Shown: piece after piece, positions 1 to 64,000 of the stretch | Layout of the letters: every line of letters starts with the position of its first letter | Numbering within the stretch: the stretch's first letter is position 1 | Assembly: GCA_024330215.1 (NCBI GenBank) | Contig: JANDLU010000005.1 | Coordinates: 1 to 64,000, forward strand | Direction of reading: 5' to 3' | Source of the DNA: Candidatus Gaiellasilicea maunaloa | GTDB taxonomy: Bacteria; Actinomycetota; Thermoleophilia; Gaiellales; Gaiellaceae | DNA length: 64,000 bases | The notes under the pieces: generated by a model | What the model was told of the DNA's origin: nothing | Seen by the model: only the letters and a program-made list of their open reading frames with translations | Database searches by the model: none | Made by a program: the position numbers and the translations under genes

Positions 1-7
1 GGCGACG

Positions 8-13
8 TAGACT
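8..13 (+). promoter_or_regulatory. TANNNT -10 element, leaderless type, for the HisB-like gene
   Basis: TAGACT is followed by six bases and then ATG at 20. An in-frame stop at 8-10 rules out an earlier start and there is no Shine-Dalgarno. The same arrangement recurs before many genes here, which supports transcription starting at the A of the start codon. This is inferred from spacing only. Confidence 0.6.
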
Positions 14-19
14 CGCCCG

Positions 20-508
20 ATGGCCGTCCGAGTCGCAGCCGCCGGTAGTGGCACGGTCAACGTCGCGACCGGTCTGCCGGTGCTCGATCACCTGCTGACG
101 CTACTCGCGCGCAGCGGCCGGTTCGAGCTCTCGCTCGAGCTGCCGCCGGGCGACGCCGAGGCCGAGGTCGCAGAGGCAGGACGCTCGCTCGGCGAGGCCT
201 TTGCGCCGCTCCTTCACGCGGACGCGGTCGCCGGCCACGGCTCGGCGTTGCTGCCCGCCCAGGAGGCGCTCGCGCAGGTCGCGCTCGAGATCTCGCCTGA
301 CTCGCTGCTTGCGTCCAACGTGGATCTCTCGGCCGCAGGGGCGGGCGGGCTCCGCTCCGACCTTGCCGCGCGCTTCCTCGAGGCGTTCGCAGACGCGGCC
401 GGACTGACCCTGCACGTACGGCTGATCGACGGCGACGACTCGCAGCACGTGCTGGAAGCAATCTTCAAGGCGCTCGGCGCGGCGCTGTCCCAAGCATGCG
501 CAAGCTGA
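20..508 (+). CDS. HisB-like protein (imidazoleglycerol-phosphate dehydratase fold) lacking metal-binding His motifs
   Basis: The 162-residue product aligns by eye with imidazoleglycerol-phosphate dehydratase (HisB, usually about 195 residues). The N-terminal motif TGLPVLDHLLTLLARSGRF and the C-terminal HVLEAIFKALGAAL are clear family signatures. Authentic HisB binds manganese through two HHxxE motifs. Here the first has become DAEAEVAEAG and the second SQHVLE, so most metal ligands are missing. The central substrate-binding part is also shortened. I infer a catalytically dead or repurposed paralog rather than the histidine biosynthesis enzyme. No other his gene is present. The ATG is supported by an in-frame stop ten bases upstream and a TAGACT -10 element. 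The gene precedes ridA by 69 bases. A distant functional HisB variant cannot be excluded. Confidence 0.75.
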   Translation: MAVRVAAAGSGTVNVATGLPVLDHLLTLLARSGRFELSLELPPGDAEAEVAEAGRSLGEAFAPLLHADAVAGHGSALLPAQEALAQVALEISPDSLLASNVDLSAAGAGGLRSDLAARFLEAFADAAGLTLHVRLIDGDDSQHVLEAIFKALGAALSQACAS

Positions 509-577
509 GCACGAAGACTCCGATGGGGCCGTTTCGCCGCCCATCGATCCCGTCAACATCGGCTTGCGAGGAGACAC

Positions 578-967
578 ATGGCAGGGAAGGAGATCGTCCG
601 AACGGAGAAGGCACCCGCCCCGTTTCAGGGCGCGCCCTACAACCAGGCGGTGAAGTTCGGCGGACTCGTCTTCGTCGCCGGCCAGCTCGGGCTGCGGCCC
701 GGCGAGCCCGAAATGGTCGGGCCGGAGATCGGCGACCAGACCGAGCAGGCCCTCGCGAATCTCCGCGCGATCCTCGAGGAAGCAGGGAGCGGGATGGAAC
801 GACTGGTCAAGACGACGGTCTTCCTCCGGGATCTCGGTGACTTCGCCGCGATGAACGATGTCTACGCACGTCATGTCGGCGATCGCCCGCCGGCGCGCTC
901 CACGGTCGAGGTCGCCGGGCTCCCGTCGGGAGCGCTCGTCGAGATCGAGGCAATCGCGCATCTCTAG
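578..967 (+). CDS. ridA: RidA/YjgF/UK114 family enamine/imine deaminase
   Basis: The 129-residue length matches the RidA family, small trimeric cytosolic proteins that hydrolyse reactive enamines and imines released by PLP enzymes. Visible signatures are APYNQAVKFGGLVFVAGQLG near the N-terminus and PPARSTVEVAGLPSGALVEI near the C-terminus. The Arg of PPARST corresponds to the carboxylate-binding arginine of active RidA proteins, so deaminase activity is plausible. The ATG follows a good Shine-Dalgarno, GAGGAGA. The gene lies between the HisB-like gene and cca and may be co-transcribed with the former. The exact substrate cannot be read from the sequence. Confidence 0.93.
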   Translation: MAGKEIVRTEKAPAPFQGAPYNQAVKFGGLVFVAGQLGLRPGEPEMVGPEIGDQTEQALANLRAILEEAGSGMERLVKTTVFLRDLGDFAAMNDVYARHVGDRPPARSTVEVAGLPSGALVEIEAIAHL

Positions 968-991
968 CGCCCTGATCCGCACAATGGCGGC

Positions 992-2425
992 GTGTGGAAC
1001 TCCGTCGCCGACTACGTGCACTCACTCGGCCTCGATGCCTACGTGGTCGGCGGCGCCGTTCGGGACGAGCTCCTCGAGCGGCCGGTCCGCGAGCTGGATT
1101 TCGTCGTCCCCGGGGTCGGGCACGCCGAGCTGCGGGTTGCGCTGGAGCCGCACGGAAAGGTCGATGACCTCGTCGTCGCCGAGCAGCGGATCGGCGTCCG
1201 CCTGCTGCCGCGAGACCGCGACGCGCGCACGCTCCAGCCGTCCGGGATCGAGTTCGCTCCGCCGCGGATCGAGCGCTCGACCGGCCCGGGCCGTCACGAC
1301 TTCGAGATCGACGCCGACCCCTCGATCTCGCTGACGGAGGACATGCGTCGCCGCGATTTCACCGTGAACGCGATCGCACGTCGGCTCGAGACCGGAGAGC
1401 TGCTCGATCCGCTCGGCGGCCGCGCCGACCTCGAACGGCGGATTCTCCGGACGACGAGCCCGGCGAGCTTCCAGGACGACCCGTTGCGGATCGTGCGCGG
1501 CCTGCGATTCGTCTCCGAGCTGGGCTTCGACCTGGATCCGGAGACGGAGGAGCAGATGCGCGAGTGGGCTCCGCGGATCGTGCACGTGTCCGGCGAGCGG
1601 ATCGGTGGCGGCCTCGCCAGCGACGGCATGGGGGAGCTGTCGAAGCTCCTGCTCGGCGGCGAGCCTGCGAAGGCGCTCCGGCTCGCGCGCGACACCGGCG
1701 TCCTGGTGCGGTTCCTGCCGGAGCTCGAGCCTGCGATCGGCTTCGACCAGGAGAGTCGTTACCACGATCTCCCTCTCGACGAGCATCTCTTCGCCGTCGT
1801 CCAGGCGGCGGCGGCCGCAGGTGCGCCGCTGCGCGTGCGGCTCGCGGCCCTTCTCCACGACGCGGGCAAGCCGGAATCCGCTTGGCGCGGCAGGGACGGT
1901 CGCCTCCACTTCTACGCGAACCCGGCGCTCGGCAAGCGCGCGCACGAGGAGATCGGCGGGGAGCTCGTCTCGGCGGCGCTCTCCCGACTGCGCTACCCGA
2001 CGCGGCTGCGAGCAGCGGTGCGACGGATCGTCCGCGCGCACATGTTCGAGCCGCCGCGGCGTGCGCTCGCTGTCGGCGCCCGCCGATTCCTCCATCGCCA
2101 CGGCGAGGAGGCGGCGCTCGATCTCATCGCGCACAAGGACGCCGATCTCCGCGGGAAACGGCTTGCCGAGAGCGTGCAGGCGCAAGGCGAGCTCGACCGC
2201 CTCGCCAGCTTCAGGGACGCTCTGGAGCGAGAACGGACGAGCGCCCACCGTCTCGAGCACCTGGCGGTCGACGGCGCCGATCTGATCGAGCTCGGCTGGA
2301 CGCCTTCGCCCGAGCTCGGGAGCGCGCTCGGCCAGCTCCTTCAAGGCGTGATCGCCGATCCGGAGCTGAACACCCGCACCCGGCTGCTGGCCGAGGCCGC
2401 GCGCCTGCTCAGACGCCCGAACTAG
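992..2425 (+). CDS. cca: CCA tRNA nucleotidyltransferase with HD domain
   Basis: This 477-residue protein adds or repairs the 3' CCA of tRNAs. The N-terminal class II polymerase-beta head shows GGAVRDELLE and the ELDFVV metal-site strand. RRDFTVNAIA and the LRIVRGLRFVSELGF stretch are typical neck and body motifs. A C-terminal HD domain follows, with LLHDAGKP and a histidine in RIVRAHMF, as in many actinobacterial and enteric enzymes. The enzyme is needed at least for the tRNA-Pro at 18185, which does not encode CCA. The GTG start is chosen because the conserved head begins within about 15 residues and a CACAAT hexamer ends six bases upstream. Confidence 0.93.
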   Translation: MWNSVADYVHSLGLDAYVVGGAVRDELLERPVRELDFVVPGVGHAELRVALEPHGKVDDLVVAEQRIGVRLLPRDRDARTLQPSGIEFAPPRIERSTGPGRHDFEIDADPSISLTEDMRRRDFTVNAIARRLETGELLDPLGGRADLERRILRTTSPASFQDDPLRIVRGLRFVSELGFDLDPETEEQMREWAPRIVHVSGERIGGGLASDGMGELSKLLLGGEPAKALRLARDTGVLVRFLPELEPAIGFDQESRYHDLPLDEHLFAVVQAAAAAGAPLRVRLAALLHDAGKPESAWRGRDGRLHFYANPALGKRAHEEIGGELVSAALSRLRYPTRLRAAVRRIVRAHMFEPPRRALAVGARRFLHRHGEEAALDLIAHKDADLRGKRLAESVQAQGELDRLASFRDALERERTSAHRLEHLAVDGADLIELGWTPSPELGSALGQLLQGVIADPELNTRTRLLAEAARLLRRPN

Positions 2426-2467
2426 CCTAATGCGAGATCGTCGAGCGGTGAGCGCGGAAGCCTCGCG

Positions 2468-2473
2468 TACCCT
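2468..2473 (+). promoter_or_regulatory. TANNNT -10 element, leaderless type, for pgeF
   Basis: TACCCT is followed by six bases and then the ATG at 2480, with no Shine-Dalgarno between. It fits the leaderless pattern used across the window. Confidence 0.6.
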
Positions 2474-2479
2474 CTCGAG

Positions 2480-3205
2480 ATGATCCGCTGGGATGCAGGC
2501 GATTCGTACGCGGTCGTCTTCTCGACCCGTGTTGGAGGCGTCAGCGAGGGACGCTTCGCCTCGCTCAACCTCGGCCGGCTGACCGGCGACGAGGTCGATC
2601 GTGTGGACGAGAACCGGCGGCGCCTCTGCGACGAGGTTGGGGGTGGGCTCGATCGGCTCGCGCTCAACCGGCAGATCCATTCCGATCGCGTGCTGCGAGC
2701 CGTTCCGGGAGGGCGCGGCAATCCGGGCGACGGGCTCTGGACGGACGAGCCGGATCTGCCGATCCTCGCGTTTGCGGCCGACTGCCTGCCGATCGCGCTC
2801 GTCCGCTCGGACGCCGCGGCGCCGGCGGTTGCCGTCGTGCACGCAGGCTGGCGCGGGCTGCTCGACGGCGTTGTCGCCGCCGGTGTCTCGGCGCTCGATA
2901 CCACGAGAACGAGCGGTCTGCGCGCATGCGTGGGGCCGGCGATCGGGCCGTGCTGCTACGAGGTGGGGTCCGAGGTCGCCGAGCCCTTTGCAGCAGCGTT
3001 CGGCCGTGACGTCGTCCAGGGACGCAAGCTCGATCTCCGGGTCTCTGCGGATCGGGCGCTTCGCGCTAACGGGGTGGCTGAGATAGAGCACGTCGATCTC
3101 TGCACCGCGTGCAACCCGGAGCGCTTCTTCTCGCACCGTCGGACCGGCAAGCCGCGCGGGGTGCAGGGTGTAATCGCCCGTGTTGCCCGAGACAGTGTTG
3201 TCTGA
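2480..3205 (+). CDS. pgeF: YfiH/PgeF (DUF152) peptidoglycan-editing / purine nucleoside phosphorylase family protein
   Basis: The 241-residue protein matches the YfiH/laccase-domain (DUF152) family. Members have been described as purine nucleoside phosphorylase/adenosine deaminases and, in E. coli, as a peptidoglycan-editing factor that removes wrong amino acids from UDP-MurNAc. Visible motifs are FSTRVGGVSEGRFASLNLG at the N-terminus, FAADCLPIAL and VVHAGWRGLLDGVV in the middle, and VGPAIGPCCYEVG. The last three carry the Cys and His residues of the family zinc site. It overlaps yggS by 26 bases and lies upstream of sepF-yggT-divIVA, a common actinobacterial and Firmicute division cluster, consistent with a wall-related role. 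Confidence 0.9.
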   Translation: MIRWDAGDSYAVVFSTRVGGVSEGRFASLNLGRLTGDEVDRVDENRRRLCDEVGGGLDRLALNRQIHSDRVLRAVPGGRGNPGDGLWTDEPDLPILAFAADCLPIALVRSDAAAPAVAVVHAGWRGLLDGVVAAGVSALDTTRTSGLRACVGPAIGPCCYEVGSEVAEPFAAAFGRDVVQGRKLDLRVSADRALRANGVAEIEHVDLCTACNPERFFSHRRTGKPRGVQGVIARVARDSVV

Positions 3206-3815
3206 GCACGTCTGCGCTGCGTACGCGCGGATCCGGGCAGAGGTCGGGCCGGACGTCACGATCGTCGCCGCGACGAAGTACGTCGCGCTCGAGGAGATGG
3301 CGATCCTCGCCGAGGCGGGAGTCGAGGTCGTCGGCGAGAATCGGGCGCAGGATCTGGAGCGCAAGCATGCCGAGCTCGGCGATGCGTTCCGCTGGCACTT
3401 CATCGGACACCTGCAGTCGAACAAGGTCAAGGTCGTGAACCGGATCTGCGAGCTCGTCCACTCCCTCGACTCGGAGTCCGCGGCCCGCCGGCTGACCGTT
3501 CCCGCGCTCATCGAGGTCAATCTCGCCGGCGAGGAGACGAAATCGGGGATCCCGCCGGAGAGGCTCGCGGGCTTGCTCGGCGCGTATCCCGGCGCCCGCG
3601 GCCTGATGACGATGCCGCCCGCATCGGCCGACCCCGAGGCATCGCGACCGACCTTCCGCCGCCTGCGGGAGCTCGCGACCGAGTACGGGCTCGCCGAGCT
3701 CTCGATGGGAACGAGCCAGGACTACCGCGTCGCCGCCGAGGAGGGCGCCACCCTGATCAGGGTCGGAGCCGTCCTTTTCAGCCCCGTCCGGGGTCAAAGC
3801 CCGGACGTGTCCTGA
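3180..3815 (+). CDS. YggS/PLPBP family pyridoxal 5'-phosphate-binding protein
   Basis: This 211-residue protein belongs to the YggS/PROSC family of single-domain fold-III PLP proteins, which buffer PLP and affect amino-acid homeostasis. The PLP lysine is in TIVAATKYV, and VVGENRAQDL, WHFIGHLQSNKVK, LIEVNLAGEETKSG and LSMGTSQDY are family motifs. A short internal stretch after SLDSESAARRL appears reduced against longer homologues. The start could be GTG 3180 or a nearby TTG or GTG. The last codons (about VRGQSPDVS) lie inside a GGGGTC...GGACGTGTCC repeat element found elsewhere in intergenic DNA, so the natural C-terminus seems to have been replaced or extended by the repeat. Confidence 0.9.
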   Translation: MLPETVLSEHVCAAYARIRAEVGPDVTIVAATKYVALEEMAILAEAGVEVVGENRAQDLERKHAELGDAFRWHFIGHLQSNKVKVVNRICELVHSLDSESAARRLTVPALIEVNLAGEETKSGIPPERLAGLLGAYPGARGLMTMPPASADPEASRPTFRRLRELATEYGLAELSMGTSQDYRVAAEEGATLIRVGAVLFSPVRGQSPDVS

Positions 3816-3914
3816 AGCGTCACCGCGAACCTCCCCAGGCGGCTTGCTCGTCGGCTCGCCGCTCGGCCCCGGCAGTACGCGGACGTGTCCGGGGCTCTGA
3901 CCCCGGACGTGTCC
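3790..3914. repeat. GGACGTGTCC composite repeat, two copies at the yggS 3' end and before sepF
   Basis: A GGGGTCAAAGCCC hairpin followed by GGACGTGTCC occupies 3790-3812 and forms the end of yggS. A second unit at 3881-3914 reads GGACGTGTCC, then a GGGG...CCCC hairpin with loop CTCTGA, then GGACGTGTCC. Three related units lie at 62084-62239. No transposase is nearby. It resembles REP-type elements by structure, but its function is unknown. Confidence 0.75.
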
Positions 3915-3966
3915 CGCGGAGCCAGTGGTGATTCGTTCCGGCGGCGGCGCTAACATCCCCTGCTTC

Positions 3967-4515
3967 ATGGGCTTCTCGGACGTCTGGAACCGTACGCTCG
4001 TCTACTTCGGGATCGCCGAGGAGGACGACTGGGACGACGAGGACGGCCTCGCCGCGAACGAGGAGATCGAGCGTACGTACAGCGCGCGCGAGCGGGCCAA
4101 CGTCCGCAGGCTGCAACCCCGTCGCGGTCGCGACTTCGAGGACTGGAGCGACCCGGAGCCGGCGGCGGCCAACACCGCCACGCTGCGCCCGACCGCTCGC
4201 CTCCGGGGAGTGGAGTCGGCTCCGAATCCCGCGAACGTGAAGGTGCACCTGATCCTGCCGCGGAGCTTCAACGACGCCCAGCAGATCGCCGACCGCTTCA
4301 AGGACGGCATTCCCGTGATCCTGAACCTCCAGAACGCCGACCAGGATCTCTCGAAGCGGCTGATCGACTTCGCGAGCGGGCTCACCTACGCACTCGACGG
4401 CGGCATGCAGCGCGTCGCGGACAAGGTCTTCCTGCTGACCCCGCGCAACGTCGAGGTCTCCGCCGAGGAGCGCGCCCGCATGCTCGAGCGCGGCGGCTTC
4501 TTCAACCAAGCGTAG
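3967..4515 (+). CDS. sepF: Cell division protein SepF
   Basis: The 182-residue product has the SepF layout. A short N-terminal membrane-binding helix (GFSDVWNRTLVYFG) is followed by an acidic, variable linker and a C-terminal SepF domain of about 90 residues (VKVHLILPRSFNDAQQIAD, VILNLQNADQD, RLIDFASGLTYALDG). SepF polymerises at the membrane and anchors FtsZ. Actinobacteria lack FtsA, so SepF is the essential anchor there. The ATG at 3967 is preferred over an upstream GTG because the amphipathic helix must be at the N-terminus. TAACAT lies ten bases upstream. yggT and divIVA follow at short spacing, the usual arrangement. Confidence 0.93.
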   Translation: MGFSDVWNRTLVYFGIAEEDDWDDEDGLAANEEIERTYSARERANVRRLQPRRGRDFEDWSDPEPAAANTATLRPTARLRGVESAPNPANVKVHLILPRSFNDAQQIADRFKDGIPVILNLQNADQDLSKRLIDFASGLTYALDGGMQRVADKVFLLTPRNVEVSAEERARMLERGGFFNQA

Positions 4516-4540
4516 GAAAACTCAGGACGGAGCCGAAACC

Positions 4541-4861
4541 GTGCTCATGGGCGACCATCTCGCCGCTACGGCGCTGCTCTTCGACACCGCCGACTCCGTC
4601 CAGCGCTTCGTGGACACGTTCATCTACGTCTACATCCTGCTGATCTTCGCGTACATCCTGACGTCGCTCGTCAGGCTCCCGTACCGGCCGTGGCTGAACC
4701 GGCTGCAGCGCTTCCTCTACGATGTCTGCGACCCGTACCTGCGGCTCTTCAGGCGCTTTCTGCCGCCGCTCGGGCCGCTCGACCTCTCGCCGATGATCGC
4801 GGTGATCAGCCTGATCGTGTTCCAGCAGATCCTCGACTCCGTGATCCAGGCCGTGCTCTAG
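4541..4861 (+). CDS. YggT family membrane protein
   Basis: This 106-residue protein is of the YggT/CCB3 family and is predicted to cross the membrane near residues 24-44 and 84-104. The sequence LVRLPYRPWLNRLQRFLYDV with the following DPYLRLFRRFLPPLGPLDLSP is the family signature between the helices. Its molecular role is not established; it sits beside sepF and divIVA in many Gram-positive genomes and is usually associated with envelope or division functions. The start is GTG 4541 or ATG 4547. It is 25 bases after sepF and 12 before divIVA, consistent with one operon. Confidence 0.88.
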   Translation: MLMGDHLAATALLFDTADSVQRFVDTFIYVYILLIFAYILTSLVRLPYRPWLNRLQRFLYDVCDPYLRLFRRFLPPLGPLDLSPMIAVISLIVFQQILDSVIQAVL

Positions 4862-4873
4862 GAAGGAGGCGAC

Positions 4874-5341
4874 GTGGCGATCACACCCGTCGAGATCCGT
4901 CACATCCAGCTCCGGAAGGGTCTCCGCGGCTACCGCGCCGCGGCCGTCGAGCGACTGCTCGCGGACATCGCCGAGGACTTCGAAGAGGTTTGGCGTCAGC
5001 GCGCCGACCTCTCGGACAAGGTCGAGCAGCTCGAGAACGACCTCCAGCGCCATCGCGAGCTCGAGGGGCTGCTGCGGACGACGCTCGTCTCGGCGGAGCG
5101 CTCCGCCCAGGAGCTGAAGGATCAGGCACGGCGCGAGGCCGACAACATCGTCGCCGAGGCGCACGGTGAGGCGCGCGCAGTCACGCGGAGGGCTGCGGCC
5201 GAGCGTGAGCGCCTCGATCGCGAGATCCGTCGGATCCGATCGCTCCTCCACTCGGCGCTCGAGACCGTCGACGAGGCGGGCAGGGACGCCCGCGAGCCCG
5301 TGGGCGAGTCGACCGGCGAGATCCGCAGGCTGATCTCCTAG
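4874..5341 (+). CDS. DivIVA-domain coiled-coil protein
   Basis: The 155-residue protein begins with a DivIVA N-terminal domain (ITPVEIRHIQLRKGLRGYRA, then AVERLLADIAEDFEEVW). An almost continuous coiled coil follows, rich in Glu, Arg and Ala, to about residue 125. DivIVA proteins recognise negatively curved membrane and recruit polar growth, septation or chromosome-anchoring factors. This one is short against Wag31/DivIVA of mycelial actinobacteria (about 260 residues or more) and resembles the SepIVA/DivIVA-like proteins of sepF clusters. The GTG has a very strong Shine-Dalgarno, GGAAGGAGG. Confidence 0.85.
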   Translation: MAITPVEIRHIQLRKGLRGYRAAAVERLLADIAEDFEEVWRQRADLSDKVEQLENDLQRHRELEGLLRTTLVSAERSAQELKDQARREADNIVAEAHGEARAVTRRAAAERERLDREIRRIRSLLHSALETVDEAGRDAREPVGESTGEIRRLIS

Positions 5342-5349
5342 GCCGCATC

Positions 5350-5355
5350 TATCCT
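5350..5355 (+). promoter_or_regulatory. TANNNT -10 element, leaderless type, for the DUF167 gene
   Basis: TATCCT is followed by six bases and the GTG at 5362. The element lies in the 20-base gap after divIVA, so a new transcript probably starts here. Confidence 0.55.
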
Positions 5356-5361
5356 TCGAGC

Positions 5362-5655
5362 GTGAGCGGCACGAAGACACGACTGCGGCTGCGTGTCGCG
5401 CCCGGCGCTGCCCGACCTGCGGTCGTCGGGCGCCACGGCGGTGGCTGGAAGGTGCGCGTCGCTGCGGCGCCCGAGCACGGCCGGGCCAACGCCGCCGTGC
5501 TCGCCCTGCTCGCCGAGACGCTCGCGCTCCCGCGCTCGAGCGTCAGTCTCGTCTCCGGCGGCACCTCGCGCGACAAGATCGTGGAGCTGACCGGACTCGG
5601 TCCGGAGGAGATCGACCGACGCCTCGCCTCGGCGGGGGGACAGGAGAACGCATGA
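5362..5655 (+). CDS. DUF167 / YggU family protein
   Basis: This 97-residue protein matches the DUF167 (YggU) family. It shows LRLRVAPGAARPAVVGRHGG at the N-terminus and VRVAAAPEHGRANAAVLALL and VSLVSGGTSRDKIVEL in the middle and C-terminal parts. The family is widespread and structurally known but has no assigned biochemical function. It often lies next to yggT or divIVA, as here. Its stop codon overlaps the start of the DksA-like gene in an ATGA junction, indicating translational coupling. The gene is probably led by its own leaderless promoter. Confidence 0.85.
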   Translation: MSGTKTRLRLRVAPGAARPAVVGRHGGGWKVRVAAAPEHGRANAAVLALLAETLALPRSSVSLVSGGTSRDKIVELTGLGPEEIDRRLASAGGQENA

Positions 5656-6017
5656 GCATCGACACGGATCGCTTCCGGGATTCGCTGAACGAGCATCGCG
5701 AGCGTCTGCTCGGCGCGATCGAGCATCACGACATCGGCGGCGCCTCGCTCACCGACGAGACCGGCGAGCTCTCCGGCTCGACCTCGGACAACCATCTCGC
5801 GGACTCGGCGAGCGAGACCTACGAGCGCGAGCTCGACGAGGGTCTCGAGGCGGACGCGCAGTGGCAGCTCCGCGAGGTCGACGAGGCGCTCGGGAGGATC
5901 GAGGCCGGGACGTACGGCACCTGCGCCGTCTGCGGCAAGGAGATCCCCGCCGAGCGGCTGGAGGCGGTTCCGTGGACGACGCTCTGCATCGAGGACGCTC
6001 GGAAGCTCGCGCGTTGA
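5652..6017 (+). CDS. DksA/TraR-type zinc finger protein
   Basis: The 121-residue protein has an N-terminal coiled-coil-like region with acidic residues and a C-terminal DksA/TraR zinc-finger region starting GTYGTCAVCGKEI and continuing to WTTLCIEDARK. The fourth ligand position that is Cys in canonical C4 fingers is Asp here (CIED), so only three cysteines are present, as in some DksA-like proteins. DksA family proteins bind the RNA polymerase secondary channel and modulate transcription. Whether this one does so is an inference from the family. It is translationally coupled to the DUF167 gene upstream, and its stop overlaps the lspA start. Confidence 0.82.
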   Translation: MSIDTDRFRDSLNEHRERLLGAIEHHDIGGASLTDETGELSGSTSDNHLADSASETYERELDEGLEADAQWQLREVDEALGRIEAGTYGTCAVCGKEIPAERLEAVPWTTLCIEDARKLAR

Positions 6018-6616
6018 ACGAGCCCGCCCGCAGGGAGGCGCCGCGCGCGCCGGACGTCAGGGTTGGCTCGACGACGAACGCGCTGCGCCCGATCTCGGCG
6101 GCCGAGCGTCCGCTCGGCGCAGGCGCCCGCCAGTGGCTTAGCCTCGGCGCGATCGCGATCGCGGCCGTTGGAGCCGACCAGCTCACGAAGCAGATCGTGA
6201 CGCGGACGCTCGCGCTCGGAGAGGAGGTGCATGTCGCCGGCCCGCTCTCGATCCACCACGTCCAGAACTCGGGGATCGCCTTCGGGCTCTTCTCGCAGGC
6301 CACCTCGCTCGTGATCGTCCTCACGGCGATCGCCGTCGCCTGGATGGTCGTCTTCTTCGCGCGCGCCGGCCGCCGACACCCGATCCTTCCGGTCGCGCTT
6401 GGCTTCGTGCTCGGCGGGAGCATCGCCAACCTGCTCGACCGCGTGCGTCTCGGTCACGTGACCGACTTCCTCGACGTGCGCTACTGGCCCGCCTTCAACC
6501 TCGCCGACACGTTCATCGTGGTCGGAGTCGCGATCCTGTTCGCGGCGCTCGCCGGGGCAGACCGGCAGTCGCAGAGACCGCGCCCCCTTGGTGACTCTCC
6601 GCTTTCGCGCTCCTGA
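6014..6616 (+). CDS. lspA: Lipoprotein signal peptidase (signal peptidase II)
   Basis: LspA cleaves the signal peptide of prolipoproteins in the membrane. The 200-residue product has four predicted membrane helices and both catalytic aspartate motifs: GGSIANLLDRVRLGHVTDFL with its downstream Asp, and FNLADTFIVVG. HVQNSGIAFGLF is another family motif. The TTG at 6014 overlaps the preceding stop (TTGA) and gives an N-terminal tail of about 35 residues before the first helix. An internal start is possible. The gene overlaps rluD by about 29 bases, the common lspA-rluD pairing. A candidate substrate is the BMP lipoprotein at 57460-58542. Confidence 0.92.
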   Translation: MNEPARREAPRAPDVRVGSTTNALRPISAAERPLGAGARQWLSLGAIAIAAVGADQLTKQIVTRTLALGEEVHVAGPLSIHHVQNSGIAFGLFSQATSLVIVLTAIAVAWMVVFFARAGRRHPILPVALGFVLGGSIANLLDRVRLGHVTDFLDVRYWPAFNLADTFIVVGVAILFAALAGADRQSQRPRPLGDSPLSRS

Positions 6617-7502
6617 GCCCGGTCGCCTCGATCGTGCGCTCGCGGCGAGGTCCGAGGTCGGCTCCCGCGCCCTCGCCGAGCGCCTGATCGCGACCGGCGA
6701 CGTCCTCGTCGACGGGCAGGTGCGCTCGAAGAGCCATCGGCTGGAGGGCGGGGAGGACGTCGTCGCGGAGCTGCCGGCGGAGGCGGGACCGCTCGTGCCC
6801 GAGGAGATGGGACTTCGCGTCGCCTTCGAGGACGCGCATCTGCTCGTCGTCGACAAGCCGGCGGGGGTCGTCGTCCACCCGGGCACCGGTCGTCCTCGCA
6901 AGGGGGGCGATCGAGAGGGAGGCACGCTCGTCCACGGCCTGCTCGCGCTCGACGCGGCCGGCGGGGACGACGACGACCGGCCCGGGATCGTCCACCGGCT
7001 GGACCGCCACACCTCCGGCCTGCTCGTCGTCGCCCGCTCTGACGAGGCACACGCGAGACTGGAGGAGCTGATCCGGCGGCGCGAGGTCGAGCGGCGCTAT
7101 CTCGCGCTCGTCAGAGGCAGGCCGCGTTCCCGGACGGGCAGGATCGAGGCGGCGATCGGCCGCGACCGCCAGGATCGCACCCGCCACTCGCTCGACACGC
7201 CGACCCCGCGAAACGCCGTCACGCATTTCGAGCTCGTCGAGGCGCTACGCGACCACACCCTGCTCGAGGTCACGCTCGAGACCGGCCGCACGCACCAGAT
7301 CCGCGTCCACCTCGAGGCGATCGAGCTCCGGATCGTGGGCGATCCCGTCTACGGGATTCCCGGCGAGCTCGGGCTCGAGCGCCAGTTCCTCCATGCCGCC
7401 CGGCTCGCGTTCGCGCATCCGTTCACCGGCGAGCGGATCGAGACCGAGTCGCCGCTTCCGGGCGACCTCGCCGCCGCGCTCGAGCGAGCCCGAGCCTTGT
7501 AA
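6588..7502 (+). CDS. rluD: RluA/RluD family 23S rRNA pseudouridine synthase
   Basis: This 304-residue RluA-type pseudouridine synthase has an N-terminal S4 RNA-binding domain (roughly residues 14-70, with LIATGDVLVDGQVRSKSHRL) and a catalytic domain with HRLDRHTSGLLVVARSD carrying the catalytic Asp. LEVTLETGRTHQIRVHLE and GDPVYG are further motifs. The RluD-type homologues modify helix 69 of 23S rRNA; exact target sites cannot be read here. The start is TTG 6588 or GTG 6591. The last codons and the TAA stop lie inside the first unit of a 16-bp tandem repeat. Confidence 0.92.
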   Translation: MVTLRFRAPEPGRLDRALAARSEVGSRALAERLIATGDVLVDGQVRSKSHRLEGGEDVVAELPAEAGPLVPEEMGLRVAFEDAHLLVVDKPAGVVVHPGTGRPRKGGDREGGTLVHGLLALDAAGGDDDDRPGIVHRLDRHTSGLLVVARSDEAHARLEELIRRREVERRYLALVRGRPRSRTGRIEAAIGRDRQDRTRHSLDTPTPRNAVTHFELVEALRDHTLLEVTLETGRTHQIRVHLEAIELRIVGDPVYGIPGELGLERQFLHAARLAFAHPFTGERIETESPLPGDLAAALERARAL

Positions 7503-7595
7503 CTACCAGGCCTTGTAACAGCCGAGCCTTGTAACTACCAGGCCTTGTAACAGCCGGGCCTTGTAGCAGCCAGCCTTGTAACAGACTGTTACTTG
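7495..7595. repeat. 16-bp tandem repeat (CCTTGTAAC family) between rluD and rpsB
   Basis: Six copies of CCTTGTARC begin at 7495, 7511, 7527, 7543, 7559 and 7574, a near-constant 16-base period. The tails alternate (TACCAGG, AGCCGAG, TACCAGG, AGCCGGG), giving a 32-base higher-order unit. The last copy ends in the palindrome GTAACAGACTGTTAC. A solitary identical 24-base copy of that last unit lies at 47008-47031. The first unit contains the rluD stop codon. Confidence 0.85.
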
Positions 7596-7604
7596 CCGTC
7601 CGCT

Positions 7605-7609
7605 ACACT
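7605..7609 (+). promoter_or_regulatory. Possible -10 (TACAC/TACACT) for rpsB
   Basis: TACACT begins at 7604 in CGCTACACTGG just after the tandem repeat and is about 120 bases before rpsB, leaving a long leader. It resembles the TANNNT elements elsewhere. Ribosomal protein S2 leaders often hold autoregulatory structure, but I could not recognise a defined one. Confidence 0.35.
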
Positions 7610-7731
7610 GGCGTCGTCCAGTTCCCTCCCCGGTGTGGACCGAACGAGTGGGGGTGCCGCGTTCTGAGCGCGGTTCCGCTCGCACCGCGCCGGCAGCACG
7701 CCACAACCAATCCGAGAAAGGGGCCACGTCC

Positions 7732-8747
7732 ATGCCAGTCGTGTCCATGCGCGAGCTGCTCGAGGCCGGAGTCCACTTCGGTCATCAGACCCGCCGCTGG
7801 AACCCGAAGATGAAGCGCTTCATCTTCACCGAGCGGGGCGGGATCTACATCATCGACCTGCAGCAGACCTCCGAGCTCCTCCAGGAGGCCTACGACTTCG
7901 CCCGCAACATCGCAAGTCGCGGCGGGAGCATCCTCTTCGTCGGCACGAAGAAGCAGGCCCAGGACTCGATCGAGCAGGAGGCTGCGCGCGTCGGGATGCC
8001 GTACGTATCGAACCGCTGGCTAGGCGGCCTGCTCACGAACTGGAAGACGATCACCGACCGGATCGCGCACCTGCACGAGCTCAGGCGCCTGAAGACGGAG
8101 GGACAGCTCGAGCTTCTGCCGGCGAAGGAGCGGATCACGATGCTCGCTGAGCTCGAGAAGCTCGAGTCGAACCTCGGCGGCGTCGCCGATCTGCGCCGCC
8201 AGCCCGACGCGGTCTTCATCGTCGACCTGAAGAAGGAGCAGCTCGCAGTGCGCGAGGCGCGCCGGCTCGGGCTGCCGATCATCGCGCTCGTCGACACGAA
8301 CTGCGATCCCGACGAGGCCGACTACATCATTCCCGGCAACGACGACGCGATCCGCTCCTGCAGCCTGATCGTGCGCGCGATCGCCGAGGGCATTGCCGCC
8401 GGCAAGACCCGCGTCACGGAGGCCGAGCTGAGCGCCCGCAACGGCAGCGCGGCGGCGCCGGAGGAGACAGACGGCGCGGCGACGACCGAAGCCGCCGCCC
8501 CCGCGGCCGACGAGACGCCGGCCGAGCACGAGCCGCTGAGTCAGGGCGAGACAGTGGTCGAGCCGGAGGATCTGAGCGAGATCACGGGTCAGGCGGCGGC
8601 TGACGAGCCGGCCGTGATCGCGACCGAGGAACCCGCAACGAGCGACGAGCCCACGAACCCGGAAGAATCCTCGACTGAAGGGCCAACGAATGCCGAAGGG
8701 CCAACGAACGCCGAAGGGCCAACGAACACCGAAGGGACTGAGCAACA

Positions 8748-8751
<4 letters not shown>
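7732..8751 (+). CDS. rpsB: 30S ribosomal protein S2 with acidic repeat-containing C-terminal tail
   Basis: The first about 225 residues are a standard S2: [53 protein letters not shown] and [18 protein letters not shown] are all present. The protein is 339 residues, about 90-100 longer than typical S2, because of an Ala/Glu/Thr-rich acidic tail. The tail ends in three near-perfect 18-bp direct repeats (8677-8730) encoding GPTNAE-type hexapeptides. The ATG at 7732 has Shine-Dalgarno GAGAAAGGGG. The stop overlaps the tsf start (GTGA). The tail is probably disordered and its function is unknown. Confidence 0.96.
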
Positions 8752-10334
<1,583 letters not shown>

Positions 10335-10335
<1 letters not shown>

Positions 10336-10898
10336 TGGCGACGATCGAGGAGTTCCTCCAGGATGCGACCCGCCGCATGGACAGGTCGATCGAGACGACG
10401 CGAACCGAGTTCTCGAGCGTCCGCACCGGCCGCGCGTCGGCCGCACTGCTCGACCGGATCACGATCGACTACTACGGCACGGCGACCCCGCTCAAGAACA
10501 TGGCGACGATCGGCGCGTCCGAGCCGCGCCTTCTGACCGTGCAGCCGTTCGACCCAACTCAGATCAAGGCGATCGAGAAGGCGATCCAGGAGTCCGATCT
10601 CGGCCTCACGCCCTCGAACGACGGCAAGGTCGTGCGCCTGCCGATCCCGCAGCTCACCGAAGAGCGTCGCAAGGAGCTCGTCAAGCTCGTGCGCAAATAC
10701 GGGGAGGACGGCAAGATCGCGATCCGCAACGTCCGGCGCGACGTGATGAAGGGCCTCGAGGAGCTCGTCCGGAACGGCGAGGTCGGAGACGACGAGGAGC
10801 GGCGCGGCGAGGCGCAGGTGCAGAAGCTGACGGACGAGCACACCAAGACGATCGACGGCCTGATCAGGCACAAGGAAACAGAGATCATGGAGGTGTGA
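10335..10898 (+). CDS. frr: Ribosome recycling factor
   Basis: RRF splits post-termination ribosomes together with EF-G. The 187-residue length and motifs (RTGRASAALLDRITIDYYG, PLKNMATI, KAIEKAIQESDLGL, IRNVRRDVMKGLEEL) match the family throughout. It follows pyrH with a one-base overlap, and a GTG inside the frr stop region (10895) may start uppS. Confidence 0.96.
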
Positions 10899-11650
10899 GC
10901 GAGCCGCGCGCCGAACCACCAGGCGTAAATGCCGTGCCGATCCCTAACCACGATTCGCGCGAAGCGCGAAGCGTGGCTTGCGTGGCACTCATCATGGACG
11001 GCAACGGGCGCTGGGCGGAGGCTCGAGGGCTGCCGGTCGCCGACGGTCATCGCGCGGGCACCCGTGCGCTGCGTCGTACCGTCGAGGCGGCGATCGAGCT
11101 CGGCGTCCGCTCGCTCGCGGTCTACGCCTTCTCGACCGAGAACTGGTCGCGCCCCGTCGAGGAGGTCGACGACCTGATGGAGATCTTCGGCGAGTCGATC
11201 GAGCGCGAGCTCCCGGACCTGGCCGAGCAGGGCGTGCGAACGAGGTTCTTCGGCCGCCGAGATCGTGCGCCCGAGCCGTTGCGGGCCCAGATGGAGGCGC
11301 TCGAGGCGGTGACCGCCGACAACGACCGGCTCGACCTCTGGATCGCGTTCGACTACGGCGGTCGCGCGGAGCTCGTCGATGCCGCGCGGCGGCTCGTGCA
11401 GGACGCAGTGCCCGCGGGCGAGATCGACGAAGAGTCGCTCGCGGCCCGCCTGCACGCGCCCGGCCTCCCCGACCCCGATCTCCTGATCCGCACCTCCGGA
11501 GAGCTGCGGCTCTCGAATTTTCTCCTCTGGCAGAGCGCCTACTCGGAGCTCGTCTTCGTCGACACGCTCTGGCCCGACTTCGGCCGGGCGGAGCTCGAGG
11601 CCGCGCTCGCCGAGTACGCGAGCCGGCAGCGACGGTTCGGCGGCCGATGA
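10895..11650 (+). CDS. uppS: Isoprenyl transferase (undecaprenyl diphosphate synthase type)
   Basis: UppS condenses isopentenyl diphosphate onto farnesyl diphosphate to make the C55 carrier of wall synthesis. LIMDGNGRWAEARGLPVADG with the catalytic Asp, HRAGTRALRRTVEAAIELGV, VYAFSTENWSRP and DLLIRTSGELRLSNFLLWQ are clear. GTG 10895 overlaps the frr stop (GTGA) and gives 252 residues. In-frame GTGs at 10973 or 10982 would give a more typical short N-terminus directly before the conserved core. The extra N-terminal codons contain a 13-bp imperfect inverted repeat (10948-10976), so the later start is a real alternative. Confidence 0.92.
   Translation: MSEPRAEPPGVNAVPIPNHDSREARSVACVALIMDGNGRWAEARGLPVADGHRAGTRALRRTVEAAIELGVRSLAVYAFSTENWSRPVEEVDDLMEIFGESIERELPDLAEQGVRTRFFGRRDRAPEPLRAQMEALEAVTADNDRLDLWIAFDYGGRAELVDAARRLVQDAVPAGEIDEESLAARLHAPGLPDPDLLIRTSGELRLSNFLLWQSAYSELVFVDTLWPDFGRAELEAALAEYASRQRRFGGR
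10948..10976. repeat. Inverted repeat at the uppS 5' end
   Basis: CCACGATTCGCGC and GCGCGAAGCGTGG are inverted copies with one mismatch, separated by GAA. It lies either in the first codons of uppS or, if the start is GTG 10973, just in front of them. The role is unknown. Confidence 0.6.
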
Positions 11651-11780
11651 GCTTCGCCCGGATGAGCGTCGTCAGCGGCGTGGGCTCGACGAAGCCGGCC
11701 CGAGAGCGCAGGCGGCGGCTTTGCAGGCGCCGAAGCGGGGCACGCGCGGAAGCGCCGGCTTTGCCGGTGCTGGAGCGGGA

Positions 11781-12578
11781 GTGAGCCAGTTCGTCTCGCG
11801 CCTGCTCGTTACGATCGTGGCCCTGCCCGTCGTGCTCTACCTCGTCTGGCTCGGCGGCTGGTGGATCCTCGCGCTCGCGCTCGTCGCCGCCCTGATCGGA
11901 CTGCACGAGCTCTACGTGATGGCGCGAGGACTGCGCCCGCTCGTGCTCGCCGGCTACGCAGGGGCGATCGCCACTCTCCTCGGGGCCGAGCTCGGGGGCG
12001 CAGCCTGGATGACGGGAGGCTTCGCGCTGACGCTCCTCTTCGCGTTCGTGCTCTACGGGATCGCCGAGACGCGCCAGACCGCGACGATCACGATCGGCTC
12101 GACGGTGCTCGGGGTGGCGTGGATCGCGCTCGGGCTCGGGCATCTGCTGCTCCTGCGAGCCATTCCAGAGCACGGCCGGCTCGCGGTCTTCACCGTCCTC
12201 ATCGCGGTCTTCGCCGACGACACCGCCGCGTATGGGGTGGGCAGGTTGATCGGGCGCCGCAAGCTCGCACCCACCCTCTCGCCCGGAAAGACCTGGGAAG
12301 GCTTCCTCGCAGGCTCGGCGGTAGCGATCGCAGTCGCGTTCTTCGCACTCTACGAGCAGGACTTCCTGACGATTCCGGAGTCCCTCGTCCTCGGTGCCGC
12401 GATCGCGCTCGCCGGCGCGGCGGGCGATCTCTTCGAGTCGGCGCTGAAACGCGATCTCCAGGTGAAAGACTCCGGCCGGCTGCTCGGCGCCCACGGCGGC
12501 ATGCTCGACCGAATCGACGCGCACCTGTTCGCCGCCGTCGCGGCCTTCTACGTCATCCTCGCCTTCGGGTACGGGTAG
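11781..12578 (+). CDS. cdsA: Phosphatidate cytidylyltransferase
   Basis: CdsA makes CDP-diacylglycerol, the precursor of acidic phospholipids and the substrate of the PgsA-type enzyme encoded at 20567. The 265-residue protein has about seven to eight membrane helices. The C-terminal family signature runs from KRDLQVKDSGRLLGAHGG to MLDRIDAHLFAA. SPGKTWEGFLAGS is a second signature. GTG 11781 is chosen because the hydrophobic core starts at once (VSQFVSRLLVTIVALPVVLY). The open frame extends upstream through a GC-rich stretch (11651-11780) with no family similarity. Confidence 0.92.
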   Translation: MSQFVSRLLVTIVALPVVLYLVWLGGWWILALALVAALIGLHELYVMARGLRPLVLAGYAGAIATLLGAELGGAAWMTGGFALTLLFAFVLYGIAETRQTATITIGSTVLGVAWIALGLGHLLLLRAIPEHGRLAVFTVLIAVFADDTAAYGVGRLIGRRKLAPTLSPGKTWEGFLAGSAVAIAVAFFALYEQDFLTIPESLVLGAAIALAGAAGDLFESALKRDLQVKDSGRLLGAHGGMLDRIDAHLFAAVAAFYVILAFGYG

Positions 12579-12611
12579 CGCCGCCGACGAGGGTTCCGTA
12601 CGCCGTACCCC

Positions 12612-12617
12612 TACACT
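12612..12617 (+). promoter_or_regulatory. TANNNT -10 element for dxr
   Basis: TACACT is followed by seven bases and GTG 12625. GTG 12619 is only one base away and could not be translated from a transcript beginning at the expected site, so this element favours 12625 as the true dxr start. Confidence 0.5.
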
Positions 12618-12618
12618 G

Positions 12619-13701
12619 GTGAACGTGCGGCGAATCGCTCTCCTCGGAGCCACCGGCTCGATCGGCAGGCAGGCGATCGCCGTCGTCGAGGCCTCGCCGG
12701 AGCTCGAGCTCTGCGCACTCGCTTCGGGGTCGAGCGATCTCGACGCGCTCGCCGCGCGATCCGGGGTCGAGCACGTCCAGCTTGGCGGCGATCTGACCGA
12801 GTTGCTCGAGCGCGCACGGCCGGACATCGTCCTGAACGCCGTCGTCGGATTCACCGGGATCGGCGCGACCCTCTGGGCGCTGGAGCGAGGCATCACGCTG
12901 GCACTCGCGAACAAGGAGAGCCTGGTCGCGGCCGGCGAGCTGGCCCGCAGCGCGCAGGAGCGTGGGGGCGGATTGCTGCTTCCGGTCGACTCGGAGCACA
13001 GCGCCGTCTTCCAATGTCTGGAGGGCAGCGCGAGAGAAGCGGTCGACTCGATCGTGCTCACGGCCTCGGGCGGTCCATTCCGCGGTCGCAATCGCGAGGA
13101 GCTCGCTGACGTGACCGTCGAGGACGCCCTTTCCCATCCGACCTGGAGCATGGGTCCGAAGATCACGGTCGACTCGGCCACGCTCGCCAACAAGGGGCTG
13201 GAGCTGATCGAGGCACACGTCCTCTTCGGGCTTTCGTACGACCGGATCGAGGTCGTCGTCCATCCGAGCTCGATCGTTCACGGCCTCGTCCGCTTCCGGG
13301 ACGGCGCGGCGCTCGCGCATCTCGGCTATCCGGACATGCAGGTTCCGATCTCGTGGGCGCTGACCTATCCCGACCGCGCCGCCACGGATCTGCCCAGGCT
13401 CGACCTGGCAGGTGGGCTCACGCTCGAGTTCGCCGCCCCCGACCTCGAGACGTTCCCGCTGCTCGCGCTCGCCCGCCGGGCCGGCGAGCTCGGGGGCACC
13501 TACCCGTGTGCCTACAACGCGGCGAACGAGACCGCTGTCGCTGCGTTCCTCGAAGGCCGGCTGTCGTTCCTCGGGATCGCCGACGTGGTCGAAGCGGCGC
13601 TCGCCGCCGCCGCCGGCGCGCCGGCCCGGGATCTCGAAGAGCTCGTCGAGGCGGACTCTCAGGCCCGTCGACTCGCCGAGCAGGGCATGTCGGTCGCGTG
13701 A
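12619..13701 (+). CDS. dxr: 1-deoxy-D-xylulose-5-phosphate reductoisomerase
   Basis: DXR catalyses the second step of the MEP isoprenoid pathway, using NADPH. The 360-residue protein has the Rossmann motif LLGATGSIGRQAI, the NKES motif in LALANKESLVAAG, metal and substrate motifs PVDSEHSAVFQCLEG, LTASGGPFRGR, SHPTWSMGPKITVDSATLAN and GLELIEAH, and a C-terminal domain with NAANETAVAAFL. Two in-frame GTGs are possible; the upstream TACACT is better spaced for GTG 12625. Its stop overlaps rseP. ispG of the same pathway follows rseP. Confidence 0.95.
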   Translation: MNVRRIALLGATGSIGRQAIAVVEASPELELCALASGSSDLDALAARSGVEHVQLGGDLTELLERARPDIVLNAVVGFTGIGATLWALERGITLALANKESLVAAGELARSAQERGGGLLLPVDSEHSAVFQCLEGSAREAVDSIVLTASGGPFRGRNREELADVTVEDALSHPTWSMGPKITVDSATLANKGLELIEAHVLFGLSYDRIEVVVHPSSIVHGLVRFRDGAALAHLGYPDMQVPISWALTYPDRAATDLPRLDLAGGLTLEFAAPDLETFPLLALARRAGELGGTYPCAYNAANETAVAAFLEGRLSFLGIADVVEAALAAAAGAPARDLEELVEADSQARRLAEQGMSVA

Positions 13702-14912
13702 GCATCTTCATCTCCATCGTCGGGCTGGGCCTCCTGATCCTGATCCACGAGGCCGGGCACTTCTTCGTCGCGCGCGCGGTCGGGATGAACCCGCGCAAGT
13801 TCTACGTCGGGTTCCCGCCGGCGCTTGCGAAGACCACGCGAAACGGGATCGAGTACGGGATCGGTGCGATTCCGCTCGGCGGCTACGTGAAGATCCCCGG
13901 GATGCACAGGCCCGCCGCTGGCGACCTCGACGTCCATTTCGGACGCGCGGTCGCCGAGCAGCCGTCGCTCGGGCCTGCGGTCGAGGAGCTCCGCCGGCGG
14001 CTCGCCGTCGAGGATCACGTGCACTCCCGCGAGGCGGTCGCGAAGCTCGCCACCGAGCTCGAGCTCGCCGAGCTCTCCGCGCCTGCGCGGAAAGCGGCTG
14101 AGCGCGGCACGGGCGATATCGACGACGCACTCGGTCCCGATGCGTACTGGCGCGCGCGAACCTGGAAGCGCGTGGCCGTCATCTTCGCCGGCCCGGGAGC
14201 CAACCTCGTGCTCGCGGTCGTCCTCTTTGCCGCCCTCTTCATGGCCGGCGGCGGCAGTGCGACGCAGACGGTCGACGAGATCGTGGCCGACTCGCCCGCC
14301 GCGAGTGCCGATCTCCGGCCCGGCGACCGGATCGTCGCGATCGAGGGCTCACCGATCGACGCCGCGAGCCAGATCCCCGAGCGGATCTCGGGCTCCGACG
14401 GCCGCGAGCTGACGCTGACGGTCGTGCGCGACGGCGAGCAAGTCTCACTCGGGCCGGTGCGGCCGGAGCTGACCGACGGTGCCTTCCGGCTCGGCTTCGC
14501 CCTCCGCGGCGAAGCACTCGGCCCCGTCGACTCGACGTGGCAGGCGGTCCGCGTCACCGGGATCGTGACGAAGGCGATTGGCGCCTCGATCGGCCGGCTC
14601 GTGACGGGCGACGGCCGGGACGAGATCTCGAGTCCGGTCGGGATCGTCCAGGGCTCCTCCCAGGCAGTCGAGCGCGGCGCCGAGTCGTATCTTTGGGTGC
14701 TCGGATTGATCAGCCTCTCGCTCGCGCTCCTGAACCTGCTGCCCCTGTTGCCGCTCGACGGCGGCCACATCGCCTTCTCGCTGCTCGAGGGGATCCGCGG
14801 CAAGGCGGTCGCGCGCGAGGTCTACGAGCGCGTCTCGGTCGTCGGGATCGCGCTCGTCCTGCTCCTCTTCTTCATCGGCCTCACGAACGACATCGGGCGG
14901 CTCGGGAGCTAA
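13698..14912 (+). CDS. rseP: RseP-type site-2 intramembrane zinc metalloprotease
   Basis: This 404-residue S2P protease cuts membrane-bound substrates such as anti-sigma factors or signal-peptide remnants. The HEXXH zinc motif is in LLILIHEAGHFFVARAVG, a PDZ domain covers about residues 190-275, and the second metal motif is LLPLLPLDGGHIAFSLLEG. Between the first helix region and the PDZ there is a hydrophilic insert of about 80 residues, larger than in E. coli RseP. The GTG overlaps the dxr stop (GTGA). The TAA stop touches a strong hairpin. The substrate is not identifiable; no obvious anti-sigma partner with a membrane helix is in the window. Confidence 0.92.
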   Translation: MSIFISIVGLGLLILIHEAGHFFVARAVGMNPRKFYVGFPPALAKTTRNGIEYGIGAIPLGGYVKIPGMHRPAAGDLDVHFGRAVAEQPSLGPAVEELRRRLAVEDHVHSREAVAKLATELELAELSAPARKAAERGTGDIDDALGPDAYWRARTWKRVAVIFAGPGANLVLAVVLFAALFMAGGGSATQTVDEIVADSPAASADLRPGDRIVAIEGSPIDAASQIPERISGSDGRELTLTVVRDGEQVSLGPVRPELTDGAFRLGFALRGEALGPVDSTWQAVRVTGIVTKAIGASIGRLVTGDGRDEISSPVGIVQGSSQAVERGAESYLWVLGLISLSLALLNLLPLLPLDGGHIAFSLLEGIRGKAVAREVYERVSVVGIALVLLLFFIGLTNDIGRLGS

Positions 14913-14941
14913 GACTTCGTGTTCTTTGAACACGAAGTCTT
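14911..14941. repeat. 14-bp perfect hairpin at the rseP stop (GTGTTC/GAACAC family)
   Basis: Arms AAGACTTCGTGTTC and GAACACGAAGTCTT are perfectly complementary around loop TTT. The left arm starts inside the rseP TAA. It could end the rseP transcript, although no T-run follows. A related weaker hairpin lies 46 bases downstream. Confidence 0.75.
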
Positions 14942-14986
14942 AGGGAACGGCGCTCCGGGGAACTCCACGTGGGCGACCCCGAACGC

Positions 14987-15005
14987 TTGTGTTCATAGAA
15001 CACAA
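14987..15005. repeat. Second GTGTTC/GAACAC hairpin upstream of ispG
   Basis: TTGTGTTC and GAACACAA are separated by ATA. The core GTGTTC-N3-GAACAC is shared with the hairpin at 14911-14941. It lies just upstream of the ispG -10 element, so a regulator binding the two sites is possible. Confidence 0.6.
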
Positions 15006-15017
15006 AGTTCTCGCCGC

Positions 15018-15023
15018 TACCCT
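15018..15023 (+). promoter_or_regulatory. TANNNT -10 element, leaderless type, for ispG
   Basis: TACCCT is followed by seven bases and ATG 15031 with no Shine-Dalgarno. Confidence 0.6.
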
Positions 15024-15030
15024 GTGATCG

Positions 15031-16164
15031 ATGGCGTCGAGCGTCGGGATCCGGGTCGGCAACGTCGCGATCGGGGGCGGCGCGCCCGTCGTCGTCCAGT
15101 CGATGACCCTGACGCCGACGCGCAACGTCGAGGCGACGACCGCGCAGATCGCGGCACTCGCCTCGGCCGGCTGCGAGATCGTCCGCTGCGCCGTCCCGAA
15201 GCTCGAGGACGCTGAGGCACTGAAGCGAATCGTCCGCCTTTCGCCGCTGCCGGTGATCGCGGACATCCACTTCAACGCCTCGCTCGCGCTGAAGGCGATC
15301 GAGGCCGGTGTCGCCGCGGTGCGGATCAACCCGGGCAACATCGGCGGGCCGGACAAGGTCGAGCTCGTGGTGAAGACGGCGAAGCGAGCCGGGATCCCGA
15401 TGCGGATCGGCGCCAACTCCGGCTCGCTTCCGAAGCATCTCGAGCAGCTCGCCCAGGCCGACCAGGCCGAGGCGCTCGTCGAGGCCGCCCTCGAGGAGGT
15501 GGAGCTCCTCGAGAAGCTCGATTTCCGCGACTTCAAGATCTCGGTCAAGTCGAGCCACGTGCCGACGATGATCCGCGCCTACCGGATGCTCGCGGACAAG
15601 GTTCCCTACCCGCTCCATCTCGGCGTCACGGAGGCGGGCACACCCTTCTCCGGCTCGATCAAGAGCGCCGTCGGGATGGGCGCCCTGCTCGTGGACGGGA
15701 TCGGCGACACGATCCGCGTCTCCCTCACGGCCGACCCGGTCAAGGAGATCGAGGCGGCGTTCGAGATCCTGAAGGCGCTCGGCCTGCGCGAGCGCGGCCC
15801 GGTGATGATCTCGTGCCCTTCGTGCGGCCGCGACAACGTCGGCGTCGAGAACCTTGCCGTCGTCGTCGAGGAGCGGCTCAAGACCTATCCCGAAGCCTTC
15901 GAGGTCGCCGTCATGGGCTGCGCAGTGAACGGACCGGGGGAGGCCGGCGACGCCGACTTCGGGATCGCCGGCGGCCGCGACGTGGGCTTTCTCTACGCCC
16001 ATGGGCGCGTGCTCAAGAAGGTCTCGTCCGAGACCCTGATCGACGAGCTCTTCGTCGAGATCGACCGCTGGATTGCGGCCGGGATGCCGCGCCCGAAGCG
16101 GCTGAAGATGGCGAAGCCCGCTGCGCTCGCGATGGCGGAAGCCTCGCTGATTCCGCTGGATTAG
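15031..16164 (+). CDS. ispG: 4-hydroxy-3-methylbut-2-enyl diphosphate synthase (flavodoxin)
   Basis: IspG (GcpE) is the [4Fe-4S] enzyme converting MEcPP to HMBPP late in the MEP pathway. The 377-residue length is normal. VVVQSMTLTPTRNVEATTAQ opens the TIM-barrel, with PVIADIHFNASLALKA and RINPGNIGG. The cluster ligands are the two cysteines of SCPSCGRDNVGVENLA and the Cys of MGCAVNGPGEA, with the conserved Glu after it. A leaderless promoter precedes it, and the stop TAG forms part of the proS -10 element. Confidence 0.96.
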   Translation: MASSVGIRVGNVAIGGGAPVVVQSMTLTPTRNVEATTAQIAALASAGCEIVRCAVPKLEDAEALKRIVRLSPLPVIADIHFNASLALKAIEAGVAAVRINPGNIGGPDKVELVVKTAKRAGIPMRIGANSGSLPKHLEQLAQADQAEALVEAALEEVELLEKLDFRDFKISVKSSHVPTMIRAYRMLADKVPYPLHLGVTEAGTPFSGSIKSAVGMGALLVDGIGDTIRVSLTADPVKEIEAAFEILKALGLRERGPVMISCPSCGRDNVGVENLAVVVEERLKTYPEAFEVAVMGCAVNGPGEAGDADFGIAGGRDVGFLYAHGRVLKKVSSETLIDELFVEIDRWIAAGMPRPKRLKMAKPAALAMAEASLIPLD

Positions 16165-16167
16165 GCT
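16162..16167 (+). promoter_or_regulatory. TANNNT -10 element for proS, overlapping the ispG stop codon
   Basis: TAGGCT contains the ispG stop (TAG 16162-16164) and is followed by six bases and ATG 16174. The stop and the promoter share bases. Confidence 0.55.
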
Positions 16168-16173
16168 CTCGCG

Positions 16174-17859
16174 ATGATCCATCGTGCGTCCCGGCTCTTC
16201 CTCCCGACGCTGCGCGACGCGCCAGCGGACGCAGAAGCGGTGTCGCACAAGCTGCTCGTCCGCGGCGGCTTCATCCGCCAGGTCACGGCCGGGGTCTGGA
16301 GCTTCCTGCCGCTCGGCTGGCGCGTGCACCAGAAGTGCGTCCGGATCGTCCGTGAGGAGATCGACGCGATCGGCGGCCAGGAGATGCTTATGCCCGTGCT
16401 GACGCCGATCGAGCTCTGGCAGCACACCAAGCGCGATCACATCCAGGAGCTCTTCCGGCTCAAGGATCGCAACGGTCGCGACTACGTGTTGCCGATGACG
16501 CACGAAGAGACGGTCACCTTCCACGCGCGCGAGCTTCAGAGCTACCGGCAGCTACCACAGATCCTCTATCACTTCGCGATCAAGGAGCGCGACGAGCCGC
16601 GTCCCCGAGGCGGCCTACTTCGGCTGCGCGAGTTCATCATGAAGGACTCGTACTCCTTCGACCGCGACGAGGAGGGGCTTGCAAAGAGCTTCGAGCTCCA
16701 TCGCGGCGCCTACGAGCGCATCTTCGAGCGAAGCGGCATCGAGGTGTTCGGCGTCGAGGCGGAATCCGGGATGATGGGCGGGAGCGAGTCGTTCGATTTC
16801 CTGGCTCCGTCGGGCTCAGGCGAGAACACGCTCGTTACCTGCGACAACGGTGACTTCGCCGCCGACCTCGAGGTTGCTCGCTCGGTCCCGCGTGCGCCAC
16901 GGTTCCCCACTCGACTCGACGTGCCCATCGCAATCGAGACGCCGGGCATCAAGACCTGCGAGGCGCTCGCGGCGAGCCTCGGGATCGACCTTGCTGCAAC
17001 ATCGAAGGCGATGCCGGTGACGAAACAGGACGGCACCGTTGCGCTCGCACTCGTCCGCGGCGACGATCGACTCGAGGAGACGAAGCTCGTCTCAGCTCTC
17101 GGCTCCGACTCTAGGCCCGCGACCGACGGGGAGATCCTCGCGGTGTTCGGAGCCGAGGGCGGCTCGCTGGGACCGGTCGGCTTCGCGGGCGAGATTATCG
17201 CGGACGAGACGTTGCGCGACGGCCAGTTCGTCGCAGGGGCGAACAAGACCGGGTTCCACCTGCGCGGCGTCGAAGCGGGGCGAGACTTCGAGCCGCGCTT
17301 CGCCGACATCCGCCAGCCGAAGGAGGGCGACACGTGCCCCCACTGTGGTGGCGCGCTCGGCTTCCAGACGGCGATCGAGCTCGGGCACATCTTCAAGCTC
17401 GGCACCCGCTACTCGGAGCCGCTCGGAACCAGCTTCCTCGATGAGGATGGGCAGGAGCGGCCGGTGATCATGGGTAGCTACGGGATCGGGCCGGCACGGA
17501 TGATGGCGGCCGCGGTCGAGCAGCACCACGACGAGCACGGGATCGTCTGGCCGGCGGCGATCGCGCCGTACGACGTGCACGTGCTCGCGCTCGCCGGCGA
17601 TGACGAGGCGATTCTCGCTCTTGCCGGCGAGGTCGCCGACTCCCTGTCCACGGTGGGGCTCGAAGTCCTACTCGACGACCGCGACCTTCGGCACGGAGAG
17701 AAGTTCGCCGACGCCGACCTGATCGGCTGCCCCTCTCGGATCACCGTCGGCAAGAAGACGCTCGCAGACGGGGCGGTCGATCTCCGCCTCCGGGCAACAG
17801 GGAAGGACGAGCGCATCGGGCGTTTGGAGGTCGCAAAACGGGTAGTCGGGACCCGATGA
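16174..17859 (+). CDS. proS: Prolyl-tRNA synthetase
   Basis: This class II synthetase charges tRNA-Pro. At 561 residues it is the bacterial type with the INS editing domain. SHKLLVRGGFIRQVTAGVWS and LPLGWRVHQK begin the catalytic domain, motif 2 is around PRGGLLRLREFIMKDSYSFD, the editing domain spans about residues 220-400, motif 3 is around MGSYGIGPARMMAAAVEQHHD, and the C-terminal anticodon-binding domain has LEVLLDDRDLRHGEKFADAD. The gene is followed by an XRE gene and by tRNA-Pro(GGG) within 330 bases. Confidence 0.96.
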   Translation: MIHRASRLFLPTLRDAPADAEAVSHKLLVRGGFIRQVTAGVWSFLPLGWRVHQKCVRIVREEIDAIGGQEMLMPVLTPIELWQHTKRDHIQELFRLKDRNGRDYVLPMTHEETVTFHARELQSYRQLPQILYHFAIKERDEPRPRGGLLRLREFIMKDSYSFDRDEEGLAKSFELHRGAYERIFERSGIEVFGVEAESGMMGGSESFDFLAPSGSGENTLVTCDNGDFAADLEVARSVPRAPRFPTRLDVPIAIETPGIKTCEALAASLGIDLAATSKAMPVTKQDGTVALALVRGDDRLEETKLVSALGSDSRPATDGEILAVFGAEGGSLGPVGFAGEIIADETLRDGQFVAGANKTGFHLRGVEAGRDFEPRFADIRQPKEGDTCPHCGGALGFQTAIELGHIFKLGTRYSEPLGTSFLDEDGQERPVIMGSYGIGPARMMAAAVEQHHDEHGIVWPAAIAPYDVHVLALAGDDEAILALAGEVADSLSTVGLEVLLDDRDLRHGEKFADADLIGCPSRITVGKKTLADGAVDLRLRATGKDERIGRLEVAKRVVGTR

Positions 17860-18155
17860 CCCGACGGAAGAAGTACAGCGAGCTCCCGTTCGGAGCCACG
17901 ATCGAGCAGCTCATGGCCGACTCGGGTCTCACCTATCGGGGCCTCGCCGGGAAGACCCAACTCTCGGCCGGCTACCTCAATCACCTCGTTCACGGCAACC
18001 GCCCTGTCCCCTCGAAGGACGTCGTCGAGCGCCTCGCCGCGGCTCTCGAGGTCGATCCGGAGCACTTCCAGGAATATCGGCTCCGGGTGATCACCGACCG
18101 GCTGCGGGCGAGGCCGGAGCTGATCGACCGGCTCTACAAGCGCCTCTCCGCCTGA
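17856..18155 (+). CDS. XRE-family helix-turn-helix protein
   Basis: The 99-residue protein is mostly a Cro/C1-type HTH domain. The helices fall at about residues 13-60: IEQLMADSGLTYRGLAGKTQ, then LSAGYLNHLVHGNRPVPSKD and VVERLAAALEVDPEHFQEYR. Such small regulators bind operator DNA as dimers; the target here is unknown. It overlaps proS by four bases (ATGA), so it is translationally coupled to the synthetase, and it lies 29 bases before tRNA-Pro. A role in regulating this locus is possible but not shown. Confidence 0.85.
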   Translation: MTRRKKYSELPFGATIEQLMADSGLTYRGLAGKTQLSAGYLNHLVHGNRPVPSKDVVERLAAALEVDPEHFQEYRLRVITDRLRARPELIDRLYKRLSA

Positions 18156-18184
18156 GCGGGAGGTCGCGCTAGACTCTCGACCTA

Positions 18185-18259
18185 CGGGGCGTAGCGAAGC
18201 CTGGTTATCGCGCCTGGCTGGGGGCCAGGAGATCCCCAGTTCGAATCTGGGCGCCCCGA
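18185..18259 (+). tRNA. tRNA-Pro (anticodon GGG)
   Basis: The 75-base sequence folds as a full cloverleaf. The acceptor stem is CGGGGCG with CGCCCCG and discriminator A. The D stem is GCGA/TCGC with a GG-containing loop. The anticodon arm CCTGG-CTGGGGG-CCAGG gives anticodon GGG, and the T arm is CCCAG-TTCGAAT-CTGGG. The 3' CCA is not encoded, matching the need for the cca product at 992. It sits just downstream of proS. Confidence 0.96.
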
Positions 18260-18267
18260 TTGTTTGG

Positions 18268-18300
18268 CGCGCGGGCACGGGCAAAGCCCACACCCGCGCG
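18268..18300. terminator. Hairpin downstream of tRNA-Pro
   Basis: CGCGCGGG pairs with CCCGCGCG and an inner GGGC/GCCC stem closes on loop AAA. It is eight bases after the tRNA and may define the end of its transcript, but no T-run follows. Confidence 0.4.
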
Positions 18301-18302
18301 AA

Positions 18303-18336
18303 GACCCCTGAAAGGGTCGCTCGCTCCCGGGCTCGC
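18303..18336 (+). repeat. Dispersed 34-bp element (GACCCCTGAA family), copy 1
   Basis: It begins GACCCCTGAAAGGGTC, itself a small inverted repeat, and continues to CTCCCGGGCTCGC. A close copy in the opposite orientation lies at 27516-27548, differing only by a few single-base indels. Both copies are non-coding and follow a short gene. Confidence 0.65.
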
Positions 18337-18523
18337 TCTGTCAAGGAAGTTCTTGACCTGGAGGTCACTTGGCTCCAGGGTTTGCGTCTGCGAAAGGGCT
18401 CTTGAGCGCGAAAGGACTCTGAGGGGATCCGCTTGAACTCCCGGCTCGTGACGTGCTAAAGACTGCCGAAACCTCCAAAAAGGCGTGGAAACCAGCCGAT
18501 GGGAGCTGTAGAGTCGCGCGGCG

Positions 18524-19537
18524 GTGCGGATGTCGGTTGTCGTCCTCGTGGTTGCGGCCTGCCTGGGGGTAACGGCTGCCGCCTGGGCGCACGCTGACGG
18601 TGGCCTCGGGTCGGCTCAGAGCACCGTCGTCGAGACGGCGATCTTCTACTACCCCTGGTTCGGCACCGAGGCTCGCGACGGCGCCTACACCCACTGGCAG
18701 CAGGGCGGGCACGTGCCGCCCGCGCAGATTGCCTCCGGCTACTACCCCGCGCGCGGCCCCTACTCGTCGGCCGACTCGCTCGTCCTCGCCGCCCAGATGC
18801 GGGAGATCGCCGCCACGGGGGTCTCCACGGTAATCGTCTCCTGGTGGGGTCGTGGCTCACTCGAGGACCAGCGATTGCCGCAAGTGCTCACCGCGGCACA
18901 GCTTCACGGCCTCGCTGTGGCGGCGCACGTCGAGCCCTACGGCGGTCGCAGCGTCGAGAGTGTCGGCGACGACATCGGCTACCTGCGCACGCTCGGAATC
19001 GTCGACTTCTACGTCTGGGCGTCCGTCTGGCTCCCCGACGGGGACTGGGCACGCCTGAACGCGGCCGTGACCGGCGTCCGGGTCTTCGCGAACACGAATC
19101 TTGCGGGAAGGGCGGCTGCGGGAGGGTTCGACGGCCTCTACACCTACGACGTGCTGCTCTATCACGGGTCGATCTTCCCGCGGCTGTGCGACCAGGCGCG
19201 CCGGCTGCGGCTCCTCTGCGCGCCGTCGGTCGGCCCGGGCTATGACGCCCGCCGCGCGACTGGAGACACACGCCTGCGCCCCCGGCGCAACGGCGCCACT
19301 TACGACGCGATGTGGCGTGGCGCGATCCGAGCCGGCGCGGACCTCGTCACCGTGACGAGCTACAACGAGTGGCACGAGGGAACCCAGATCGAGCCGGCGC
19401 GGAGTGCTGAGCGCGGCTACGAGGGCTATGACGGTGCGTGGGGGCTCCGCGGAGCGGCGGCCGAAAGGTCCTACCTCGACCGCACCGCCCACTGGACCGC
19501 CCGCTTCGCCCGCTCCCGCTCGTCCAAGCGCGGCTAG
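18524..19537 (+). CDS. Secreted GH99-like glycosidase (endo-alpha-mannosidase family)
   Basis: The 337-residue protein starts with a signal peptide (about residues 1-24, ending AWAHA). It matches the GH99-like family of endomannosidase-type enzymes: ETAIFYYPWFGTEARDGAYT at the N-terminus, VSTVIVSWWGRGSLED, AAHVEPYGGRSVESV with the catalytic-region Glu, and VTVTSYNEWHEGTQIEPA near the C-terminus. GH99 enzymes cleave alpha-mannosidic linkages, but the substrate here is not known. A TAGAGT hexamer ends nine bases before GTG 18524. It converges with the HutF-like gene, sharing four bases at the stops. Confidence 0.8.
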   Translation: MRMSVVVLVVAACLGVTAAAWAHADGGLGSAQSTVVETAIFYYPWFGTEARDGAYTHWQQGGHVPPAQIASGYYPARGPYSSADSLVLAAQMREIAATGVSTVIVSWWGRGSLEDQRLPQVLTAAQLHGLAVAAHVEPYGGRSVESVGDDIGYLRTLGIVDFYVWASVWLPDGDWARLNAAVTGVRVFANTNLAGRAAAGGFDGLYTYDVLLYHGSIFPRLCDQARRLRLLCAPSVGPGYDARRATGDTRLRPRRNGATYDAMWRGAIRAGADLVTVTSYNEWHEGTQIEPARSAERGYEGYDGAWGLRGAAAERSYLDRTAHWTARFARSRSSKRG

Positions 19538-20547
19538 CGACGCCGTACGACGTCCGCGCTGCACCCCGAGACGAGCGCATCGAAGACATCGCTCGGATCG
19601 ACCCCTGCGAGCGAGCGATGACCGAGGTCGATCTCGATCTCGGGCCACGATTCGAGCCGTAGCGAGCGCGCGCCCTCGTCGGCGCCGAAGCAGAGCAGCC
19701 GCTCGGTGCCGAAGACGCCGCGGCGACCGGTCTGGCGCCGCGCGATTCCCTCGAGCTCGCGAAGCTCGTCGAGCGGGTCGATCCGGACGTTCGAGTCGGA
19801 GCCGATGCAGAGCGAGATTCCGCGGTGCTCGATCCGCGCGGCCGGGAGGAAGCCGTCCGCGAGGTCGGCCTCGGTGGTCGGACACGCGCAGATCGTCGAG
19901 CCCGACTCCGCGAGCAGGTCGAGCTCGGTGCCGTCGGCATGCGTTGCGTGGACGACCGTCGTCAGCGGCCCGAGGCAGCCGGTGCGCGCCAGGAGCTCGA
20001 TCGGCCGGCAGCCGTGCTCGGCCAGGCACTCCTCGATCTCGCGCGGCTGCTCGTCCGCGTGGACATGGAGAGGGAGCCCCTCGGCAGCCGCATAGGCGCC
20101 GAGCTCGCGCAACCAATCCTCCGGGCAGGCGCGGACGGAGTGGGGGGCGAGGCCGACCTTGATTCCGTCCTCGCGCAACGCCTCGAGCTGGCGCAGGTAG
20201 TCGGCGACTGAGTCCTGGCGCATCCGCGGCAGCCCACCGCGCGCGTACGCCGCGAGGAGGAGCACGATCTCGGTCTCGGCCTCCGCCGCCGCCTCGACCG
20301 CAGCACGCGCCTCCTCGAAGCCGAGGTAGTGGAACTCGCCGACCGCCGTGTAACCCGCGGCCCGCAGCTCGCGGTATGCCCTCGCGTAACTCTCCCGGAC
20401 GAGCTCCGGCGTCTGCCGCTCCGCCTCCTCGAGCATCAGCTCCCGCCACGCCCAGAAGTCGCCGCCGCCGGCGCGCCCGCGCAGCGCTCGCTGGAAGGTG
20501 TGCGAGTGCGCGTTGACGAAGCCCGGCAAGACGAGCGTCTCGGTCAC
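19534..20547 (-). CDS. HutF-like amidohydrolase (formimidoylglutamate deiminase type)
   Basis: This 337-residue amidohydrolase is most like HutF, which deiminates N-formimino-L-glutamate in histidine degradation. Metal and family motifs are LPGFVNAHSHTFQRALRG, GEFHYLG, HVHADEQPREIEECLAEHG, TVVHATHAD and ISLCIGSDSNVRIDPLDELR. It lacks most of the N-terminal beta-sandwich strands seen in full HutF (about 450 residues): GTG 20547 puts the start directly before the barrel. A longer frame exists, but it would run antisense through pgsA and shows no family similarity. The substrate may therefore differ. It starts divergently from pgsA with 19 bases between start codons. Confidence 0.78.
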   Translation of the reverse strand: MTETLVLPGFVNAHSHTFQRALRGRAGGGDFWAWRELMLEEAERQTPELVRESYARAYRELRAAGYTAVGEFHYLGFEEARAAVEAAAEAETEIVLLLAAYARGGLPRMRQDSVADYLRQLEALREDGIKVGLAPHSVRACPEDWLRELGAYAAAEGLPLHVHADEQPREIEECLAEHGCRPIELLARTGCLGPLTTVVHATHADGTELDLLAESGSTICACPTTEADLADGFLPAARIEHRGISLCIGSDSNVRIDPLDELRELEGIARRQTGRRGVFGTERLLCFGADEGARSLRLESWPEIEIDLGHRSLAGVDPSDVFDALVSGCSADVVRRR

Positions 20548-20553
20548 GGCCTC

Positions 20554-20560
20554 TATCCTG
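20554..20560. promoter_or_regulatory. Possible bidirectional -10 element for pgsA (+) and the HutF-like gene (-)
   Basis: On the plus strand TATCCT (20554-20559) is seven bases before GTG 20567. On the minus strand CAGGAT (20560-20555) is seven bases before GTG 20547. One seven-base core could thus serve two leaderless divergent transcripts. The minus-strand hexamer is a weaker match. Confidence 0.45.
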
Positions 20561-20566
20561 TCAGGC

Positions 20567-21118
20567 GTGGCCACGCGCGCCGTCTCCGCACCACTCGCGC
20601 AGCTCCCGAACGCGCTCACGCTGCTGCGACTGGCGCTGATTCCCTTCTTCGTCGCCGCGTACGTGGCCGCCGGGGACGGCTCGAGCTGGGCAGCGGGCTG
20701 GATCTTCCTCGTCGCGGGAGTCACGGATCAGGTGGACGGCTTCCTGGCGCGCCGCTGGCGGGTCGAGTCCCGCTTCGGGAAGCTCGCCGACCCGCTCGCC
20801 GACCGGCTGATGATCGACGCCGCCGTGATCCTGCTCTGGCTCGAAGGGAAGCTGCCGTGGCCGGGCGCGCTCGTGATCGTCCTGCGCGATGCGATCCTCG
20901 TCGGCGGCTACCGGCTCCTCATGCCCAAGGGCGTCGAGCTCTCGGTCAGCCTGCTCGGCAAGATCGCAACCTGGCTTCTCTACCTCTCCGTCGGGATCCT
21001 GACAGTCGTCGGTGACGAGACGGAGTGGCCGCTCTGGCTCTTCTGGGTCGCGCTCGCGTTGGCTCTCCTCGCGGCCGCCCAGTACGTCGTGACGGCCCGC
21101 GGGGAGGTGTCCACGTGA
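20567..21118 (+). CDS. pgsA: CDP-alcohol phosphatidyltransferase (PgsA type)
   Basis: This family transfers a phosphatidyl group from CDP-diacylglycerol to an alcohol, such as glycerol-3-phosphate. The signature D-x2-DG-x2-AR-x8-G-x3-D-x3-D is present as [20 protein letters not shown] followed by ADPLADRL. The 183-residue protein has about five to six membrane helices. PgsA is the best guess because of [16 protein letters not shown] at the N-terminus, but other acceptor alcohols are possible. The stop overlaps the next gene (GTGA). In many actinobacteria pgsA lies beside cinA-recA; here it does not. Confidence 0.85.
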
Positions 21119-23640
21119 GAGCCGTCGTGATGGCCGGCGGCGAGGGAACCCGGCTGCGCCCGCTGACCTCGAACCAGCCGAAGCCGATGGTCCCGATCGT
21201 CGGCAAGCCGTGCGTCGAGCATGTCCTCGATCTGCTCAAGCGGCACGGATTCGAGGACGTCGTCGTCACGCTCGCATTCCTGCCGCAGGCGATTCGCAGC
21301 TACTTCGGAACGGGAGACACGCTCGGCCTGAACATCGAGTACTCCGTCGAGGAGCTGCCGCTCGGCACCGCGGGCTCCGTCCGACTCGCCAGCTCGAAGC
21401 TCGACGAGACCTTCCTCGTGATCTCGGGCGATGCGCTCTGCGACGTCGATCTCGGCGCGCTCGTCGCCTTCCACAAGGAGAAGGGCGCCGCCGTCACGAT
21501 CGGACTCAAGTCGGTCGAAAACCCGCTCGAGTTCGGGATCGTCGTCATGGACGAGGACGGGAAGGTCGAGCGCTTCCTCGAGAAACCGTCCTGGGGACAG
21601 GTCTTCTCGGACACGATCAACACCGGGATCTACGTGCTCGAGCCGGAGGTCTTGACCCACATCCCGACCGACGGACCCTACGACTTCTCGAAGGAGCTCT
21701 TCCCGCTCCTCCTCGAGATGGGGCGCCCGCTGTACGGGGTCGTGCTCGACGGCTACTGGCAGGACATCGGCAACCTCGATCAGTACCGGCAGGCGAACTT
21801 CGACGCGCTCGACGAGAAGGTGCGGCTGAACGTCGGCGGGATCCGTCTGCGCGGCAACGTCTGGCTCGGCGAAGGCGCCGAGATCGACGACGTCGAGGAG
21901 CTCGAGGGACCGGCCTTCATCGGCAATTACTCCCGCATCGCTCGGGACGCCTCGGTCGGGCCCTACACGGTGCTCTCGAACGGCGTCACGTTGCGCGAGC
22001 GCGCCCGCACCGTCCGAACCGTGATCGACTCGGCGACGCACGTCGGCCGGAGCACTCTGATCGAAGGCGCGATCGTCGGCCGCTCGTGCGACATCCGCGA
22101 TCACGTGCACATCCACGAGGGCGTCGCGATCGGCGACGAGGTCACGATCGGCTCGGAGGCGAGCGTGATGCCGCACGTCCGGATCTATCCCTACAAGGAG
22201 GTCGAGACCGGGTCGCAGCTCCATGAGAACCTGATCTGGGAGTCGCGCGCCTCGACACGGCTCTTCGGCAAGGACGGCGTCAGCGGGCTCGTCAACGTCG
22301 ACCTGACCCCGGAGACGGCGGTGCGGCTGGCGGCAGCGCTCGGCACGGCGCTGAAGCGCGGCGGCCGTGTCGTCGCGAGTCGCGACTCCGGGCCTGCCTG
22401 TCGGATGATCAAGCGCTGCCTGATCTCAGGGCTGAACGCAACCGGGGTGGACGTCGCCGACCTTCGCGTCTCACCTCCCGCCGTGAGCCGGCACGTCCTG
22501 AAGACGCAGGCGTTCGCCGCGGCGATTCACGTCGGACAGAGCCATCTCGACCCCGAAGCGGTCTTCATTCGCATCTACGAGCCGCCCGGGATCCTGCTCA
22601 CCCAGTCGCTCCAGAAGGAGATCGAGAAGAACTTCACGCGTCAGGAGTTGCGACGCGTCGCCGCCGATGGCGTCGGCTCGGTCTCCTATCCGGCCAGGGT
22701 TCGCGAAAGCTACGCCCAGGATCTCCTCGACGGCCTCGACGCGGACGCGGTACGCGAGCGGGGCTTCCGGATCGTGATCGACTACGGCTACTCGGCCGCC
22801 TCCTTCGTCGTTCCGCTCGTGGTCGGACCGCTGGGGGTCGAGGCGATCTCGGCGCACGGCTTCTCCGCCGAGGGAGGGCCAAGACCGCAGACGCTCGTGG
22901 AGGCGATCGGAAACACGAAACCGCTCGTGACGGCGATCGGCGCCGACTTCGGCGTCGTCTTCGACCGCGGCGCCGAGCGGCTCTACCTGCTCGACGAGCT
23001 GGGCCGGGAGGTGGCGGTCGAGCAAACGCTCCTCCTCTTCCTGAAGCTCCTCGGCGCCAGCGGGGCGTCGGGCAAGGTCGCGTTCCCGATCACGGTGACG
23101 AGCCAGGTGGACGCGCTGGCCGACGGCGCGCTCGAGGTCGTCAGGACGCCGCACTCGCTCGCCGACCTGACCCACGCGGCAACCGCCGATGGGATGGTGT
23201 TCGCAGGCGCGGTCGGCGGCGGCTACGTCTTCCCCGAGTTCCTGCCCGCCTACGACGCCGTCGCGAGCCTCGCGAAGCTGCTCGAGCTGCTCGCGCCGGT
23301 GCGGCAGCCGCTCTCCGAGCTCGTCGCCGAGCTGCCCGAATCGACGCTGATTCACCGTCAGCTCGCCTGTCCCTGGGCGAAGAAGGGGCTCGTGATGCGG
23401 CTGCTGAACGAGCAGCTCGCGGGACGCGACGTCGACCTGACGGACGGGATCAAGCTGCTCGACGCCCGCGGCTGGTCGCAGGTACTACCGGATCCCGACG
23501 AGCCGTTCCTGCATCTCTACGCAGAGGGCGACTCCGCCGAGGCGTCGGCCGAGCTCGAGCAGGAGGTTCGCGACCTCGTCGAGGCGATCATGCAGGGAGA
23601 CGGCGCCGCACCGCGAACTCCGGTGGAAGCCTCAAGCTGA
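21115..23640 (+). CDS. Sugar-phosphate nucleotidyltransferase / phosphomannomutase-like fusion protein
   Basis: The 841-residue protein has three parts. Residues 1-235 are a nucleotidyltransferase with [20 protein letters not shown] and [14 protein letters not shown]. About 250-365 is a left-handed beta-helix of hexapeptide repeats. About 380-830 resembles alpha-D-phosphohexomutases. It is annotated in related bacteria as mannose-1-phosphate guanylyltransferase with a phosphomannomutase domain. The mutase active-site loop TASHNP is replaced by VGQSHLDP and the DGDADR metal loop by FDRGAERL, so mutase activity is doubtful; the C-terminal part may be regulatory. It could supply GDP-mannose for surface glycans. 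It is coupled to pgsA. Confidence 0.85.
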
Positions 23641-23695
23641 GGTTGACCCTCGGGCTCGCTGGTGCTTTACTGAGACCCCGACGCGAAAGGCCACA

Positions 23696-23968
23696 GTGAA
23701 CGATCGGCGAGAACAAGAGAACGACGTAGAGCCGCTGCCCGATCTCGGAGCGCTCTCCGACGACGAGTTGAAGGCCCTCATCGACCGGCTCTCGGACGAG
23801 GAGGATCAGGTCTCCTACCGGCGGCGGCTCTTGCAGGGCAGGATCGACATCCTGCGTGCAGAACGGACGGCGCGGCTCAAGGGAACGGGAGGCGGCAGCG
23901 ACGTCGACGTCGATCGGCTGACCGACATCCTCGCCTCGCGGGCGACACCCCAGGCGAAGGAGGAATGA
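23696..23968 (+). CDS. RsiG-like c-di-GMP-responsive anti-sigma factor candidate
   Basis: This 90-residue helical protein contains E36-S40-R43-Q47-D51, an exact match to E(X)3S(X)2R(X)3Q(X)3D. That motif is how RsiG binds cyclic di-GMP and then the sporulation sigma factor WhiG. Streptomyces RsiG has two copies in one chain; Rubrobacter RsiG has one and works as a homodimer. The single copy here fits the Rubrobacter form. A predicted antiparallel coiled-coil hairpin (residues 18-60) contains the motif. GTG 23696 has GCGAAAGG upstream. The next genes encode an FHA protein and an FtsR-like regulator. No WhiG-type sigma is recognisable nearby, so the partner is unknown. Confidence 0.75.
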   Translation: MNDRREQENDVEPLPDLGALSDDELKALIDRLSDEEDQVSYRRRLLQGRIDILRAERTARLKGTGGGSDVDVDRLTDILASRATPQAKEE

Positions 23969-24030
23969 GCGTGAGGACTCCGCCGTCAACCTCCGACGCC
24001 CGCGCGTTCCGCGGCAAGGGGCGCGCGTGA
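23965..24030 (+). CDS. Candidate 21-residue micro-ORF bridging rsiG-like and FHA genes
   Basis: ATG 23965 overlaps the stop of the RsiG-like gene (ATGA). The frame, starting MSVRTPPSTSDARAF, ends in a TGA that overlaps the GTG start of the FHA gene. AGGAGG at 23958-23963 is too close for this ATG but is well spaced for an in-frame GTG at 23971. It may simply carry ribosomes from one gene to the next. No homology is claimed. Confidence 0.3.
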   Translation: MSVRTPPSTSDARAFRGKGRA

Positions 24031-24533
24031 GTCACGTCTACTGCCCGGAGTGTGGGTATCAGAACCCGGAGACCGCCAATTTCTGCGCGAAGTGCGGCAC
24101 CCATCTGAAGCAGGAGGACACCGGCGAGCAAACGATGACGTTCACTCCCGAGGACGTGGCGGAGGATCCGGGAACGGCACCGAGTCCCGGCGGCAAGGGG
24201 GGTCCAGGCGGCAAGGGGGATCCCGGCGTCAAGGGGCCTGCGCTCGTCGTGCGCTCCGGCGGCGGCCGCGCGGGCGAGACGTTCTTCCCCTCGGGTGAGC
24301 GGACGCTGATCGGCCGATCCCCGGACTGCGATGTCTTCCTCGACGATGTCACCGTCTCCCGCAAGCACGCCGAGCTCGTCCGGGACGGCGAGCGCTTCAC
24401 GATCAGGGATCTCGGCAGCCTGAACGGCACCTTCGTCAACCGGAGCCGGATCGAGGCGGAGGAGACCGAGATCGAGGACGACGACGAGGTCCAGATCGGG
24501 AAGTACCGGCTGACGTTTCTACGGGGTCGATGA
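24027..24533 (+). CDS. Zinc-ribbon and FHA domain protein (GarA/OdhI-like)
   Basis: The 168-residue protein starts with a zinc ribbon (Cys 6, 9, 20 and 23; CPECGYQNPETANFCAKCG). A Thr/Glu-rich segment with TMTFTPED follows, then a Gly-X-Y linker (GGKGGPGGKGDPGVKGP), then an FHA domain (about residues 85-168) with LIGRSPDCDVFLDD, VSRKHAELV and LGSLNGTFVN. FHA domains bind phosphothreonine. GarA/OdhI proteins are switched by phosphorylation of an N-terminal ETTS motif; that motif is not evident, but the threonine-rich segment could play the part. An ftsR-like merR gene follows, as after garA in other actinobacteria. Confidence 0.85.
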   Translation: MSHVYCPECGYQNPETANFCAKCGTHLKQEDTGEQTMTFTPEDVAEDPGTAPSPGGKGGPGGKGDPGVKGPALVVRSGGGRAGETFFPSGERTLIGRSPDCDVFLDDVTVSRKHAELVRDGERFTIRDLGSLNGTFVNRSRIEAEETEIEDDDEVQIGKYRLTFLRGR

Positions 24534-24558
24534 GCGTCGCTCGCCTTCAGCTCGCTCC

Positions 24559-24585
24559 CGTGGGGGAAACCATGTTTCCCCCACG
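24559..24585. repeat. GTGGGGGAA palindrome 1, between FHA and merR genes
   Basis: CGTGGGGGAAAC and GTTTCCCCCACG are perfect 12-base arms around CAT. It shares the core GTGGGGGAA/TTCCCCCAC with the palindrome at 24604. Confidence 0.75.
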
Positions 24586-24603
24586 AGCCCCCTTCTTCTG
24601 CTC

Positions 24604-24631
24604 TGTGGGGGAACTTCCAAGTTCCCCCACA
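24604..24631. repeat. GTGGGGGAA palindrome 2
   Basis: TGTGGGGGAACTT and AAGTTCCCCCACA are perfect 13-base arms separated by two bases. It could be a terminator of the FHA operon or part of an operator array for the merR gene. Confidence 0.75.
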
Positions 24632-24643
24632 CCCCCTAGAGCT

Positions 24644-24663
24644 CATGGGGCGGGCGCCCCATG
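24644..24663. promoter_or_regulatory. Palindrome spanning the start codon of the FtsR-like gene
   Basis: CATGGGGCG and CGCCCCATG are perfect 9-base arms around GG; the right arm ends with the ATG of the downstream gene. In RNA it would hide the start codon; in DNA it could be an autoregulatory operator. No Shine-Dalgarno is visible in front. Confidence 0.5.
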
Positions 24664-25356
24664 ACCACGGTGACCAGCTCTAGGTCGGAGCAGCGCCTCC
24701 ATACGATCGGGGCGGTCTGCACGCGCCTGCAGCCGGAGTTCGCGGACATCTCGATCTCGAAGATCCGGTACCTCGAGGATCAGGGACTGCTGACCCCGAA
24801 GCGCACGCGCGGCGGTTACCGGCTCTTCAGCGAGGACGACGTCGAGCGGCTCGAGACGATCCTGCGCCTCCAGCGCGACGAGTTCCTGCCGCTGCGCGTG
24901 ATCCGGCAGGAGCTCTCGAGCGGCGGCGCCGCGGCGGAGCGCAAGCGTCGGCCTCCGACCGGGCTCGGCGACCGCGAGCCGGAGCTCGATCTCGCCGAGC
25001 TCTGCGAGCGCGCTGGAATCGACCGCGAGCTCGCGCAGGCGCTCGAGGAGTTCGGTCTACTCGCTCCGCGGGTCGAGGCCGGCGAGCGTCTCTACCGCGA
25101 GAGCGACGCCGAGATCGCGGCGGCCTGCGGCCTGCTCGCACGCTACGGGATCGACGCGCGGCACCTCCGCACCTTCCGCAACTCTGCCGGGCGCGAGGCA
25201 GGTCTCCTCGAGCAGCTCGTCGCACCGGCGCTGCGGGCTCGGAACCCGGAGCGGAGAAAGTCCGGCCTGAACGACCTCCAGGCTCTCGCCGAGGCCTCGC
25301 AGGAGCTCTCGCGGCTGCTCTTCTGGCGCGAGCTGCGCGCACTGGCCGAACGGTAG
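24661..25356 (+). CDS. MerR-family transcriptional regulator, FtsR-like
   Basis: The 231-residue protein has an N-terminal MerR winged-helix domain (about residues 12-85: HTIGAVCTRLQPEFADISIS, KIRYLEDQGLLTPKRTRGGY, RLFSEDDVERLETILRLQRD). It closely resembles mycobacterial Rv1828 and corynebacterial FtsR, an activator of ftsZ. The C-terminal part, about residues 95-231, is helical and has no cysteine or metal pattern, as in that group. The garA-ftsR neighbourhood is conserved, which supports the assignment. ATG 24661 lies within a perfect palindrome. Confidence 0.82.
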   Translation: MTTVTSSRSEQRLHTIGAVCTRLQPEFADISISKIRYLEDQGLLTPKRTRGGYRLFSEDDVERLETILRLQRDEFLPLRVIRQELSSGGAAAERKRRPPTGLGDREPELDLAELCERAGIDRELAQALEEFGLLAPRVEAGERLYRESDAEIAAACGLLARYGIDARHLRTFRNSAGREAGLLEQLVAPALRARNPERRKSGLNDLQALAEASQELSRLLFWRELRALAER

Positions 25357-25376
25357 AGAACTAGAGTCTTGCGGCC

Positions 25377-25895
25377 GTGAGCCTCGATCTCCGCACGCTC
25401 GTCCGTGAAGTCCCGGACTTTCCCCAGCCCGGGGTCGGCTTCAAGGACATCAGTCCGCTCCTCGCGCATCCGGCGGGTCTCCAGCAGGCGATCTCGGACC
25501 TCGCGGAGTGGGGGAAGGCCAAGCGGCCCGACCTCGTGGTCGGCGCCGAGGCGCGCGGCTTCATCCTCGGAGCGGCGATCGCGCGCGAGATCGGATGCGG
25601 GTTCGTGCCCGCCCGCCGCCCGGGCAAGCTGCCGCCCGACACGGTCAGCGTCACCTACGCGCTCGAGTACGGTCAGAACGCGCTCGAGCTCCATCCCTCC
25701 TCGTTCTGGCAGGGCGTGCGCGTGCTCGTCCATGACGACGTGCTCGCGACGGGCGGCACCGTCGAGGCGATCGGAGGCCTGATCGAGCAGCTCGGCGGAG
25801 AGGTCGTCGGAGTCGCGTTCATCATCGACCTCACCTTCCTGAACGGCCGCGAGCGCCTCGCCGGCTACGACGTCCATTCGCTGATCGACTACTAG
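25377..25895 (+). CDS. apt: Adenine phosphoribosyltransferase
   Basis: Apt converts adenine and PRPP to AMP in purine salvage. The 172-residue length is typical. VREVPDFPQPGVGFKDISPL, VVGAEARGFILGAAIARE, FVPARRPGKLP and the PRPP loop VLVHDDVLATGGTVEAI are all present. GTG 25377 follows a TAGAGT hexamer by nine bases, so any leader is very short. It works on the same type of purine pool as the nucleoside importer and hydrolase encoded near the other end of the window. Confidence 0.95.
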   Translation: MSLDLRTLVREVPDFPQPGVGFKDISPLLAHPAGLQQAISDLAEWGKAKRPDLVVGAEARGFILGAAIAREIGCGFVPARRPGKLPPDTVSVTYALEYGQNALELHPSSFWQGVRVLVHDDVLATGGTVEAIGGLIEQLGGEVVGVAFIIDLTFLNGRERLAGYDVHSLIDY

Positions 25896-25920
25896 AGACG
25901 AACGCTGCGTTTCTCTCTAG
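25892..25920. terminator. Hairpin after apt
   Basis: Around the apt stop, CTAGAGAC-GAACGC and GCGTTTC-TCTCTAG form an imperfect stem of about 13 pairs with a single-base loop. It probably marks the end of the apt transcript, but no clean T-run follows. Confidence 0.45.
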
Positions 25921-25953
25921 ACGATCGTCCGATCGGTCGATAAGAGTTCAATC

Positions 25954-26553
25954 ATGTACGACGCGTTCACCGGGCGATACACATTCGCGTGTCCTCACCG
26001 TGAGGAGGCGCGCGTGGCGCTTTCCGCCTTTCGCCGGATCGAGCGGCTCCCCGGCGCCGCTCATCCGGCGGTCTACGGCGTTCGCTTCGACTGCGGCTGC
26101 GGCGGCGAGCACACGGGTCTCGTCGCCCATGACGACCTCGACTGGGCGCCGCTCGGGGCGGCTGCGGGTCGCTTCCTCAACCTGATGACCTCGCGCTTCG
26201 ACGACGCGGGCTCGGAGCTCACCCGGGCGGCCGCGAGCCAGCTCAGCGCGGGGGAGTGGCCCTGGAGCTTCTTCTGCTTTCCCGAAGGCAGGCCGCGACC
26301 CGTCTTTCCGTCCTCGTTCGTCGCAGTCGCCCCCGGCGAGCGCCAGCTCGGGCTTGCGGTTCGCTGCCCTGCCTGCGAGGCCCTCTCCGTCAACCTCGTC
26401 ACACGGAAGCACGTCGACCTGCCGTTCTGGAACGACGCGAGCGTCGGAGTCGTCGATCACGTGTTCAGCGACGACGTTCTCGCCGCAGTCGAGGAGTTCC
26501 GGTCCGAGCTCCACTCGTCGCGCTTCGACGAGCGGCGCCTGAATCTCTTGTAG
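25954..26553 (+). CDS. Hypothetical protein, possible zinc binder
   Basis: I do not recognise this 199-residue protein. It has several Cys/His clusters: C13-P-H15, C47-G-C49 with H53, C108, and C138-P-A-C141. RFDCGCGGEHTGLVAHDDLD, WPWSFFCFPEG and RCPACEALSVNLVTR are the distinctive stretches. The CxxC and CxC arrangement suggests one or two structural zinc sites. No signal peptide or membrane helix is seen. Codon use and GC match the neighbours. It lies between apt and a membrane protein gene; no promoter element of the TANNNT-6 type is evident. Confidence 0.7.
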   Translation: MYDAFTGRYTFACPHREEARVALSAFRRIERLPGAAHPAVYGVRFDCGCGGEHTGLVAHDDLDWAPLGAAAGRFLNLMTSRFDDAGSELTRAAASQLSAGEWPWSFFCFPEGRPRPVFPSSFVAVAPGERQLGLAVRCPACEALSVNLVTRKHVDLPFWNDASVGVVDHVFSDDVLAAVEEFRSELHSSRFDERRLNLL

Positions 26554-26618
26554 CCCCGATTCCGTTTCAGCTCTGCCGGGAACGGATCCGGAAGCGAATC
26601 GCGAACACGGAGGCTGAG

Positions 26619-27230
26619 ATGATCGGTATCACCAGAGGTGTCTCGACGCTCGTCGGCGCCGGTGTCGCCGGGTTCCTGATCTGGCTCGCCGCCCAGATCG
26701 GAACCGGCTCGTCCGGCGAGTACTGGACGACCTACGGCCTGGTCGCCGCCGCCGGTCTGACGATCGCCCTCTCGCAGATCGTCGGGGGCTGGACGAAGTG
26801 GGGCCTGCCTGGGCTCTCGGCGGGAGTCTTCCTGCTCGGGTTTCTCCCCGTACTCGTCGTCGGGGGTTGGGTTCTCCTTGCCCGCCAGCCCGCCGACTTC
26901 TTCAACACGTCGAACTGGTCGCGCGATCTCGGCGTGGCCGGCGTCGTCAGCGATCTCGGCGAGTTGCTCGCTGCGGTCGCCTTCGGGGTGGGGCTCGTCT
27001 TCGGCCTGACGTTCGACACCGCCGGTCCACGGACCAAGGTTGTCGACGAGACGGTCGACGAGAGAAGGCGCGTGGCGCCCGCTGCGAGCGTGCGAGAGCG
27101 CGACTCCGACGAGACGCTGACCGCTGAACGGTCCGCGGATGTGACGTCCGACGAGGACGTCGAGCACGATCGCGGCCGCCGCTTCGGGCTGCGTCGCGTC
27201 GGTGCGAGGGACGAGCGCGACGAGCGCTGA
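26619..27230 (+). CDS. Four-helix membrane protein with charged C-terminal tail
   Basis: The 203-residue protein has about four predicted membrane helices (near residues 8-28, 40-62, 68-92 and 105-130). A hydrophilic tail of about 70 residues rich in Asp, Glu and Arg follows, ending ARDERDER. Start ATG 26619 has Shine-Dalgarno GGAGG. I recognise no family. The frame is open further upstream but overlaps the preceding gene, so the ATG with the ribosome site is preferred. Confidence 0.7.
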   Translation: MIGITRGVSTLVGAGVAGFLIWLAAQIGTGSSGEYWTTYGLVAAAGLTIALSQIVGGWTKWGLPGLSAGVFLLGFLPVLVVGGWVLLARQPADFFNTSNWSRDLGVAGVVSDLGELLAAVAFGVGLVFGLTFDTAGPRTKVVDETVDERRRVAPAASVRERDSDETLTAERSADVTSDEDVEHDRGRRFGLRRVGARDERDER

Positions 27231-27302
27231 GGGAGGGCCGACTTCGAGCGTTTCCCTCGCGCCAGGGATCGCACGAACGCCGACCGGAAGCCGATAGGAA
27301 GG

Positions 27303-27479
27303 ATGATGGAAGCAGCCGCCGTCAGTCCTCGCGAGACGGCTGCTTCCGATCTCCTCCTCGCGCACTGCTTCGCGCTCGATTGTGAGGAGCCAGGCTCGAC
27401 GGCGCTCGTGCGGCTCGAGGCTCTGTTGGGCCCGGAACTCGCGCACCGGCTCCTGCGAGCCCTCGGCAGCAGGCGCTAG
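27303..27479 (+). CDS. Small protein of 58 residues, unknown function
   Basis: The frame starts at ATG 27303 (or ATG 27306) after AGGAAGG and ends with TAG at 27477. It contains LLLAHCFALDCEEPGSTALV and RLEALLGPELAHRLLRALG, an amphipathic helical pattern. Codon usage is like neighbouring genes with GC-rich third positions. No family is claimed, and it is too short for certainty. Confidence 0.5.
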   Translation: MMEAAAVSPRETAASDLLLAHCFALDCEEPGSTALVRLEALLGPELAHRLLRALGSRR

Positions 27480-27515
27480 CGCCGTCCCAAGGCCGTGTGA
27501 AGTCCCTTCTTGCCC

Positions 27516-27548
27516 GCGAGCCGGGAGCGAAGCGACCCTTCAGGGGTC
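27516..27548 (-). repeat. Dispersed 34-bp element (GACCCCTGAA family), copy 2
   Basis: Read on the minus strand it starts GACCCCTGAAGGGTCGCTTC and ends CCGGCTCGC, matching 18303-18336 apart from single-base indels. Confidence 0.65.
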
Positions 27549-27824
27549 CTAGCGCGCAGAGGGATCCGCGCGAGCGGATCCCTACTGTACCGCGCAAAAA
27601 ATTCAGGGAGCCGGTGGCGCTTTCGTCCACCGTGCCCGCTGACTTTCCGCTTCCGCGTACGGCCCTCGAGCTCGGCTTCGGTCTAGTCGCGCTCCGTGCT
27701 CCCTGCACGGCAGAACCTAGTGGGGCGCCACCCCGCGAGCAAGCACGTGCCGGGACGAATAATTGCAATTTGCGGAAAGTTTCTCGCTCGGCCGCCTGAG
27801 AGCCGAGGTCGTGGTTGCGTCCAG

Positions 27825-27830
27825 TACGAT
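27825..27830 (+). promoter_or_regulatory. TANNNT -10 element, leaderless type, for the 59-residue membrane protein gene
   Basis: TACGAT is followed by six bases and ATG 27837. Confidence 0.55.
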
Positions 27831-27836
27831 CGCCCG

Positions 27837-28016
27837 ATGCATCTCCGGTTCCCGAGCATCGACCAGGGCGTCCAGGCCTTCTTCTGGGCCGTTCTCTTCT
27901 TCGTGATCCTCTGGCTCGGGATGCTCGCGGTCGGTGTCTCGGGCGCGACCTCGCTGATCCTGTCGCTCGTCTCCGCGGCCGCGATCTTCCTGTTCGTGCG
28001 GTTGCGCGGCGACTAG
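27837..28016 (+). CDS. Small two-helix membrane protein (59 residues)
   Basis: The protein starts MHLRFPSIDQGVQAFFW and has two hydrophobic segments, about residues 14-34 and 36-54, ending FVRLRGD. The leaderless promoter supports the ATG at 27837. It lies 29 bases before uppP, which has its own promoter. It looks like a genuine small membrane protein but I know no family for it. Confidence 0.65.
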   Translation: MHLRFPSIDQGVQAFFWAVLFFVILWLGMLAVGVSGATSLILSLVSAAAIFLFVRLRGD

Positions 28017-28033
28017 GCGCCCGAGTCCGCCTC

Positions 28034-28039
28034 TAGGAT
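28034..28039 (+). promoter_or_regulatory. TANNNT -10 element, leaderless type, for uppP
   Basis: TAGGAT is followed by six bases and ATG 28046, with no Shine-Dalgarno. Confidence 0.6.
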
Positions 28040-28045
28040 CGCGCG

Positions 28046-28984
28046 ATGGACCGGGCGGGCGTCTATGCCGTTGCAGGCGCTGCGTTCCTCGCTGCGCTCG
28101 TCCTGACCGTGCTCGGGATCGGGGACAGCGCCGATGCGCTGCCGAACTGGCAGGCGCTCGTGCTCGGGCTCGTCCAGGGCGCGACCGAGTTGCTCCCGAT
28201 CTCCTCGTCGGGCCACCTGATTCTCGTGCCCTGGCTCTTCGACTGGGAGTTCCTGAAGGAGAACGACGCCTTCAACCAGACGTTCGACGTCTCCCTCCAT
28301 CTGGGGACACTGATCGCGGTCGTCGCCTACTTCCGCGAGGACATCCTGCGGCTCGCGGGTGCCTGGCTGGGCTCGGTTCGTAGACGTCGGATCGGCACGG
28401 TGGACGAGCGGATCGCCTGGCTCGTGGCGATCGCGACCGTCCCGGCCGCGCTCGTCGGGGCGCTCGGAGAAACCCTGATCGCGGAGAACCTGGGGGAGCC
28501 GTGGCAGATCGCGATCCTGCTCGCTCTCTTCGGAGGGCTGCTCTGGCTGGCCGACCGGCAGCCGGAGTCGAGACGGATGGGCGATCTTGGGCTCCGCTCG
28601 GCGGTCACGGTGGGGCTCGCCCAGTGCCTCTCGCTGATGCCGGGCGTGTCGCGCTCCGGGATCACGATCACCGCCGGGAGGTTCCTCGGGCTCGACCGCG
28701 ACTCTGCCGCACGGTTCTCGTTCCTCCTTCTCGTCCCGATCACGTTCGGAGCCGTCGCGTACAAGGGGATCGGCGACGTCGTGCTTGCCGACCTGCCACC
28801 GGGCACGACCGGCCCCTTCCTCGTCGGCTCGCTCGCGTCGGGAGCGAGCGGGCTCCTCGCGATCTCGGCGCTCCTCGGCTACGTGCGCCGGCACGACTAC
28901 TCGCTCTTCGTCGTCTACCGCCTGCTCGCCGCCGCGTTCGTGCTGCTCTCGATCGCGACGGGATTCCGCTCAGCGGGCTTCTGA
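28046..28984 (+). CDS. uppP: Undecaprenyl-diphosphate phosphatase (BacA/UppP)
   Basis: UppP dephosphorylates undecaprenyl diphosphate to recycle the lipid carrier. The 312-residue membrane protein has both signature motifs: GLVQGATELLPISSSGHLIL, with the catalytic Glu, and SLMPGVSRSGITITAGRFLG. About eight membrane helices are predicted. An extra N-terminal helix (residues 1-25) comes before the first motif, making it slightly longer than E. coli BacA. It complements uppS, which makes the carrier. Confidence 0.95.
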   Translation: MDRAGVYAVAGAAFLAALVLTVLGIGDSADALPNWQALVLGLVQGATELLPISSSGHLILVPWLFDWEFLKENDAFNQTFDVSLHLGTLIAVVAYFREDILRLAGAWLGSVRRRRIGTVDERIAWLVAIATVPAALVGALGETLIAENLGEPWQIAILLALFGGLLWLADRQPESRRMGDLGLRSAVTVGLAQCLSLMPGVSRSGITITAGRFLGLDRDSAARFSFLLLVPITFGAVAYKGIGDVVLADLPPGTTGPFLVGSLASGASGLLAISALLGYVRRHDYSLFVVYRLLAAAFVLLSIATGFRSAGF

Positions 28985-29051
28985 GCGTGGGCCGCGGCCG
29001 TCCCGGGGGAGTGGCGCTCGCGACGACGCGCCGGGCCTCGCGTGGGTCAAC

Positions 29052-29080
29052 TTGACATAACGTCGATTATCGTGCATTGA
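29052..29080 (+). promoter_or_regulatory. Possible -35 element (TTGACA) upstream of rpoD
   Basis: A perfect TTGACA lies at 29052-29057. At 17 bases the -10 would read CATTGA, a weak match. This leaves a leader of over 100 bases before ATG 29205, unlike the leaderless genes. Without mapping it remains tentative. Confidence 0.3.
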
Positions 29081-29204
29081 GCTCGTGGACGAGGAATCGC
29101 GCCTGTCGGGTCTCGATCCGGAGTCGGAAGGTCAGGGTTTCGGAGGCCGACGCTCCAGGTAGAAGTCACTCAGGCCGTAGTCGCACAGGCTTGCCTCCGA
29201 ACCT

Positions 29205-30266
29205 ATGACGACGATCGACATCGACCACATCCTGCGCAACGAGGGAATCCAGCAGCTCCTCGAGAGCGCCGAGCAGGCCGGGTCGTTGCGCGCGGCCGAG
29301 CTCGTCGAGCTCATCGAGGCGCACGAGCTCGACGCGCTCGAGCAGGATGCGCTCTACCGCGAGCTCGAGCAACGCGGAATCGAGCTCGTCCCGGTGGATC
29401 CTGCTGAGCCGGAAGCGCCCGAGCCCCCACCGCCGGCCGCGGCTCAGGAGACGACCACCGACGCGCTTCAGCTCTTCCTCCGCGAGGCCGGTCGTCATCA
29501 GCTCCTGACCGCGGCCCAGGAAGTGGAGCTCGCGAAGCGGATCGAGCGCGGCGACACGCAGGCGAAGCAGCGGATGATCTCGTCGAACCTGCGGCTCGTC
29601 GTCTCGATCGCCAAGAACTACCGCAACCAGGGCCTGCCGTTCCTCGATCTGATCCAGGAGGGCACGCTCGGGTTGATCCGCGCCGTCGAGAAGTTCGACT
29701 GGCGCCGCGGCTTCAAGTTCTCGACCTACGCGACTTGGTGGATCCGCCAGGCGGTCGCGAGAGCGCTCGCGGACAAGGCGCGGACGATCCGGATGCCGGT
29801 TCACATCGTCGAGCGGCTGCAGAAGATGAATCGCGCCGAACGGACACTGTGGACGCAGCTCAGCCGGGAGCCGACGCTCGAGGAGATCGCCGAGGAGGCC
29901 TCGCTTCCGCTCCAACAGGCGATCGAGGTCCGCGCCGCCGCGCGCGCATCGACGAGCCTCGACCAGCCGGTCGGCGAGACCGAGGACGCCGTCTTCGGCG
30001 ACTTCGTCGCCGGCGACGGCCCTCTACCCGAGGAGGAGGTCGAGGTCTCGCTCCGCAGCCAGGCGCTGCGAGAGGCGCTGGGCACGCTCGGCGACCGCGA
30101 GCGGCAGGTCGTGACCCTGCGCTACGGGCTCTCCGACTCCGAGCCGAAGACCCTCGAGGAGATCGGCCGGCGTCTCGGGCTCACCCGCGAGCGGGTACGG
30201 CAGATCGAGATCGACTCGCTCAAGCGTCTCTCGACATTGCGCGAGATGGAGGCCGTCGGGCTCTAG
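29205..30266 (+). CDS. rpoD: RNA polymerase primary sigma factor (RpoD/SigA)
   Basis: The 353-residue sigma-70 factor has an N-terminal region 1.1-like segment (residues 1-60), an acidic Pro-rich linker, region 1.2 ([20 protein letters not shown]), region 2 ([59 protein letters not shown]), region 3, and region 4 ending [20 protein letters not shown]. Region 1.1 suggests it is the housekeeping factor. A second RpoD-type gene runs towards it from the minus strand, with nine bases between the stop codons. Confidence 0.93.
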
Positions 30267-30275
30267 GCTTCGGCG

Positions 30276-31232
30276 TCAGCTGCGCAGGTAGAACTCGAGT
30301 GCCGGGGCGACCGAGCGCAGCTCGCGGAGTGCGCGCGACTCGAGCTGCCGCACCCGCTCGCGGGTGATCCCGAGGCCGGCACCCACCTCTTCGAGCGTCT
30401 CCGGCGCGATCCCGTCGAGACCGAAGCGCCGGCTGACCACGTGGCGCATGCGCGGGTTCAGCGACTCCAGGGCCACCGCGAGCTCCTGGGAGCGCAGCCG
30501 CTCGGCCGTCTCGACGTCCGGCTCGGCCGACTTCGTGTCCTGGAGCAGATCGCCGTAGAGACTCTCGCCGTCGCCGACGGGCGTCTCGAGGCTGAGCGAG
30601 TCCTCGACGAGCTCGAGCAGCTCGCGTACACGCAGCGCCGTAAAGCCGCTCTCCTCCGCGATCTCCTCGAGCTTCGGCTCGCGGTTCAGCTTCTGCGCGA
30701 GCAGCCGCCGGGAGCGCGTCACCCGCCGGACTTGGTCGGCGACGTGCACGGGGAGCCGGATCGTGCGTCCCTGCTCGGCGAGGGCGCGCGTGACGGCCTG
30801 GCGAATCCACCAGGTCGCATAGGTCGAGAGCTTGAAGCCCATCCGGTAGTCGAACTTCTCGACCGCCCGGATCAGGCCGAGATTGCCTTCCTGGATCAGA
30901 TCGAGCAGCGGCACCCCCGCCTTCGTGTAGTTGCGGGTGATCGACATCACGAGTCGTAGGTTCGACTCGATCAGCTTGCGCTTGGCCGCCTCGTCGCCGA
31001 GATCCTTGCGGCGTGCGAGCTCGCGCTCCTCGTTGACCGTGAGGAGCCGGCCGTCGCCGATCGCCCGGACGTAGAGCTTGAGCGGATCCTGGGTCGCCTC
31101 CGCGGCTGGGGCGTCGGCAGGCTCGTCCTCGGGCTCCGTCTCCTCCCCGGCCGGATCGTCGAGCGCGGGTAGGAGCTCCAGGTGCGGCTCGGACGCGAGG
31201 TCTCCGAGGGGCTCTGCTGCGTTGTGCTCCAC
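30276..31232 (-). CDS. Second RpoD-family sigma-70 factor
   Basis: The 318-residue protein has region 1.2 ([20 protein letters not shown]), region 2 ([59 protein letters not shown]), region 3 and region 4 ([20 protein letters not shown]). The acidic leader is short and region 1.1 is absent, so it is probably a group 2 alternative factor, although it may share essential roles. Region 2.4 residues match its partner, so the -10 preference should be similar. GTG 31232 is chosen; the frame runs to a TTG at 31379 but the added residues look unrelated to sigma factors. Confidence 0.88.
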
Positions 31233-31424
31233 TGTGCCGGATCTATCGGCGTGGATCGGCCGAGGCTTGAGCCTCCGGTGCTCGGACGGGCGAGGGAACA
31301 CGTCGCGGGGCACGAATCTGAGCTGCGAGTCGACGCCCGTCCTAACTTCCCCAAAACACCTTTCGTCTAGCCTTTTCAAGGCCAGTCTTCACCAGCCGAT
31401 AACGAACCGAGGATCAGTAGCACG

Positions 31425-32222
31425 ATGTGTGGTATTGCCGGATACAGCCTCGATCCAGCCTCGAACGTCAGGAGGACGCTCGCGGCGCAGGCGCTCCTGG
31501 CCGGAATCGCGGAGCGAGGCGCCGATGCAGTCGGCTACGCCTTCAGGAGCACCGACTCTGCTGTCAGCGTCGTCAAGCGGCGTTCGGGAGCGAGCGCTCT
31601 GCTCGACGAGCTGCACGTGCCCGCGGCCGCGACTCAGGTGCTCGTGCACGTCCGCGACTACACCAAGGGCCATCCCACGATCGAGGCGAACAACCACCCG
31701 ATCAGGCACGGCGCTGTGGTCGGGATCCACAACGGGATCATCGTCAACGACGACGAGATCTTCGAGCGTTACGGCTTCCAACGGGCCACTCCCGAGATGA
31801 CCGTCGACTCCGAGGCGATCTTCGCGCTCGCCGAGCACGCCGACGGTCGCTCCGAGGCGATCGAGGAGCTGCACGGCGCGATGGCCACGAGCTGGCTCGA
31901 CGAGCGCGCGCCCTCCACGCTCTTCCTCGCCCGCGCGGTCGGCCGGCCGCTCTGGATCGGGACGACCGGCAAGGAGCTCTTCTTCGCCTCGACCCGCGAC
32001 GCGCTGGACGTGCTGGAACGGACGATCCGGCTGACTCTGCGCAAGCGCGAGCTCGACGAAGGCACGTTGCTCCACGTGATCGACGGCAGCGTCGAGGCCG
32101 TCCATCGTTTTCATCCGGATCGGTCCTACATCGAGGAGACGATCCTTCCTTCGGTTCGAGCCCCGCAGGAGGGCGTCTCCTGTCTCAAGCGGCTCGCCGC
32201 GATCGCCCTCGCGGCCGCCTAG
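31425..32222 (+). CDS. Class II glutamine amidotransferase, stand-alone domain
   Basis: The 265-residue protein is an N-terminal-nucleophile glutaminase like the first domain of GlmS/PurF. After Met removal Cys2 of MCGIAGYSLD becomes the nucleophile. VLVHVRDYTKGHPTIEANNH, GAVVGIHNGIIVND and MTVDSEAIFALAEHADG match the glutamine-binding residues. No synthase or isomerase domain follows, so the acceptor of the ammonia is unknown. It is divergent from the second sigma gene across 192 bases; GAGGAT lies before the ATG. Its stop overlaps the converging HEAR gene by four bases. Confidence 0.88.
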   Translation: MCGIAGYSLDPASNVRRTLAAQALLAGIAERGADAVGYAFRSTDSAVSVVKRRSGASALLDELHVPAAATQVLVHVRDYTKGHPTIEANNHPIRHGAVVGIHNGIIVNDDEIFERYGFQRATPEMTVDSEAIFALAEHADGRSEAIEELHGAMATSWLDERAPSTLFLARAVGRPLWIGTTGKELFFASTRDALDVLERTIRLTLRKRELDEGTLLHVIDGSVEAVHRFHPDRSYIEETILPSVRAPQEGVSCLKRLAAIALAAA

Positions 32223-32902
32223 GCTCCAACCGATCCATCGGGCTCGACGGACGCGCCCTCGTCGAGCAGCCGCTCGCGGACGAGGTACTGGAACGCGGCC
32301 CACGCGGGCTGGACGTCGATCATCCGGTAGACCTGCCATTCGGTCAGGAGGGCCGGATCGTCGCGCCGCGCCCGCTTCCAGTCCTCCATCTTGGGTAGCC
32401 GGCCGAGGACTCGCGCCAGCGCCGCGCCCTGCTCGACCGCCCGCTCCAGCCGTTCCGCTCCCAGCGGAACGTCGAAGCCGGCCTCGCGAAGCGCCCGTGC
32501 GAGCGAGCCGAAGGTGTGCCAGAGCAACGATTTCGAGGGCATCGAGCCCTTGCGCTCGTCGAGATCGCGGGCGGTTGGCGTCCTTCCCAGCTCCTCGCCG
32601 AGCGCTCGGAGACGTCCGAGCAGCTCCTCGCGGGTCGCGAACCGTCGCGGGACGAGGCCCGCCTGGCGCTTCGCCGCATTCCAGCTGCCGAAATGCTCGA
32701 TCACCGTCTGCGGATGCACCTTCGTTCGAGCGTCGGCGGCGAACTCCCGCATCGTCGGCGAGCGACCGAGCCGTTCGGCGCTCTCCCGGAGCTCGACCAG
32801 GATCTGCCCGTCGGTGTAGCGCTTTCGGATCCCCGCCTGGAAGTCGGCCAGCGCCTGCGGGTCGATGGCTGCCACCGACGGGTGGCGGCGACTTCGTGCC
32901 AT
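32219..32902 (-). CDS. Homing-endonuclease-associated repeat (HEAR) DNA-binding protein
   Basis: The 227-residue protein is built from repeats of about 50 residues, like the repeats found beside HNH homing endonucleases. Unit 1 (about 32-82) has LVELRESAERLGRSPTMREF and VIEHFGSWNAAKRQAGL. Unit 2 (about 92-143) has LLGRLRALGEELGRTPTARD and WHTFGSLARALREAGFDV. A degenerate third unit follows (ARVLGRLPKMEDWKRARRDD). No nuclease domain is present, so a sequence-specific DNA-binding or regulatory role is inferred. A leaderless promoter supports ATG 32902. Confidence 0.75.
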   Translation of the reverse strand: MARSRRHPSVAAIDPQALADFQAGIRKRYTDGQILVELRESAERLGRSPTMREFAADARTKVHPQTVIEHFGSWNAAKRQAGLVPRRFATREELLGRLRALGEELGRTPTARDLDERKGSMPSKSLLWHTFGSLARALREAGFDVPLGAERLERAVEQGAALARVLGRLPKMEDWKRARRDDPALLTEWQVYRMIDVQPAWAAFQYLVRERLLDEGASVEPDGSVGA

Positions 32903-32908
32903 GCAAGC

Positions 32909-32914
32909 ATTTTA
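32909..32914 (-). promoter_or_regulatory. TANNNT -10 element, leaderless type, for the HEAR gene
   Basis: On the minus strand TAAAAT is followed by six bases and ATG 32902. Confidence 0.6.
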
Positions 32915-32976
32915 GAGCAGACTGACGATAGTGCAAGAGGACGCGAGCAGACACGCCGCCTCCGGACAACCTCGTC

Positions 32977-32982
32977 TAGGCT
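32977..32982 (+). promoter_or_regulatory. TANNNT -10 element, leaderless type, for murT
   Basis: TAGGCT is followed by seven bases and ATG 32990. Confidence 0.6.
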
Positions 32983-32989
32983 CGAGACG

Positions 32990-34360
32990 ATGAGCGCACG
33001 CCTCGCGATCGAGTCGACGGCGGCCCGGCTTGCCGCCCGCCTCTCCCGCCTCGCGGGCACGGGCGGCGGTACGACGATTCCGGGAAAGCTGCTCTGGAAG
33101 CTCGACCCGGGGGCGATCGACGCGCTCGCGGCCCGGCTTCCGCGGGGCGCCGTCGTGGTCTCGGCAACGAACGGCAAGACGACCACGACGGCGATGGTCG
33201 CCGAGATCCTCGGGCCTGGAACGAAGCTCGCCTGGAACCGTTCCGGCGCGAATCTTCTCTCCGGGGTCGCCTCCGCCCTCCTCGCGACGCGCGACGCGCA
33301 GCTCGGTCTGCTCGAGGTCGACGAGGCGGCGCTCCCCGAAGCGGCGCAGCGGGTTCGGCCGCGCGCCGTGCTGCTCGGGAATCTCTTCCGCGACCAGCTC
33401 GACCGCTACGGCGAGCTCGAGCACGTCGCGGAAGGCTGGCGCCAGACCGTGCGCGGGCTCCCTCACTCGACGACGCTCGTCGTCAACGGCGACGATCCGC
33501 AGGTCGGTAGCCTGGCCGCCGCCCGAGACGGAGCGATCGCCTACGGCCTCGACGATCCGCGACACGCGCGATCCGTCCTGCAGCACGCGGCCGACTCGCG
33601 CTACTGCATCGTTTGCGGGCATCCCTACGAGTTCGCCGCGGCCTACGTCGGACATCTGGGCGACTACCGCTGTCCCGCCTGCGGCCACGCGCGCCCGCAG
33701 CTTCAGGTGGTCGCCCGCGAGATCGAGCTGCACGGGCTCGAGAGCGCCTCTTTCGAGCTCGTGACGCCCGCCGGGTCGGTGCAGATCCGGCTCCGCCTGC
33801 CCGGGCTCTACAACGTCTACAACGCGGTCGGGGCGGCGGCGCTAGCCCAGGCGCTCGGCACCGGGCTCGAGCAGATCAAGGACGGCCTCGAGCGCTTCGA
33901 CCCGGCCTTCGGCCGCTTCGAGCGGATCGCGAGCGGCGACAAGTCGATCCTGATCCTCCTGATCAAGAACCCTGCCGGCGCGAACGAGGTGATCCGGACG
34001 CTCGAGGACGGCGGAGCTCCCGAGGTCGTGCTCCTCGCTCTGAACGACGCGATCGCAGACGGGAAGGACGTCTCCTGGATCTGGGACGTCGATCTGGAAC
34101 CGTTGCTCGCAACGACGGAGCTGGTGATCGCGGCGGGGGATCGAGCCGCCGAGCTCGGGTTGAGGTGCACCTACGGCGGGCTCGACGAGAGCAGGCTCGA
34201 GCTCGAGCCCGATCTGGAGCGGGCGCTCGACCGCGGCCTCGAGCTGACGCCGCCGGGCGGCGAGCTCGTCGTGCTGCCGACCTACACGGCAATGCTCGCG
34301 TTGCAACGGATCGTGACCGAGCGCGGCCTGACGAGGCCCTACTGGGAGGTGAAGGCGTGA
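32990..34360 (+). CDS. murT: Lipid II isoglutaminyl synthase, MurT subunit
   Basis: MurT, with GatD, amidates the D-Glu of lipid II to D-isoglutamine. The 456-residue Mur-ligase-like protein has the ATP loop VVSATNGKTTTTAMVAEIL, GLLEVDEAALPEAAQRVRP, RDQLDRYGELEH and a Cys4 zinc ribbon (CIVCGHPYEF with YRCPACGHARP) inserted in the central domain, diagnostic for MurT. The C-terminal DUF1727 region contains LILLIKNPAGANEVIRTLED and LALNDAIADGKDVSWIWDVD. It overlaps gatD by four bases. Confidence 0.95.
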   Translation: MSARLAIESTAARLAARLSRLAGTGGGTTIPGKLLWKLDPGAIDALAARLPRGAVVVSATNGKTTTTAMVAEILGPGTKLAWNRSGANLLSGVASALLATRDAQLGLLEVDEAALPEAAQRVRPRAVLLGNLFRDQLDRYGELEHVAEGWRQTVRGLPHSTTLVVNGDDPQVGSLAAARDGAIAYGLDDPRHARSVLQHAADSRYCIVCGHPYEFAAAYVGHLGDYRCPACGHARPQLQVVAREIELHGLESASFELVTPAGSVQIRLRLPGLYNVYNAVGAAALAQALGTGLEQIKDGLERFDPAFGRFERIASGDKSILILLIKNPAGANEVIRTLEDGGAPEVVLLALNDAIADGKDVSWIWDVDLEPLLATTELVIAAGDRAAELGLRCTYGGLDESRLELEPDLERALDRGLELTPPGGELVVLPTYTAMLALQRIVTERGLTRPYWEVKA

Positions 34361-35121
34361 CGTCAGACGTGAGGATCCGCGTGGGGCATCTCTATCCCGA
34401 CTATCTGAACATCTACGCCGATCGGGGCAACATCGCCGTCTTCGAGCGTCGGGCCTTGCTCCGGGGACACGAGCTCGCGGTCGAGTCGATCGGGCTCGGC
34501 GACGAGCTTCGGCCCGGTGCGTACGATCTGCTCTACATCGGCGGCGGCCAGGATCGCGAGCAGGCGCTCGTCGCGGCGGATCTGCGAACCAAGTCGGATG
34601 CGGTGCACGCGGCGGCGGCGGACGGCGCGGCGGTGCTCGCCGTCTGCGGCGGCTATCAGCTCCTCGGCCGCGGCTATCACGATCTCCGCGGCTTCGACCT
34701 GCCGGGCATCGGCCTCTTCCCCCACGAGACGGTCGCCGGCGAGCAGCGGATGATCGGTGATGTCCTCCTCGAGTGCGAGCTCGAGCCCGGGGAGCGACAC
34801 ACGCTCGCAGGCTTTGAGAACCACGCCGGCCGGACGCGCCTCGATTCCGGCGCCGAGCCGCTCGGCCGCGTGGTGGCCGGTTTCGGGAACGACGGCGAGT
34901 CGGGTTACGAGGGCTGCCGCGTCGGTCGTGCGATCGGTACGTACCTGCACGGGCCGCTGCTGCCGCGCAATCCGTGGCTCGCCGACTGGCTGCTGTCGCA
35001 GGCGCTCGCCCACGCATCGGGGGGTGACGCAGTGGCGCTGGAGACGCTGCCGGATGCGCTGGAGGCTCGTGCGCACGAGGTCTCGGCGCGGCGGGCGCGC
35101 GAGCGCGGCGGGCGGTACTAG
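34357..35121 (+). CDS. gatD: Lipid II isoglutaminyl synthase, glutaminase subunit GatD
   Basis: GatD supplies ammonia from glutamine to MurT. The 254-residue class I (CobB/CobQ-like) glutamine amidotransferase shows VGHLYPDYLNIYADRGNIAV, LLYIGGGQDREQALVAADL, the nucleophile Cys in AVLAVCGGYQLLGRGY, GFENHAGRT, and a C-terminal His in GTYLHGPLLPRNPWLADWLL. The GTG overlaps the murT stop (GTGA). It ends two bases before the convergent decarboxylase gene. Confidence 0.94.
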   Translation: MTSDVRIRVGHLYPDYLNIYADRGNIAVFERRALLRGHELAVESIGLGDELRPGAYDLLYIGGGQDREQALVAADLRTKSDAVHAAAADGAAVLAVCGGYQLLGRGYHDLRGFDLPGIGLFPHETVAGEQRMIGDVLLECELEPGERHTLAGFENHAGRTRLDSGAEPLGRVVAGFGNDGESGYEGCRVGRAIGTYLHGPLLPRNPWLADWLLSQALAHASGGDAVALETLPDALEARAHEVSARRARERGGRY

Positions 35122-35123
35122 TA

Positions 35124-36509
35124 CTAGGAGACCGGGACTGACGCGGCCGTGAGGATCGCGGCCGCGGAGCGCTCGACGTCCGCGGGACTCGTCTGCCAGT
35201 TCGAGACGGAGATCCGCATGGCTGCCCGACCCTGCCAGGTCGTCCCGGAGAGCCAGCAGGTGCCGTCGTCCTGCACCCGGCGGACGGCGTCCTGCGTGAC
35301 CGCGTCGGCGTCGCCGAAGCGCAGGAGTACCTGGTTCAGGACGACGTCGTTCAGGATCTCGACGCCGTCGGCGGCGCCGAGGATCGAGGCGAGCTCCCGC
35401 GCTCGCTCGCACGAGCCCTCGACCATCGCGGCGATTCCCGACCGGCCGAGCGAGCGGATCGCGGCGTAGATCGGGAAGCCGCGTGCGCGACGCGAGAACT
35501 CGGGACTCCAATCCATCTGATCGCGAGCAGCGTCGGGCTCGGACTGCTCGAGATACGCCGCCCGGACGGACATCGCTGAGCGGTGCGACTCGGGATGAGC
35601 GCAGAAGGCGATCCCGGAGTCGTACGGAACGTTCAGCCACTTGTGCCCGTCGGTCGCCCAGGAGTCGGCGCGTCCGCAGCCGGCGACGAGGTGGCGAAGC
35701 TGCGGCGACGCGGCCGCCCAGAGACCGAATGCGCCGTCGACGTGGAGCCACGCGCCGGCAGCCTCGACCGCGTCCGCGATCTCCTCGAGTGGATCGAACG
35801 AGCCGGTGTTCACGTTGCCGGCCTGGGCGCACACGATGATCGGCCCGGAGGCGCCCGCGAGAGCAGCCCGGAGCGCGTCGGGCCTCATCCTGCCCTGCTC
35901 GTCGGCCTCGACGATCTCGATCTGGTCGGAGCCGAGGCCGAGGAAGCGGAAAGCACGATCGACGGTGACGTGGCGCTCGGCCCCGACGACGACGTGGATC
36001 CGCGGCGCGCCCTGCAGCCCGCCGCGGGCGAGATCCCAGCCCGCACGCTCGAGCTGATGATGTCGCGCGGCTGCGAGCGCCGTCACGTGAGCCATCTGGC
36101 AGCCGGTGACGAAGCCGGCCGAGACGCCGCTCGGCAACCCGAGTAGCTCGACCAGCCAGTCGAGGCAGACCTCCTCGACCACGGCGGCGCTCGGTCCACC
36201 GACAACGAGCCCAGCGTTCTGATCCCAGGTCGAGGTGAGCCAGTCCGCAGCCAGCGCCGCGGGGAGCGCGCCGCCGATCACAAAGCCGAAGTAGCGCCCG
36301 CTACCGGTCGCGACGACCCCCGGCTCGGCGGCGGCGATGAGCTCCGCGACCACCTGCAGGGCGTCGGTCGGTTCCTCGGGGAGCGGCCCTGCGAGGCTTT
36401 GACGCAGCTCCTCGATCGTGGCCGGTGCTGCTACCGGCCGCTCCGGCAGCGACCCGACGTACTGGGCCGCGTAGTCGGCCGTGAGCCTCAGCAGCTCGTC
36501 GTGCGCCAT
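35124..36509 (-). CDS. PLP-dependent decarboxylase (group II, aromatic-L-amino-acid type)
   Basis: The 461-residue fold-type I protein belongs to the group II decarboxylases. FVTGCQMAHVTALAAARHHQ, the PLP-stacking and phosphate region, HVDGAFGLWAAASPQLRHLV with the conserved Asp, and the Schiff-base lysine in SWATDGHKWLNVPYDSGIAF are visible. Substrates in the family include aromatic amino acids, glutamate and diaminobutyrate; I cannot choose. The ATG is supported by TAGCAT six bases upstream. Six copies of TACGTGCC lie about 30-90 bases upstream of the start. Confidence 0.85.
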   Translation of the reverse strand: MAHDELLRLTADYAAQYVGSLPERPVAAPATIEELRQSLAGPLPEEPTDALQVVAELIAAAEPGVVATGSGRYFGFVIGGALPAALAADWLTSTWDQNAGLVVGGPSAAVVEEVCLDWLVELLGLPSGVSAGFVTGCQMAHVTALAAARHHQLERAGWDLARGGLQGAPRIHVVVGAERHVTVDRAFRFLGLGSDQIEIVEADEQGRMRPDALRAALAGASGPIIVCAQAGNVNTGSFDPLEEIADAVEAAGAWLHVDGAFGLWAAASPQLRHLVAGCGRADSWATDGHKWLNVPYDSGIAFCAHPESHRSAMSVRAAYLEQSEPDAARDQMDWSPEFSRRARGFPIYAAIRSLGRSGIAAMVEGSCERARELASILGAADGVEILNDVVLNQVLLRFGDADAVTQDAVRRVQDDGTCWLSGTTWQGRAAMRISVSNWQTSPADVERSAAAILTAASVPVS

Positions 36510-36515
36510 GCGCCG

Positions 36516-36521
36516 ATGCTA
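36516..36521 (-). promoter_or_regulatory. TANNNT -10 element, leaderless type, for the PLP decarboxylase gene
   Basis: On the minus strand TAGCAT is followed by six bases and ATG 36509. Confidence 0.6.
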
Positions 36522-36541
36522 CCTCGACGGCGACATCGCTC

Positions 36542-36608
36542 TACGTGCCCTACGTGCCTCTACGTGCCCCTACGTGCCCCTACGTGCCCCTACGTGCCCC
36601 CAGGGGCA
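36542..36608. repeat. TACGTGCCCC tandem array
   Basis: TACGTGCC starts at 36542, 36551, 36561, 36571, 36581 and 36591, a 10-base period with one 9-base step. The array ends in a small inverted repeat GTGCCCC-CA-GGGGCAC. It lies directly upstream of the decarboxylase promoter, one helical turn per unit, so it could be a repeated operator. Confidence 0.75.
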
Positions 36609-36682
36609 CCCGGTGTCCCTACTGGAACGCTATCGAGGATTGCGTCACGCATGTGTCACGGCTGTGCCACTTCGCTCCGGAG

Positions 36683-37135
36683 CTACGGCCGCCAGAGCGC
36701 ACCGAGGTAGACGGCCGGATCGCCCGGCTGCCAGCGCTGGAGGAAGCGCTGGATCGGCGGATGGACAACGATCCCGTCGAGCTCGTCGAGCGCGAAGAGT
36801 CGATGGCCGCTCACCGCCTCATCCTGCGAGACCACGTCCTCGAGCGAGCCGTCCACGTCACCTGCGAAGATGATGTGGACGACGTGCTTCGTGCTGAGCG
36901 AGCGGGCGGGTGCGATCGAGTCGACGAGCGCCACAGGCCCCTCGACCGGAGGCGCCTCGATCCCAACCTCCTCTGCAAGCTCACGGGCGAGCGCCACGAT
37001 CAGGCTCTCGCCGGACTTGACTCCGCCTCCGGGCAGGAGCCAGACGTCGCCGCTGCGCTTCTCGTGGCGGCAGAGCAAGATCCGGCCGTGCCACCGGAGC
37101 ATCGCCGAGACCCGAATCCGCGGCTCGAGCCTCAT
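36683..37135 (-). CDS. Nudix hydrolase
   Basis: The 150-residue protein has a complete Nudix box GX5EX7REUXEEXGU (GGVKSGESLIVALAREL followed by AEEVGI), which coordinates the metal for hydrolysing nucleoside-diphosphate-linked substrates. RVSAMLRWHGRILLCRHEK is the usual preceding strand. The substrate is not predictable. It follows dut by two bases in a dut-nudix pair downstream of hflX, so a house-cleaning role on modified nucleotides is a reasonable guess. Confidence 0.9.
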   Translation of the reverse strand: MRLEPRIRVSAMLRWHGRILLCRHEKRSGDVWLLPGGGVKSGESLIVALARELAEEVGIEAPPVEGPVALVDSIAPARSLSTKHVVHIIFAGDVDGSLEDVVSQDEAVSGHRLFALDELDGIVVHPPIQRFLQRWQPGDPAVYLGALWRP

Positions 37136-37137
37136 GG

Positions 37138-37575
37138 CTAGACGCGCGACGATCCGAAGCCACGAGCGCCGCGCTCGCTTGCAGGCAGCTCGTCAACCTC
37201 GAGCAGCTCGAGCTCCGGCAGCGCCAGCACGACCAGCTGCGCTATGCGCATTCCAGGTTCGACCGTGAAGCGCTCGCTCGCATCCGTGTTGAGGAGGACG
37301 ATCCGAAGCTCGCCGCGGTAGCCGGCGTCGATGAGGCCCGGCGCGTTGACGATCGTGATCCCGTGCCTCGTCGCAAGGCCGGATCGCGGTTGGACGAAGC
37401 CTGCGTGTCCTTCCGGGATCGCGACCGCGAGCCCGGTTCCGACGGTCGCCCGCTCGCCGGGACCGAGCTCGAGCCGCTCGCAAGCGGCGAGATCGAGACC
37501 GGCATCGCCCGAGTAGGCTCGCTTCGGCAGCGTCGCCTCCGGCCGCAGCCGGGTGACCGCGAGGAGCATCGTCAC
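37138..37575 (-). CDS. dut: dUTP diphosphatase
   Basis: Dut hydrolyses dUTP to dUMP, preventing uracil incorporation and feeding dTMP synthesis. The 145-residue trimeric-type enzyme has the five motifs: AYSGDAGLDLAACERLEL, PRSGLATRHGI, NAPGLIDAGYRGELRIVLLN, PGMRIAQLVVL and the C-terminal RGARGFGSS. The GTG overlaps the hflX stop (GTGA). Confidence 0.95.
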   Translation of the reverse strand: MTMLLAVTRLRPEATLPKRAYSGDAGLDLAACERLELGPGERATVGTGLAVAIPEGHAGFVQPRSGLATRHGITIVNAPGLIDAGYRGELRIVLLNTDASERFTVEPGMRIAQLVVLALPELELLEVDELPASERGARGFGSSRV

Positions 37576-38912
37576 GGGCCTTCGACCACGGAATCTCCGC
37601 GTGGCTCCTCGGCCGACTGGGCGACGAGGTAGCGGGCAAAGCGGCGCACGTCGCGCTGCGGCAACCGGGCTCGCACGAAGACGCCGTCGTCCCGATCTTC
37701 CCGCTCGTCGATCGGCGCGCCGAGCGCGTACAGCTCCGCGAGCCTGCCGCCGTCCTCGTAGGGCAGGAAGAGGCGGACGTCGACGAACCTATCGGAGAAG
37801 CGCTCGGCGATCCGCTCGCGCAGCTCGTCGATCCCAGCACCCGTCGCTGCCGAGATCTGGAGCGCGCCGGGAAAGCGATTGGCGAGGCGGCGACGGCCGA
37901 GCGGATCGAGCCGGTCGATCTTGTTCAGGACGAGCTCGAGCGGCACCTCGGCCGCTCCGATCTCGGCGAGCACGGCGTCGACGGCCCCGACCATCTCCTC
38001 GAGCCGATCGCCGACCGAGGCATCGACGACGTGCAGGATCAGGTCCGCCACGAGTGTCTCCTCGAGGGTCGATGCGAAGCCCTCGACGAGCTGAGTCGGC
38101 AGCCGCCGGATGAAGCCGACCGTGTCGGTGACGAGGTAGCGCTTGCCATCGTGCTCGAAGCCTCGCGTGGTCGGGTCGAGGGTCTCGAAGAGACGGTTGT
38201 CGACGGAGACGTCCGCATCGGTGATTGCGTTCAGGAGCGTCGACTTGCCGACGTTCGTGTAGCCCGCGAGCGCGACCGTCGGAACTTGCGTGCGCTCGCG
38301 CTCCTTGCGGCGGAGGCCGCGCTGCTTCTCGATCTCGCGGAGACGACGCCGCAGCACGACGACCCGTCGGTTCGCCAGCCGGCGGTCGGTCTCGAGCTGC
38401 GACTCGCCGGGACCGCGCGTGCCGACACCGGCGCCGACGGCGCCGGTGCCGCCGCCGAGCCGCTCGAGGTGCTTCCACATCCCGCGCATGCGCGGCAGGT
38501 TGTACTCGAGCTGTGCGAGCTCGACCTGGAGCTTCCCCTCGGCGCTCGTCGCGTGCTGGGCGAAGATGTCGAGGATCAGCTGCGTCCGGTCGACGACCCG
38601 CGCCTCCAGTGCGTTCTCGAGCGTCCGCTGCTGCGTCGGGTCGAGCTCGCCGTCGACGAGGAGCACGTCGGCCTCGGCCTTCGCATACTCGGTCTTCAAC
38701 TCCTCGAGCTTGCCCTTGCCCACGTAGGTGCGGGGATCGGAGCGCGTGCGCTGTTGCACGAGCTGGGCCACCGGCTGGACGAGCGCCGTCCGGGCGAGCT
38801 CCTGCAGCTCGGCGAGCTCGTCGTCGGCGTCGGCGCCCTTTGGCAGCAGGGCCAGCACGAACCCCCGCTCGGGCTCAGCGCCCGGCTGAGGTTCTGGCTG
38901 ACGCGTCGTCAC
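37572..38912 (-). CDS. hflX: GTPase HflX
   Basis: HflX is a ribosome-associated GTPase that splits stalled ribosomes. The 446-residue protein has the N-terminal HflX domain (RTYVGKGKLEELKTEYAKAE, QTQLILDIFAQHATSAEGKL, RRLGGG-like loop in ERLGGGTGAVGAGVGTRGPG) and a G domain with G1 ALAGYTNVGKSTLLNAITDA, G3 VTDTVGFIRRLPTQLVEGF and NKIDRL. Start GTG 38912 has CACAAT seven bases upstream. It is divergent from dapE. Confidence 0.95.
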   Translation of the reverse strand: MTTRQPEPQPGAEPERGFVLALLPKGADADDELAELQELARTALVQPVAQLVQQRTRSDPRTYVGKGKLEELKTEYAKAEADVLLVDGELDPTQQRTLENALEARVVDRTQLILDIFAQHATSAEGKLQVELAQLEYNLPRMRGMWKHLERLGGGTGAVGAGVGTRGPGESQLETDRRLANRRVVVLRRRLREIEKQRGLRRKERERTQVPTVALAGYTNVGKSTLLNAITDADVSVDNRLFETLDPTTRGFEHDGKRYLVTDTVGFIRRLPTQLVEGFASTLEETLVADLILHVVDASVGDRLEEMVGAVDAVLAEIGAAEVPLELVLNKIDRLDPLGRRRLANRFPGALQISAATGAGIDELRERIAERFSDRFVDVRLFLPYEDGGRLAELYALGAPIDEREDRDDGVFVRARLPQRDVRRFARYLVAQSAEEPRGDSVVEGP

Positions 38913-38939
38913 CCGTCGGATTGTGCCACGCTTGCCGCT

Positions 38940-40019
38940 GTGCCAGGCCGTGCCGACTCCGATCTTGCTGCACGGCTGGCGTCACGGACGCTCGAACTCG
39001 TCGACATCGCCTCCGAGAGCCGCCAAGAGGCCGAGCTCGCATCGTATGTCGAGGACGCGATCGGAGAGCCGACCTGGGGCGAGGACGAGACGCTTTGGTA
39101 CGGCGCCAGTCTCGGCGACCGCCCACTCGTGGTTCTCGCCGGACATCTCGACACCGTTCCTGCGCAGGGCAACATCCCCGGCCGCGTCACCGGCACCGAG
39201 GTCGTGGGGCTCGGCGCCAGCGACATGAAGGCCGGAGTGGCGGTGATGATCGAGCTTGCGCAGACATGGCAGGATCTGCGCGCGACGCAGGATCTGGATC
39301 TCAACCTCCTCTTCTTTCCCAGGGAGGAGCTTCCCGCCTCCGAGAGCGCACTCCCCCACTTCTTCGAGAGTGTGCCGCGCGTTCACGAGGCGGAGCTGGC
39401 GATCCTGCTCGAACCGACCGACTGCACGATCCAGGCGGGATGTCTCGGCAACCTGAACGCTCGCTTCGTCTTTCACGGCGTCAGTGGTCATTCGGCCCGG
39501 CCGTGGCTGGCGGAGAACGCGATCGAGAGGGCGCTCGAGGGGCTCGGGGCGATCGCGGCGCTCGAGCCGCGGCCGGTCGAGGTCGGCGGTCTCGCGTTCG
39601 CCGAGGTCGTCAGCCTCACCCGGATCGAGGGAGGGATCGCCGACAACGTGATCCCGGATCGCGTCACCGCGCACGTCAACTTCCGCTACGCGCCGGATCG
39701 CTCGCCCGAGAGTGCCGAGGCCTATCTCCGCGACCTCGTTCCGGCGGGTGCCGACTACGTCGCGGCGGGCGACTCTCCCCCGGCGCGAGTCGTCACCGAC
39801 TCGCCGCTCGTGCAACGGCTCCGCGCCGCCGGCGACCTCGCGCTCGAGCCGAAGCAAGCATGGACGAATGTGGCCGATTTCACCGCGCGCGGAATCGACG
39901 CCGTCAACTTCGGACCCGGCGCACCGCGCTACGCGCATCGCCGTGACGAGCGGGTGGAGATCGCGGCGCTCGTGAAGGCCTACGAGTCGCTCTGGGCTTT
40001 CCTCGTGGGTACGGTCTAA
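38940..40019 (+). CDS. dapE: Succinyl-diaminopimelate desuccinylase (M20 family)
   Basis: DapE removes succinate from N-succinyl-LL-DAP. The 359-residue M20 metallopeptidase has metal ligands in VVLAGHLDTVPAQ (His, Asp), VVGLGASDMKAGVAV (Asp), LFFPREELPASESALPHFFE (Glu pair) and a C-terminal His in GPGAPRYAHRRDERVEI. The following genes dapC and dapD complete the succinylase branch, which makes the DAP assignment strong. GTG 38940 begins 27 bases from the divergent hflX start. Confidence 0.92.
   Translation: MPGRADSDLAARLASRTLELVDIASESRQEAELASYVEDAIGEPTWGEDETLWYGASLGDRPLVVLAGHLDTVPAQGNIPGRVTGTEVVGLGASDMKAGVAVMIELAQTWQDLRATQDLDLNLLFFPREELPASESALPHFFESVPRVHEAELAILLEPTDCTIQAGCLGNLNARFVFHGVSGHSARPWLAENAIERALEGLGAIAALEPRPVEVGGLAFAEVVSLTRIEGGIADNVIPDRVTAHVNFRYAPDRSPESAEAYLRDLVPAGADYVAAGDSPPARVVTDSPLVQRLRAAGDLALEPKQAWTNVADFTARGIDAVNFGPGAPRYAHRRDERVEIAALVKAYESLWAFLVGTV
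40010..40015 (+). promoter_or_regulatory. TANNNT -10 element, leaderless type, for dapC
   Basis: TACGGT lies in the last codons of dapE (stop TAA 40017-40019) and is followed by six bases and GTG 40022. dapC may thus be transcribed from its own start as well as with dapE. Confidence 0.5.
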
Positions 40020-40021
40020 CG

Positions 40022-41170
40022 GTGCCGATCTCGCCCGTGCTCGAGCGTCAAACGACCTATCCGTTCGTGCGCCTGAACGAGGCCGCGCGCCGGGTCGAGG
40101 CTCGTGGGATCAAGGTCATCGACTTCGGGATGGGCGACCCGCGCGAGGCGACCGACCCGCTGATCCGGCAGGCGCTCGTCGACGGGCTCCGCGACCGGAT
40201 GGGCTATCCACAGGCCCAGGGGCTGCCGGAGCTGCGCGAGGCGATCGCAGGGTGGGCTCGTCGCCGGTTCTCGGTCCAGCTCGATCCGGGCACGGAGGTG
40301 ATCCCGACCCTGGGCAGCAAGGAGGCGATCTTCAGCTTCGCGCACGTTGTCGTCAACCTCGAGCGCGGCAAGGACACCGTCGCGTTCACCGAGCCCGGCT
40401 ATCCGGTCTACGAGCGCGGCGCCCTCTTTGCGGGCGCGCGTCCGCTCGCCCTGCCGCTGCACGAGCGGCACGGCTTCGTTCCCGACCTCGACGCGATCGA
40501 CGAGGAGACCTGGAGCCGGCTCGCCGTCTTCTGGATCAACTATCCCAACAACCCGACCTGCGCCACGGCGCCGCTCGGCTTCTACGAGCGGCTGGCGGCG
40601 CACGCCCGCGAGCACGGATTCGTCGTCGCGTCGGACGAGGCCTACACTGAGCTCTGGTTCGACGAACGGCCCGTCTCGGCGCTGCAGCTCGCCGACCGGA
40701 CGAACGTCGCCGTCTTCAACACGCTCTCGAAGCGGAGCTCGATGACTGGATACCGCAGCGGCTTCGTAGCGGGCGATCCAACGCTGATCTCCGCGCTGAA
40801 GGCCTTCCGGCCGACCGTCGGCACCGCGCCGCAGGAGTTCGTCCAGCGAGCGTCGGTTGTCGCCTGGGGAGACGAGGCGCACGTCGAGCGGACGCGCGCG
40901 CTCTACGGCCGCAAGCGCGAGCTCCTCCTCGAGCTCTTTCAGCGCAAAGGCGTGCGAGTCGCAGGCAGCGAGGCCACGATGTATCTCTGGCTGGAGGTTC
41001 CCGGCGATGCGAGCTCGGAGAGCTTCACGGAGCGACTGCTGAGCCACGGGGTTCTCGTCGCACCCGGGTCGTATCTCGGCGCCGCCGGCGAGGGCTACTT
41101 CCGCGTCGCGCTCGTGCCCGCCGAGGAGGAGTGCGCCCGCGCGGTCGCGATCCTGGAGGAGGTTCTCTGA
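40022..41170 (+). CDS. dapC: Succinyldiaminopimelate aminotransferase
   Basis: This 382-residue fold-type I aminotransferase makes N-succinyl-LL-DAP from the keto acid using glutamate. Motifs are KVIDFGMGDPREATDPLIRQ, GYPQAQGLPELREAIAGW, PTLGSKEAIFSFAHVVVN, FWINYPNNPTCATAP, VVASDEAYTELWFDERPVSA and the PLP lysine in NTLSKRSSMTGYRSGFVAGD. The actinobacterial DapC type and position between dapE and dapD support the role. Confidence 0.93.
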   Translation: MPISPVLERQTTYPFVRLNEAARRVEARGIKVIDFGMGDPREATDPLIRQALVDGLRDRMGYPQAQGLPELREAIAGWARRRFSVQLDPGTEVIPTLGSKEAIFSFAHVVVNLERGKDTVAFTEPGYPVYERGALFAGARPLALPLHERHGFVPDLDAIDEETWSRLAVFWINYPNNPTCATAPLGFYERLAAHAREHGFVVASDEAYTELWFDERPVSALQLADRTNVAVFNTLSKRSSMTGYRSGFVAGDPTLISALKAFRPTVGTAPQEFVQRASVVAWGDEAHVERTRALYGRKRELLLELFQRKGVRVAGSEATMYLWLEVPGDASSESFTERLLSHGVLVAPGSYLGAAGEGYFRVALVPAEEECARAVAILEEVL

Positions 41171-41919
41171 CCCCGGAGCTCGCGATCGAGATCGTGGCCG
41201 CGCTCGACCGTGGCGAGCGGCGTGTGGCCGAGCAGCTCGACGGCGAGTGGGTCGTCGACGTCGACGCGAAGCTCGCGATCCTCGAGTTCTTCCGCCTCCG
41301 GAAGGTGGAGCCGATGCAGGTCGGCGGGCTCCAGTTCCTCGACAAGATCCCGGTGAAGACGGACTACGCCGAGCGGGGCGTGCGAGTCGTGCCTCCCGGG
41401 GTCGCGCGCTACGGCTCGTTCCTCTCGGAAGGCGTAGTGCTCATGCCCGGCTACGTGAACATCGGCGCCTGGGTCGGGCCGCGGACGATGGTCGATACGT
41501 GGGCGACGGTCGGCTCGTGCGCCCAGATCGGCGCCGACGTCCACCTCTCCGGCGGCGTCGGGATCGGCGGCGTCCTCGAGCCGCCCCAGGCGAGCCCGGT
41601 CGTGATCGAGGACGGCGCCTTCGTCGGCTCGCGCGTGATCGTGGTCGAGGGCGTGCGCGTCGGCGCCGGCGCGGTGATCGCCCCGAACGTCGTCCTCTCG
41701 GCGTCGGTTCCGATCATCGACGTGACGGGGCCGGAGCCGGTCGAGCGGCGCGGCGTCGTGCCGCCGCGTGCGGTCGTCCTTCCCGGAGTGCGGCAGAAGG
41801 ACTTTCCGGCGGGTCGCTACGGCCTTCCCTGCGCCCTCATCGTCGGCGAGCGGAGCGAATCGACCGATCTGAAGACGTCGCTGAACGACGTCCTGCGTGA
41901 GTTCGAGATCGCCGTCTAG
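41167..41919 (+). CDS. dapD: Tetrahydrodipicolinate N-succinyltransferase (possible CTG start)
   Basis: DapD transfers succinyl from succinyl-CoA to tetrahydrodipicolinate. Family motifs are plain: VLMPGYVNIGAWVGPRTMVD, TWATVGSCAQIGADVHLSGG and VGIGGVLEPPQASPVVIEDG, within a left-handed beta-helix. It is shorter than E. coli DapD (about 250 against 274 residues). Homology begins at ELAIEIVAALDRGERRVAEQ. No ATG, GTG or TTG is suitably placed. CTG 41167 overlaps the dapC stop (CTGA) and has GGAGGAGG at 41155-41162. Alternatives are GTG 41131 inside dapC or GTG 41194, which would cut conserved residues. Confidence 0.9.
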   Translation: MTPELAIEIVAALDRGERRVAEQLDGEWVVDVDAKLAILEFFRLRKVEPMQVGGLQFLDKIPVKTDYAERGVRVVPPGVARYGSFLSEGVVLMPGYVNIGAWVGPRTMVDTWATVGSCAQIGADVHLSGGVGIGGVLEPPQASPVVIEDGAFVGSRVIVVEGVRVGAGAVIAPNVVLSASVPIIDVTGPEPVERRGVVPPRAVVLPGVRQKDFPAGRYGLPCALIVGERSESTDLKTSLNDVLREFEIAV

Positions 41920-41930
41920 ACGGCGTACCC

Positions 41931-42017
41931 TTAGCGAGCGCGGCGTCCCCGGCCAAAGTAGCCGAAGACAGCCAGTACAACGATGACGATGATGACGATC
42001 CAAAGCCAGGTCGGCAC
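41931..42017 (-). CDS. 28-residue single-helix membrane miniprotein
   Basis: GTG 42017 with Shine-Dalgarno GAAAGGAC starts a frame beginning VPTWLWIVIIVIVVLAVF and ending GYFGRGRRAR. It is one hydrophobic helix followed by a basic tail, which would sit with its C-terminus in the cytoplasm. It converges with dapD (11 bases between stops) and lies 77 bases beyond the end of dapF. The function is unknown. Confidence 0.55.
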   Translation of the reverse strand: MPTWLWIVIIVIVVLAVFGYFGRGRRAR

Positions 42018-42094
42018 GTGGTCCTTTCGTTGGGGGACGCCGACTCTACGGCGATTCGACCCATGGTTGCAACCTTCGCGGCCCGGTTCCTTGC

Positions 42095-42877
42095 CTAAGC
42101 GACGGTCTGGCCCGTGCAGATCGGCTCCGCGGGACCGGTCAGCGTGGCTCGATTCGCGCCGTCGAGCGTCACTCCGAGGTCGCCGCCGGGCATGTGAACG
42201 GCGACCGGGCTCTCGCACCAGCCGTTCGCGATCGCCGCCGCGGCGACGGCGACCGCACTCGAGCCCGAGGCGGATGTCTCCCCCGCCCCACGCTCCCAGA
42301 CGAGCGCGCTGACGTCATGCCGGCCCTCGACCGCGACGAGCTGTACGTTCGTCCGATCCGCGAAGCGCCCGTGCCGCTCGATCAGTGGGCCGAGGCGGAG
42401 CAGCTCGTCGCGGTCGATCTCACGCTGGACGACCGCGTGCGGATTGCCGACCGAGACGCGGGTCAGCTCGATCCGCTCCTCGCCGAGATCGATCGCCTCC
42501 GGCGCGTGCACCTCGACCGGTCCAATCTCGAGCTCGATCTCCGTACCGCGGGTCGTCGCCCGGTACTCCCTTCCCGAAATCGTGACGGCGACCTCGCGGT
42601 TGCCACCGCGGCGCGCGAGCCAGACGGCCGCGATTCGGGTGCCGTTGCCGGAGAACTCGGCCGGCGAACCGTCAGGGTTCCAGATCGCGACCTCGGCACT
42701 CGCACCCTCGGCGGAAACGACCTCGAGGACACCGTCGGCGCCGATCCCATAGCGCACGTCGCAGAGCCGCCGGGCATCGTCGGGCTCGACCGGTCGACCG
42801 AGGTCAGCCCGCTCGACGAGCAGGTAGCTGTTGCCGAGCGCGTGCCACTTAGAGAAAGAAATCTGTGAGAATCGCAT
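42095..42877 (-). CDS. dapF: Diaminopimelate epimerase-like protein with both catalytic Cys replaced by Ser
   Basis: DapF converts LL-DAP to meso-DAP with a two-cysteine, PLP-free mechanism. The 260-residue length and motifs (FSKWHALGNSYLLVE, YGIGADGVLEV, GNPHAVVQREIDRDEL, RTNVQLVAVEGR, ERGAGETSASGSSAVAV) identify the fold. The two catalytic cysteines, normally in (M)CGNGxR and TxACGTG, are Ser76 (NPDGSPAEFSGNGTR, codon TCC) and Ser204 (codon TCG). All other active-site motifs are intact, so decay is unlikely. It may be a functional variant or a related isomerase. Beside miaA, and 176 bases from dapD. Confidence 0.82.
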   Translation of the reverse strand: MRFSQISFSKWHALGNSYLLVERADLGRPVEPDDARRLCDVRYGIGADGVLEVVSAEGASAEVAIWNPDGSPAEFSGNGTRIAAVWLARRGGNREVAVTISGREYRATTRGTEIELEIGPVEVHAPEAIDLGEERIELTRVSVGNPHAVVQREIDRDELLRLGPLIERHGRFADRTNVQLVAVEGRHDVSALVWERGAGETSASGSSAVAVAAAAIANGWCESPVAVHMPGGDLGVTLDGANRATLTGPAEPICTGQTVA

Positions 42878-43727
42878 CCGCCACCTCGTCCGCCGGCCGG
42901 TTCGCGTCGATCATGACGATGCCGGGAATCCGTCGCATCCACTTCCGCTGGTAGGCCGCGTACCTACGGGTGCGCAGCGCGACCGCCTCCGCCGCTGCCG
43001 CCCCCGGAAGCTCGGAGACCTCTCGCAGGCCGATCACCTGGCGCGCGGTGGTCGAGAGCGGGAGCGGTGCTGCCAGAGCCTGCTGCACCTCGGCCTGCAC
43101 CCCGGCCGCGAGCATCGCTTCGGCCCGCTCCGCGATCCGCCGCTCGAGCGTCTCCTTCGCCACGTCCAGGCCGACGACGACGGTCGGATGTCGCGTCTCG
43201 TCCGTCCAGAGCCGGTCGTACCGCGGCCGGAGCGACGATCCAGCCTCGACGAGCTCGAGCGCGCGGACGACGCGGCGGCGGTCGTTCGGATGAACTGCGG
43301 CAGCCGTTTCCGGATCGAGGGACATGAGCTCGGCGTGCGCTGCGTCTCCCCCGCGCTCGTCGTAGAACGCGCTCCAGCGCTCACGCGCGCCCGGCGGGGC
43401 AACCGGCGGCAGCTCGAGGTCGGCGAGCGCCGCGCGCAGGTAGAGACCGGTGCCGCCGACGACGATCGGCGTCCGACCGCTCGACAGGATCTCGTCGATC
43501 GCGGCGTGCGCGAGCTCCTGATACTCGCCGAGCGAGGCCTCGTGCGAGAGCGGCCAGATCGCGACGAGCCGCGTGGGCTGCTCCGACTGGTTCGTCAGGA
43601 TCGGCAGCCCGCTGTACACCTGCATCGAGTCGGCTGAGACGAGCTCGGCCGGGATCCGCGTGGCCAGCGCCTCGGCAACGACGGTCTTGCCCGAGGCCGT
43701 CGGACCGAAGATCGCGAGGACGTTCAC
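42849..43727 (-). CDS. miaA: tRNA dimethylallyltransferase
   Basis: MiaA adds a dimethylallyl group to A37 of tRNAs reading UNN codons. The 292-residue protein has the P-loop LAIFGPTASGKTVVAEALA, LVSADSMQVYSGLPI, PIVVGGTGLYLRAAL, HPNDRRRVVRALEL and RRYAAYQRKWMRRIPGIV near the C-terminus. It is co-directional with miaB, which adds the methylthio group to the same base, three genes upstream. It overlaps dapF by 29 bases. Confidence 0.95.
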   Translation of the reverse strand: MNVLAIFGPTASGKTVVAEALATRIPAELVSADSMQVYSGLPILTNQSEQPTRLVAIWPLSHEASLGEYQELAHAAIDEILSSGRTPIVVGGTGLYLRAALADLELPPVAPPGARERWSAFYDERGGDAAHAELMSLDPETAAAVHPNDRRRVVRALELVEAGSSLRPRYDRLWTDETRHPTVVVGLDVAKETLERRIAERAEAMLAAGVQAEVQQALAAPLPLSTTARQVIGLREVSELPGAAAAEAVALRTRRYAAYQRKWMRRIPGIVMIDANRPADEVADAILTDFFL

Positions 43728-44494
43728 CCCCGCAGGCGAGCACGTACCGCGACGAGCTCATCGTTGCGAACACCAGCCGCGGCGAGATAGGCGGCCGTAC
43801 CGCCGCGCCGGTCGACCTCGCGCAGGACGCCCTCCATCGACTGCGCCGGGGTCGCCGAGAGCCGCTCTCGGCGGGCGCGCTCGCGCTCGTCGGCGGCCTC
43901 CTCGATCCAGGGTCGAGTGAGGTTGAACAGGTTGTGCTCGCTCTGCGCGTAATCCGCCGCGATCTCCGCAACCGGAACGCCTGCAAGCCGAAGGAGCAGC
44001 GCGACAACGAGCCCGGTTCGATCCTTTCCGACCATGCAGTGAACGAGGACGCCACCCGGAGGGGCAGCGGCCACGGCAGAGATCGCGGCGGCGAAGCGCT
44101 TCGCGAAGCGGTCGAGGAACTCGAGGTAGACCGCTTGCGTCGATGAGGCGCCGTCCAAGGCGGCTTCGCTGACGGTGTCGATCTCGTGCCAGTGGGGCCA
44201 ATCGGGCTCGGGTAGGACGGGCACGTGGACGACGTTCACGGGTACCGCGTCAGGGGGGTCGGCGGCCAGCTCGTCGTGCATTCGGAGGTCGACGATCGTC
44301 TCGATCCCGTAGTCGACGAGCTGGCGCCAACCGGCTTCCGAGAGGCGGCGGACGCTGTCGGCTCGGACGACTGCGCCGTAGGCGGTGGTGCCGCCGCCCA
44401 CGACTGGGTGGCCACCCAGATCGCGGACGTTCGCGCACCCGTCCCAGGCGAGTCGGCGGTCGAGCGTGGCCTCGCTACGCTCGGTCGACCGCAA
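43724..44494 (-). CDS. Tyrosine/serine protein phosphatase (Y_phosphatase3 type)
   Basis: The 256-residue protein has the P-loop C(X)5R signature VHCMVGKDRTGLVVALLL and an N-terminal NVRDLGGHPVVGG motif, typical of atypical Tyr/Ser phosphatases such as MptpB. GVLREVDRRGGTAAYL lies near the C-terminus. Possible substrates are phosphoproteins or phosphoinositides; the sequence does not decide. TTG 44494 overlaps the epimerase gene by 20 bases, and its stop overlaps miaA. Confidence 0.88.
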   Translation of the reverse strand: MRSTERSEATLDRRLAWDGCANVRDLGGHPVVGGGTTAYGAVVRADSVRRLSEAGWRQLVDYGIETIVDLRMHDELAADPPDAVPVNVVHVPVLPEPDWPHWHEIDTVSEAALDGASSTQAVYLEFLDRFAKRFAAAISAVAAAPPGGVLVHCMVGKDRTGLVVALLLRLAGVPVAEIAADYAQSEHNLFNLTRPWIEEAADERERARRERLSATPAQSMEGVLREVDRRGGTAAYLAAAGVRNDELVAVRARLRG

Positions 44495-45500
44495 GCGTCT
44501 TCCAGCCGGCGCCGGCGCCCTCGCTCTCGACTAGCCGATCCTCCCCAGGGTGGGCGGCGCGGTGCTCGAGGAACCACGCGACCGAAGCGGGGATGCCGGC
44601 GTCGAGCGGAGTCTGCGGTTCCCAGCCGAACAGATCGCGCGCCTTGCTGATGTCGGCGACGTAGCGTGTCACCTCGCCGAGGCGGGCGGGCGCGGTCTCG
44701 ATCTGCGGCTCGAGGTCGAGCGCCGCCCCGATCAGCTCGGCGGCGCGGACGAGCGTGTTGCCTTCGCCGTACGCGAGATTGATCGTCTCGTTCGCGACCC
44801 GCCCCTCGGCCAGCGCCTCGATTCCGCGCGCGATCCCGTCCACGCAATCGTCGACGTAGGTGAAGTCGAGCACCTTCTCGGGACCGTAGATCACGATCGG
44901 CTCGGCGCGTGCGATCCGGTGGATGAAGAGCGGTAGCACTCGCGTCATCCGGTGCAGGTCGTTGTCGTAGCGGCCGTAGACGTTCGAGAAGCGGAACGCG
45001 AGGTAGTTGAGGCCGTAGCAGCGCGCGTAGGCGTAGATGAAGGCCTCGCTCGCGATCTTCGAGGCGGAGTACGGGCTCTCGGTGAACGCGAAGTCCGCGG
45101 TGGCCTCCGCGTAGCCCTCGAAGCGATGGACGTCGCCGTAGACCTCGCGCGTCGAGGAGAAGACGATCGGGATCGAGCCCTGGCGGCAGAACTCGAGCAC
45201 GTTGAAGGTCATCATCAGGTTCTCGAGCGCCCGGTGGGGCTCTGCCACGAGCTGGTGCACCTTCGCGTGCGCCGCGAGGTGGACGACGAGATCGGTGTCC
45301 GGGTACTCGACCCCGCCGATCCCGCCCGGGAAGGCCGGATAGTGACCGGAGAGATCCTGGAGCAGGTAGCGGAACTCGTCGCCTTCCAGCCACATATTCT
45401 GGCGCTTGTCGATCCCGAAGACGTCGTGGCCGTCGCCCCTGAGCCGGAGCGCGAGATTCGTTCCGATCTGCCCCGACGAGCCGGTGACCAGCACCCTCAC
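44475..45500 (-). CDS. NAD-dependent epimerase/dehydratase (extended SDR)
   Basis: This 341-residue extended short-chain dehydrogenase has the Rossmann motif VLVTGSSGQIGTNLALRLRG, active-site residues in VFSSTREVYGD (Ser region) and SPYSASKIASEAFI (Tyr-x3-Lys), and NVYGRYDNDLHRMTRVLP. It resembles UDP-glucose 4-epimerases and dTDP-glucose dehydratases. Its sugar-nucleotide substrate is unknown. GTG 45500 with AGGAG upstream is preferred; the longer open frame runs into the intergenic inverted repeat. Confidence 0.85.
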   Translation of the reverse strand: MRVLVTGSSGQIGTNLALRLRGDGHDVFGIDKRQNMWLEGDEFRYLLQDLSGHYPAFPGGIGGVEYPDTDLVVHLAAHAKVHQLVAEPHRALENLMMTFNVLEFCRQGSIPIVFSSTREVYGDVHRFEGYAEATADFAFTESPYSASKIASEAFIYAYARCYGLNYLAFRFSNVYGRYDNDLHRMTRVLPLFIHRIARAEPIVIYGPEKVLDFTYVDDCVDGIARGIEALAEGRVANETINLAYGEGNTLVRAAELIGAALDLEPQIETAPARLGEVTRYVADISKARDLFGWEPQTPLDAGIPASVAWFLEHRAAHPGEDRLVESEGAGAGWKTLAVDRA

Positions 45501-45510
45501 GCTCCTGGCC

Positions 45511-45552
45511 GCCTTTCGCTCCCGCCCGGCAGAGCCGGGCTCCGCGAAAGGC
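45511..45552. terminator. Long inverted repeat between miaB and the epimerase gene
   Basis: GCCTTTCGC and GCGAAAGGC form the outer stem, and CCCGGC/GCCGGG around AGA forms the inner stem. It follows the end of miaB by about 100 bases on the minus strand and may terminate it. It has no T-run and may also be a REP-like element. Confidence 0.5.
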
Positions 45553-45648
45553 TGACGCCGCTCGCGGCGCTCCAGCCGGCGGCCCGTACCTCCGTACTGT
45601 GCCACCGGCCTACGCACCACGAGCGACGCCCCAGGAACGTGAGCAAGC

Positions 45649-46968
45649 TCATGCTGCGACCGCCGTGCGCTGCGCGCCGCGAAGCGTCGTCGAGCTCGAA
45701 GCCTCGATCTCGACATCCACGAGCTCGCCCGGCTCGGCGGTCCCGGCGAAGTTGACGGTCGTGTTGCGACGTGTCCGCCCGCGGAGGACGCTCGCGTCAG
45801 TCCGGCTCGCTCCCTCGACGAGCACCTCCTCGATTCGGCCGATCCGCTCCGCGTTCCGCTCGGCGGCGATCCGCTGGACGACGTCGACGAGGCGCTCCAG
45901 GCGGTCGTGCTTGACCTCGTCTGCGACCTGCTCGGCCATCGTCGCGGCCTCGGTGCCCTGGCGCGGCGAGTAGATGAACGTATAGGCGCTGTCGAAGCGG
46001 ACTTCCTCGACGAGCGCGAGCGTCTGCATGAAATCGGCCTCGGTCTCACCCGGGAAGCCGACGATCACGTCGGTGCCGAGCGCGAGATCCGGGATCGCGT
46101 CGCGCAACCGGGCAACGAGACGCAGGTAGCGCTCGGCATCGTAGGTGCGCCGCATCGCCTTCAGAATCCGCGACGAGCCCGACTGGACGGGCAGGTGGAC
46201 GTGCTCGCAGACAGCCGCGCAATCGGCCATCGCGGTGACCACAGGCTCGCGAAAGTCCTTGGGGTGCGGACTCGTGAAACGGATCCGCTCGATTCCTTCG
46301 ACTGCGTCGCAGGCGCGCAGCAGCTCACCGAACTCCGTGTCGAGGTTCGACCGCAGGTCGCGGCCCCAGGAGTTGACGTTCTGGCCGAGCAAGGTGATCT
46401 CGCGGACGCCGTCGGCGGCGAGCCGCGTCACCTCGGCGAGGATCTCACCCGGCCGGCGGCTCTGCTCGCGCCCGCGGACCGCGGGAACGATGCAGTAGGC
46501 GCACTTCGAGTTGCATCCCATCGAGACCTGAACCCAGGCGCTGAAGCGACGCTCGCGATGCATCGGGAGGTCGCCGGCGAAGTGCTCGTGCGTGCCGAAG
46601 CGCCCTCGCGGAGCCTCTCCCCCGGCTCCGATCCACTCGCCGAGATGCGGGATCGAGCCCGGGCCGAAGGCGACATCGACGTACGGGTAGAGCTCGAAGA
46701 GCCGCTCCTGCTGGGCCTCGGCGTAGCAGCCGCCGACCGCGACGACGAGCTCGGGGTTCTGTCGCTTGCGAGCCCCGGCGTCCCCGAGGTAGGCGGCGAG
46801 CTTCGTGTCCGGCTTCTCCCGGATCGTGCAGGTGTTGAAGACGAGCACGTCGGCACCCTCCTGCGAGGGCGCCTCGCCGAGCCCGAGCGACTCGAGCATC
46901 CCCTTGATCCGCTCCGAATCGTGCGCGTTCATCTGGCAGCCGAACGTGGTCACGTGGTAGCGCCGCAT
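45649..46968 (-). CDS. miaB: tRNA-2-methylthio-N6-dimethylallyladenosine synthase
   Basis: MiaB is a radical-SAM methylthiotransferase acting on i6A37 of tRNA. The 439-residue protein has the N-terminal UPF0004 domain with three cluster cysteines (TTFGCQMNAHDSERI, FNTCTIREKPDTK, AVGGCYAEAQQE), the radical SAM motif in MGCNSKCAYCIVPAVRGRE, and a C-terminal TRAM domain (ERIGRIEEVLVEGAS). TAGACT lies eight bases before the ATG on the minus strand. It acts with MiaA encoded downstream. Confidence 0.96.
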   Translation of the reverse strand: MRRYHVTTFGCQMNAHDSERIKGMLESLGLGEAPSQEGADVLVFNTCTIREKPDTKLAAYLGDAGARKRQNPELVVAVGGCYAEAQQERLFELYPYVDVAFGPGSIPHLGEWIGAGGEAPRGRFGTHEHFAGDLPMHRERRFSAWVQVSMGCNSKCAYCIVPAVRGREQSRRPGEILAEVTRLAADGVREITLLGQNVNSWGRDLRSNLDTEFGELLRACDAVEGIERIRFTSPHPKDFREPVVTAMADCAAVCEHVHLPVQSGSSRILKAMRRTYDAERYLRLVARLRDAIPDLALGTDVIVGFPGETEADFMQTLALVEEVRFDSAYTFIYSPRQGTEAATMAEQVADEVKHDRLERLVDVVQRIAAERNAERIGRIEEVLVEGASRTDASVLRGRTRRNTTVNFAGTAEPGELVDVEIEASSSTTLRGAQRTAVAA

Positions 46969-47007
46969 CGGCGGTCAGTCTAACCCCCGGCTCGTGATGG
47001 AACTGTG

Positions 47008-47031
47008 AGCCTTGTAACAGACTGTTACTTG
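47008..47031. repeat. Solitary 24-bp copy of the CCTTGTAAC repeat at the HIT gene 3' end
   Basis: The 24 bases starting AGCCTTGTAAC and ending TGTTACTTG are identical to 7572-7595, the last unit of the rluD-rpsB array. They contain the palindrome GTAACAGACTGTTAC. The HIT stop codon lies within it. Confidence 0.8.
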
Positions 47032-47468
47032 GTCGCGAGCGAGGGCGCAAGCTCGGCGGCGAAGGATGCGACCTCCGCTGGTCCGCCTCGTCGTGCTCCC
47101 TCCCATTCGTCCACCTCGTACCAGCGCACGTGGTCGGGCGTTCCCGGCCAGCGTGGCACGACGTGTACATGCAGGTGCGGCACGCCTGTTCCGATCCGCG
47201 ACGAGAAGACGTGGTCTGCCCCGGCGGCGCGGAGGGCGCGCGCAAGCGTCGCTGTCGCGACGCCGATCCCGGCGGCCTCCGCATCGGTGAGGTCCTCGAA
47301 CCCTGGAGCATGGCGCCGGGTGACGAGCAGCATGTGACCGAGGTAGGGACGGGGATACTGCTCGCTTGGCGGTACGTGGAACGCGAGTACATGCTCCTCG
47401 TCGATCAGGCAGCCGCCGGGAAGCTCGACCTCCCCCGCTACCTCGCGGCAAACGAGGCAGTCGTTCAC
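47025..47468 (-). CDS. HIT family protein
   Basis: The 147-residue histidine-triad protein has VPHLHVHVVPRW, the His-x-His-x-His catalytic motif, and an N-terminal DCLVCREVAGEVELPGG with a CxxC pair typical of bacterial HIT hydrolases acting on AMP-linked or dinucleotide substrates. GTG 47468 overlaps the rny stop (GTGA). Its own stop falls in the 24-bp repeat. A second CxC-type metal site is not evident. Confidence 0.9.
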   Translation of the reverse strand: MNDCLVCREVAGEVELPGGCLIDEEHVLAFHVPPSEQYPRPYLGHMLLVTRRHAPGFEDLTDAEAAGIGVATATLARALRAAGADHVFSSRIGTGVPHLHVHVVPRWPGTPDHVRWYEVDEWEGARRGGPAEVASFAAELAPSLATK

Positions 47469-48964
47469 TTGGCAACCTCGATCGCGCGGCTCTCGCGGAT
47501 CACGATTACCTTGACCTGGCCCGGATACTCGAGCTGATCCTCGATCTCGCGGGCGATCTCGTGCGAGAGCAGGACTGCGGCGTCGTCGTCCACCTCGGTG
47601 GGCTCGACCATGACGCGGATCTCCCGGCCGGCCTGGAGCGCGTAGGCCTTCGCCACCCCGGGCTTCTGCGTCGCGAGCTCTTCGAGCGCGCCGAGGCGCT
47701 TGATGTAGTGCTCGAGGCTCTCGCCGCGCGCCCCTGGGCGCGACGCGGAGATCGCGTCGGCGGCGATCAGGAGCACCGCCTCGACGGTCTGCGGCTGCAC
47801 CTCGTGGTGGTGGGCCTCGATTGCGTGGACGACGCCCTGGCTCTCGCCGTAGCGCTTCGCCCACTGCGCCGAGATCAGTGCGTGCGAGCCCTCCACCTCG
47901 TGCGTCATCGCCTTGCCGAGGTCGTGCAGCAGCGCCGCTCGCTTCGCCGTCTTCACGCTCGCGCCGAGCTCGCTCGCCATGATCCCGGAGAGGTGGACGA
48001 CCTCGAGCGTGTGCTTGAGCACGTTCTGGCCGTAGCTCGTCCGGTAGCGGAGCCGGCCGAGCACCTTGACGACCTCCTCGTGCAGGTCGCCGCAGTTCGC
48101 CTCGAAGACCGCTTGCTCCCCTGCGAGCCGGACGTGCTCCTCGAGCTCGGCCTTCGAGCCGTAGTACATCTCCTCGATCCGGGCTGGATGGATCCGGCCG
48201 TCCTCGATCAGCTTCTGGAGCGTCAACTTCGCGATCTCGCGCCGGATCCCGTCGAAGGAGGAGAGGACGACGGCTTGCGGCGTGTCGTCGATGATGAAGT
48301 CGACGCCCGTGAGGTGCTCGAGCGCGCGGATGTTGCGTCCCTCGCGGCCGATGATCCGTCCCTTCATGTCGTCGGAGGGCAGCGCGACGACCGTGACCGT
48401 GGTCTCGGCGGTGTGGCTCGCTGCGACCCGCTGGAGCGCGTCTGCGACCAGGTTCCGGGCACGGCGCTTCGCCTCGACCCGCGCTTCCTCGTCGAGCTGA
48501 CGGACTGTGCGGGCGAGCTCATGGCGAATCAGGTCCTCGGAGCGCTCGAGGAGGTGGTGCTTCGCGTCCGCGACGGTGAGGCCGGCTACCCGCTCGAGCT
48601 CCTTCACAGCCTCGGTCTTCGCCGCCTTGAGCTCGTCCTGAAGCTCCCGAACATGAGTCTCGCGATCGTTCAGCCCTTGCTCGCGGCGCAGAGTCTCCGT
48701 CTGTTTCTGGGTGAGCTCGCGCTCCTGGGTGTGGACACGCTCCTCGACCTTCGCGATCTCGAGTCGGCGCGCCTGGACCTCGTCCTCGATCTCCGAGCGC
48801 AGCCGGACCGCGTGCTCCCGAGCCTCGATCTGCGTCTCGCGGCGGATCGACTCGGCCTCCCGCTCGACCACGTGGACACGTGAGCCGCTGCGCAGCAGCA
48901 GGTATGCCGCCGCGAGCGCGACCCCGACTGCGAGTCCGACGAGCGCCGCAATGATCGTGAGCAT
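47465..48964 (-). CDS. rny: Ribonuclease Y
   Basis: RNase Y is a membrane-anchored endonuclease starting mRNA decay. The 499-residue protein has an N-terminal helix (IIAALVGLAVGVALAAAYLL), a long coiled coil (about 30-190), a KH domain (ALPSDDMKGRIIGREGRNIR) and an HD domain with AALLHDLGKAMTHEVEGSHA. Position downstream of recA-recX is conserved in many Gram-positive genomes. GGGAGG precedes ATG 48964. Confidence 0.95.
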   Translation of the reverse strand: MLTIIAALVGLAVGVALAAAYLLLRSGSRVHVVEREAESIRRETQIEAREHAVRLRSEIEDEVQARRLEIAKVEERVHTQERELTQKQTETLRREQGLNDRETHVRELQDELKAAKTEAVKELERVAGLTVADAKHHLLERSEDLIRHELARTVRQLDEEARVEAKRRARNLVADALQRVAASHTAETTVTVVALPSDDMKGRIIGREGRNIRALEHLTGVDFIIDDTPQAVVLSSFDGIRREIAKLTLQKLIEDGRIHPARIEEMYYGSKAELEEHVRLAGEQAVFEANCGDLHEEVVKVLGRLRYRTSYGQNVLKHTLEVVHLSGIMASELGASVKTAKRAALLHDLGKAMTHEVEGSHALISAQWAKRYGESQGVVHAIEAHHHEVQPQTVEAVLLIAADAISASRPGARGESLEHYIKRLGALEELATQKPGVAKAYALQAGREIRVMVEPTEVDDDAAVLLSHEIAREIEDQLEYPGQVKVIVIRESRAIEVAK

Positions 48965-49202
48965 GATCGCCCGACCTCCCGGGGAGGGGTTCGATTTCCG
49001 TGCACCTCCAGGGTGCGCGGCTGCTCACATCCGGCGTCGGCCCCGCACGACCTCGCTCCGGTTCTCGGCACGTCAGCTCAGGCGAACGCCGGTGTCTCCT
49101 TGGACTCGCCGGATGCCCTTGGATTCAGTGGATTCGTCGTCATTTCGATCGGGTTTCGGAAACGCGCGGTATGCAGGAAAAAAACGTCAGATGGAAGCCC
49201 AA
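48965..49202. other. 238-base gap between recX and rny
   Basis: The minus strand contains GACGTTTTTTTCC, the only clear T-run near a gene end in this region, about 20 bases after the recX stop. A short frame of 21 codons starting MTTNPLNPRASG is also present. The rny promoter must lie here, but I could not pick a convincing -10. Confidence 0.35.
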
Positions 49203-49634
49203 CTATCCTATCCCTTCCGCGTCTTCCCACGCAAAGGCTCCCTCGATGACGTCCTCGGCGAACCCGCGCGCGGCCAGGAATCGAGCCGTCTTCGCGCTTC
49301 GGCCTCTGTTCGCCACGATCCGATCCGCGCGTTCCTGCTGCGGCTCGAGCTCGGCCAGTGCGGCGTCGATCGTGCTGCCGGCGACGCCGCGCCGCTCGAG
49401 ATCGTCCCGGATCAGCTCGTCGCCGCAGCTCCGCGCGGCCAGAGCGGCCGCACGCAGCGTCGCGAAGCGCTCGTCGTCGACGTAGCCGAGACGTGACAGC
49501 AGCTCGAGCGTCTCGCGCTGCTCGGTCTCGTCGACGCCGCGCCCTCGCAGCCGCGACTCCAGCTCCGCGGCGGAGCGGTCGCGAGCGCGAAGCGCCCGCA
49601 GAGCGGTCTCGACGGCCGTTCGCGGCTCGGTCAC
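49203..49634 (-). CDS. recX: Regulatory protein RecX
   Basis: RecX limits RecA filament growth. The 143-residue three-helix-repeat protein shows ALRALRARDRSAAELESRLR, TLELLSRLGYVDDERFATLR, LIRDDLERRGVAGSTIDAAL and a C-terminal ARFLAARGFAEDVIEGAF, the RecX repeats. It starts six bases after recA ends, the usual recA-recX operon. Confidence 0.93.
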   Translation of the reverse strand: MTEPRTAVETALRALRARDRSAAELESRLRGRGVDETEQRETLELLSRLGYVDDERFATLRAAALAARSCGDELIRDDLERRGVAGSTIDAALAELEPQQERADRIVANRGRSAKTARFLAARGFAEDVIEGAFAWEDAEGIG

Positions 49635-49640
49635 CGATGG

Positions 49641-50723
49641 TTACGCGGCGGAAACCTTCGCGTCCGACTCGATCTGCTCGTCGACCGCAGCGACCGCCTG
49701 CTCGGCAGCGAGGCTCGGAAGGAGGCGCGCCGAGACGATCTGCTCGGCCGGAGCCTCCGCCTGGATCCGGGCCAGGATCTGCTGCACGAGATCCGGATGC
49801 TCCTTCAGGAACGCCGCGGCGTTCTGCCGCCCTTGACCGAGGCGTTCGTCGCCGAAGCTGAAGTAGGAGCCTGCCTTCTGCACGATCTTGCGCTCGATTC
49901 CCACCTCGAGGACCGTGCCCTCCCAGGAGATCCCGCTCCCGTAGATAATGTCGAACTCGGCCTGCTTGAAGGGCGGCGCGACCTTGTTCTTCACCACCTT
50001 GACGCGGGCGCGGTTGCCGTAGGCCTCGGCTCCGTCCTTCAGCGTCTCGATTCGGCGGATGTCGAGCCGGACCGAGGAATAGAACTTGAGAGCGCGGCCA
50101 CCCGGGGTGGTCTCGGGGCTGCCGAACATGACGCCGATCTTCTCCCGGAGCTGGTTCGTGAAGAGGCAGATCGTGTCGGTGCGGTTGAGCGTGCCGGCGA
50201 GCTTGCGCAGCGCCTGGCTCATCAATCGCGCCTGGAGGCCGACGTGCGTGTCGCCCATCTCGCCCTCGATCTCTGCCTTGGGCGTCAGGGCGGCGACGGA
50301 GTCGACCGCGACGACGTCGAGCGCACCGGAACGGACGAGCAGCTCGGTGATCTCGAGCGCCTGCTCGCCGGTGTCGGGTTGCGAGACGAGCAGCTCGTCG
50401 ACGTTGACTCCGATGTTCTTGGCGTAGGACGGATCCATCGAGTGCTCGGCGTCGATGAAGGCGCAGATCCCGCCTCGGCGCTGGGCCTCGGCGATCACGT
50501 GGTAGACGAGCGTCGTCTTCCCGGAGCTCTCGGGGCCGAAGATCTCGACGACGCGGCCGCGCGGCAGCCCTCCGATCCCGAGAGCGAGGTCGAGCGAGAG
50601 CGAGCCGGTCGAGACCGCCCCGATCGACACCTGGGCCGAGTCGCTCATCTTCATGACGGAGCCCTTTCCGAACTGACGCTCGATCTGCCCGAGGGCGACG
50701 TCGAGAGCTTCCTCGCGATTCAT
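49641..50723 (-). CDS. recA: Recombinase RecA
   Basis: RecA drives homologous recombination and SOS signalling. The 360-residue protein has the Walker A motif [78 protein letters not shown] and a C-terminal tail rich in Ala, Glu and Gln. ATG 50723 has Shine-Dalgarno GGAGGATGAAGG region. I do not see an actinobacterial LexA box (TCGAAC-N4-GTTCGA) in the 74-base upstream gap. Confidence 0.97.
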
Positions 50724-50797
50724 CCTTCATCCTCCCAAGCTTGTAGGTCGAGCAGACAGAGAAGCAAAGCACCAGCATCGGACGGCACGCTGGAACG

Positions 50798-52090
50798 CTA
50801 GCCGCCGAGCCACGCGGCTTTGTCACGACTCTGTGTCAAAACGCGCCGGACGAGGTGGAGCGCGGCGACGACGGAGCGCCGCCGGATCGAGTCGCGGTCG
50901 CCGGGGAAGCTGAGCGAGGAGCCTTTCTCGCCGCCGGGCGTCACGGCGTGGAAGTAGACGAGCCCGACCGGCTTCTCCTCGGTGCCGCCGCCCGGGCCGG
51001 CCACGCCCGTCACCGCCACGGCAACGTCGACGCCGAGCCGTGCGCGGGCTCCGCGCGCCATCGCCTCGGCGACCTCCGCCGAGACGGCCCCGTGCTCGGC
51101 GATCAGCGCCGCCGGAACGCCGAGCTCGCGCTCCTTGAGCTCGTTCGAGTAGGCGACGATCCCTCCGAGCGTCGTCTCGCTGAACCCGGGCACTGCCGTC
51201 AGCCGCGCCACGATCAGTCCGCCGGTACACGACTCGGCGGTCCCGAGTGTCAGATCCTGCTCACGGCAGAGATCGAGTACGACTTGCTCGACGGTACGTC
51301 CGTCGTCCGAGTAGAGGAACCGCTCGAGTCTCGATCCGAGCGCCGCGGTCAGCTCCTCGGCACGCTTCTCGGCATCTGGCTCGGACAGGACCTCGACAAC
51401 GACCTCGAAATCGCGCGCGCAGATCGTCGTCTCGACTCCGTCGCCGTCTCCCCCAGCCTGGGCGAACGCCTGCGCGACCATCGACTCGCCAGCGCCGAAG
51501 AGCCGCAGGGTCCGGCGCAGCGGCGGCCTGCCGCCGTCGAGGACATGCCGGACGAGCGGCGTCGCAAGCGCGTTCGGCCACAGCCGCTGCAGCTCTGGAG
51601 GAGGTCCAGGTAGGACGACGACCGGCGTTCCGCCGACTCCAATGACGAGGCCGGGAGCCGTCCCCGCCAGGCCGAGAGAGAGTGCGCCGGCCGGCACGGT
51701 GGCCTGCTTTCGCACACCGCCCGCGAAGTCCGTGTAGTCGCGCCTCATCCGCTCGGCCACGCGACGCGAGACCGTTTCGATCTCGGCCTCGAGCTCCGGT
51801 CTCAGCTCGAGCTCGAGCCCGGCGACGCGCGCCACGACTTCCACGGTGCGGTCGTCGTGCGTGGGTCCGAGCCCACCCGAGATCGCGACGAGCTCAGCGC
51901 CCGCAATCGCATCCCGGACGGCAGCCTCGAGCTCCGCCGGATCGTCGCCCACGATCTCGATCCGGGCCGGCTCGAGTCCGAGCGCGAGCAGCGAGCGAGC
52001 GAGGAAGGGGCCGTTCAGGTCGGTTCGCTCGCCGCGCACGAGCTCGCTGCCCGTCACCACCACGACCGCGCGCGGGCGGCGGCGGCTCAA
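50798..52090 (-). CDS. cinA: CinA family protein (molybdopterin-binding and nicotinamide-nucleotide amidase domains)
   Basis: The 430-residue protein combines an N-terminal MoCF-like domain (AVVVVTGSELVRGERTDLNG, AISGGLGPTHDDRTVEVVAR) and a C-terminal CinA amidase domain (TLGTAESCTGGLIVARLTAV, GGIVAYSNELKERELGVP, VAVTGVAGPGGGTEEKPVGL). The C-terminal domain deamidates NMN in characterised members, and the N-terminal one can act on ADP-ribose. cinA-recA pairing is conserved. The TTG start with GAGAGG upstream is the best available. Confidence 0.92.
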   Translation of the reverse strand: MSRRRPRAVVVVTGSELVRGERTDLNGPFLARSLLALGLEPARIEIVGDDPAELEAAVRDAIAGAELVAISGGLGPTHDDRTVEVVARVAGLELELRPELEAEIETVSRRVAERMRRDYTDFAGGVRKQATVPAGALSLGLAGTAPGLVIGVGGTPVVVLPGPPPELQRLWPNALATPLVRHVLDGGRPPLRRTLRLFGAGESMVAQAFAQAGGDGDGVETTICARDFEVVVEVLSEPDAEKRAEELTAALGSRLERFLYSDDGRTVEQVVLDLCREQDLTLGTAESCTGGLIVARLTAVPGFSETTLGGIVAYSNELKERELGVPAALIAEHGAVSAEVAEAMARGARARLGVDVAVAVTGVAGPGGGTEEKPVGLVYFHAVTPGGEKGSSLSFPGDRDSIRRRSVVAALHLVRRVLTQSRDKAAWLGG

Positions 52091-52144
52091 GTGCCTCTCA
52101 CGGTGTGATCGCTCGTCGACGGAGTGCGATCGGCGAGCGCGAGG

Positions 52145-52873
52145 CTAGGAAGGGTCGGCGACGAAGACGCGCTTGGACGTGACGAAGACGCCCCGTGTCC
52201 TCGTGGCGGCAGGGAGCTTCACGCGGTTGCCGTTCAGCCTCACGATCACGTTCTGCGGCGAGCGCACCTGAAGCCAGAGGAGCTTCCCGACGAAGCGCTG
52301 CTTCTGGCCGCGCTCGACGGTGCCGCTGTACTCGGCAAGGCCGATCGCGCTGCCCCGGCGGGCGACGACGAACGAGTCCCCCTTCGTCGCGATCACCTCG
52401 ACCCGCGCTGTGCCGGTGGGAGCAGGGGCCGGCGCTCCACGCTGCGTCGTCTGAGCCGGTTGGAGACCGCGCACGTCCTGCGGCTCCGCCCCGCCGAAGC
52501 GCCAGGCGGCGATCACGAGCGCGGTCAGCACGCCGATCGAGACGAGCGCGAGCAAGACGACCTTCGACTCGCGCCGGTCGTGGCGTCGCCGCCGGTCTGC
52601 CGGGACGCGCCTCGTGCGCGGCGGCAGATCCTCGTCGCCGACGACGAACCGCGAGTTGTACTCGTCCACGTAGAGCTGTCCGTCGAGCCCGAGATAGTCG
52701 GCGTAGGAGCGCAGGAATCCCTTGACGTAGGTGTGCGACGGCAGCACCTCGAACCGGTCTTCCTCGAGGGCGCGCAGGTACTTGACGCGGATCTTCGTCC
52801 CGTGCTCTGCCTGGGGAAGCTCGAGCTGTTGGCGGAGTCGAGCCTCGCGGAGGCTGTTTCCGATCTCGAACAC
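52145..52873 (-). CDS. rodZ: RodZ-like cytoskeletal helix-turn-helix membrane protein
   Basis: The 242-residue protein has an N-terminal HTH domain (NSLREARLRQQLELPQAEHG, KIRVKYLRALEEDRFEVLPS, HTYVKGFLRSYADYLGLDG), a basic linker, one membrane helix (SKVVLLALVSIGVLTALVIA) and a C-terminal DUF4115 domain. RodZ links MreB or division machinery to the wall. Its place before cinA-recA and after ftsK is the usual one; a transporter operon is inserted between. GTG 52873 is supported by TACCAT six bases upstream. Confidence 0.88.
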   Translation of the reverse strand: MFEIGNSLREARLRQQLELPQAEHGTKIRVKYLRALEEDRFEVLPSHTYVKGFLRSYADYLGLDGQLYVDEYNSRFVVGDEDLPPRTRRVPADRRRRHDRRESKVVLLALVSIGVLTALVIAAWRFGGAEPQDVRGLQPAQTTQRGAPAPAPTGTARVEVIATKGDSFVVARRGSAIGLAEYSGTVERGQKQRFVGKLLWLQVRSPQNVIVRLNGNRVKLPAATRTRGVFVTSKRVFVADPS

Positions 52874-52879
52874 GGTGGG

Positions 52880-52885
52880 ATGGTA
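52880..52885 (-). promoter_or_regulatory. TANNNT -10 element, leaderless type, for rodZ
   Basis: On the minus strand TACCAT is followed by six bases and GTG 52873. Confidence 0.6.
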
Positions 52886-52905
52886 GCCGCCGCCGGCGCC
52901 GCGTC

Positions 52906-53271
52906 CTAATCGACTGCGGACAGGATCAAGAAGACGCCGACCGCCATCGCGCCCGTGATGCCGAGTAGGAGGCCGGTGACGCCGAGGAACCGCCCGAAAC
53001 GCGCGGCTCTCGACCCGCGCACCCCGGCAAGCGTGCGCTGGCCCCTCGCCCGCGCGCGGCGCGCGAGCAGGATCGCGACGATACCGAGCAGGATCGCAGC
53101 CGGGATCGCGGCCGCCGAGTCGATCAGCTCGTAGGCCTCGGACCAGCGCGTGGCCACGATTGCCGCCGGCAGCGCGGCCAGCGAGAGCAGGCCGACGAGG
53201 ACGGCGAGCCACGCGCTGCTCGAGCCCGGCGGGGCCCCAGCGTCGTTATTGCTTCTTGTAGGGCCGGCCAA
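52906..53271 (-). CDS. Three-helix membrane protein in the BMP transporter operon
   Basis: The 121-residue protein has hydrophobic segments at about residues 20-42, 52-70 and 92-118 and a basic loop (RRARARGQRTLAGVRGSRAA). It resembles DUF4190-type small membrane proteins by layout only. It overlaps the permease gene by 26 bases, so it is translated with it, and it ends 32 bases before the rodZ start. Its part in transport is unknown. Confidence 0.65.
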   Translation of the reverse strand: MAGPTRSNNDAGAPPGSSSAWLAVLVGLLSLAALPAAIVATRWSEAYELIDSAAAIPAAILLGIVAILLARRARARGQRTLAGVRGSRAARFGRFLGVTGLLLGITGAMAVGVFLILSAVD

Positions 53272-54439
53272 CCGCAGCGGGCGGGATCGAGCGGCCGATC
53301 ACACCGGCGACCGCGATCAACGTGAGCACGTAGGGGAGCGCCTGGAAGAGCACCGCGGCCGACTCCGAGTACGCCGGCAACCGCTGCGCGAGCGCACTCG
53401 AGAAGCCGAAGAGGAGGGCGAAGGCGGCGGCCTGGAAGGGACGCCAGTTGCCGCAGATCACGACCGCGAGCGCGATGAAGCCGCGTCCTGCGGTCATGTT
53501 CTGGTTGAACGAGTTGACGAAGCCGATCGAGAGGTAGGCGCCGCCGAGCGCCGCGAGGGCGCCGGAGAGGACGACCGCGGCGTAGCGGGTTCGGTAGACC
53601 GAGATCCCCACGGTGTCGGCCGCGCGCGGATGCTCGCCGACAGCGCGCAGCCGCAAGCCGATCGGCGTCTTGAAGAGCACGAGCCACGAGAGCAGCACGG
53701 TCGCGAACGCAAGCCAGATCATCAGGTTGAGCTGGCCCAGGATCGGCCCGACGAAATACCAACCCTCGAGGAACGAGAGGTGGACGTCCGGGATCTCGGG
53801 AACGTCGGGCGGCGTGCCCTCGCCGGCGTAGGTGTCGATGAAGAGGTAGCCGGTGACCCCGAGCGCGAGGAAGTTGATCGCGAAGCCGCCGACGATCTGG
53901 TCGGCGCGCAAGTGGATCGCGAAGAAGGCATGCACGAGCGCGAAGAGGGCGCCCGAGAGCGCGGCGGCCGCCAGCCCGAGCGGCCACGAGCTCAGCTTGT
54001 CGGCGGCGAAGATCCCGAAGAACGCGCCGGAGAGCATCATCCCCTCGAGCCCGATGTTCGTGACGCCGCTCCGCTCGGAGAAGATCCCGCCCATGGCGGC
54101 GAAGGCGAGCGGGGTCGCGTAGCGGAGCATCGCCGCGAAGAGCGCAGACCAGACGACGACCTGGTCGAGGTGGTCGACGCTCGAGCGCGTCGCCAGGTAG
54201 CCGAGCCCGATTCCGGCGACGCCGGCAACGACGGCGCCCCAGCCCAGGCGCTTCACGCCGCGAGAGATCGCGTAGCCGCCGAGCGCGAGAGCGGCGAGCC
54301 CGATCAGGATCGACGGAATCGGGGTGCGGAGATGAAGCGGCGGGAGCGCCACCCAGAACGCGGCGAGGCCGGCGACGATCCCGCCGACTGCGACGGCGCG
54401 GGCGCCTCGCGGCAGGCGTGCGAGCAGACGCTCGATCAT
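53246..54439 (-). CDS. BMP-type nucleoside ABC transporter permease 2 (NupQ/YufQ-like)
   Basis: The 397-residue protein with about ten membrane helices matches the second permease of BMP-type nucleoside importers. The motif IFSERSGVTNIGLEGMMLSG is characteristic, as is VGEHPRAADTVGISVYRTRY. It pairs with the permease at 54607. A gap of 167 bases separates the two, unusual inside an otherwise overlapping operon. Confidence 0.9.
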   Translation of the reverse strand: MIERLLARLPRGARAVAVGGIVAGLAAFWVALPPLHLRTPIPSILIGLAALALGGYAISRGVKRLGWGAVVAGVAGIGLGYLATRSSVDHLDQVVVWSALFAAMLRYATPLAFAAMGGIFSERSGVTNIGLEGMMLSGAFFGIFAADKLSSWPLGLAAAALSGALFALVHAFFAIHLRADQIVGGFAINFLALGVTGYLFIDTYAGEGTPPDVPEIPDVHLSFLEGWYFVGPILGQLNLMIWLAFATVLLSWLVLFKTPIGLRLRAVGEHPRAADTVGISVYRTRYAAVVLSGALAALGGAYLSIGFVNSFNQNMTAGRGFIALAVVICGNWRPFQAAAFALLFGFSSALAQRLPAYSESAAVLFQALPYVLTLIAVAGVIGRSIPPAAVGRPYKKQ

Positions 54440-54513
54440 TCCTGGTGCTCCCCGCCGCGAATACGGTCGTGATTCGCCGGCGAGAACCGAGCAGGCCTAG
54501 GACGCAGGGAGGG

Positions 54514-54533
54514 CCAATATTCGAGAATATTGG
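54514..54533. promoter_or_regulatory. AT-rich palindrome in the gap between the two permease genes
   Basis: CCAATATTC and GAATATTGG are perfect 9-base arms separated by GA. It is strikingly AT-rich for this genome and could be an operator or processing site inside the transporter operon. Confidence 0.5.
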
Positions 54534-54606
54534 GCCGACTGAGGACGACGGCATGCGAAGCGTTCGCAGCCTCGCGAAACGTGACTGTATTTGCGGCGGT
54601 GAGCAC

Positions 54607-55890
54607 CTACGTCCTTGCCTGTCGCTGGCGCGCCCGTCTGCGGATTCCGAAGAGGTAGAGGATCAGCACGTCTGCGCCGACGAAGAGGACGACGAGGCCC
54701 TGGATCAGCAGGGTCAGGTTGGACGCGAGTTCCGGCCGGAAGATCTCCGGGTCGAGATTGCGGGTCGAGGTGCCGACGAGGAGCGCGGCGAAAAGAAGTC
54801 CGGAGAGAGCGACGCCGATCGCGGTGTTCCGCCCGAGGAGCGCGACCGCGATCCCGACGAAGCCGATCGAGGAGATGAAGATGTCGTTCGTGTTCAGCCT
54901 GAACTGCCAGCCGAGGATGTCGAGCGTGCCGGCGAGCCCGGCGAAGGTGCCGGAGATTGCCATCGCGAGCACGTAGTTCCGCGCGACGGAGATGCCGCCG
55001 TAGCGTGCCGCCTCAGGGTTGAAGCCGACCGCCCGAACCTCGTAGCCGAGCGTCGTCCGGTTCAGCGTGATCCAGTAGACGACGAGCGCCGCGAGCGCGA
55101 CGAAGAAGCCGACATGGAGCCCCTGGAGGAGCGGATCGCCCCAGAACACGTTCAGCTTCGACTCCTCGAGGACGTCGTTCGAGACGGGCACCGACTCGCC
55201 GCCGACGTTGTCGTTCTGGAGCGGCCCGCCAAGCCCGAAGAGGAAGACGCCGACCCAGAGCGCGACGTAGTTGAGCATGATCGTGGAGATCACCTCGTGG
55301 GCCCCGACCGTCGCCTTCAGGAAGCCCGCGATCCCGGCGAAGACTGCTCCGGAGAGCGCGCCGGCGACGATCGCGACGAGGATGTGCAGGAGCCCGGGCA
55401 GGCCCGGCAGCTCCGAGCCGATCCAAACGGCCACGATCGCGCCGACGAGATACTGGCCCTGACCGCCGATGTTGAACATCCCGCAGCGGAACGCGAACGC
55501 GACCGCGAGCCCGGTCAGGACGAGCGACACGTAGACGATCAGCGTCTGCTGCAGGTTCAGCGCGGCGAACGAGTTGAAGGACGTGTCCCAGGGGAACCAG
55601 ACGCGCGACTCCGTCCAGGGGATCCCGATCTCGTACGAGCCCACCTCGAGGAACCAGTTGAGCCCCGAGCCCTCGAAGATCGCCTTGTAGGTCGTGAGCG
55701 GGTTCTTCCCCGTCGTCGCGAGGACGACGAGGCCGCCGATGAAGAAGGCGAGGAGTGTCGTCAGCAGTGGCACCGCGATTCCGCCCGCCTTGTGCCAGAC
55801 CGCGACCCGAGCGGCCACGCTCGGCGCGTAGTCCCCGCCCTGGCGCGGATTCTCGACCTTGCCCCCACCCTCCGGGGGCGTCTCGGTCAT
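54607..55890 (-). CDS. BMP-type nucleoside ABC transporter permease 1 (NupP/YufP-like)
   Basis: The 427-residue permease has a cytoplasmic N-terminus and about nine to ten membrane helices. [20 protein letters not shown] and [20 protein letters not shown] are family motifs, with [20 protein letters not shown] as the coupling-helix region. An extracytoplasmic loop after the second helix (about residues 60-110) is larger than usual. The ATG overlaps the ATPase stop (ATGA). Confidence 0.92.
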
Positions 55891-57413
55891 GCGACCTCTT
55901 TCCGGCCGCCGCCGGTCATCGCGACTCCGAGCTCCTCCTCCGAGACGCCCGGTGCGAACTCGCCCACGATCTGCCCCTCGTAGATGACGAGGATCCGGTC
56001 GGAGAGCGAGAGGATCTCGTCCAGCTCGAGCGAGACGAGCAGGATCGCGCGGCCCTCGTCGCGCTCCTCGACGAGGCGGCGATGGACGAACTCGATCGCC
56101 CCGACGTCGAGACCGCGCGTGGGCTGCGCCGCGATCAGCACCTTCGGATTGCGGTCGATCTCGCGGGCGAGCACCACCTTCTGCTGGTTGCCGCCGGAGA
56201 GACCGCCCGCGTGCGTCTGCGGGCCGCCGCCGCGCACGTCGAACTGCTCGAGCAGTCCCTGCGCCCGCGCGACGAGGCGCTTCGGGAAGAGCCAGCCGAG
56301 CCTCGAGGCCGGCTGCGAGTCGTAGTCGTGAAGCGCGAGGTTCTCGGCCAGCGAGAAGTCGAGCACGAGCCCGCGGCGCTGGCGATCCTCTGGGATGTGC
56401 CCGAGCCCGGCGTCGAGGCAGTCCTTCGCGCTCTCGTTCGTGACGTCCTCGCCCGCGACGAGGACGCGCCCGGAGTCCGAGCCCATGAGTCCGGCGATCG
56501 CGTCGATCAGCTCGGTCTGGCCGTTTCCGTCGACACCGGCGATCCCGACGATCTCGCCGCCGTGAACCTGGACCGAGAGCCCGCGCACCTTCTCGATCCC
56601 CCGGTCGTCGGTCACGTGCAGATCCTCGATCTGGAGCAGTGGCTCGGTCGGCGTCGACGCGCCCTTCTCGACCCGCAGGAGCACCTCGCGGCCGACCATC
56701 AGCCGCGCGAGGCTCTCCTCGGTCGCGCCCGCGGCCGGCAGGGTCTCGATCTTCTTGCCGCGGCGCAGCACGGTGATCCGGTCGGCGATCTCCGTCACCT
56801 CGTTCAGCTTGTGGCTGATGAAGATGATCGACATCCCCTCGCGCGTGAGGGTGCCGAGGATCTCGAAGAGCTCCTGTGCCTCCTGCGGGGTCAGGACGGC
56901 GGTCGGCTCGTCCAGGATCAGGATGTCCGCGTTCCGGTAGAGCGCCTTCAGGATCTCGACGCGCTGCTGCTGGCCGACGGTGATGTCCTCGACGCGCGCG
57001 TTCGGGTCGATCCTGAACTTGAACGTGTCGGAGAGGTCGCGCACCCGCTGCGCGGCGACGTCGTAGTCGAGCAGTACCTTCTCGCGGGTGGGCTCGTTCG
57101 CCAAGACGATGTTCTCGGCCACCGTCATCACCGGGATCAGCATGAAGTGCTGGTGCACCATCCCGATCCCGGCGTCGATTGCGTCGCGGGGCGAGCTCAT
57201 CCGCGTCGGCTCGCCCTTGATTCTGATCTCCCCCTCTTCAGGCGTGTAGAGCCCGTAGAGGACGTTCATCAGCGTCGACTTGCCCGCCCCGTTCTCGCCG
57301 AGGAGGGCGTGCACCTCGCCGGGGCGGAGGTCGAAGGAGACGTCGTCGTTGGCGACGATCCCGGGGAAGCGCTTCGTGATTCCCCGGAGCTCGAGAACGG
57401 GCCGCTCGTCCAC
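55887..57413 (-). CDS. BMP-type nucleoside ABC transporter ATP-binding protein (NupO/YufO-like)
   Basis: This 508-residue protein contains two fused ATPase domains. The first has [40 protein letters not shown] and [13 protein letters not shown]. The second has [20 protein letters not shown] (degenerate Walker A), [20 protein letters not shown] and [12 protein letters not shown]. This tandem layout is typical of sugar and nucleoside importers of this class. A leaderless promoter (TAGAAT) precedes GTG 57413, separating its control from the binding proteins upstream. Confidence 0.94.
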
Positions 57414-57419
57414 CGGGAG

Positions 57420-57425
57420 ATTCTA
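57420..57425 (-). promoter_or_regulatory. TANNNT -10 element, leaderless type, for the ABC ATPase gene
   Basis: On the minus strand TAGAAT is followed by six bases and GTG 57413. Confidence 0.6.
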
Positions 57426-57459
57426 TGACGCTGGACCGGATGCTCCGGTGCGGAACGCG

Positions 57460-58542
57460 CTATCCGCCGCCCACCGTCTCGGGGATGTCGACGATCTCGC
57501 CGGCCGCGATCTGCTCCTGGACCTGCTTCACCTTCGCGACGACGTCCGGGGGCACGCTCGCTGCGATCTCGCCGAGGCCGACCCCGCCGGAGGCGACGTC
57601 GAAGACGGAGTCCTCCCCACCCGCGAAGCTGCCGTCCTGGACGGCCTGAACCGTCTGGAAGACGGCGACGTCGACCTTTTTCAGCGCGCTCGTGACGACG
57701 TGCTCGCCGAGGTAGCCCTGGTCGGCGTCGACCCCGATCCCGCTCGCGTTCTGCTCTTTGGCGGCGTTCAGCGCCCCGAGGCCGCACTGGCCGGCGACCT
57801 GGAAGACGACCGAGGAACCGCGGGCGATCTGGTTGAGCGCGATCTCCTTGCACTTGGCCTGGTCGACGAAGTCCTGCGAGTAGCCGTTCAGCGTCTGCAC
57901 GCGCGGGTTCGCCGCCTTCGCGCCGGCCTGGTAGCCCGCGATGTAGCGGTCGACGGGCGGGATCTTCTGGCCGCCGACCGAGCTGATCGTCTGGTTCGCC
58001 CCGGCCGAATCGGCGACGACGAGCCCGGAGAGGTAGCCGACGAGGTAGCCCGCCTCCTGCTCCTTGAAGAGGAGCCCGCGCACGTTCGCCGGCTTCGACT
58101 CCATCGCAGCCTGCGAGAAGTCGATGATCGCGAAGTTCGTGTCGGGGAACTGCTCGGCGACCGTCTCGACCGACTCGGCCATCAGGAAGCCGACGCCGAC
58201 GATCAGGTCGTAGTCCTGCTGCGCGAGCGTCGACAGGTTCGGGACGTAGTCGGAGTTCGCGCGGGAGACGAGCACGCGGCCTTCGGCGCCGAGCTGCTCC
58301 TGCGCGCGGTCGAGCCCCTGGTTCGCGAGGAAGTTGAAGGAGCGGTCGTCGAGACCGCCGATGTCGGTGACGAGACCGACCTTGATCGCCGGACCGGCCG
58401 ATGCTCCCGTGTCGGTACCCGTCTCGGTGGCTTCGGTCGTCGCCGGAGTCGTATCCCTGGCGGCGTTCTCGTCATCGCTGCCGCAGCCTGCGAGCAGCAC
58501 AACTCCCATGACGAGCGCGGCGAGAACCGAGCGAAAGCGCAT
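57460..58542 (-). CDS. BMP family nucleoside-binding lipoprotein
   Basis: The 360-residue protein has a lipoprotein signal peptide with lipobox LLAGC (Cys20) and a Thr-rich linker. The BMP/PnrA domain follows, with KVGLVTDIGGLDDRSFNFLA, LIVGVGFLMAESVETVAEQF, GLLFKEQEAGYLVGYLSGLV and FQVAGQCGLGALNAAKEQ. It probably delivers purine nucleosides to the permeases. It is a paralog of the next protein (58614-59699), with a strong hairpin between the genes. GGAG precedes ATG 58542. Confidence 0.94.
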   Translation of the reverse strand: MRFRSVLAALVMGVVLLAGCGSDDENAARDTTPATTEATETGTDTGASAGPAIKVGLVTDIGGLDDRSFNFLANQGLDRAQEQLGAEGRVLVSRANSDYVPNLSTLAQQDYDLIVGVGFLMAESVETVAEQFPDTNFAIIDFSQAAMESKPANVRGLLFKEQEAGYLVGYLSGLVVADSAGANQTISSVGGQKIPPVDRYIAGYQAGAKAANPRVQTLNGYSQDFVDQAKCKEIALNQIARGSSVVFQVAGQCGLGALNAAKEQNASGIGVDADQGYLGEHVVTSALKKVDVAVFQTVQAVQDGSFAGGEDSVFDVASGGVGLGEIAASVPPDVVAKVKQVQEQIAAGEIVDIPETVGGG

Positions 58543-58557
58543 CTACTCCAAACCTAC

Positions 58558-58591
58558 CGGGAGGGGCGGGTTCGGAAACCCACCCCTCCCG
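58558..58591. terminator. Strong hairpin between the two BMP genes
   Basis: CGGGAGGGG-C-GGGTT pairs with AACCC-A-CCCCTCCCG with one mismatch, loop CGGA. It lies after the upstream BMP gene on the minus strand and 16 bases before the next start. Such hairpins often stabilise or attenuate binding-protein transcripts. Confidence 0.65.
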
Positions 58592-58613
58592 AGGCCCAAC
58601 AGTTGCCTAACGA

Positions 58614-59699
58614 CTAGCCGGTCGTCGCCGGGGGGGACTGCGCCCGCACGACGATCGTGCCGGCGGCGATCTGCTTCCGGATCGACTCGACCGCCGCCTT
58701 CAGAGCCGGCGAGATCCGGTTCGAGATCCTGCCGTAGCCGACGGCGCCGCTCTTGACGCCGAAGACGACGTCGCGGTTCGTGCCGAAGTTGGCACCGGAC
58801 GCCTTGGCGGCGCCGACCGTGCCGAGCACGGCGACGTCGACCTTCTTCGTCGCGCTCGTCATCACGTGCTGGCCGAGGTAGCCCTGATCGGCGTCGACGC
58901 CGATCCCGAACACATTCCGCTCCTTCGCGGCCGAGAGCACGCCGAGGCCGCACTGACCGGCGACCTGGAAGACGACGCCCGCGCCGTTCGCGATCATGTT
59001 CAGCGCCTGCTCCTTGCACTTCGCCTGATCGACGAAGTCCTGCGAGTAGGCGTGTACGACCTTGACCTTCGGGTTGGCCTTCCGCGCGCCTGCGTAGTAG
59101 CCGGCGATGAACCGGTCGACCGGCGGAATCTTGAGCCCACCGACGGCGCCGAGCATGAGGTTGCCGCCGAAGGGCCTCGCCGTGATCTGCCTCGCGGCGA
59201 GGTAGCCGACGAGGTAGCCGGCCTCCTGCTCCTTGAAGAGCAGGCCGCGGATGTTCCTCGGGTTCCCCTTCTGCTTGACCCCCGAGTTGTCGACGATCGC
59301 GAACTTCGTCGCCGGGAACGCCTTGGCGACCGTCGCGACGGAGTCGGCCATCAGGAAGCCGACGCCGATCACGAGATTGGCCCGGTATTGCCGGATCGCA
59401 GCGGTCAGGTTCGGGATGTAATCCCGCTCCGACCTCGAGATGTAGACGCGGCCCTGAACGCCGAAGCGCTTCTTCGCGTCGTTCAGACCCTTGTTCGCGA
59501 GGAAGTTGAACGAGCGGTCGTCGAGACCGCCGATGTCGGTCACGAGCGCTACCTTGAACGGAGCCTGGGCCGGTGCGGACGACGCCGCAGGCGATGTAGC
59601 CGAAGCGGCCGGCCGGGCAGAGCTGGTGCCGGTGACGACGAGCATCACGACGGCGATCAGCGCTGCCGAGACGAGCAGCAAGAACGAGCGTGCCTTCAC
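58614..59699 (-). CDS. BMP family substrate-binding protein paralog without a lipobox
   Basis: The 361-residue protein is a close paralog of the lipoprotein at 57460, sharing KVALVTDIGGLDDRSFNFLA, LVIGVGFLMADSVATVAKAF, GLLFKEQEAGYLVGYLAARQ and VVFQVAGQCGLGVLSAAKE. The N-terminus is a hydrophobic segment (FLLLVSAALIAVVMLVVTGT) with no Cys, so it is either cleaved and secreted or kept as a membrane anchor. GTG 59699 has a very strong Shine-Dalgarno AAGGAGG. It may have a different ligand from its partner. Confidence 0.9.
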   Translation of the reverse strand: MKARSFLLLVSAALIAVVMLVVTGTSSARPAASATSPAASSAPAQAPFKVALVTDIGGLDDRSFNFLANKGLNDAKKRFGVQGRVYISRSERDYIPNLTAAIRQYRANLVIGVGFLMADSVATVAKAFPATKFAIVDNSGVKQKGNPRNIRGLLFKEQEAGYLVGYLAARQITARPFGGNLMLGAVGGLKIPPVDRFIAGYYAGARKANPKVKVVHAYSQDFVDQAKCKEQALNMIANGAGVVFQVAGQCGLGVLSAAKERNVFGIGVDADQGYLGQHVMTSATKKVDVAVLGTVGAAKASGANFGTNRDVVFGVKSGAVGYGRISNRISPALKAAVESIRKQIAAGTIVVRAQSPPATTG

Positions 59700-59803
59700 A
59701 TACCCTCCTTAGAGATCACAACCACCGCGAGACTTGGACGCCTGATTACACCGCAAGTTGGCGCAGAAAGAAAGACCTTACGTTTGCCGGCCGCTCCGCG
59801 GGG

Positions 59804-62026
59804 TCACGAGGCGGTGACGAAACGCTCGAGCTCGGTTTCGTCCACGAGCACGCGCCTCGGCTTCGAGCCCTCGTAGCCGGAGATGATCCCCCGCCGCTCC
59901 AGCATGTCGACGAGCCGGCCGGCGCGCGTGTAACCGACGCGGAGGCGGCGCTGGAGCAGCGAGACGGAGGCGGTCTGGGTCTGGACGACGATCTCGATCG
60001 CCTTCTCGAGCAGCGGATCCTCGTCGGGGTCGAAGTCGCCGTCGTGCGCGTCGAGGTCGTCGTCGGCGAGCGGCTCGGGCGCCTCGAGCAGGGAGGCGTC
60101 GAGCTCCTGATCGCGCTGATGGCGGCACTGCTCGACGACGAGCGCGACCTCGTCCTCGCTCACGTAGGCTCCCTGAACGCGCTGGACGCGCGACGTGCCG
60201 AGCGGCTTGAAGAGCATGTCGCCCTGCCCGAGCAGGCTCTCGGCCCCCGCGCCGTCGAGGATCACGCGCGAGTCGGTCATGCTCGAGACGGCGAAGGCGA
60301 TCCGGCTGGGGACGTTCGCCTTGATCATCCCCGTGATCACATCGACGGAGGGGCGCTGGGTCGCGAGCACGAGGTGGATCCCGACCGCCCGCGACTTCTG
60401 CGCCAGCCGGATGATCGCGTCCTCGACCATCTGGGGACTCGTCATCATCAGGTCGGCGAGCTCGTCGATCACGACGAGGAGGTAGGGCAGCGGGTCCTCG
60501 CCGCGCGCGCGGGCGGCGCGGTTCGCCTCCGGCAGGTTTCGCGCGCGGACGATCGAGAGGCGCTCGTAGCGGCGCTCCATCTCCGCGACGACGTTCGTCA
60601 GGACGGCACTCGCCTCCTTCGGGTTCGAGACGACGGGCGTCAGCAGGTGCGGAATCGACTCGTAGTAGTTCAGCTCGATCCGCTTCGGGTCGATCAGGAT
60701 CATCCGCACCTCGTCCGGGGTCGAGCGGAGCAGGATCGAGGTCAGGATCGTGTTGATGCAGCCCGACTTGCCGGAGCCGGTCGTGCCGGCGATCAGGATG
60801 TGCGGCATCCGGGCGAGGTCGGCCCAGACGGCGTTCCCGGAGATGTCCTTCCCGAGCCAGACGGCGAGCGGGCTCGCGCTGCCGGGCAGATCGTCGTAGA
60901 CGTCGCCGAGCGTGACGATCCGCGGCGAGAGGTTCGGCACCTCGACCCCGACCGCCTGCTTCCCCGGGATCGGCGCGAGGATCCGGATCTCGGTCGTCGC
61001 GAGCGCGTAGCTGAGGTCGTCCTTCAGCCCGGCGACCTTCGAGACCTTCGTGCCGGGCGCGAGCTGCAGCTCGTAGCGCGTGACCCGCGGCCCCGCAATC
61101 TGGCCGACGATCGTCGCCTCGACGCCGAAGTTGGCGAGCGCGTTGACGAGCACCTCGGCGGTGCGCGCGTTCGACTTGGTGGTGTCCCCCGCAACGGCGG
61201 GCGAGAGCTTCAGCACCTTCCGATCCGGGAGGACGTACTCGACGACGGGGCGGTCGACGTCGAAGGTAGGCGGCTGCCAGCTCTCCGCCGTCGCCTCCTC
61301 GTCCGGAACGAGCGGCGGTGGCTCTCCTTCCTCCGCGATCACGTCGGGGTAGTCGTGGACGACGTCGACTGGCGGCTCTTGCACGAGGGCAGGCGGCGGC
61401 GCGACCGCTTCTCGGCTCTGCGCTACGAGCCTCTCCCGCTCGATCCGGCTTCGCGCCGCGGTGCCCGCCCGGCGGAGCTGGCGCCCGGAGTGGCGCAGGA
61501 GCGCGCCGGCGGAGGCTCCGGTCAGGAGCAGCGCACCGGCGAGGAGCGCGGTCAGGCCGACGAGGAACGAGCCCGTGCCGCCGAGGAGAGCGGCGAGCGC
61601 GCCACCGAACGCGTCGCCGACGAAGCCGCCGTTCCGCGAGCCGAGCGTCGTCATCAGCCCGACGAGCGTCACTCCCAGGCCGACGCGAAAGGGCCTGACG
61701 TCGATGAGGGCGCTGCGGAAGAGCATCAAGCCGCCGACGCCGGCGAGCAGGATCGGCGTCGCGTAGGCCGCGGTTCCCAGCAGATCGCGCAGACTTCTCT
61801 CCACCTTCTCGCCGACGATCCCGCCTTCCCAGCCGAGGTAGAGCAGCGACGCGAGGAAGAGGCCGAGCGCGACGAGGGCAAGCCCGACGAACTCTGGGTG
61901 TTGGTGCGACGCGTGGTGATGAGCGGCGAGCCCGCCCGTCTTCGCGCGCTTGCGCTTCGCCGTTCGCTTCCTCACCCGCGAGGGCGTCCGGGGTCGCAGC
62001 GGGCGCTTCTTCTTCCTGGCGGTCAT
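59804..62026 (-). CDS. ftsK: DNA translocase FtsK/SpoIIIE
   Basis: FtsK pumps chromosome DNA through the closing septum. The 740-residue protein has a basic N-terminus, about four membrane helices (roughly residues 45-185), a Pro/Glu-rich linker (about 200-290), and the motor with Walker A LIAGTTGSGKSGCINTILTS, PHLLTPVVSNPKEASAVLTN and LLVVIDELADLMMTSPQMVE. The C-terminal gamma winged helix is LLQRRLRVGYTRAGRLVDML with ERRGIISGYEGSKPR. The linker is short against E. coli FtsK. ATG 62026 gives the expected basic start; the longer frame enters a repeat array. Confidence 0.95.
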   Translation of the reverse strand: MTARKKKRPLRPRTPSRVRKRTAKRKRAKTGGLAAHHHASHQHPEFVGLALVALGLFLASLLYLGWEGGIVGEKVERSLRDLLGTAAYATPILLAGVGGLMLFRSALIDVRPFRVGLGVTLVGLMTTLGSRNGGFVGDAFGGALAALLGGTGSFLVGLTALLAGALLLTGASAGALLRHSGRQLRRAGTAARSRIERERLVAQSREAVAPPPALVQEPPVDVVHDYPDVIAEEGEPPPLVPDEEATAESWQPPTFDVDRPVVEYVLPDRKVLKLSPAVAGDTTKSNARTAEVLVNALANFGVEATIVGQIAGPRVTRYELQLAPGTKVSKVAGLKDDLSYALATTEIRILAPIPGKQAVGVEVPNLSPRIVTLGDVYDDLPGSASPLAVWLGKDISGNAVWADLARMPHILIAGTTGSGKSGCINTILTSILLRSTPDEVRMILIDPKRIELNYYESIPHLLTPVVSNPKEASAVLTNVVAEMERRYERLSIVRARNLPEANRAARARGEDPLPYLLVVIDELADLMMTSPQMVEDAIIRLAQKSRAVGIHLVLATQRPSVDVITGMIKANVPSRIAFAVSSMTDSRVILDGAGAESLLGQGDMLFKPLGTSRVQRVQGAYVSEDEVALVVEQCRHQRDQELDASLLEAPEPLADDDLDAHDGDFDPDEDPLLEKAIEIVVQTQTASVSLLQRRLRVGYTRAGRLVDMLERRGIISGYEGSKPRRVLVDETELERFVTAS

Positions 62027-62083
62027 GGGAGGCCGTTCTTCGACGCTCTCGCGCAGACCCCTCTCACCCCCACCGCCCGGCCG

Positions 62084-62239
62084 GGACGTGTCCGCAGCGG
62101 ACAAGTCCGGGGTCAAAGCCCGGACACGTCCTACGGCGACGTGTCGGGAGCGGACACGTCCAGGGGCTGGCCCCGGACACGTCCGGCAAAGACTTGGCGC
62201 AAGCGGACACGTCCAGGGGCTGGCCCTGGACAGGTGTCC
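62084..62239. repeat. GGACACGTCC composite repeat array upstream of ftsK and the MFS gene
   Basis: Three units, each made of GGAC(AC/GT)GTCC-like words flanking a GGGG...CCCC-type hairpin, occur at 62084-62131, 62152-62184 and 62205-62239. The last two are offset by 53 bases. The hairpin GGGGTCAAAGCCC at 62109 is identical to the one at 3790. The array fills most of the 250-base divergent gap. Confidence 0.8.
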
Positions 62240-62276
62240 GCAACGAGATCGGCCGGCGAGTCGTCACAGTGGGCCG

Positions 62277-63431
62277 ATGCCGAGCGCCGCCCGCACCGCG
62301 GTCACCGTCGTCTTCTTCGCGAGCGGCGCCGCCTACGGGAGCTGGGTCGCCAGGCTCCCGTCGCTCCAGGCTGGGATCGACGGGACGAAGTCGGAGCTCG
62401 GCGTCGCCTTATTCGGGATCCCCGGGGACTCCATCGTCATGCTTCCGGTGGCGGGTTGGCTCGCGGCGCGGCTCGGCAGCCGCAGCGTCGCCCAGTCGGG
62501 ACTCGTCGGCGTCGCGGTCTCGCTGCCGCTGATCGGTCTGGCGCCGTCGCTCCTCGCGCTCACGCTCGCCTTCGCAGCGTTCGGAGTGGCGAGTGCGACG
62601 ATCGATCTCGCAATGAACGCGCACGGCGTCAGCGTCGAGCGGCGCTACGGGCGACCGATCCTCTCCTCCTTCCACGCCGCGTTCAGCCTCGGCGGACTCG
62701 CCGGGGCTTCAGCGGGCGGCGCCGCAGCCGCGCTCGGGGTCTCGCCGCTCGCGCAGCTCTCCGGCGCCGCCGCGGTCATTCTCGGGATCGGCGTCTGGTC
62801 GAGGAGCCGCCTCCTTCCCGGTCACGTCGACGCCGCACCTGGGCAGGTCTACGGCAGGCCCTCCGCCGGGCTCGTTGCCCTGGCGGCCCTCGCCTTCGCC
62901 GGCCTCCTGGCCGAGGGAGCTGCGGGCGACTGGAGCGGGATCTACCTGAACGAGACGCTCGGAACCGGCGAGGGGGCGGCGGGCGCGTTCGTCGGTTTCT
63001 CGATCACCATGACGCTCGGTCGACTCGTCGGCGACCGGCTGACGAGCGCCTGGGGCGCGACGTGCCTGACCCGCGGTGCGGGCCTCCTCGGCGCAGCAGG
63101 GATCGCTGCCGCGCTCCTCAGCCGTGATCCGCTCGTGGCCGTCGTCGGCTTCGTGTGCCTCGGAGCCGGGCTCTCGACCGTGATCCCCACCGTTTTCCGC
63201 GCCGCAGCCGCCGCCGGGCCGTCACCGGGAGCCGGAATCGCCGCGGTCTCGACCGTCGGCTACGGGGCCTTCCTCGTCGGTCCGCCGGCGATCGGCGTGC
63301 TCGCGGACGCTACCTCGCTCACGCTCGCGCTCTCGCTTCTCGTCGGTCTCTGCGCGCTGATCACCCTGCTCGCCGGCGCTACCGCACCCGCAGGCGCCGT
63401 CGACGATCTCCCTCAGCGCCGCAACCGATGA
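62277..63431 (+). CDS. MFS transporter
   Basis: The 384-residue protein has about twelve membrane helices and the MFS pattern. FASGAAYGSWVARLPSLQAG is helix 1, AFAAFGVASATIDLAMNAHG covers helix 4, and SFHAAFSLGGLAGASAGGA matches the sugar/drug-type MFS_1 subgroup that includes YbjJ. The substrate cannot be predicted. ATG 62277 follows a CACAGT hexamer by six bases. It is divergent from ftsK and converges with the small gene at 63413, overlapping its end by 19 bases. Confidence 0.85.
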   Translation: MPSAARTAVTVVFFASGAAYGSWVARLPSLQAGIDGTKSELGVALFGIPGDSIVMLPVAGWLAARLGSRSVAQSGLVGVAVSLPLIGLAPSLLALTLAFAAFGVASATIDLAMNAHGVSVERRYGRPILSSFHAAFSLGGLAGASAGGAAAALGVSPLAQLSGAAAVILGIGVWSRSRLLPGHVDAAPGQVYGRPSAGLVALAALAFAGLLAEGAAGDWSGIYLNETLGTGEGAAGAFVGFSITMTLGRLVGDRLTSAWGATCLTRGAGLLGAAGIAAALLSRDPLVAVVGFVCLGAGLSTVIPTVFRAAAAAGPSPGAGIAAVSTVGYGAFLVGPPAIGVLADATSLTLALSLLVGLCALITLLAGATAPAGAVDDLPQRRNR

Positions 63432-63577
63432 CCGTAGACGCTCCAGAGCAGGAGCGCGGCTCCGCCGGCCAGGAAGACGCCGCCGGCGCTGCGACCGTTC
63501 AGCAGCGCGACGAGACCCACAGCCAGCGCGAGCGCCCCAACGGCGGCAATCCCGAGCCGGAGCAAGCCCGGCGGCAC
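63413..63577 (-). CDS. Small two-helix membrane protein (54 residues)
   Basis: GTG 63577 shares one base with the stop of the nucleoside hydrolase gene. The product starts VPPGLLRLGIAAVGALAL and has two hydrophobic segments separated by NGRSAG, ending YGHRLRR. Coupling to the upstream gene supports translation. The function is unknown. Confidence 0.5.
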   Translation of the reverse strand: MPPGLLRLGIAAVGALALAVGLVALLNGRSAGGVFLAGGAALLLWSVYGHRLRR

Positions 63578-64000
63578 TAGAGGCTGGCGACGCGCTCGAG
63601 CAGCAGCTCGAAGAAGGCGTCGCCGTCGATGTCGACCCCGACGTCGGCGTTCGGTGGGCGCTCCGTCCGCCGCCAGAGATCGACGACGGTGCGGCCGCGG
63701 CAGAGCTCCGACTCGACCTCGATCTCGACGTTTCTGTGCTCGGTGCGGACGAGCGAGGGCCGGATCGCGTGAGCAAGCGCGACCGCGTCGTGGATCGGGG
63801 CGCCGTCCCAGCCGTAGGTGTGCGCGTGGTAGCGCTTGAAGAAGTCGACGAGCTCGGCGACGAAGGTCCCGATCCGGCCCGTGGCTCGGAAGCGCTCGGC
63901 CCACTCGTGCGTCAGCAGCGCCTTGTGGGTGACGTCGAGCCCGATCATCGTCACCGGCCTGCCGCAGTGGAAGACCCGCTGCGCCGCCTCGGGGTCGGCC
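63577..64000 (-). CDS. Nucleoside hydrolase (IunH family), partial, 5' end beyond the window
   Basis: Only the C-terminal about 141 residues are in the window; the frame stays open to base 64000. DPEAAQRVFHCGRPVTMIGL followed by DVTHKALL is the conserved centre of inosine-uridine nucleoside hydrolases, and WDGAPIHDAVALAHAIRPSL carries the late metal/substrate motif (normally HDP/HDA). It would release bases from nucleosides taken up by the BMP importer encoded 10 kb away. ATG 63948 or GTG 63954 are internal, not true starts. Confidence 0.9.
   Translation of the reverse strand, partial: ADPEAAQRVFHCGRPVTMIGLDVTHKALLTHEWAERFRATGRIGTFVAELVDFFKRYHAHTYGWDGAPIHDAVALAHAIRPSLVRTEHRNVEIEVESELCRGRTVVDLWRRTERPPNADVGVDIDGDAFFELLLERVASL

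Follow-up and report, generated by a model that had tools for sequence, protein, structure and literature searches.

At the junction between an rluD-like gene and rpsB, the genome of Candidatus Gaiellasilicea maunaloa carries a short tandem array, which an earlier note had read either as an expanding repeat or as an operator with several sites serving the ribosomal protein operon. Which of the two applies, and what the array is made of, is the question addressed here, starting from the 64,000-nt stretch of DNA that contains the array (hereafter, the window).

The array (positions 7494-7584, + strand) contains six CCTTGTARC units. The unit CCTTGTAAC begins at 7495, 7511, 7527, 7543 and 7574, and the variant CCTTGTAGC at 7559, with unit-to-unit distances of 16, 16, 16, 16 and 15 bp. 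The six units claimed earlier are thus present, but their 16-base period is not strict, as the final step is 15. TRF describes the same region either as 5.8 copies with a period of 16 (7494-7584) or as 3.0 copies with a period of 32 and a 92% match (7490-7584). The array consists of six left half-elements in tandem, with a 32-bp higher order. Seven occurrences of CCTTGTARC were observed in the window versus 0.05 expected from a shuffled window, the seventh lying at 47010. As anticipated in the earlier note, the array is closed by a palindrome, GTAACAGACTGTTAC at 7578-7592, which forms the 15-bp core of a 23-bp dispersed palindrome (7574-7596), and the first unit provides a stop codon, TAA at 7500-7502, for the upstream gene (6588-7502, + strand). 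The product of this gene is an RluA-family (RluD-like) pseudouridine synthase (NCBIfam TIGR00005, 5.4e-72, above the cut-off), which scores under the cut-off of the RluD-specific model. Downstream lies rpsB (7732-8751, + strand; 30S ribosomal protein S2; TIGR01011, 4.2e-95). Of the promoter presumed to separate the array from this gene, a -10-like hexamer, TACACT (7604-7609, + strand), can be picked out by eye, but no promoter was recovered when 7300-7800 was scanned with a simple sigma-70 consensus.

The rpsB gene has features of its own. Its leader (7633-7731 in the window, compared with leaders L277-L305) is conserved and contains a hairpin, with two-sided changes at 7 of the 12 predicted pairs (17 of 29 leaders aligned), and Rfam gave nothing in the window beyond one chance-level match. 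The C-terminal tail (8677-8736) includes an in-frame 18-bp repeat encoding EGPTNA-type repeats.

Beyond what the earlier note had described, the last array unit together with the palindrome recurs at 47010-47032 and throughout the genome. The consensus of 224 unique exact-core sites, SCWWGTAACAGWCTGTTACWWGS, spans 23 letters and consists of a perfect 7+W+7 palindromic core flanked by SCWW and WWGS. Within the window, this GTAACAG-type palindrome is the sole perfect 7-W-7 palindrome occurring more than once. Its second copy includes TTA at 47025-47027, where a 147-aa gene on the minus strand (47025-47468; weak gene-caller score), presumably HIT-like, has its stop codon; a 439-aa gene downstream of it (45649-46968, minus strand; start MRRYHVTTFGCQMN) we take to be MiaB-like. 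The whole genome (G000) carries 14 exact copies of GTAACAGWCTGTTAC, and the loci fetched from it contain 18 sites, counting close variants; 7 of these are in genes and 11 are intergenic. A stop codon falls within the core or at most 6 nt away in all intergenic sites but one, that is, in 10, and the eleventh is the array itself, whose first unit carries the stop. The genes with internal sites encode HypF, QueA, DNA polymerase I and Mfd (NCBIfam matches above the cut-off), an error-prone DNA polymerase (cut by the stretch end) and an ATP-dependent helicase (both below it), and a seventh protein with no NCBIfam match. Gene calls came from our own codon-usage script rather than a standard gene finder, and nine proteins were checked against families. 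Among the matches listed from the literature, none was a paper on the GTAACAG palindrome. Elsewhere in the window (62085-62232), a 53-bp tandem array rich in GGACACGTCC lies between divergent genes, and a literature search on this repeat yielded nothing relevant.

The comparison of genomes separates the two readings of the array. At the same junction, a second genome of the genus (G033, the one other compared) has a single palindrome and no array, so that copy number, for which a comparison between strains had been proposed, is six in one genome and one in the other. Because of this difference, we consider the array a local expansion of the left half-element, which supports the expanding-repeat alternative. 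Among the loci collected up to that point, at least three TTGTARC within 60 bp occurred at this locus alone. Replication slippage following the rluD stop codon may have multiplied the left half of the 23-bp palindrome to six copies; the array would then be a recent, genome-specific tandem expansion, placed next to the rpsB promoter by happenstance and datable within one genus. A multi-site operator controlling the rpsB operon would agree with the presence of the palindrome at this junction in both genomes of the genus and with its location about where a -35 element would be expected for TACACT (judged by hand), and repeated half-sites could increase occupancy. Nevertheless, the site is confined to the window's own locus among the 29 of 30 family rpsB loci that were readable: the 28 others, which all belong to different genera from the window, lack it in the 430 bp that precede the N-terminal motif of rpsB, the best match there having at least 4 mismatches, and these 28 include two site-bearing genomes (G014 and G026). 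Moreover, the same palindrome stands at unrelated genes, and divergent regions hold just 11 of 252 sites. An operator role of the array at rpsB is therefore unlikely, and we regard control of the ribosomal protein operon by it as highly improbable.

With respect to its taxonomic range, the palindrome is lineage-limited. Among 67 order genomes with a completeness of 85% or more, 20 contain the exact core, and all 20 belong to the family of the window, a family of soil bacteria taken as Gaiellaceae. Across the phylum, the exact core occurs in 1 of 296 genomes (completeness of 90% or more), the window's own; a reversed-pattern control gave 0 in every genome among those listed. The 11-bp inner core has a match in 52 of 90 order genomes, with most of the low counts near the control level, and is patchy within genera, as exemplified by 23 copies in G048 versus 0-2 in six other genomes of genus g6. 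In the named collection, the 80 stretches listed of 112 come from Thermoleophilia or Actinobacteria/Actinomycetota/Actinomycetes assemblies, and the matches listed also include contigs of one bin labelled Burkholderiales, which is taken to be misbinned. In G044, a genome of the window's family, 32 sites were present at no more than 2 mismatches versus 1 in the control, and in most of these variants C replaces the T that is second in a half, on one side or on both. Another genome, G018, is devoid of the GTAACAG palindrome and contains two other 7-W-7 palindromes, four copies each in a 400-kb sample, all intergenic by our own gene calls. One of them, GTGGCTC-W-GAGCCAC, is present as two pairs, both intergenic, with distances of 76 and 96 bp (L353, L362). 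In genus g15 (L105-L144), many palindromes share tails, such as GACACGGCC about 7 bp past the core or GATATC beside it (both by eye). Sites shared in position between genera amount to 42 pairs with neighbours 45-82% identical, a count that is inflated by doublets and has no null model.

The palindrome lies mostly at the 3′ ends of genes and often provides the stop codon. Of 252 unique sites, 85 are convergent, 90 tandem and 11 divergent, 49 are in genes and 17 are undetermined, while the share of intergenic bases in three samples is 5-13% for convergent and 19-35% for divergent regions. For 76 of the 181 intergenic sites with a 3′ neighbour, the gene ends inside the core or no further than 4 nt from it. 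About a fifth of the sites are inside open genes, among them polA, error-prone dnaE, mfd, queA and hypF. No common regulator was obvious by eye among the genes starting near sites, and the 55 doublet spacings gave no helical phasing peak at 10.5 bp; among the periods tested, 12.4-12.6 bp scored highest (R 0.41). In G044, the one genome analysed for clustering in a chromosomal region, the 32 sites were not clustered (R 0.20, p ~0.29; ori and ter not placed), which leaves an origin or terminus site unsupported.

Convergent and tandem 3′ placement near stop codons is also what one would expect of a transcription terminator or an RNA hairpin at gene ends, an explanation that we nonetheless consider very unlikely. 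The loci of the collection were found by a pattern that fixes one arm (CAAG...WWG), and the other genome scan fixed TTG; for that reason, arm pairing was analysed again on 66 sites from loci picked without an arm condition (G050, G014 and G038, together with G000, for which the arm was free or allowed to mismatch). The arms were complementary in 17 of the 66 sites versus 21.2 expected, and mixed half-sites in the transcribed sense comprised 9 U.G and 10 C.A, without strand preference. With complementarity not exceeding chance and U.G about as frequent as C.A, nothing points to the maintenance of an RNA stem, and the palindrome arms do not behave as a hairpin. Nor do the sites combine complementary arms with the T run of an intrinsic terminator; a scan of 7300-7800 found no terminator-like site, a weak test given that shuffles gave 0.2. 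The occurrence of palindromes in the middle of core genes likewise argues against this explanation.

In one genus, the palindrome core is kept in orthologous loci while the flanks diverge. Between G050 and G014, 250 of 252 core bases are identical across 18 sites in 10 orthologous loci, 16 of the 18 sites being exact, as opposed to 673 of 1080 flanking bases (62%, gaps counted as differences). The core value is conditional, because the G014 loci were chosen for an exact core and the core may anchor the alignments; the comparison covers 10 of the 20 fetched G050 site loci, those with an aligned G014 site, and leaves out the pair L115/L130, unaligned at the site. In the genus of the window (g1), 4 of the 5 tested G033 sites have an orthologous site in G000 (two further G033 sites were left out), whereas the fifth corresponds in G000 to 1156 bp of unrelated sequence. 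Two of these four orthologous sites show a core change besides the centre, and per-base conservation of the core is not clearly above that of the flanks by eye.

The copies inside genes hardly alter protein length. For 17 of the 49 in-gene sites, all of them single, an ortholog lacking the site and sharing 55% identity or more was available (mostly one to three comparators each), and the protein with the site was longer by a median of 2 residues; 30 of the 49 were left out, having no usable comparator or being part of the one doublet. Whereas insertion would be expected to add 8 residues, the extra length was below 8 in 16 of these 17 single sites, the exception being +12 (L221). Control windows from the same alignments averaged -0.26 (sd 2.6), and two HypF values of -13 stem from poor alignment, with the gap in the other direction, and are uninformative. 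QueA is one example: one length of a 44-residue stretch is common to G000 and 11 family orthologs, and there is no gap relative to 18 site-less family orthologs. By comparison, the queA doublet L275 (same stretch as L074 of G026) adds 17-18 residues. The site is present in 3 of 21 family QueA sequences, the G023 copy having a core mismatch, and occupies the same position in three genera. Grouping these three as a single clade is rejected (p-AU 0.019), in a gene tree that is poorly resolved.

Taken together, we consider it somewhat probable that the array arose recently and locally, by tandem multiplication of one half, the left, of a REP-like dispersed Gaiellaceae palindrome, the duplex form of which is read by a predicted dimeric protein. 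The duplex palindrome would be recognized by a REP-type enzyme or by a DNA-binding protein acting as a dimer, and its copies may have spread as REP-like repeats. What counts against this explanation is that the near length-neutral in-gene copies are not explained by plain repeat transposition; the conditional nature of the G050/G014 core value and the per-base conservation in g1 also weaken it.

The same length data bear on two alternatives. An ordinary REP family moved by RAYT-type Y1 transposases, serving no host function and leaving the array as decay debris, is conceivable but doubtful. The placement is the same as that of published REPs, for which a REP survey describes gene-end placement, stop codons, repair-gene targets, units within the genes of DNA polymerase I and DnaE2, and dimers (PMC3733652); the patchiness within genera fits as well, and Y1 transposase genes occur in 25 of the 30 family genomes tested. 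Yet at the 50 Y1 loci examined (of 63 matches), no palindrome comes closer to the GTAACAG type than 3 mismatches, which speaks against a Y1-transposase-flanking repeat, and three genomes rich in inner cores (G048, G026 and G095, with 23, 17 and 13, respectively; assemblies 85-91% complete) gave no Y1 match. The small net length of in-gene sites and the better preservation of the core than of the flanks in one genus also speak against it. Another 7-W-7 palindrome, for example CGGTGTC-W-GACACCG or CGGGGTC-W-GACCCCG (L374-L396, L415, L416), was found near the Y1 gene in 17 of 30 loci, a count without a null that would favour a transposase-linked origin. Alternatively, a DNA-uptake-like sequence spread by biased recombination of incoming homologous DNA would leave lengths unchanged and put copies at matching positions in separate genera, in agreement with the in-gene copies, the shared queA position in three non-clade genera and possible dialects in other genera. 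Known uptake sequences are, however, far more numerous per genome, and no more than 50 inner cores occur in any of the 90 genomes, which makes this alternative quite unlikely.

We tentatively propose one further possibility, namely that in Gaiellaceae a 15-bp palindrome has been written into the chromosome in place, with little change in length, both where genes end and where core proteins have tolerant loops, and is held there by selection, recurring at queA in three genera and having dialects such as the GTGGCTC-type palindrome of G018. Bacterial palindromic repeats are usually read as inserted mobile debris; if this possibility were true, such repeats could be functional DNA sites evolving in place, with native residues replaced and the core kept.

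Rickettsia palindromic elements are described as inserts, unlike the present palindrome, which leaves length hardly changed. In both cases, palindromes are translated inside diverse proteins. The REP survey names these elements (PMC3733652). The matS site of MatP (PMC3330122) is likewise a short DNA site with tens of copies, but it differs in sequence and is restricted to the Ter domain, in contrast to the unclustered sites of G044. Doublets 54-143 bp apart in several genera resemble REPINs (PMC3116915), from which our palindrome differs in that singles are common. When the doublet spacers alone were folded with RNA parameters, they had as a group no hairpin tendency, with a mean z of -0.43 (n = 55) versus -0.31 for 50 controls (p 0.40), although single spacers reached -4.9 (L239) and -3.0 (L140). 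The closest parallel is with GTAG/CGTC REPs: in the REP survey (PMC3733652), these too are short palindromes at convergent and tandem gene 3′ ends that supply stop codons, sometimes lie inside DNA repair genes, occur as singles and dimers, often in 20-100 copies, and are patchy between species. In contrast to REPs, the palindrome carries no terminal GTAG or CGTC tag (224 sites), mostly gives TAA rather than TAG, has a perfect 7+W+7 core, hardly alters the length of genes, and does not sit beside Y1/RAYT genes in the 50 loci examined. It is a dispersed short palindrome of gene 3′ regions with some copies in genes, as REPs are, and because it shows neither the tag nor, in the loci compared, a neighbouring transposase gene or the extra length, we describe it as REP-like rather than as a member of that group.

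What the first reader, a model, noticed from the sequence alone, without database searches (positions are those of the whole stretch)
23696..23968. Single-motif RsiG-like c-di-GMP sensor next to FHA and FtsR-like genes
E36-S40-R43-Q47-D51 matches E(X)3S(X)2R(X)3Q(X)3D exactly. Two-motif RsiG (Streptomyces) and one-motif homodimeric RsiG (Rubrobacter) sequester WhiG when bound to c-di-GMP. A one-motif form in a garA-ftsR-like neighbourhood suggests c-di-GMP control tied to division or differentiation. No WhiG is nearby, so the partner could be another sigma factor, including one of the RpoD types at 29205-31232.
Basis: partly seen in the sequence, partly recalled or inferred. Interest (0 to 1): 0.68.

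Follow-up and report, generated by a model that had tools for sequence, protein, structure and literature searches.

The report
Single-motif RsiG, partner is WhiG
The small gene encodes a known kind of c-di-GMP-dependent switch protein (RsiG) that most likely holds the sigma factor WhiG inactive; it is an ordinary, conserved gene in this group of bacteria, although some relatives carry doubled versions of it that seem not to have been described.

Summary
Window 23696-23968 (+) encodes a 90-aa protein with the exact motif E36-S40-R43-Q47-D51. It is a Pfam RsiG member (PF22802, E 2.8e-23), and its only good PDB matches are the Streptomyces and Rubrobacter RsiG structures. Single-motif RsiGs of Thermoleophilia were published in 2021, so this is a new member of a known kind. 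PF22802 occurs in 308 of 399 sampled genomes of the class, in a conserved pgsA - rsiG - FHA - ftsR - apt neighbourhood.

The genome has a clear WhiG on another contig. Of nine sigma factors checked, only WhiG carries the K, G, R residues that touch c-di-GMP; both RpoD types in the window lack them. RsiG and WhiG tend to be lost together. The genome has ten GGDEF proteins, a type IV pilus cluster and no detected flagellin. The likely role is c-di-GMP-armed sequestration of WhiG. The regulon is unresolved: a promoter scan found no enrichment.

One by-product looks new. Some Thermoleophilia have twin-motif RsiGs at the same locus, and in one genus they look like a recent tandem fusion. The published account gives only single-motif forms in this class.

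The parts
23696..23968 (+). rsiG: single-motif RsiG-family anti-sigma factor, 90 aa, GTG start
   Evidence: Pfam PF22802 E 2.8e-23; PDB RsiG matches; predicted helix 22-61 with a short C-terminal helix 72-82
23801..23848 (+). c-di-GMP-binding motif E36-x3-S40-x2-R43-x3-Q47-x3-D51
   Evidence: Read directly from the sequence; E36, S40, R43 and D51 invariant in the alignment of nine relatives, position 47 is Q or H
24027..24533 (+). Neighbour: zinc ribbon + FHA protein, OdhI/GarA-like (conserved neighbour, not shown to be part of the switch)
   Evidence: Pfam FHA 4.2e-23 and Zn_Ribbon_1 2.7e-9; NCBIfam OdhI 109.7 bits, below cut-off 200; synteny
24661..25356 (+). Neighbour: MerR-family regulator FtsR
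   Evidence: NCBIfam NF050798 210.1 bits, cut-off 150; synteny
21025..23640 (+). Upstream neighbour: sugar-1-phosphate nucleotidyltransferase fused to phosphomannomutase-type domains
   Evidence: Pfam NTP_transferase 3.1e-55 and PGM_PMM_I 1.1e-19
20498..21118 (+). Upstream neighbour: pgsA
   Evidence: TIGR00560 114.1 bits, cut-off 109.1
25377..25895 (+). Downstream neighbour: apt, adenine phosphoribosyltransferase
   Evidence: NF002636 214.8 bits, cut-off 125

Best explanation
The gene encodes a single-motif RsiG, an anti-sigma factor. Two copies would pair as an antiparallel coiled coil, and each helix would supply one E-S-R-Q-D motif to hold a dimer of c-di-GMP. [quoted passage not shown] When c-di-GMP falls, WhiG is released. 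The likely outputs, by analogy with Rubrobacter, are type IV pili and c-di-GMP turnover genes. Shown here by sequence: the family, the motif, a WhiG with the c-di-GMP-contacting residues, diguanylate cyclases, a pilus cluster, and no detected flagellin. Inferred from the published relatives: homodimerisation, ligand binding and WhiG sequestration. Not established: the regulon.
For: Family and motif. The genome has one RsiG, one WhiG above cut-off and ten GGDEF proteins; four of the seven scanned are GGDEF-HD proteins. WhiG has K, G, R at the positions of S. venezuelae K57/G61/R62; six other sigma factors aligned the same way and two read from pairwise alignments do not have the trio. WhiG is in 23 of 24 sampled genomes with RsiG but in 4 of 20 without it (Fisher p 2e-7, not corrected for kinship). 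The published single-motif RsiGs, three of them from Thermoleophilia, co-purify with their WhiG and self-interact; c-di-GMP binding is shown for Conexibacter and Rubrobacter, and the Rubrobacter complex is solved (PMC8325347). A pil cluster shares contig C1 with an MshEN protein and a GGDEF-HD protein. No flagellin was found.
Against: No binding or pull-down data exist for this protein. The WhiG promoter consensus is not clearly enriched in the genome (36 hits against 28 for the reversed control at up to two mismatches) and gives nothing above chance in the pil region, so the pilus output rests on analogy. The assembly is a fragmented draft (200 contigs, about 5% contamination). One same-genus genome (G319, 69% complete) has RsiG but no detected WhiG.
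Confidence: 0.9

Rival explanations
1. RsiG partners one of the RpoD-type sigma factors encoded at 29205-31379.
For: They lie about 5 kb away in the same window.
Against: Both lack the K-G-R residues that contact c-di-GMP (V-K-N and M-R-N). A bona fide WhiG exists. RsiG tends to be absent where WhiG is absent; that RpoD-type sigmas persist in those genomes is expected from general knowledge and was not tested.
Confidence: 0.03
2. RsiG acts on the neighbouring FHA/FtsR proteins and links c-di-GMP to cell division.
For: The rsiG-FHA-ftsR order is conserved throughout the sampled class.
Against: None of the 77 Streptomyces-type RsiG loci fetched has FHA or FtsR genes detected nearby, so the genes do not travel together generally. 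No interaction evidence exists, and the conserved order also holds unrelated genes such as pgsA and apt.
Confidence: 0.05
3. The switch is RsiG-WhiG as above, but it controls something other than type IV pili in this organism.
For: No WhiG-type promoter was found near the pil cluster. The best consensus-like sites sit elsewhere, for example 31376-31402 in the window, 22 bp before a glutamine-amidotransferase-like gene.
Against: Those sites are not clearly more frequent than the control, and the family-wide scan gave few hits. A pil cluster with linked c-di-GMP genes is present and flagellin was not found.
Confidence: 0.4

Closest known systems
Single-motif RsiG of Rubrobacter radiotolerans, R. 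xylanophilus, Conexibacter woesei, Thermoleophilum album and Patulibacter medicamentivorans (PMC8325347; PDB 7lq2-7lq4)
   Same: Size, single exact motif, long helix, a WhiG in the genome and the same lineage type.
   Different: A different genome; no biochemistry done. The conserved locus (pgsA-rsiG-FHA-ftsR-apt) is added here; the words synteny and garA do not occur in the paper's main text.
Twin-motif RsiG of Streptomyces venezuelae (PDB 6pfj)
   Same: Same family and motif; its N-terminal half aligns with residues 14-81.
   Different: Two motifs in one monomer; controls sporulation; in Streptomyces-type loci no FHA or ftsR gene was detected nearby.
garA-ftsR region of actinobacteria
   Same: An FHA protein followed by FtsR, with pgsA upstream.
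   Different: rsiG stands in front of the FHA gene, and the FHA protein has an N-terminal zinc ribbon and scores below the OdhI cut-off. Comparison with mycobacterial gene order is from memory.

Membership tests
Single-motif RsiG | RsiG family sequence | tested here: met
   PF22802 81.8 bits, cut-off 27
Single-motif RsiG | Exactly one E(X)3S(X)2R(X)3[QH](X)3D motif in a short protein | tested here: met
   90 aa, one motif
Single-motif RsiG | Motif on a long helix able to form a coiled coil | tested here: met
   Predicted helix 22-61, mean pLDDT 76 overall and above 90 in the core; the dimer itself was not modelled
Single-motif RsiG | Cognate WhiG in the genome with c-di-GMP-contacting K, G, R | tested here: met
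Single-motif RsiG | Homodimerisation | not testable with these tools
   No multimer prediction or experiment available
Single-motif RsiG | c-di-GMP binding and c-di-GMP-dependent WhiG binding | not testable with these tools
   Needs biochemistry
Rubrobacter-type WhiG regulon (type IV pili) | WhiG promoters upstream of pil genes | tested here: inconclusive
   No enrichment in the genome or in the pil region; the pil contig ends near the operon, so the promoter may be missing from the assembly

The most novel reading that the evidence does not exclude
Twin-motif RsiG arose more than once. Within Thermoleophilia, at the same chromosomal locus, the single-motif gene was tandem-duplicated and fused independently in at least two lineages (genus g97 of family f12 and genus g2 of family f1), apart from the duplication behind Streptomyces RsiG. 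That would be convergent evolution of a homodimer into a monomer.
Probability: 0.6. Interest if true: 0.55.

Novelty: new member of a known kind. Interest (0 to 1): 0.3.

Why it matters
The gene itself adds one more example to a published switch and shows that RsiG is the norm in its class, in a conserved gene neighbourhood and tied to WhiG. The related twin-motif genes matter more: they would let the step from homodimer to fused monomer be studied in close relatives, some of which still keep what looks like the start codon of the second copy.

Tried and rejected
RpoD-type partner: rejected on residues and co-occurrence. WhiG regulon by consensus scan: no clear enrichment. A site shared by two genomes of the genus (C141:9485 and G319 C357) has no plausible close downstream gene and matches no Rfam family, so it was dropped. 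Conservation of the window site 31376-31402 in the same-genus genome could not be judged because the corresponding stretch was not in the fetched contig. Structure search with the fused twin protein matched only unrelated helical proteins. Tree tests on 56 columns could not exclude a shared origin of g2 or g97 C-halves with Streptomyces C-halves (p 0.47 and 0.345).

Full report
Observation. The ORF at 23696-23968 (+) encodes 90 aa with the motif E36-S40-R43-Q47-D51. It is a Pfam RsiG protein (PF22802, 81.8 bits, E 2.8e-23), and its only convincing PDB matches are the RsiGs of S. venezuelae and Rubrobacter. It is the only RsiG in the genome. A model built with nine aligned sequences gives one long helix (22-61) carrying the motif and a short C-terminal helix, as expected for a single-motif RsiG. 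The neighbours are pgsA, a sugar-nucleotide enzyme, a zinc-ribbon FHA protein, FtsR and apt.

Known background. Schumacher et al. 2021 (PMC8325347) described single-motif RsiGs in Rubrobacteria and Thermoleophilia. They showed self-interaction, co-purification with WhiG and c-di-GMP binding, and solved the Rubrobacter (RsiG)2-(c-di-GMP)2-WhiG complex. Type IV pili were proposed as the output in Rubrobacter. The closest named record (L019, 91% identity) is labelled only Actinomycetota; the next two (L020, L021) are Thermoleophilia MAGs. The class of the window genome is therefore very probably Thermoleophilia, although its handle carries no name.

Is it typical? In a sample of 399 genomes of the class, 308 have PF22802. 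In all 32 RsiG loci compared (29 best-scoring matches and three named records), the FHA gene follows RsiG; FtsR and apt follow in most, with pgsA or the sugar-nucleotide gene upstream in nearly all. None of 77 Streptomyces-type loci shows the FHA or FtsR genes nearby.

Which sigma? The genome has one WhiG above the curated cut-off, at C124:6051-6725 (286 bits). It aligns with S. venezuelae WhiG over 250 residues. At the three sigma-2 positions that touch c-di-GMP in the solved complex (K57, G61, R62) it has K, G, R. The two window RpoD types have V-K-N and M-R-N, and four other sigma factors also differ. Two more, read by pairwise alignment, have arginine in place of the K and the G. One of the ten full-length sigma-70 proteins, on contig C13, was not checked. 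WhiG is in 23 of 24 sampled genomes with RsiG and in 4 of 20 without it. All ten sampled genomes of genus g36 lack both. The Fisher p of 2e-7 ignores kinship: the losses may be only a few independent events. The four exceptions are 68-88% complete, so RsiG may simply be missing from their assemblies.

Signal and output. There are ten GGDEF proteins, several joined to HD domains that resemble HD-GYP phosphodiesterases. A type IV pilus cluster (T2SSE ATPase, PilM, PilN, PilO, T2SSF) lies on contig C1, with an MshEN-domain protein and a GGDEF-HD protein a few kb away. Flagellin was not found. A scan for the WhiG consensus gave 36 sites with up to two mismatches against 28 for the reversed control, and the pil region gave four against 3.6 expected at three mismatches. 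The regulon is therefore open.

By-product: twin-motif RsiGs in the class. Several groups carry two RsiG matches in one open frame: all seven sampled genomes of genus g2 (same family as the window), three f2 genomes, four genomes of genus g97, and G125 in f5. The g2, f2 and g97 genes sit at the same locus, between pgsA or the sugar-nucleotide gene and FHA-FtsR; the f5 case was not placed. The two halves are 57-59% identical in g97, 43-54% in g2, 25-30% in f2 and 27-32% in Streptomyces. In g97 the C-half is 75-79% identical to single-motif proteins of other families, more than to its own N-half. Two of the four g97 genes retain an in-frame ATG preceded by an AAGGGAG sequence just before the C-half, which looks like the start of a formerly separate gene. 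In the tree the g97 halves both fall among single-motif proteins of families f8, f10, f11 and f5 (89/84), and the g2 halves both fall in a clade with f1 singles (98/100*). A common origin of the g2 and g97 C-halves is borderline rejected (p 0.047), but a link of either with Streptomyces C-halves is not rejected. With 56 columns this cannot be settled by the tree; the shared locus, half-to-half identity and the relic start favour at least two further duplications. The published text names Rubrobacteria and Thermoleophilia as the clades with single-motif forms and proposes one internal duplication giving rise to the twin forms elsewhere. No other paper on this was found in the library.

Limits. 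The genome is a 200-contig draft at 97% completeness and 5% contamination, no experiment was possible, and dimer formation was not modelled. The model of the g97 twin protein has mean pLDDT 74 with two long helices, but structure search gave only unrelated helical proteins, so it adds little.

Noticed in passing
L243:8575-9144, L236:8505-9062, L246:8615-9178, L247:8407-8964 (genus g97): Twin-motif RsiG at the orthologous locus with halves 57-59% identical; two of the four genes keep a possible internal start codon before the second half. Looks like a recent tandem duplication and fusion.
   Followed up: partly
L232, L233, L234, L235, L241, L242, L245 (genus g2): Twin-motif RsiG in the window's own family, halves 43-54% identical; G003 has two further places with RsiG matches and a second WhiG.
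   Followed up: partly
L237, L240, L244 (family f2): Twin-motif RsiG with strongly diverged halves (25-30% identical); the second motif is kept with H in two genes and ends in E in the third. A genus of the same family, g36, lacks both RsiG and WhiG in all ten sampled genomes.
   Followed up: partly
window 31376-31402 (+): TCAAG-N14-GCCGATAA, a WhiG-like promoter match, ends 22 bp before a class II glutamine-amidotransferase-like gene at 31425; such sites are not clearly above chance genome-wide.
   Followed up: partly
L231:8553-18752 (contig C1:139552-149751): Type IV pilus cluster with an MshEN-domain protein and a GGDEF-HD protein on the same contig, suggesting a pilus-linked c-di-GMP module.
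   Followed up: partly
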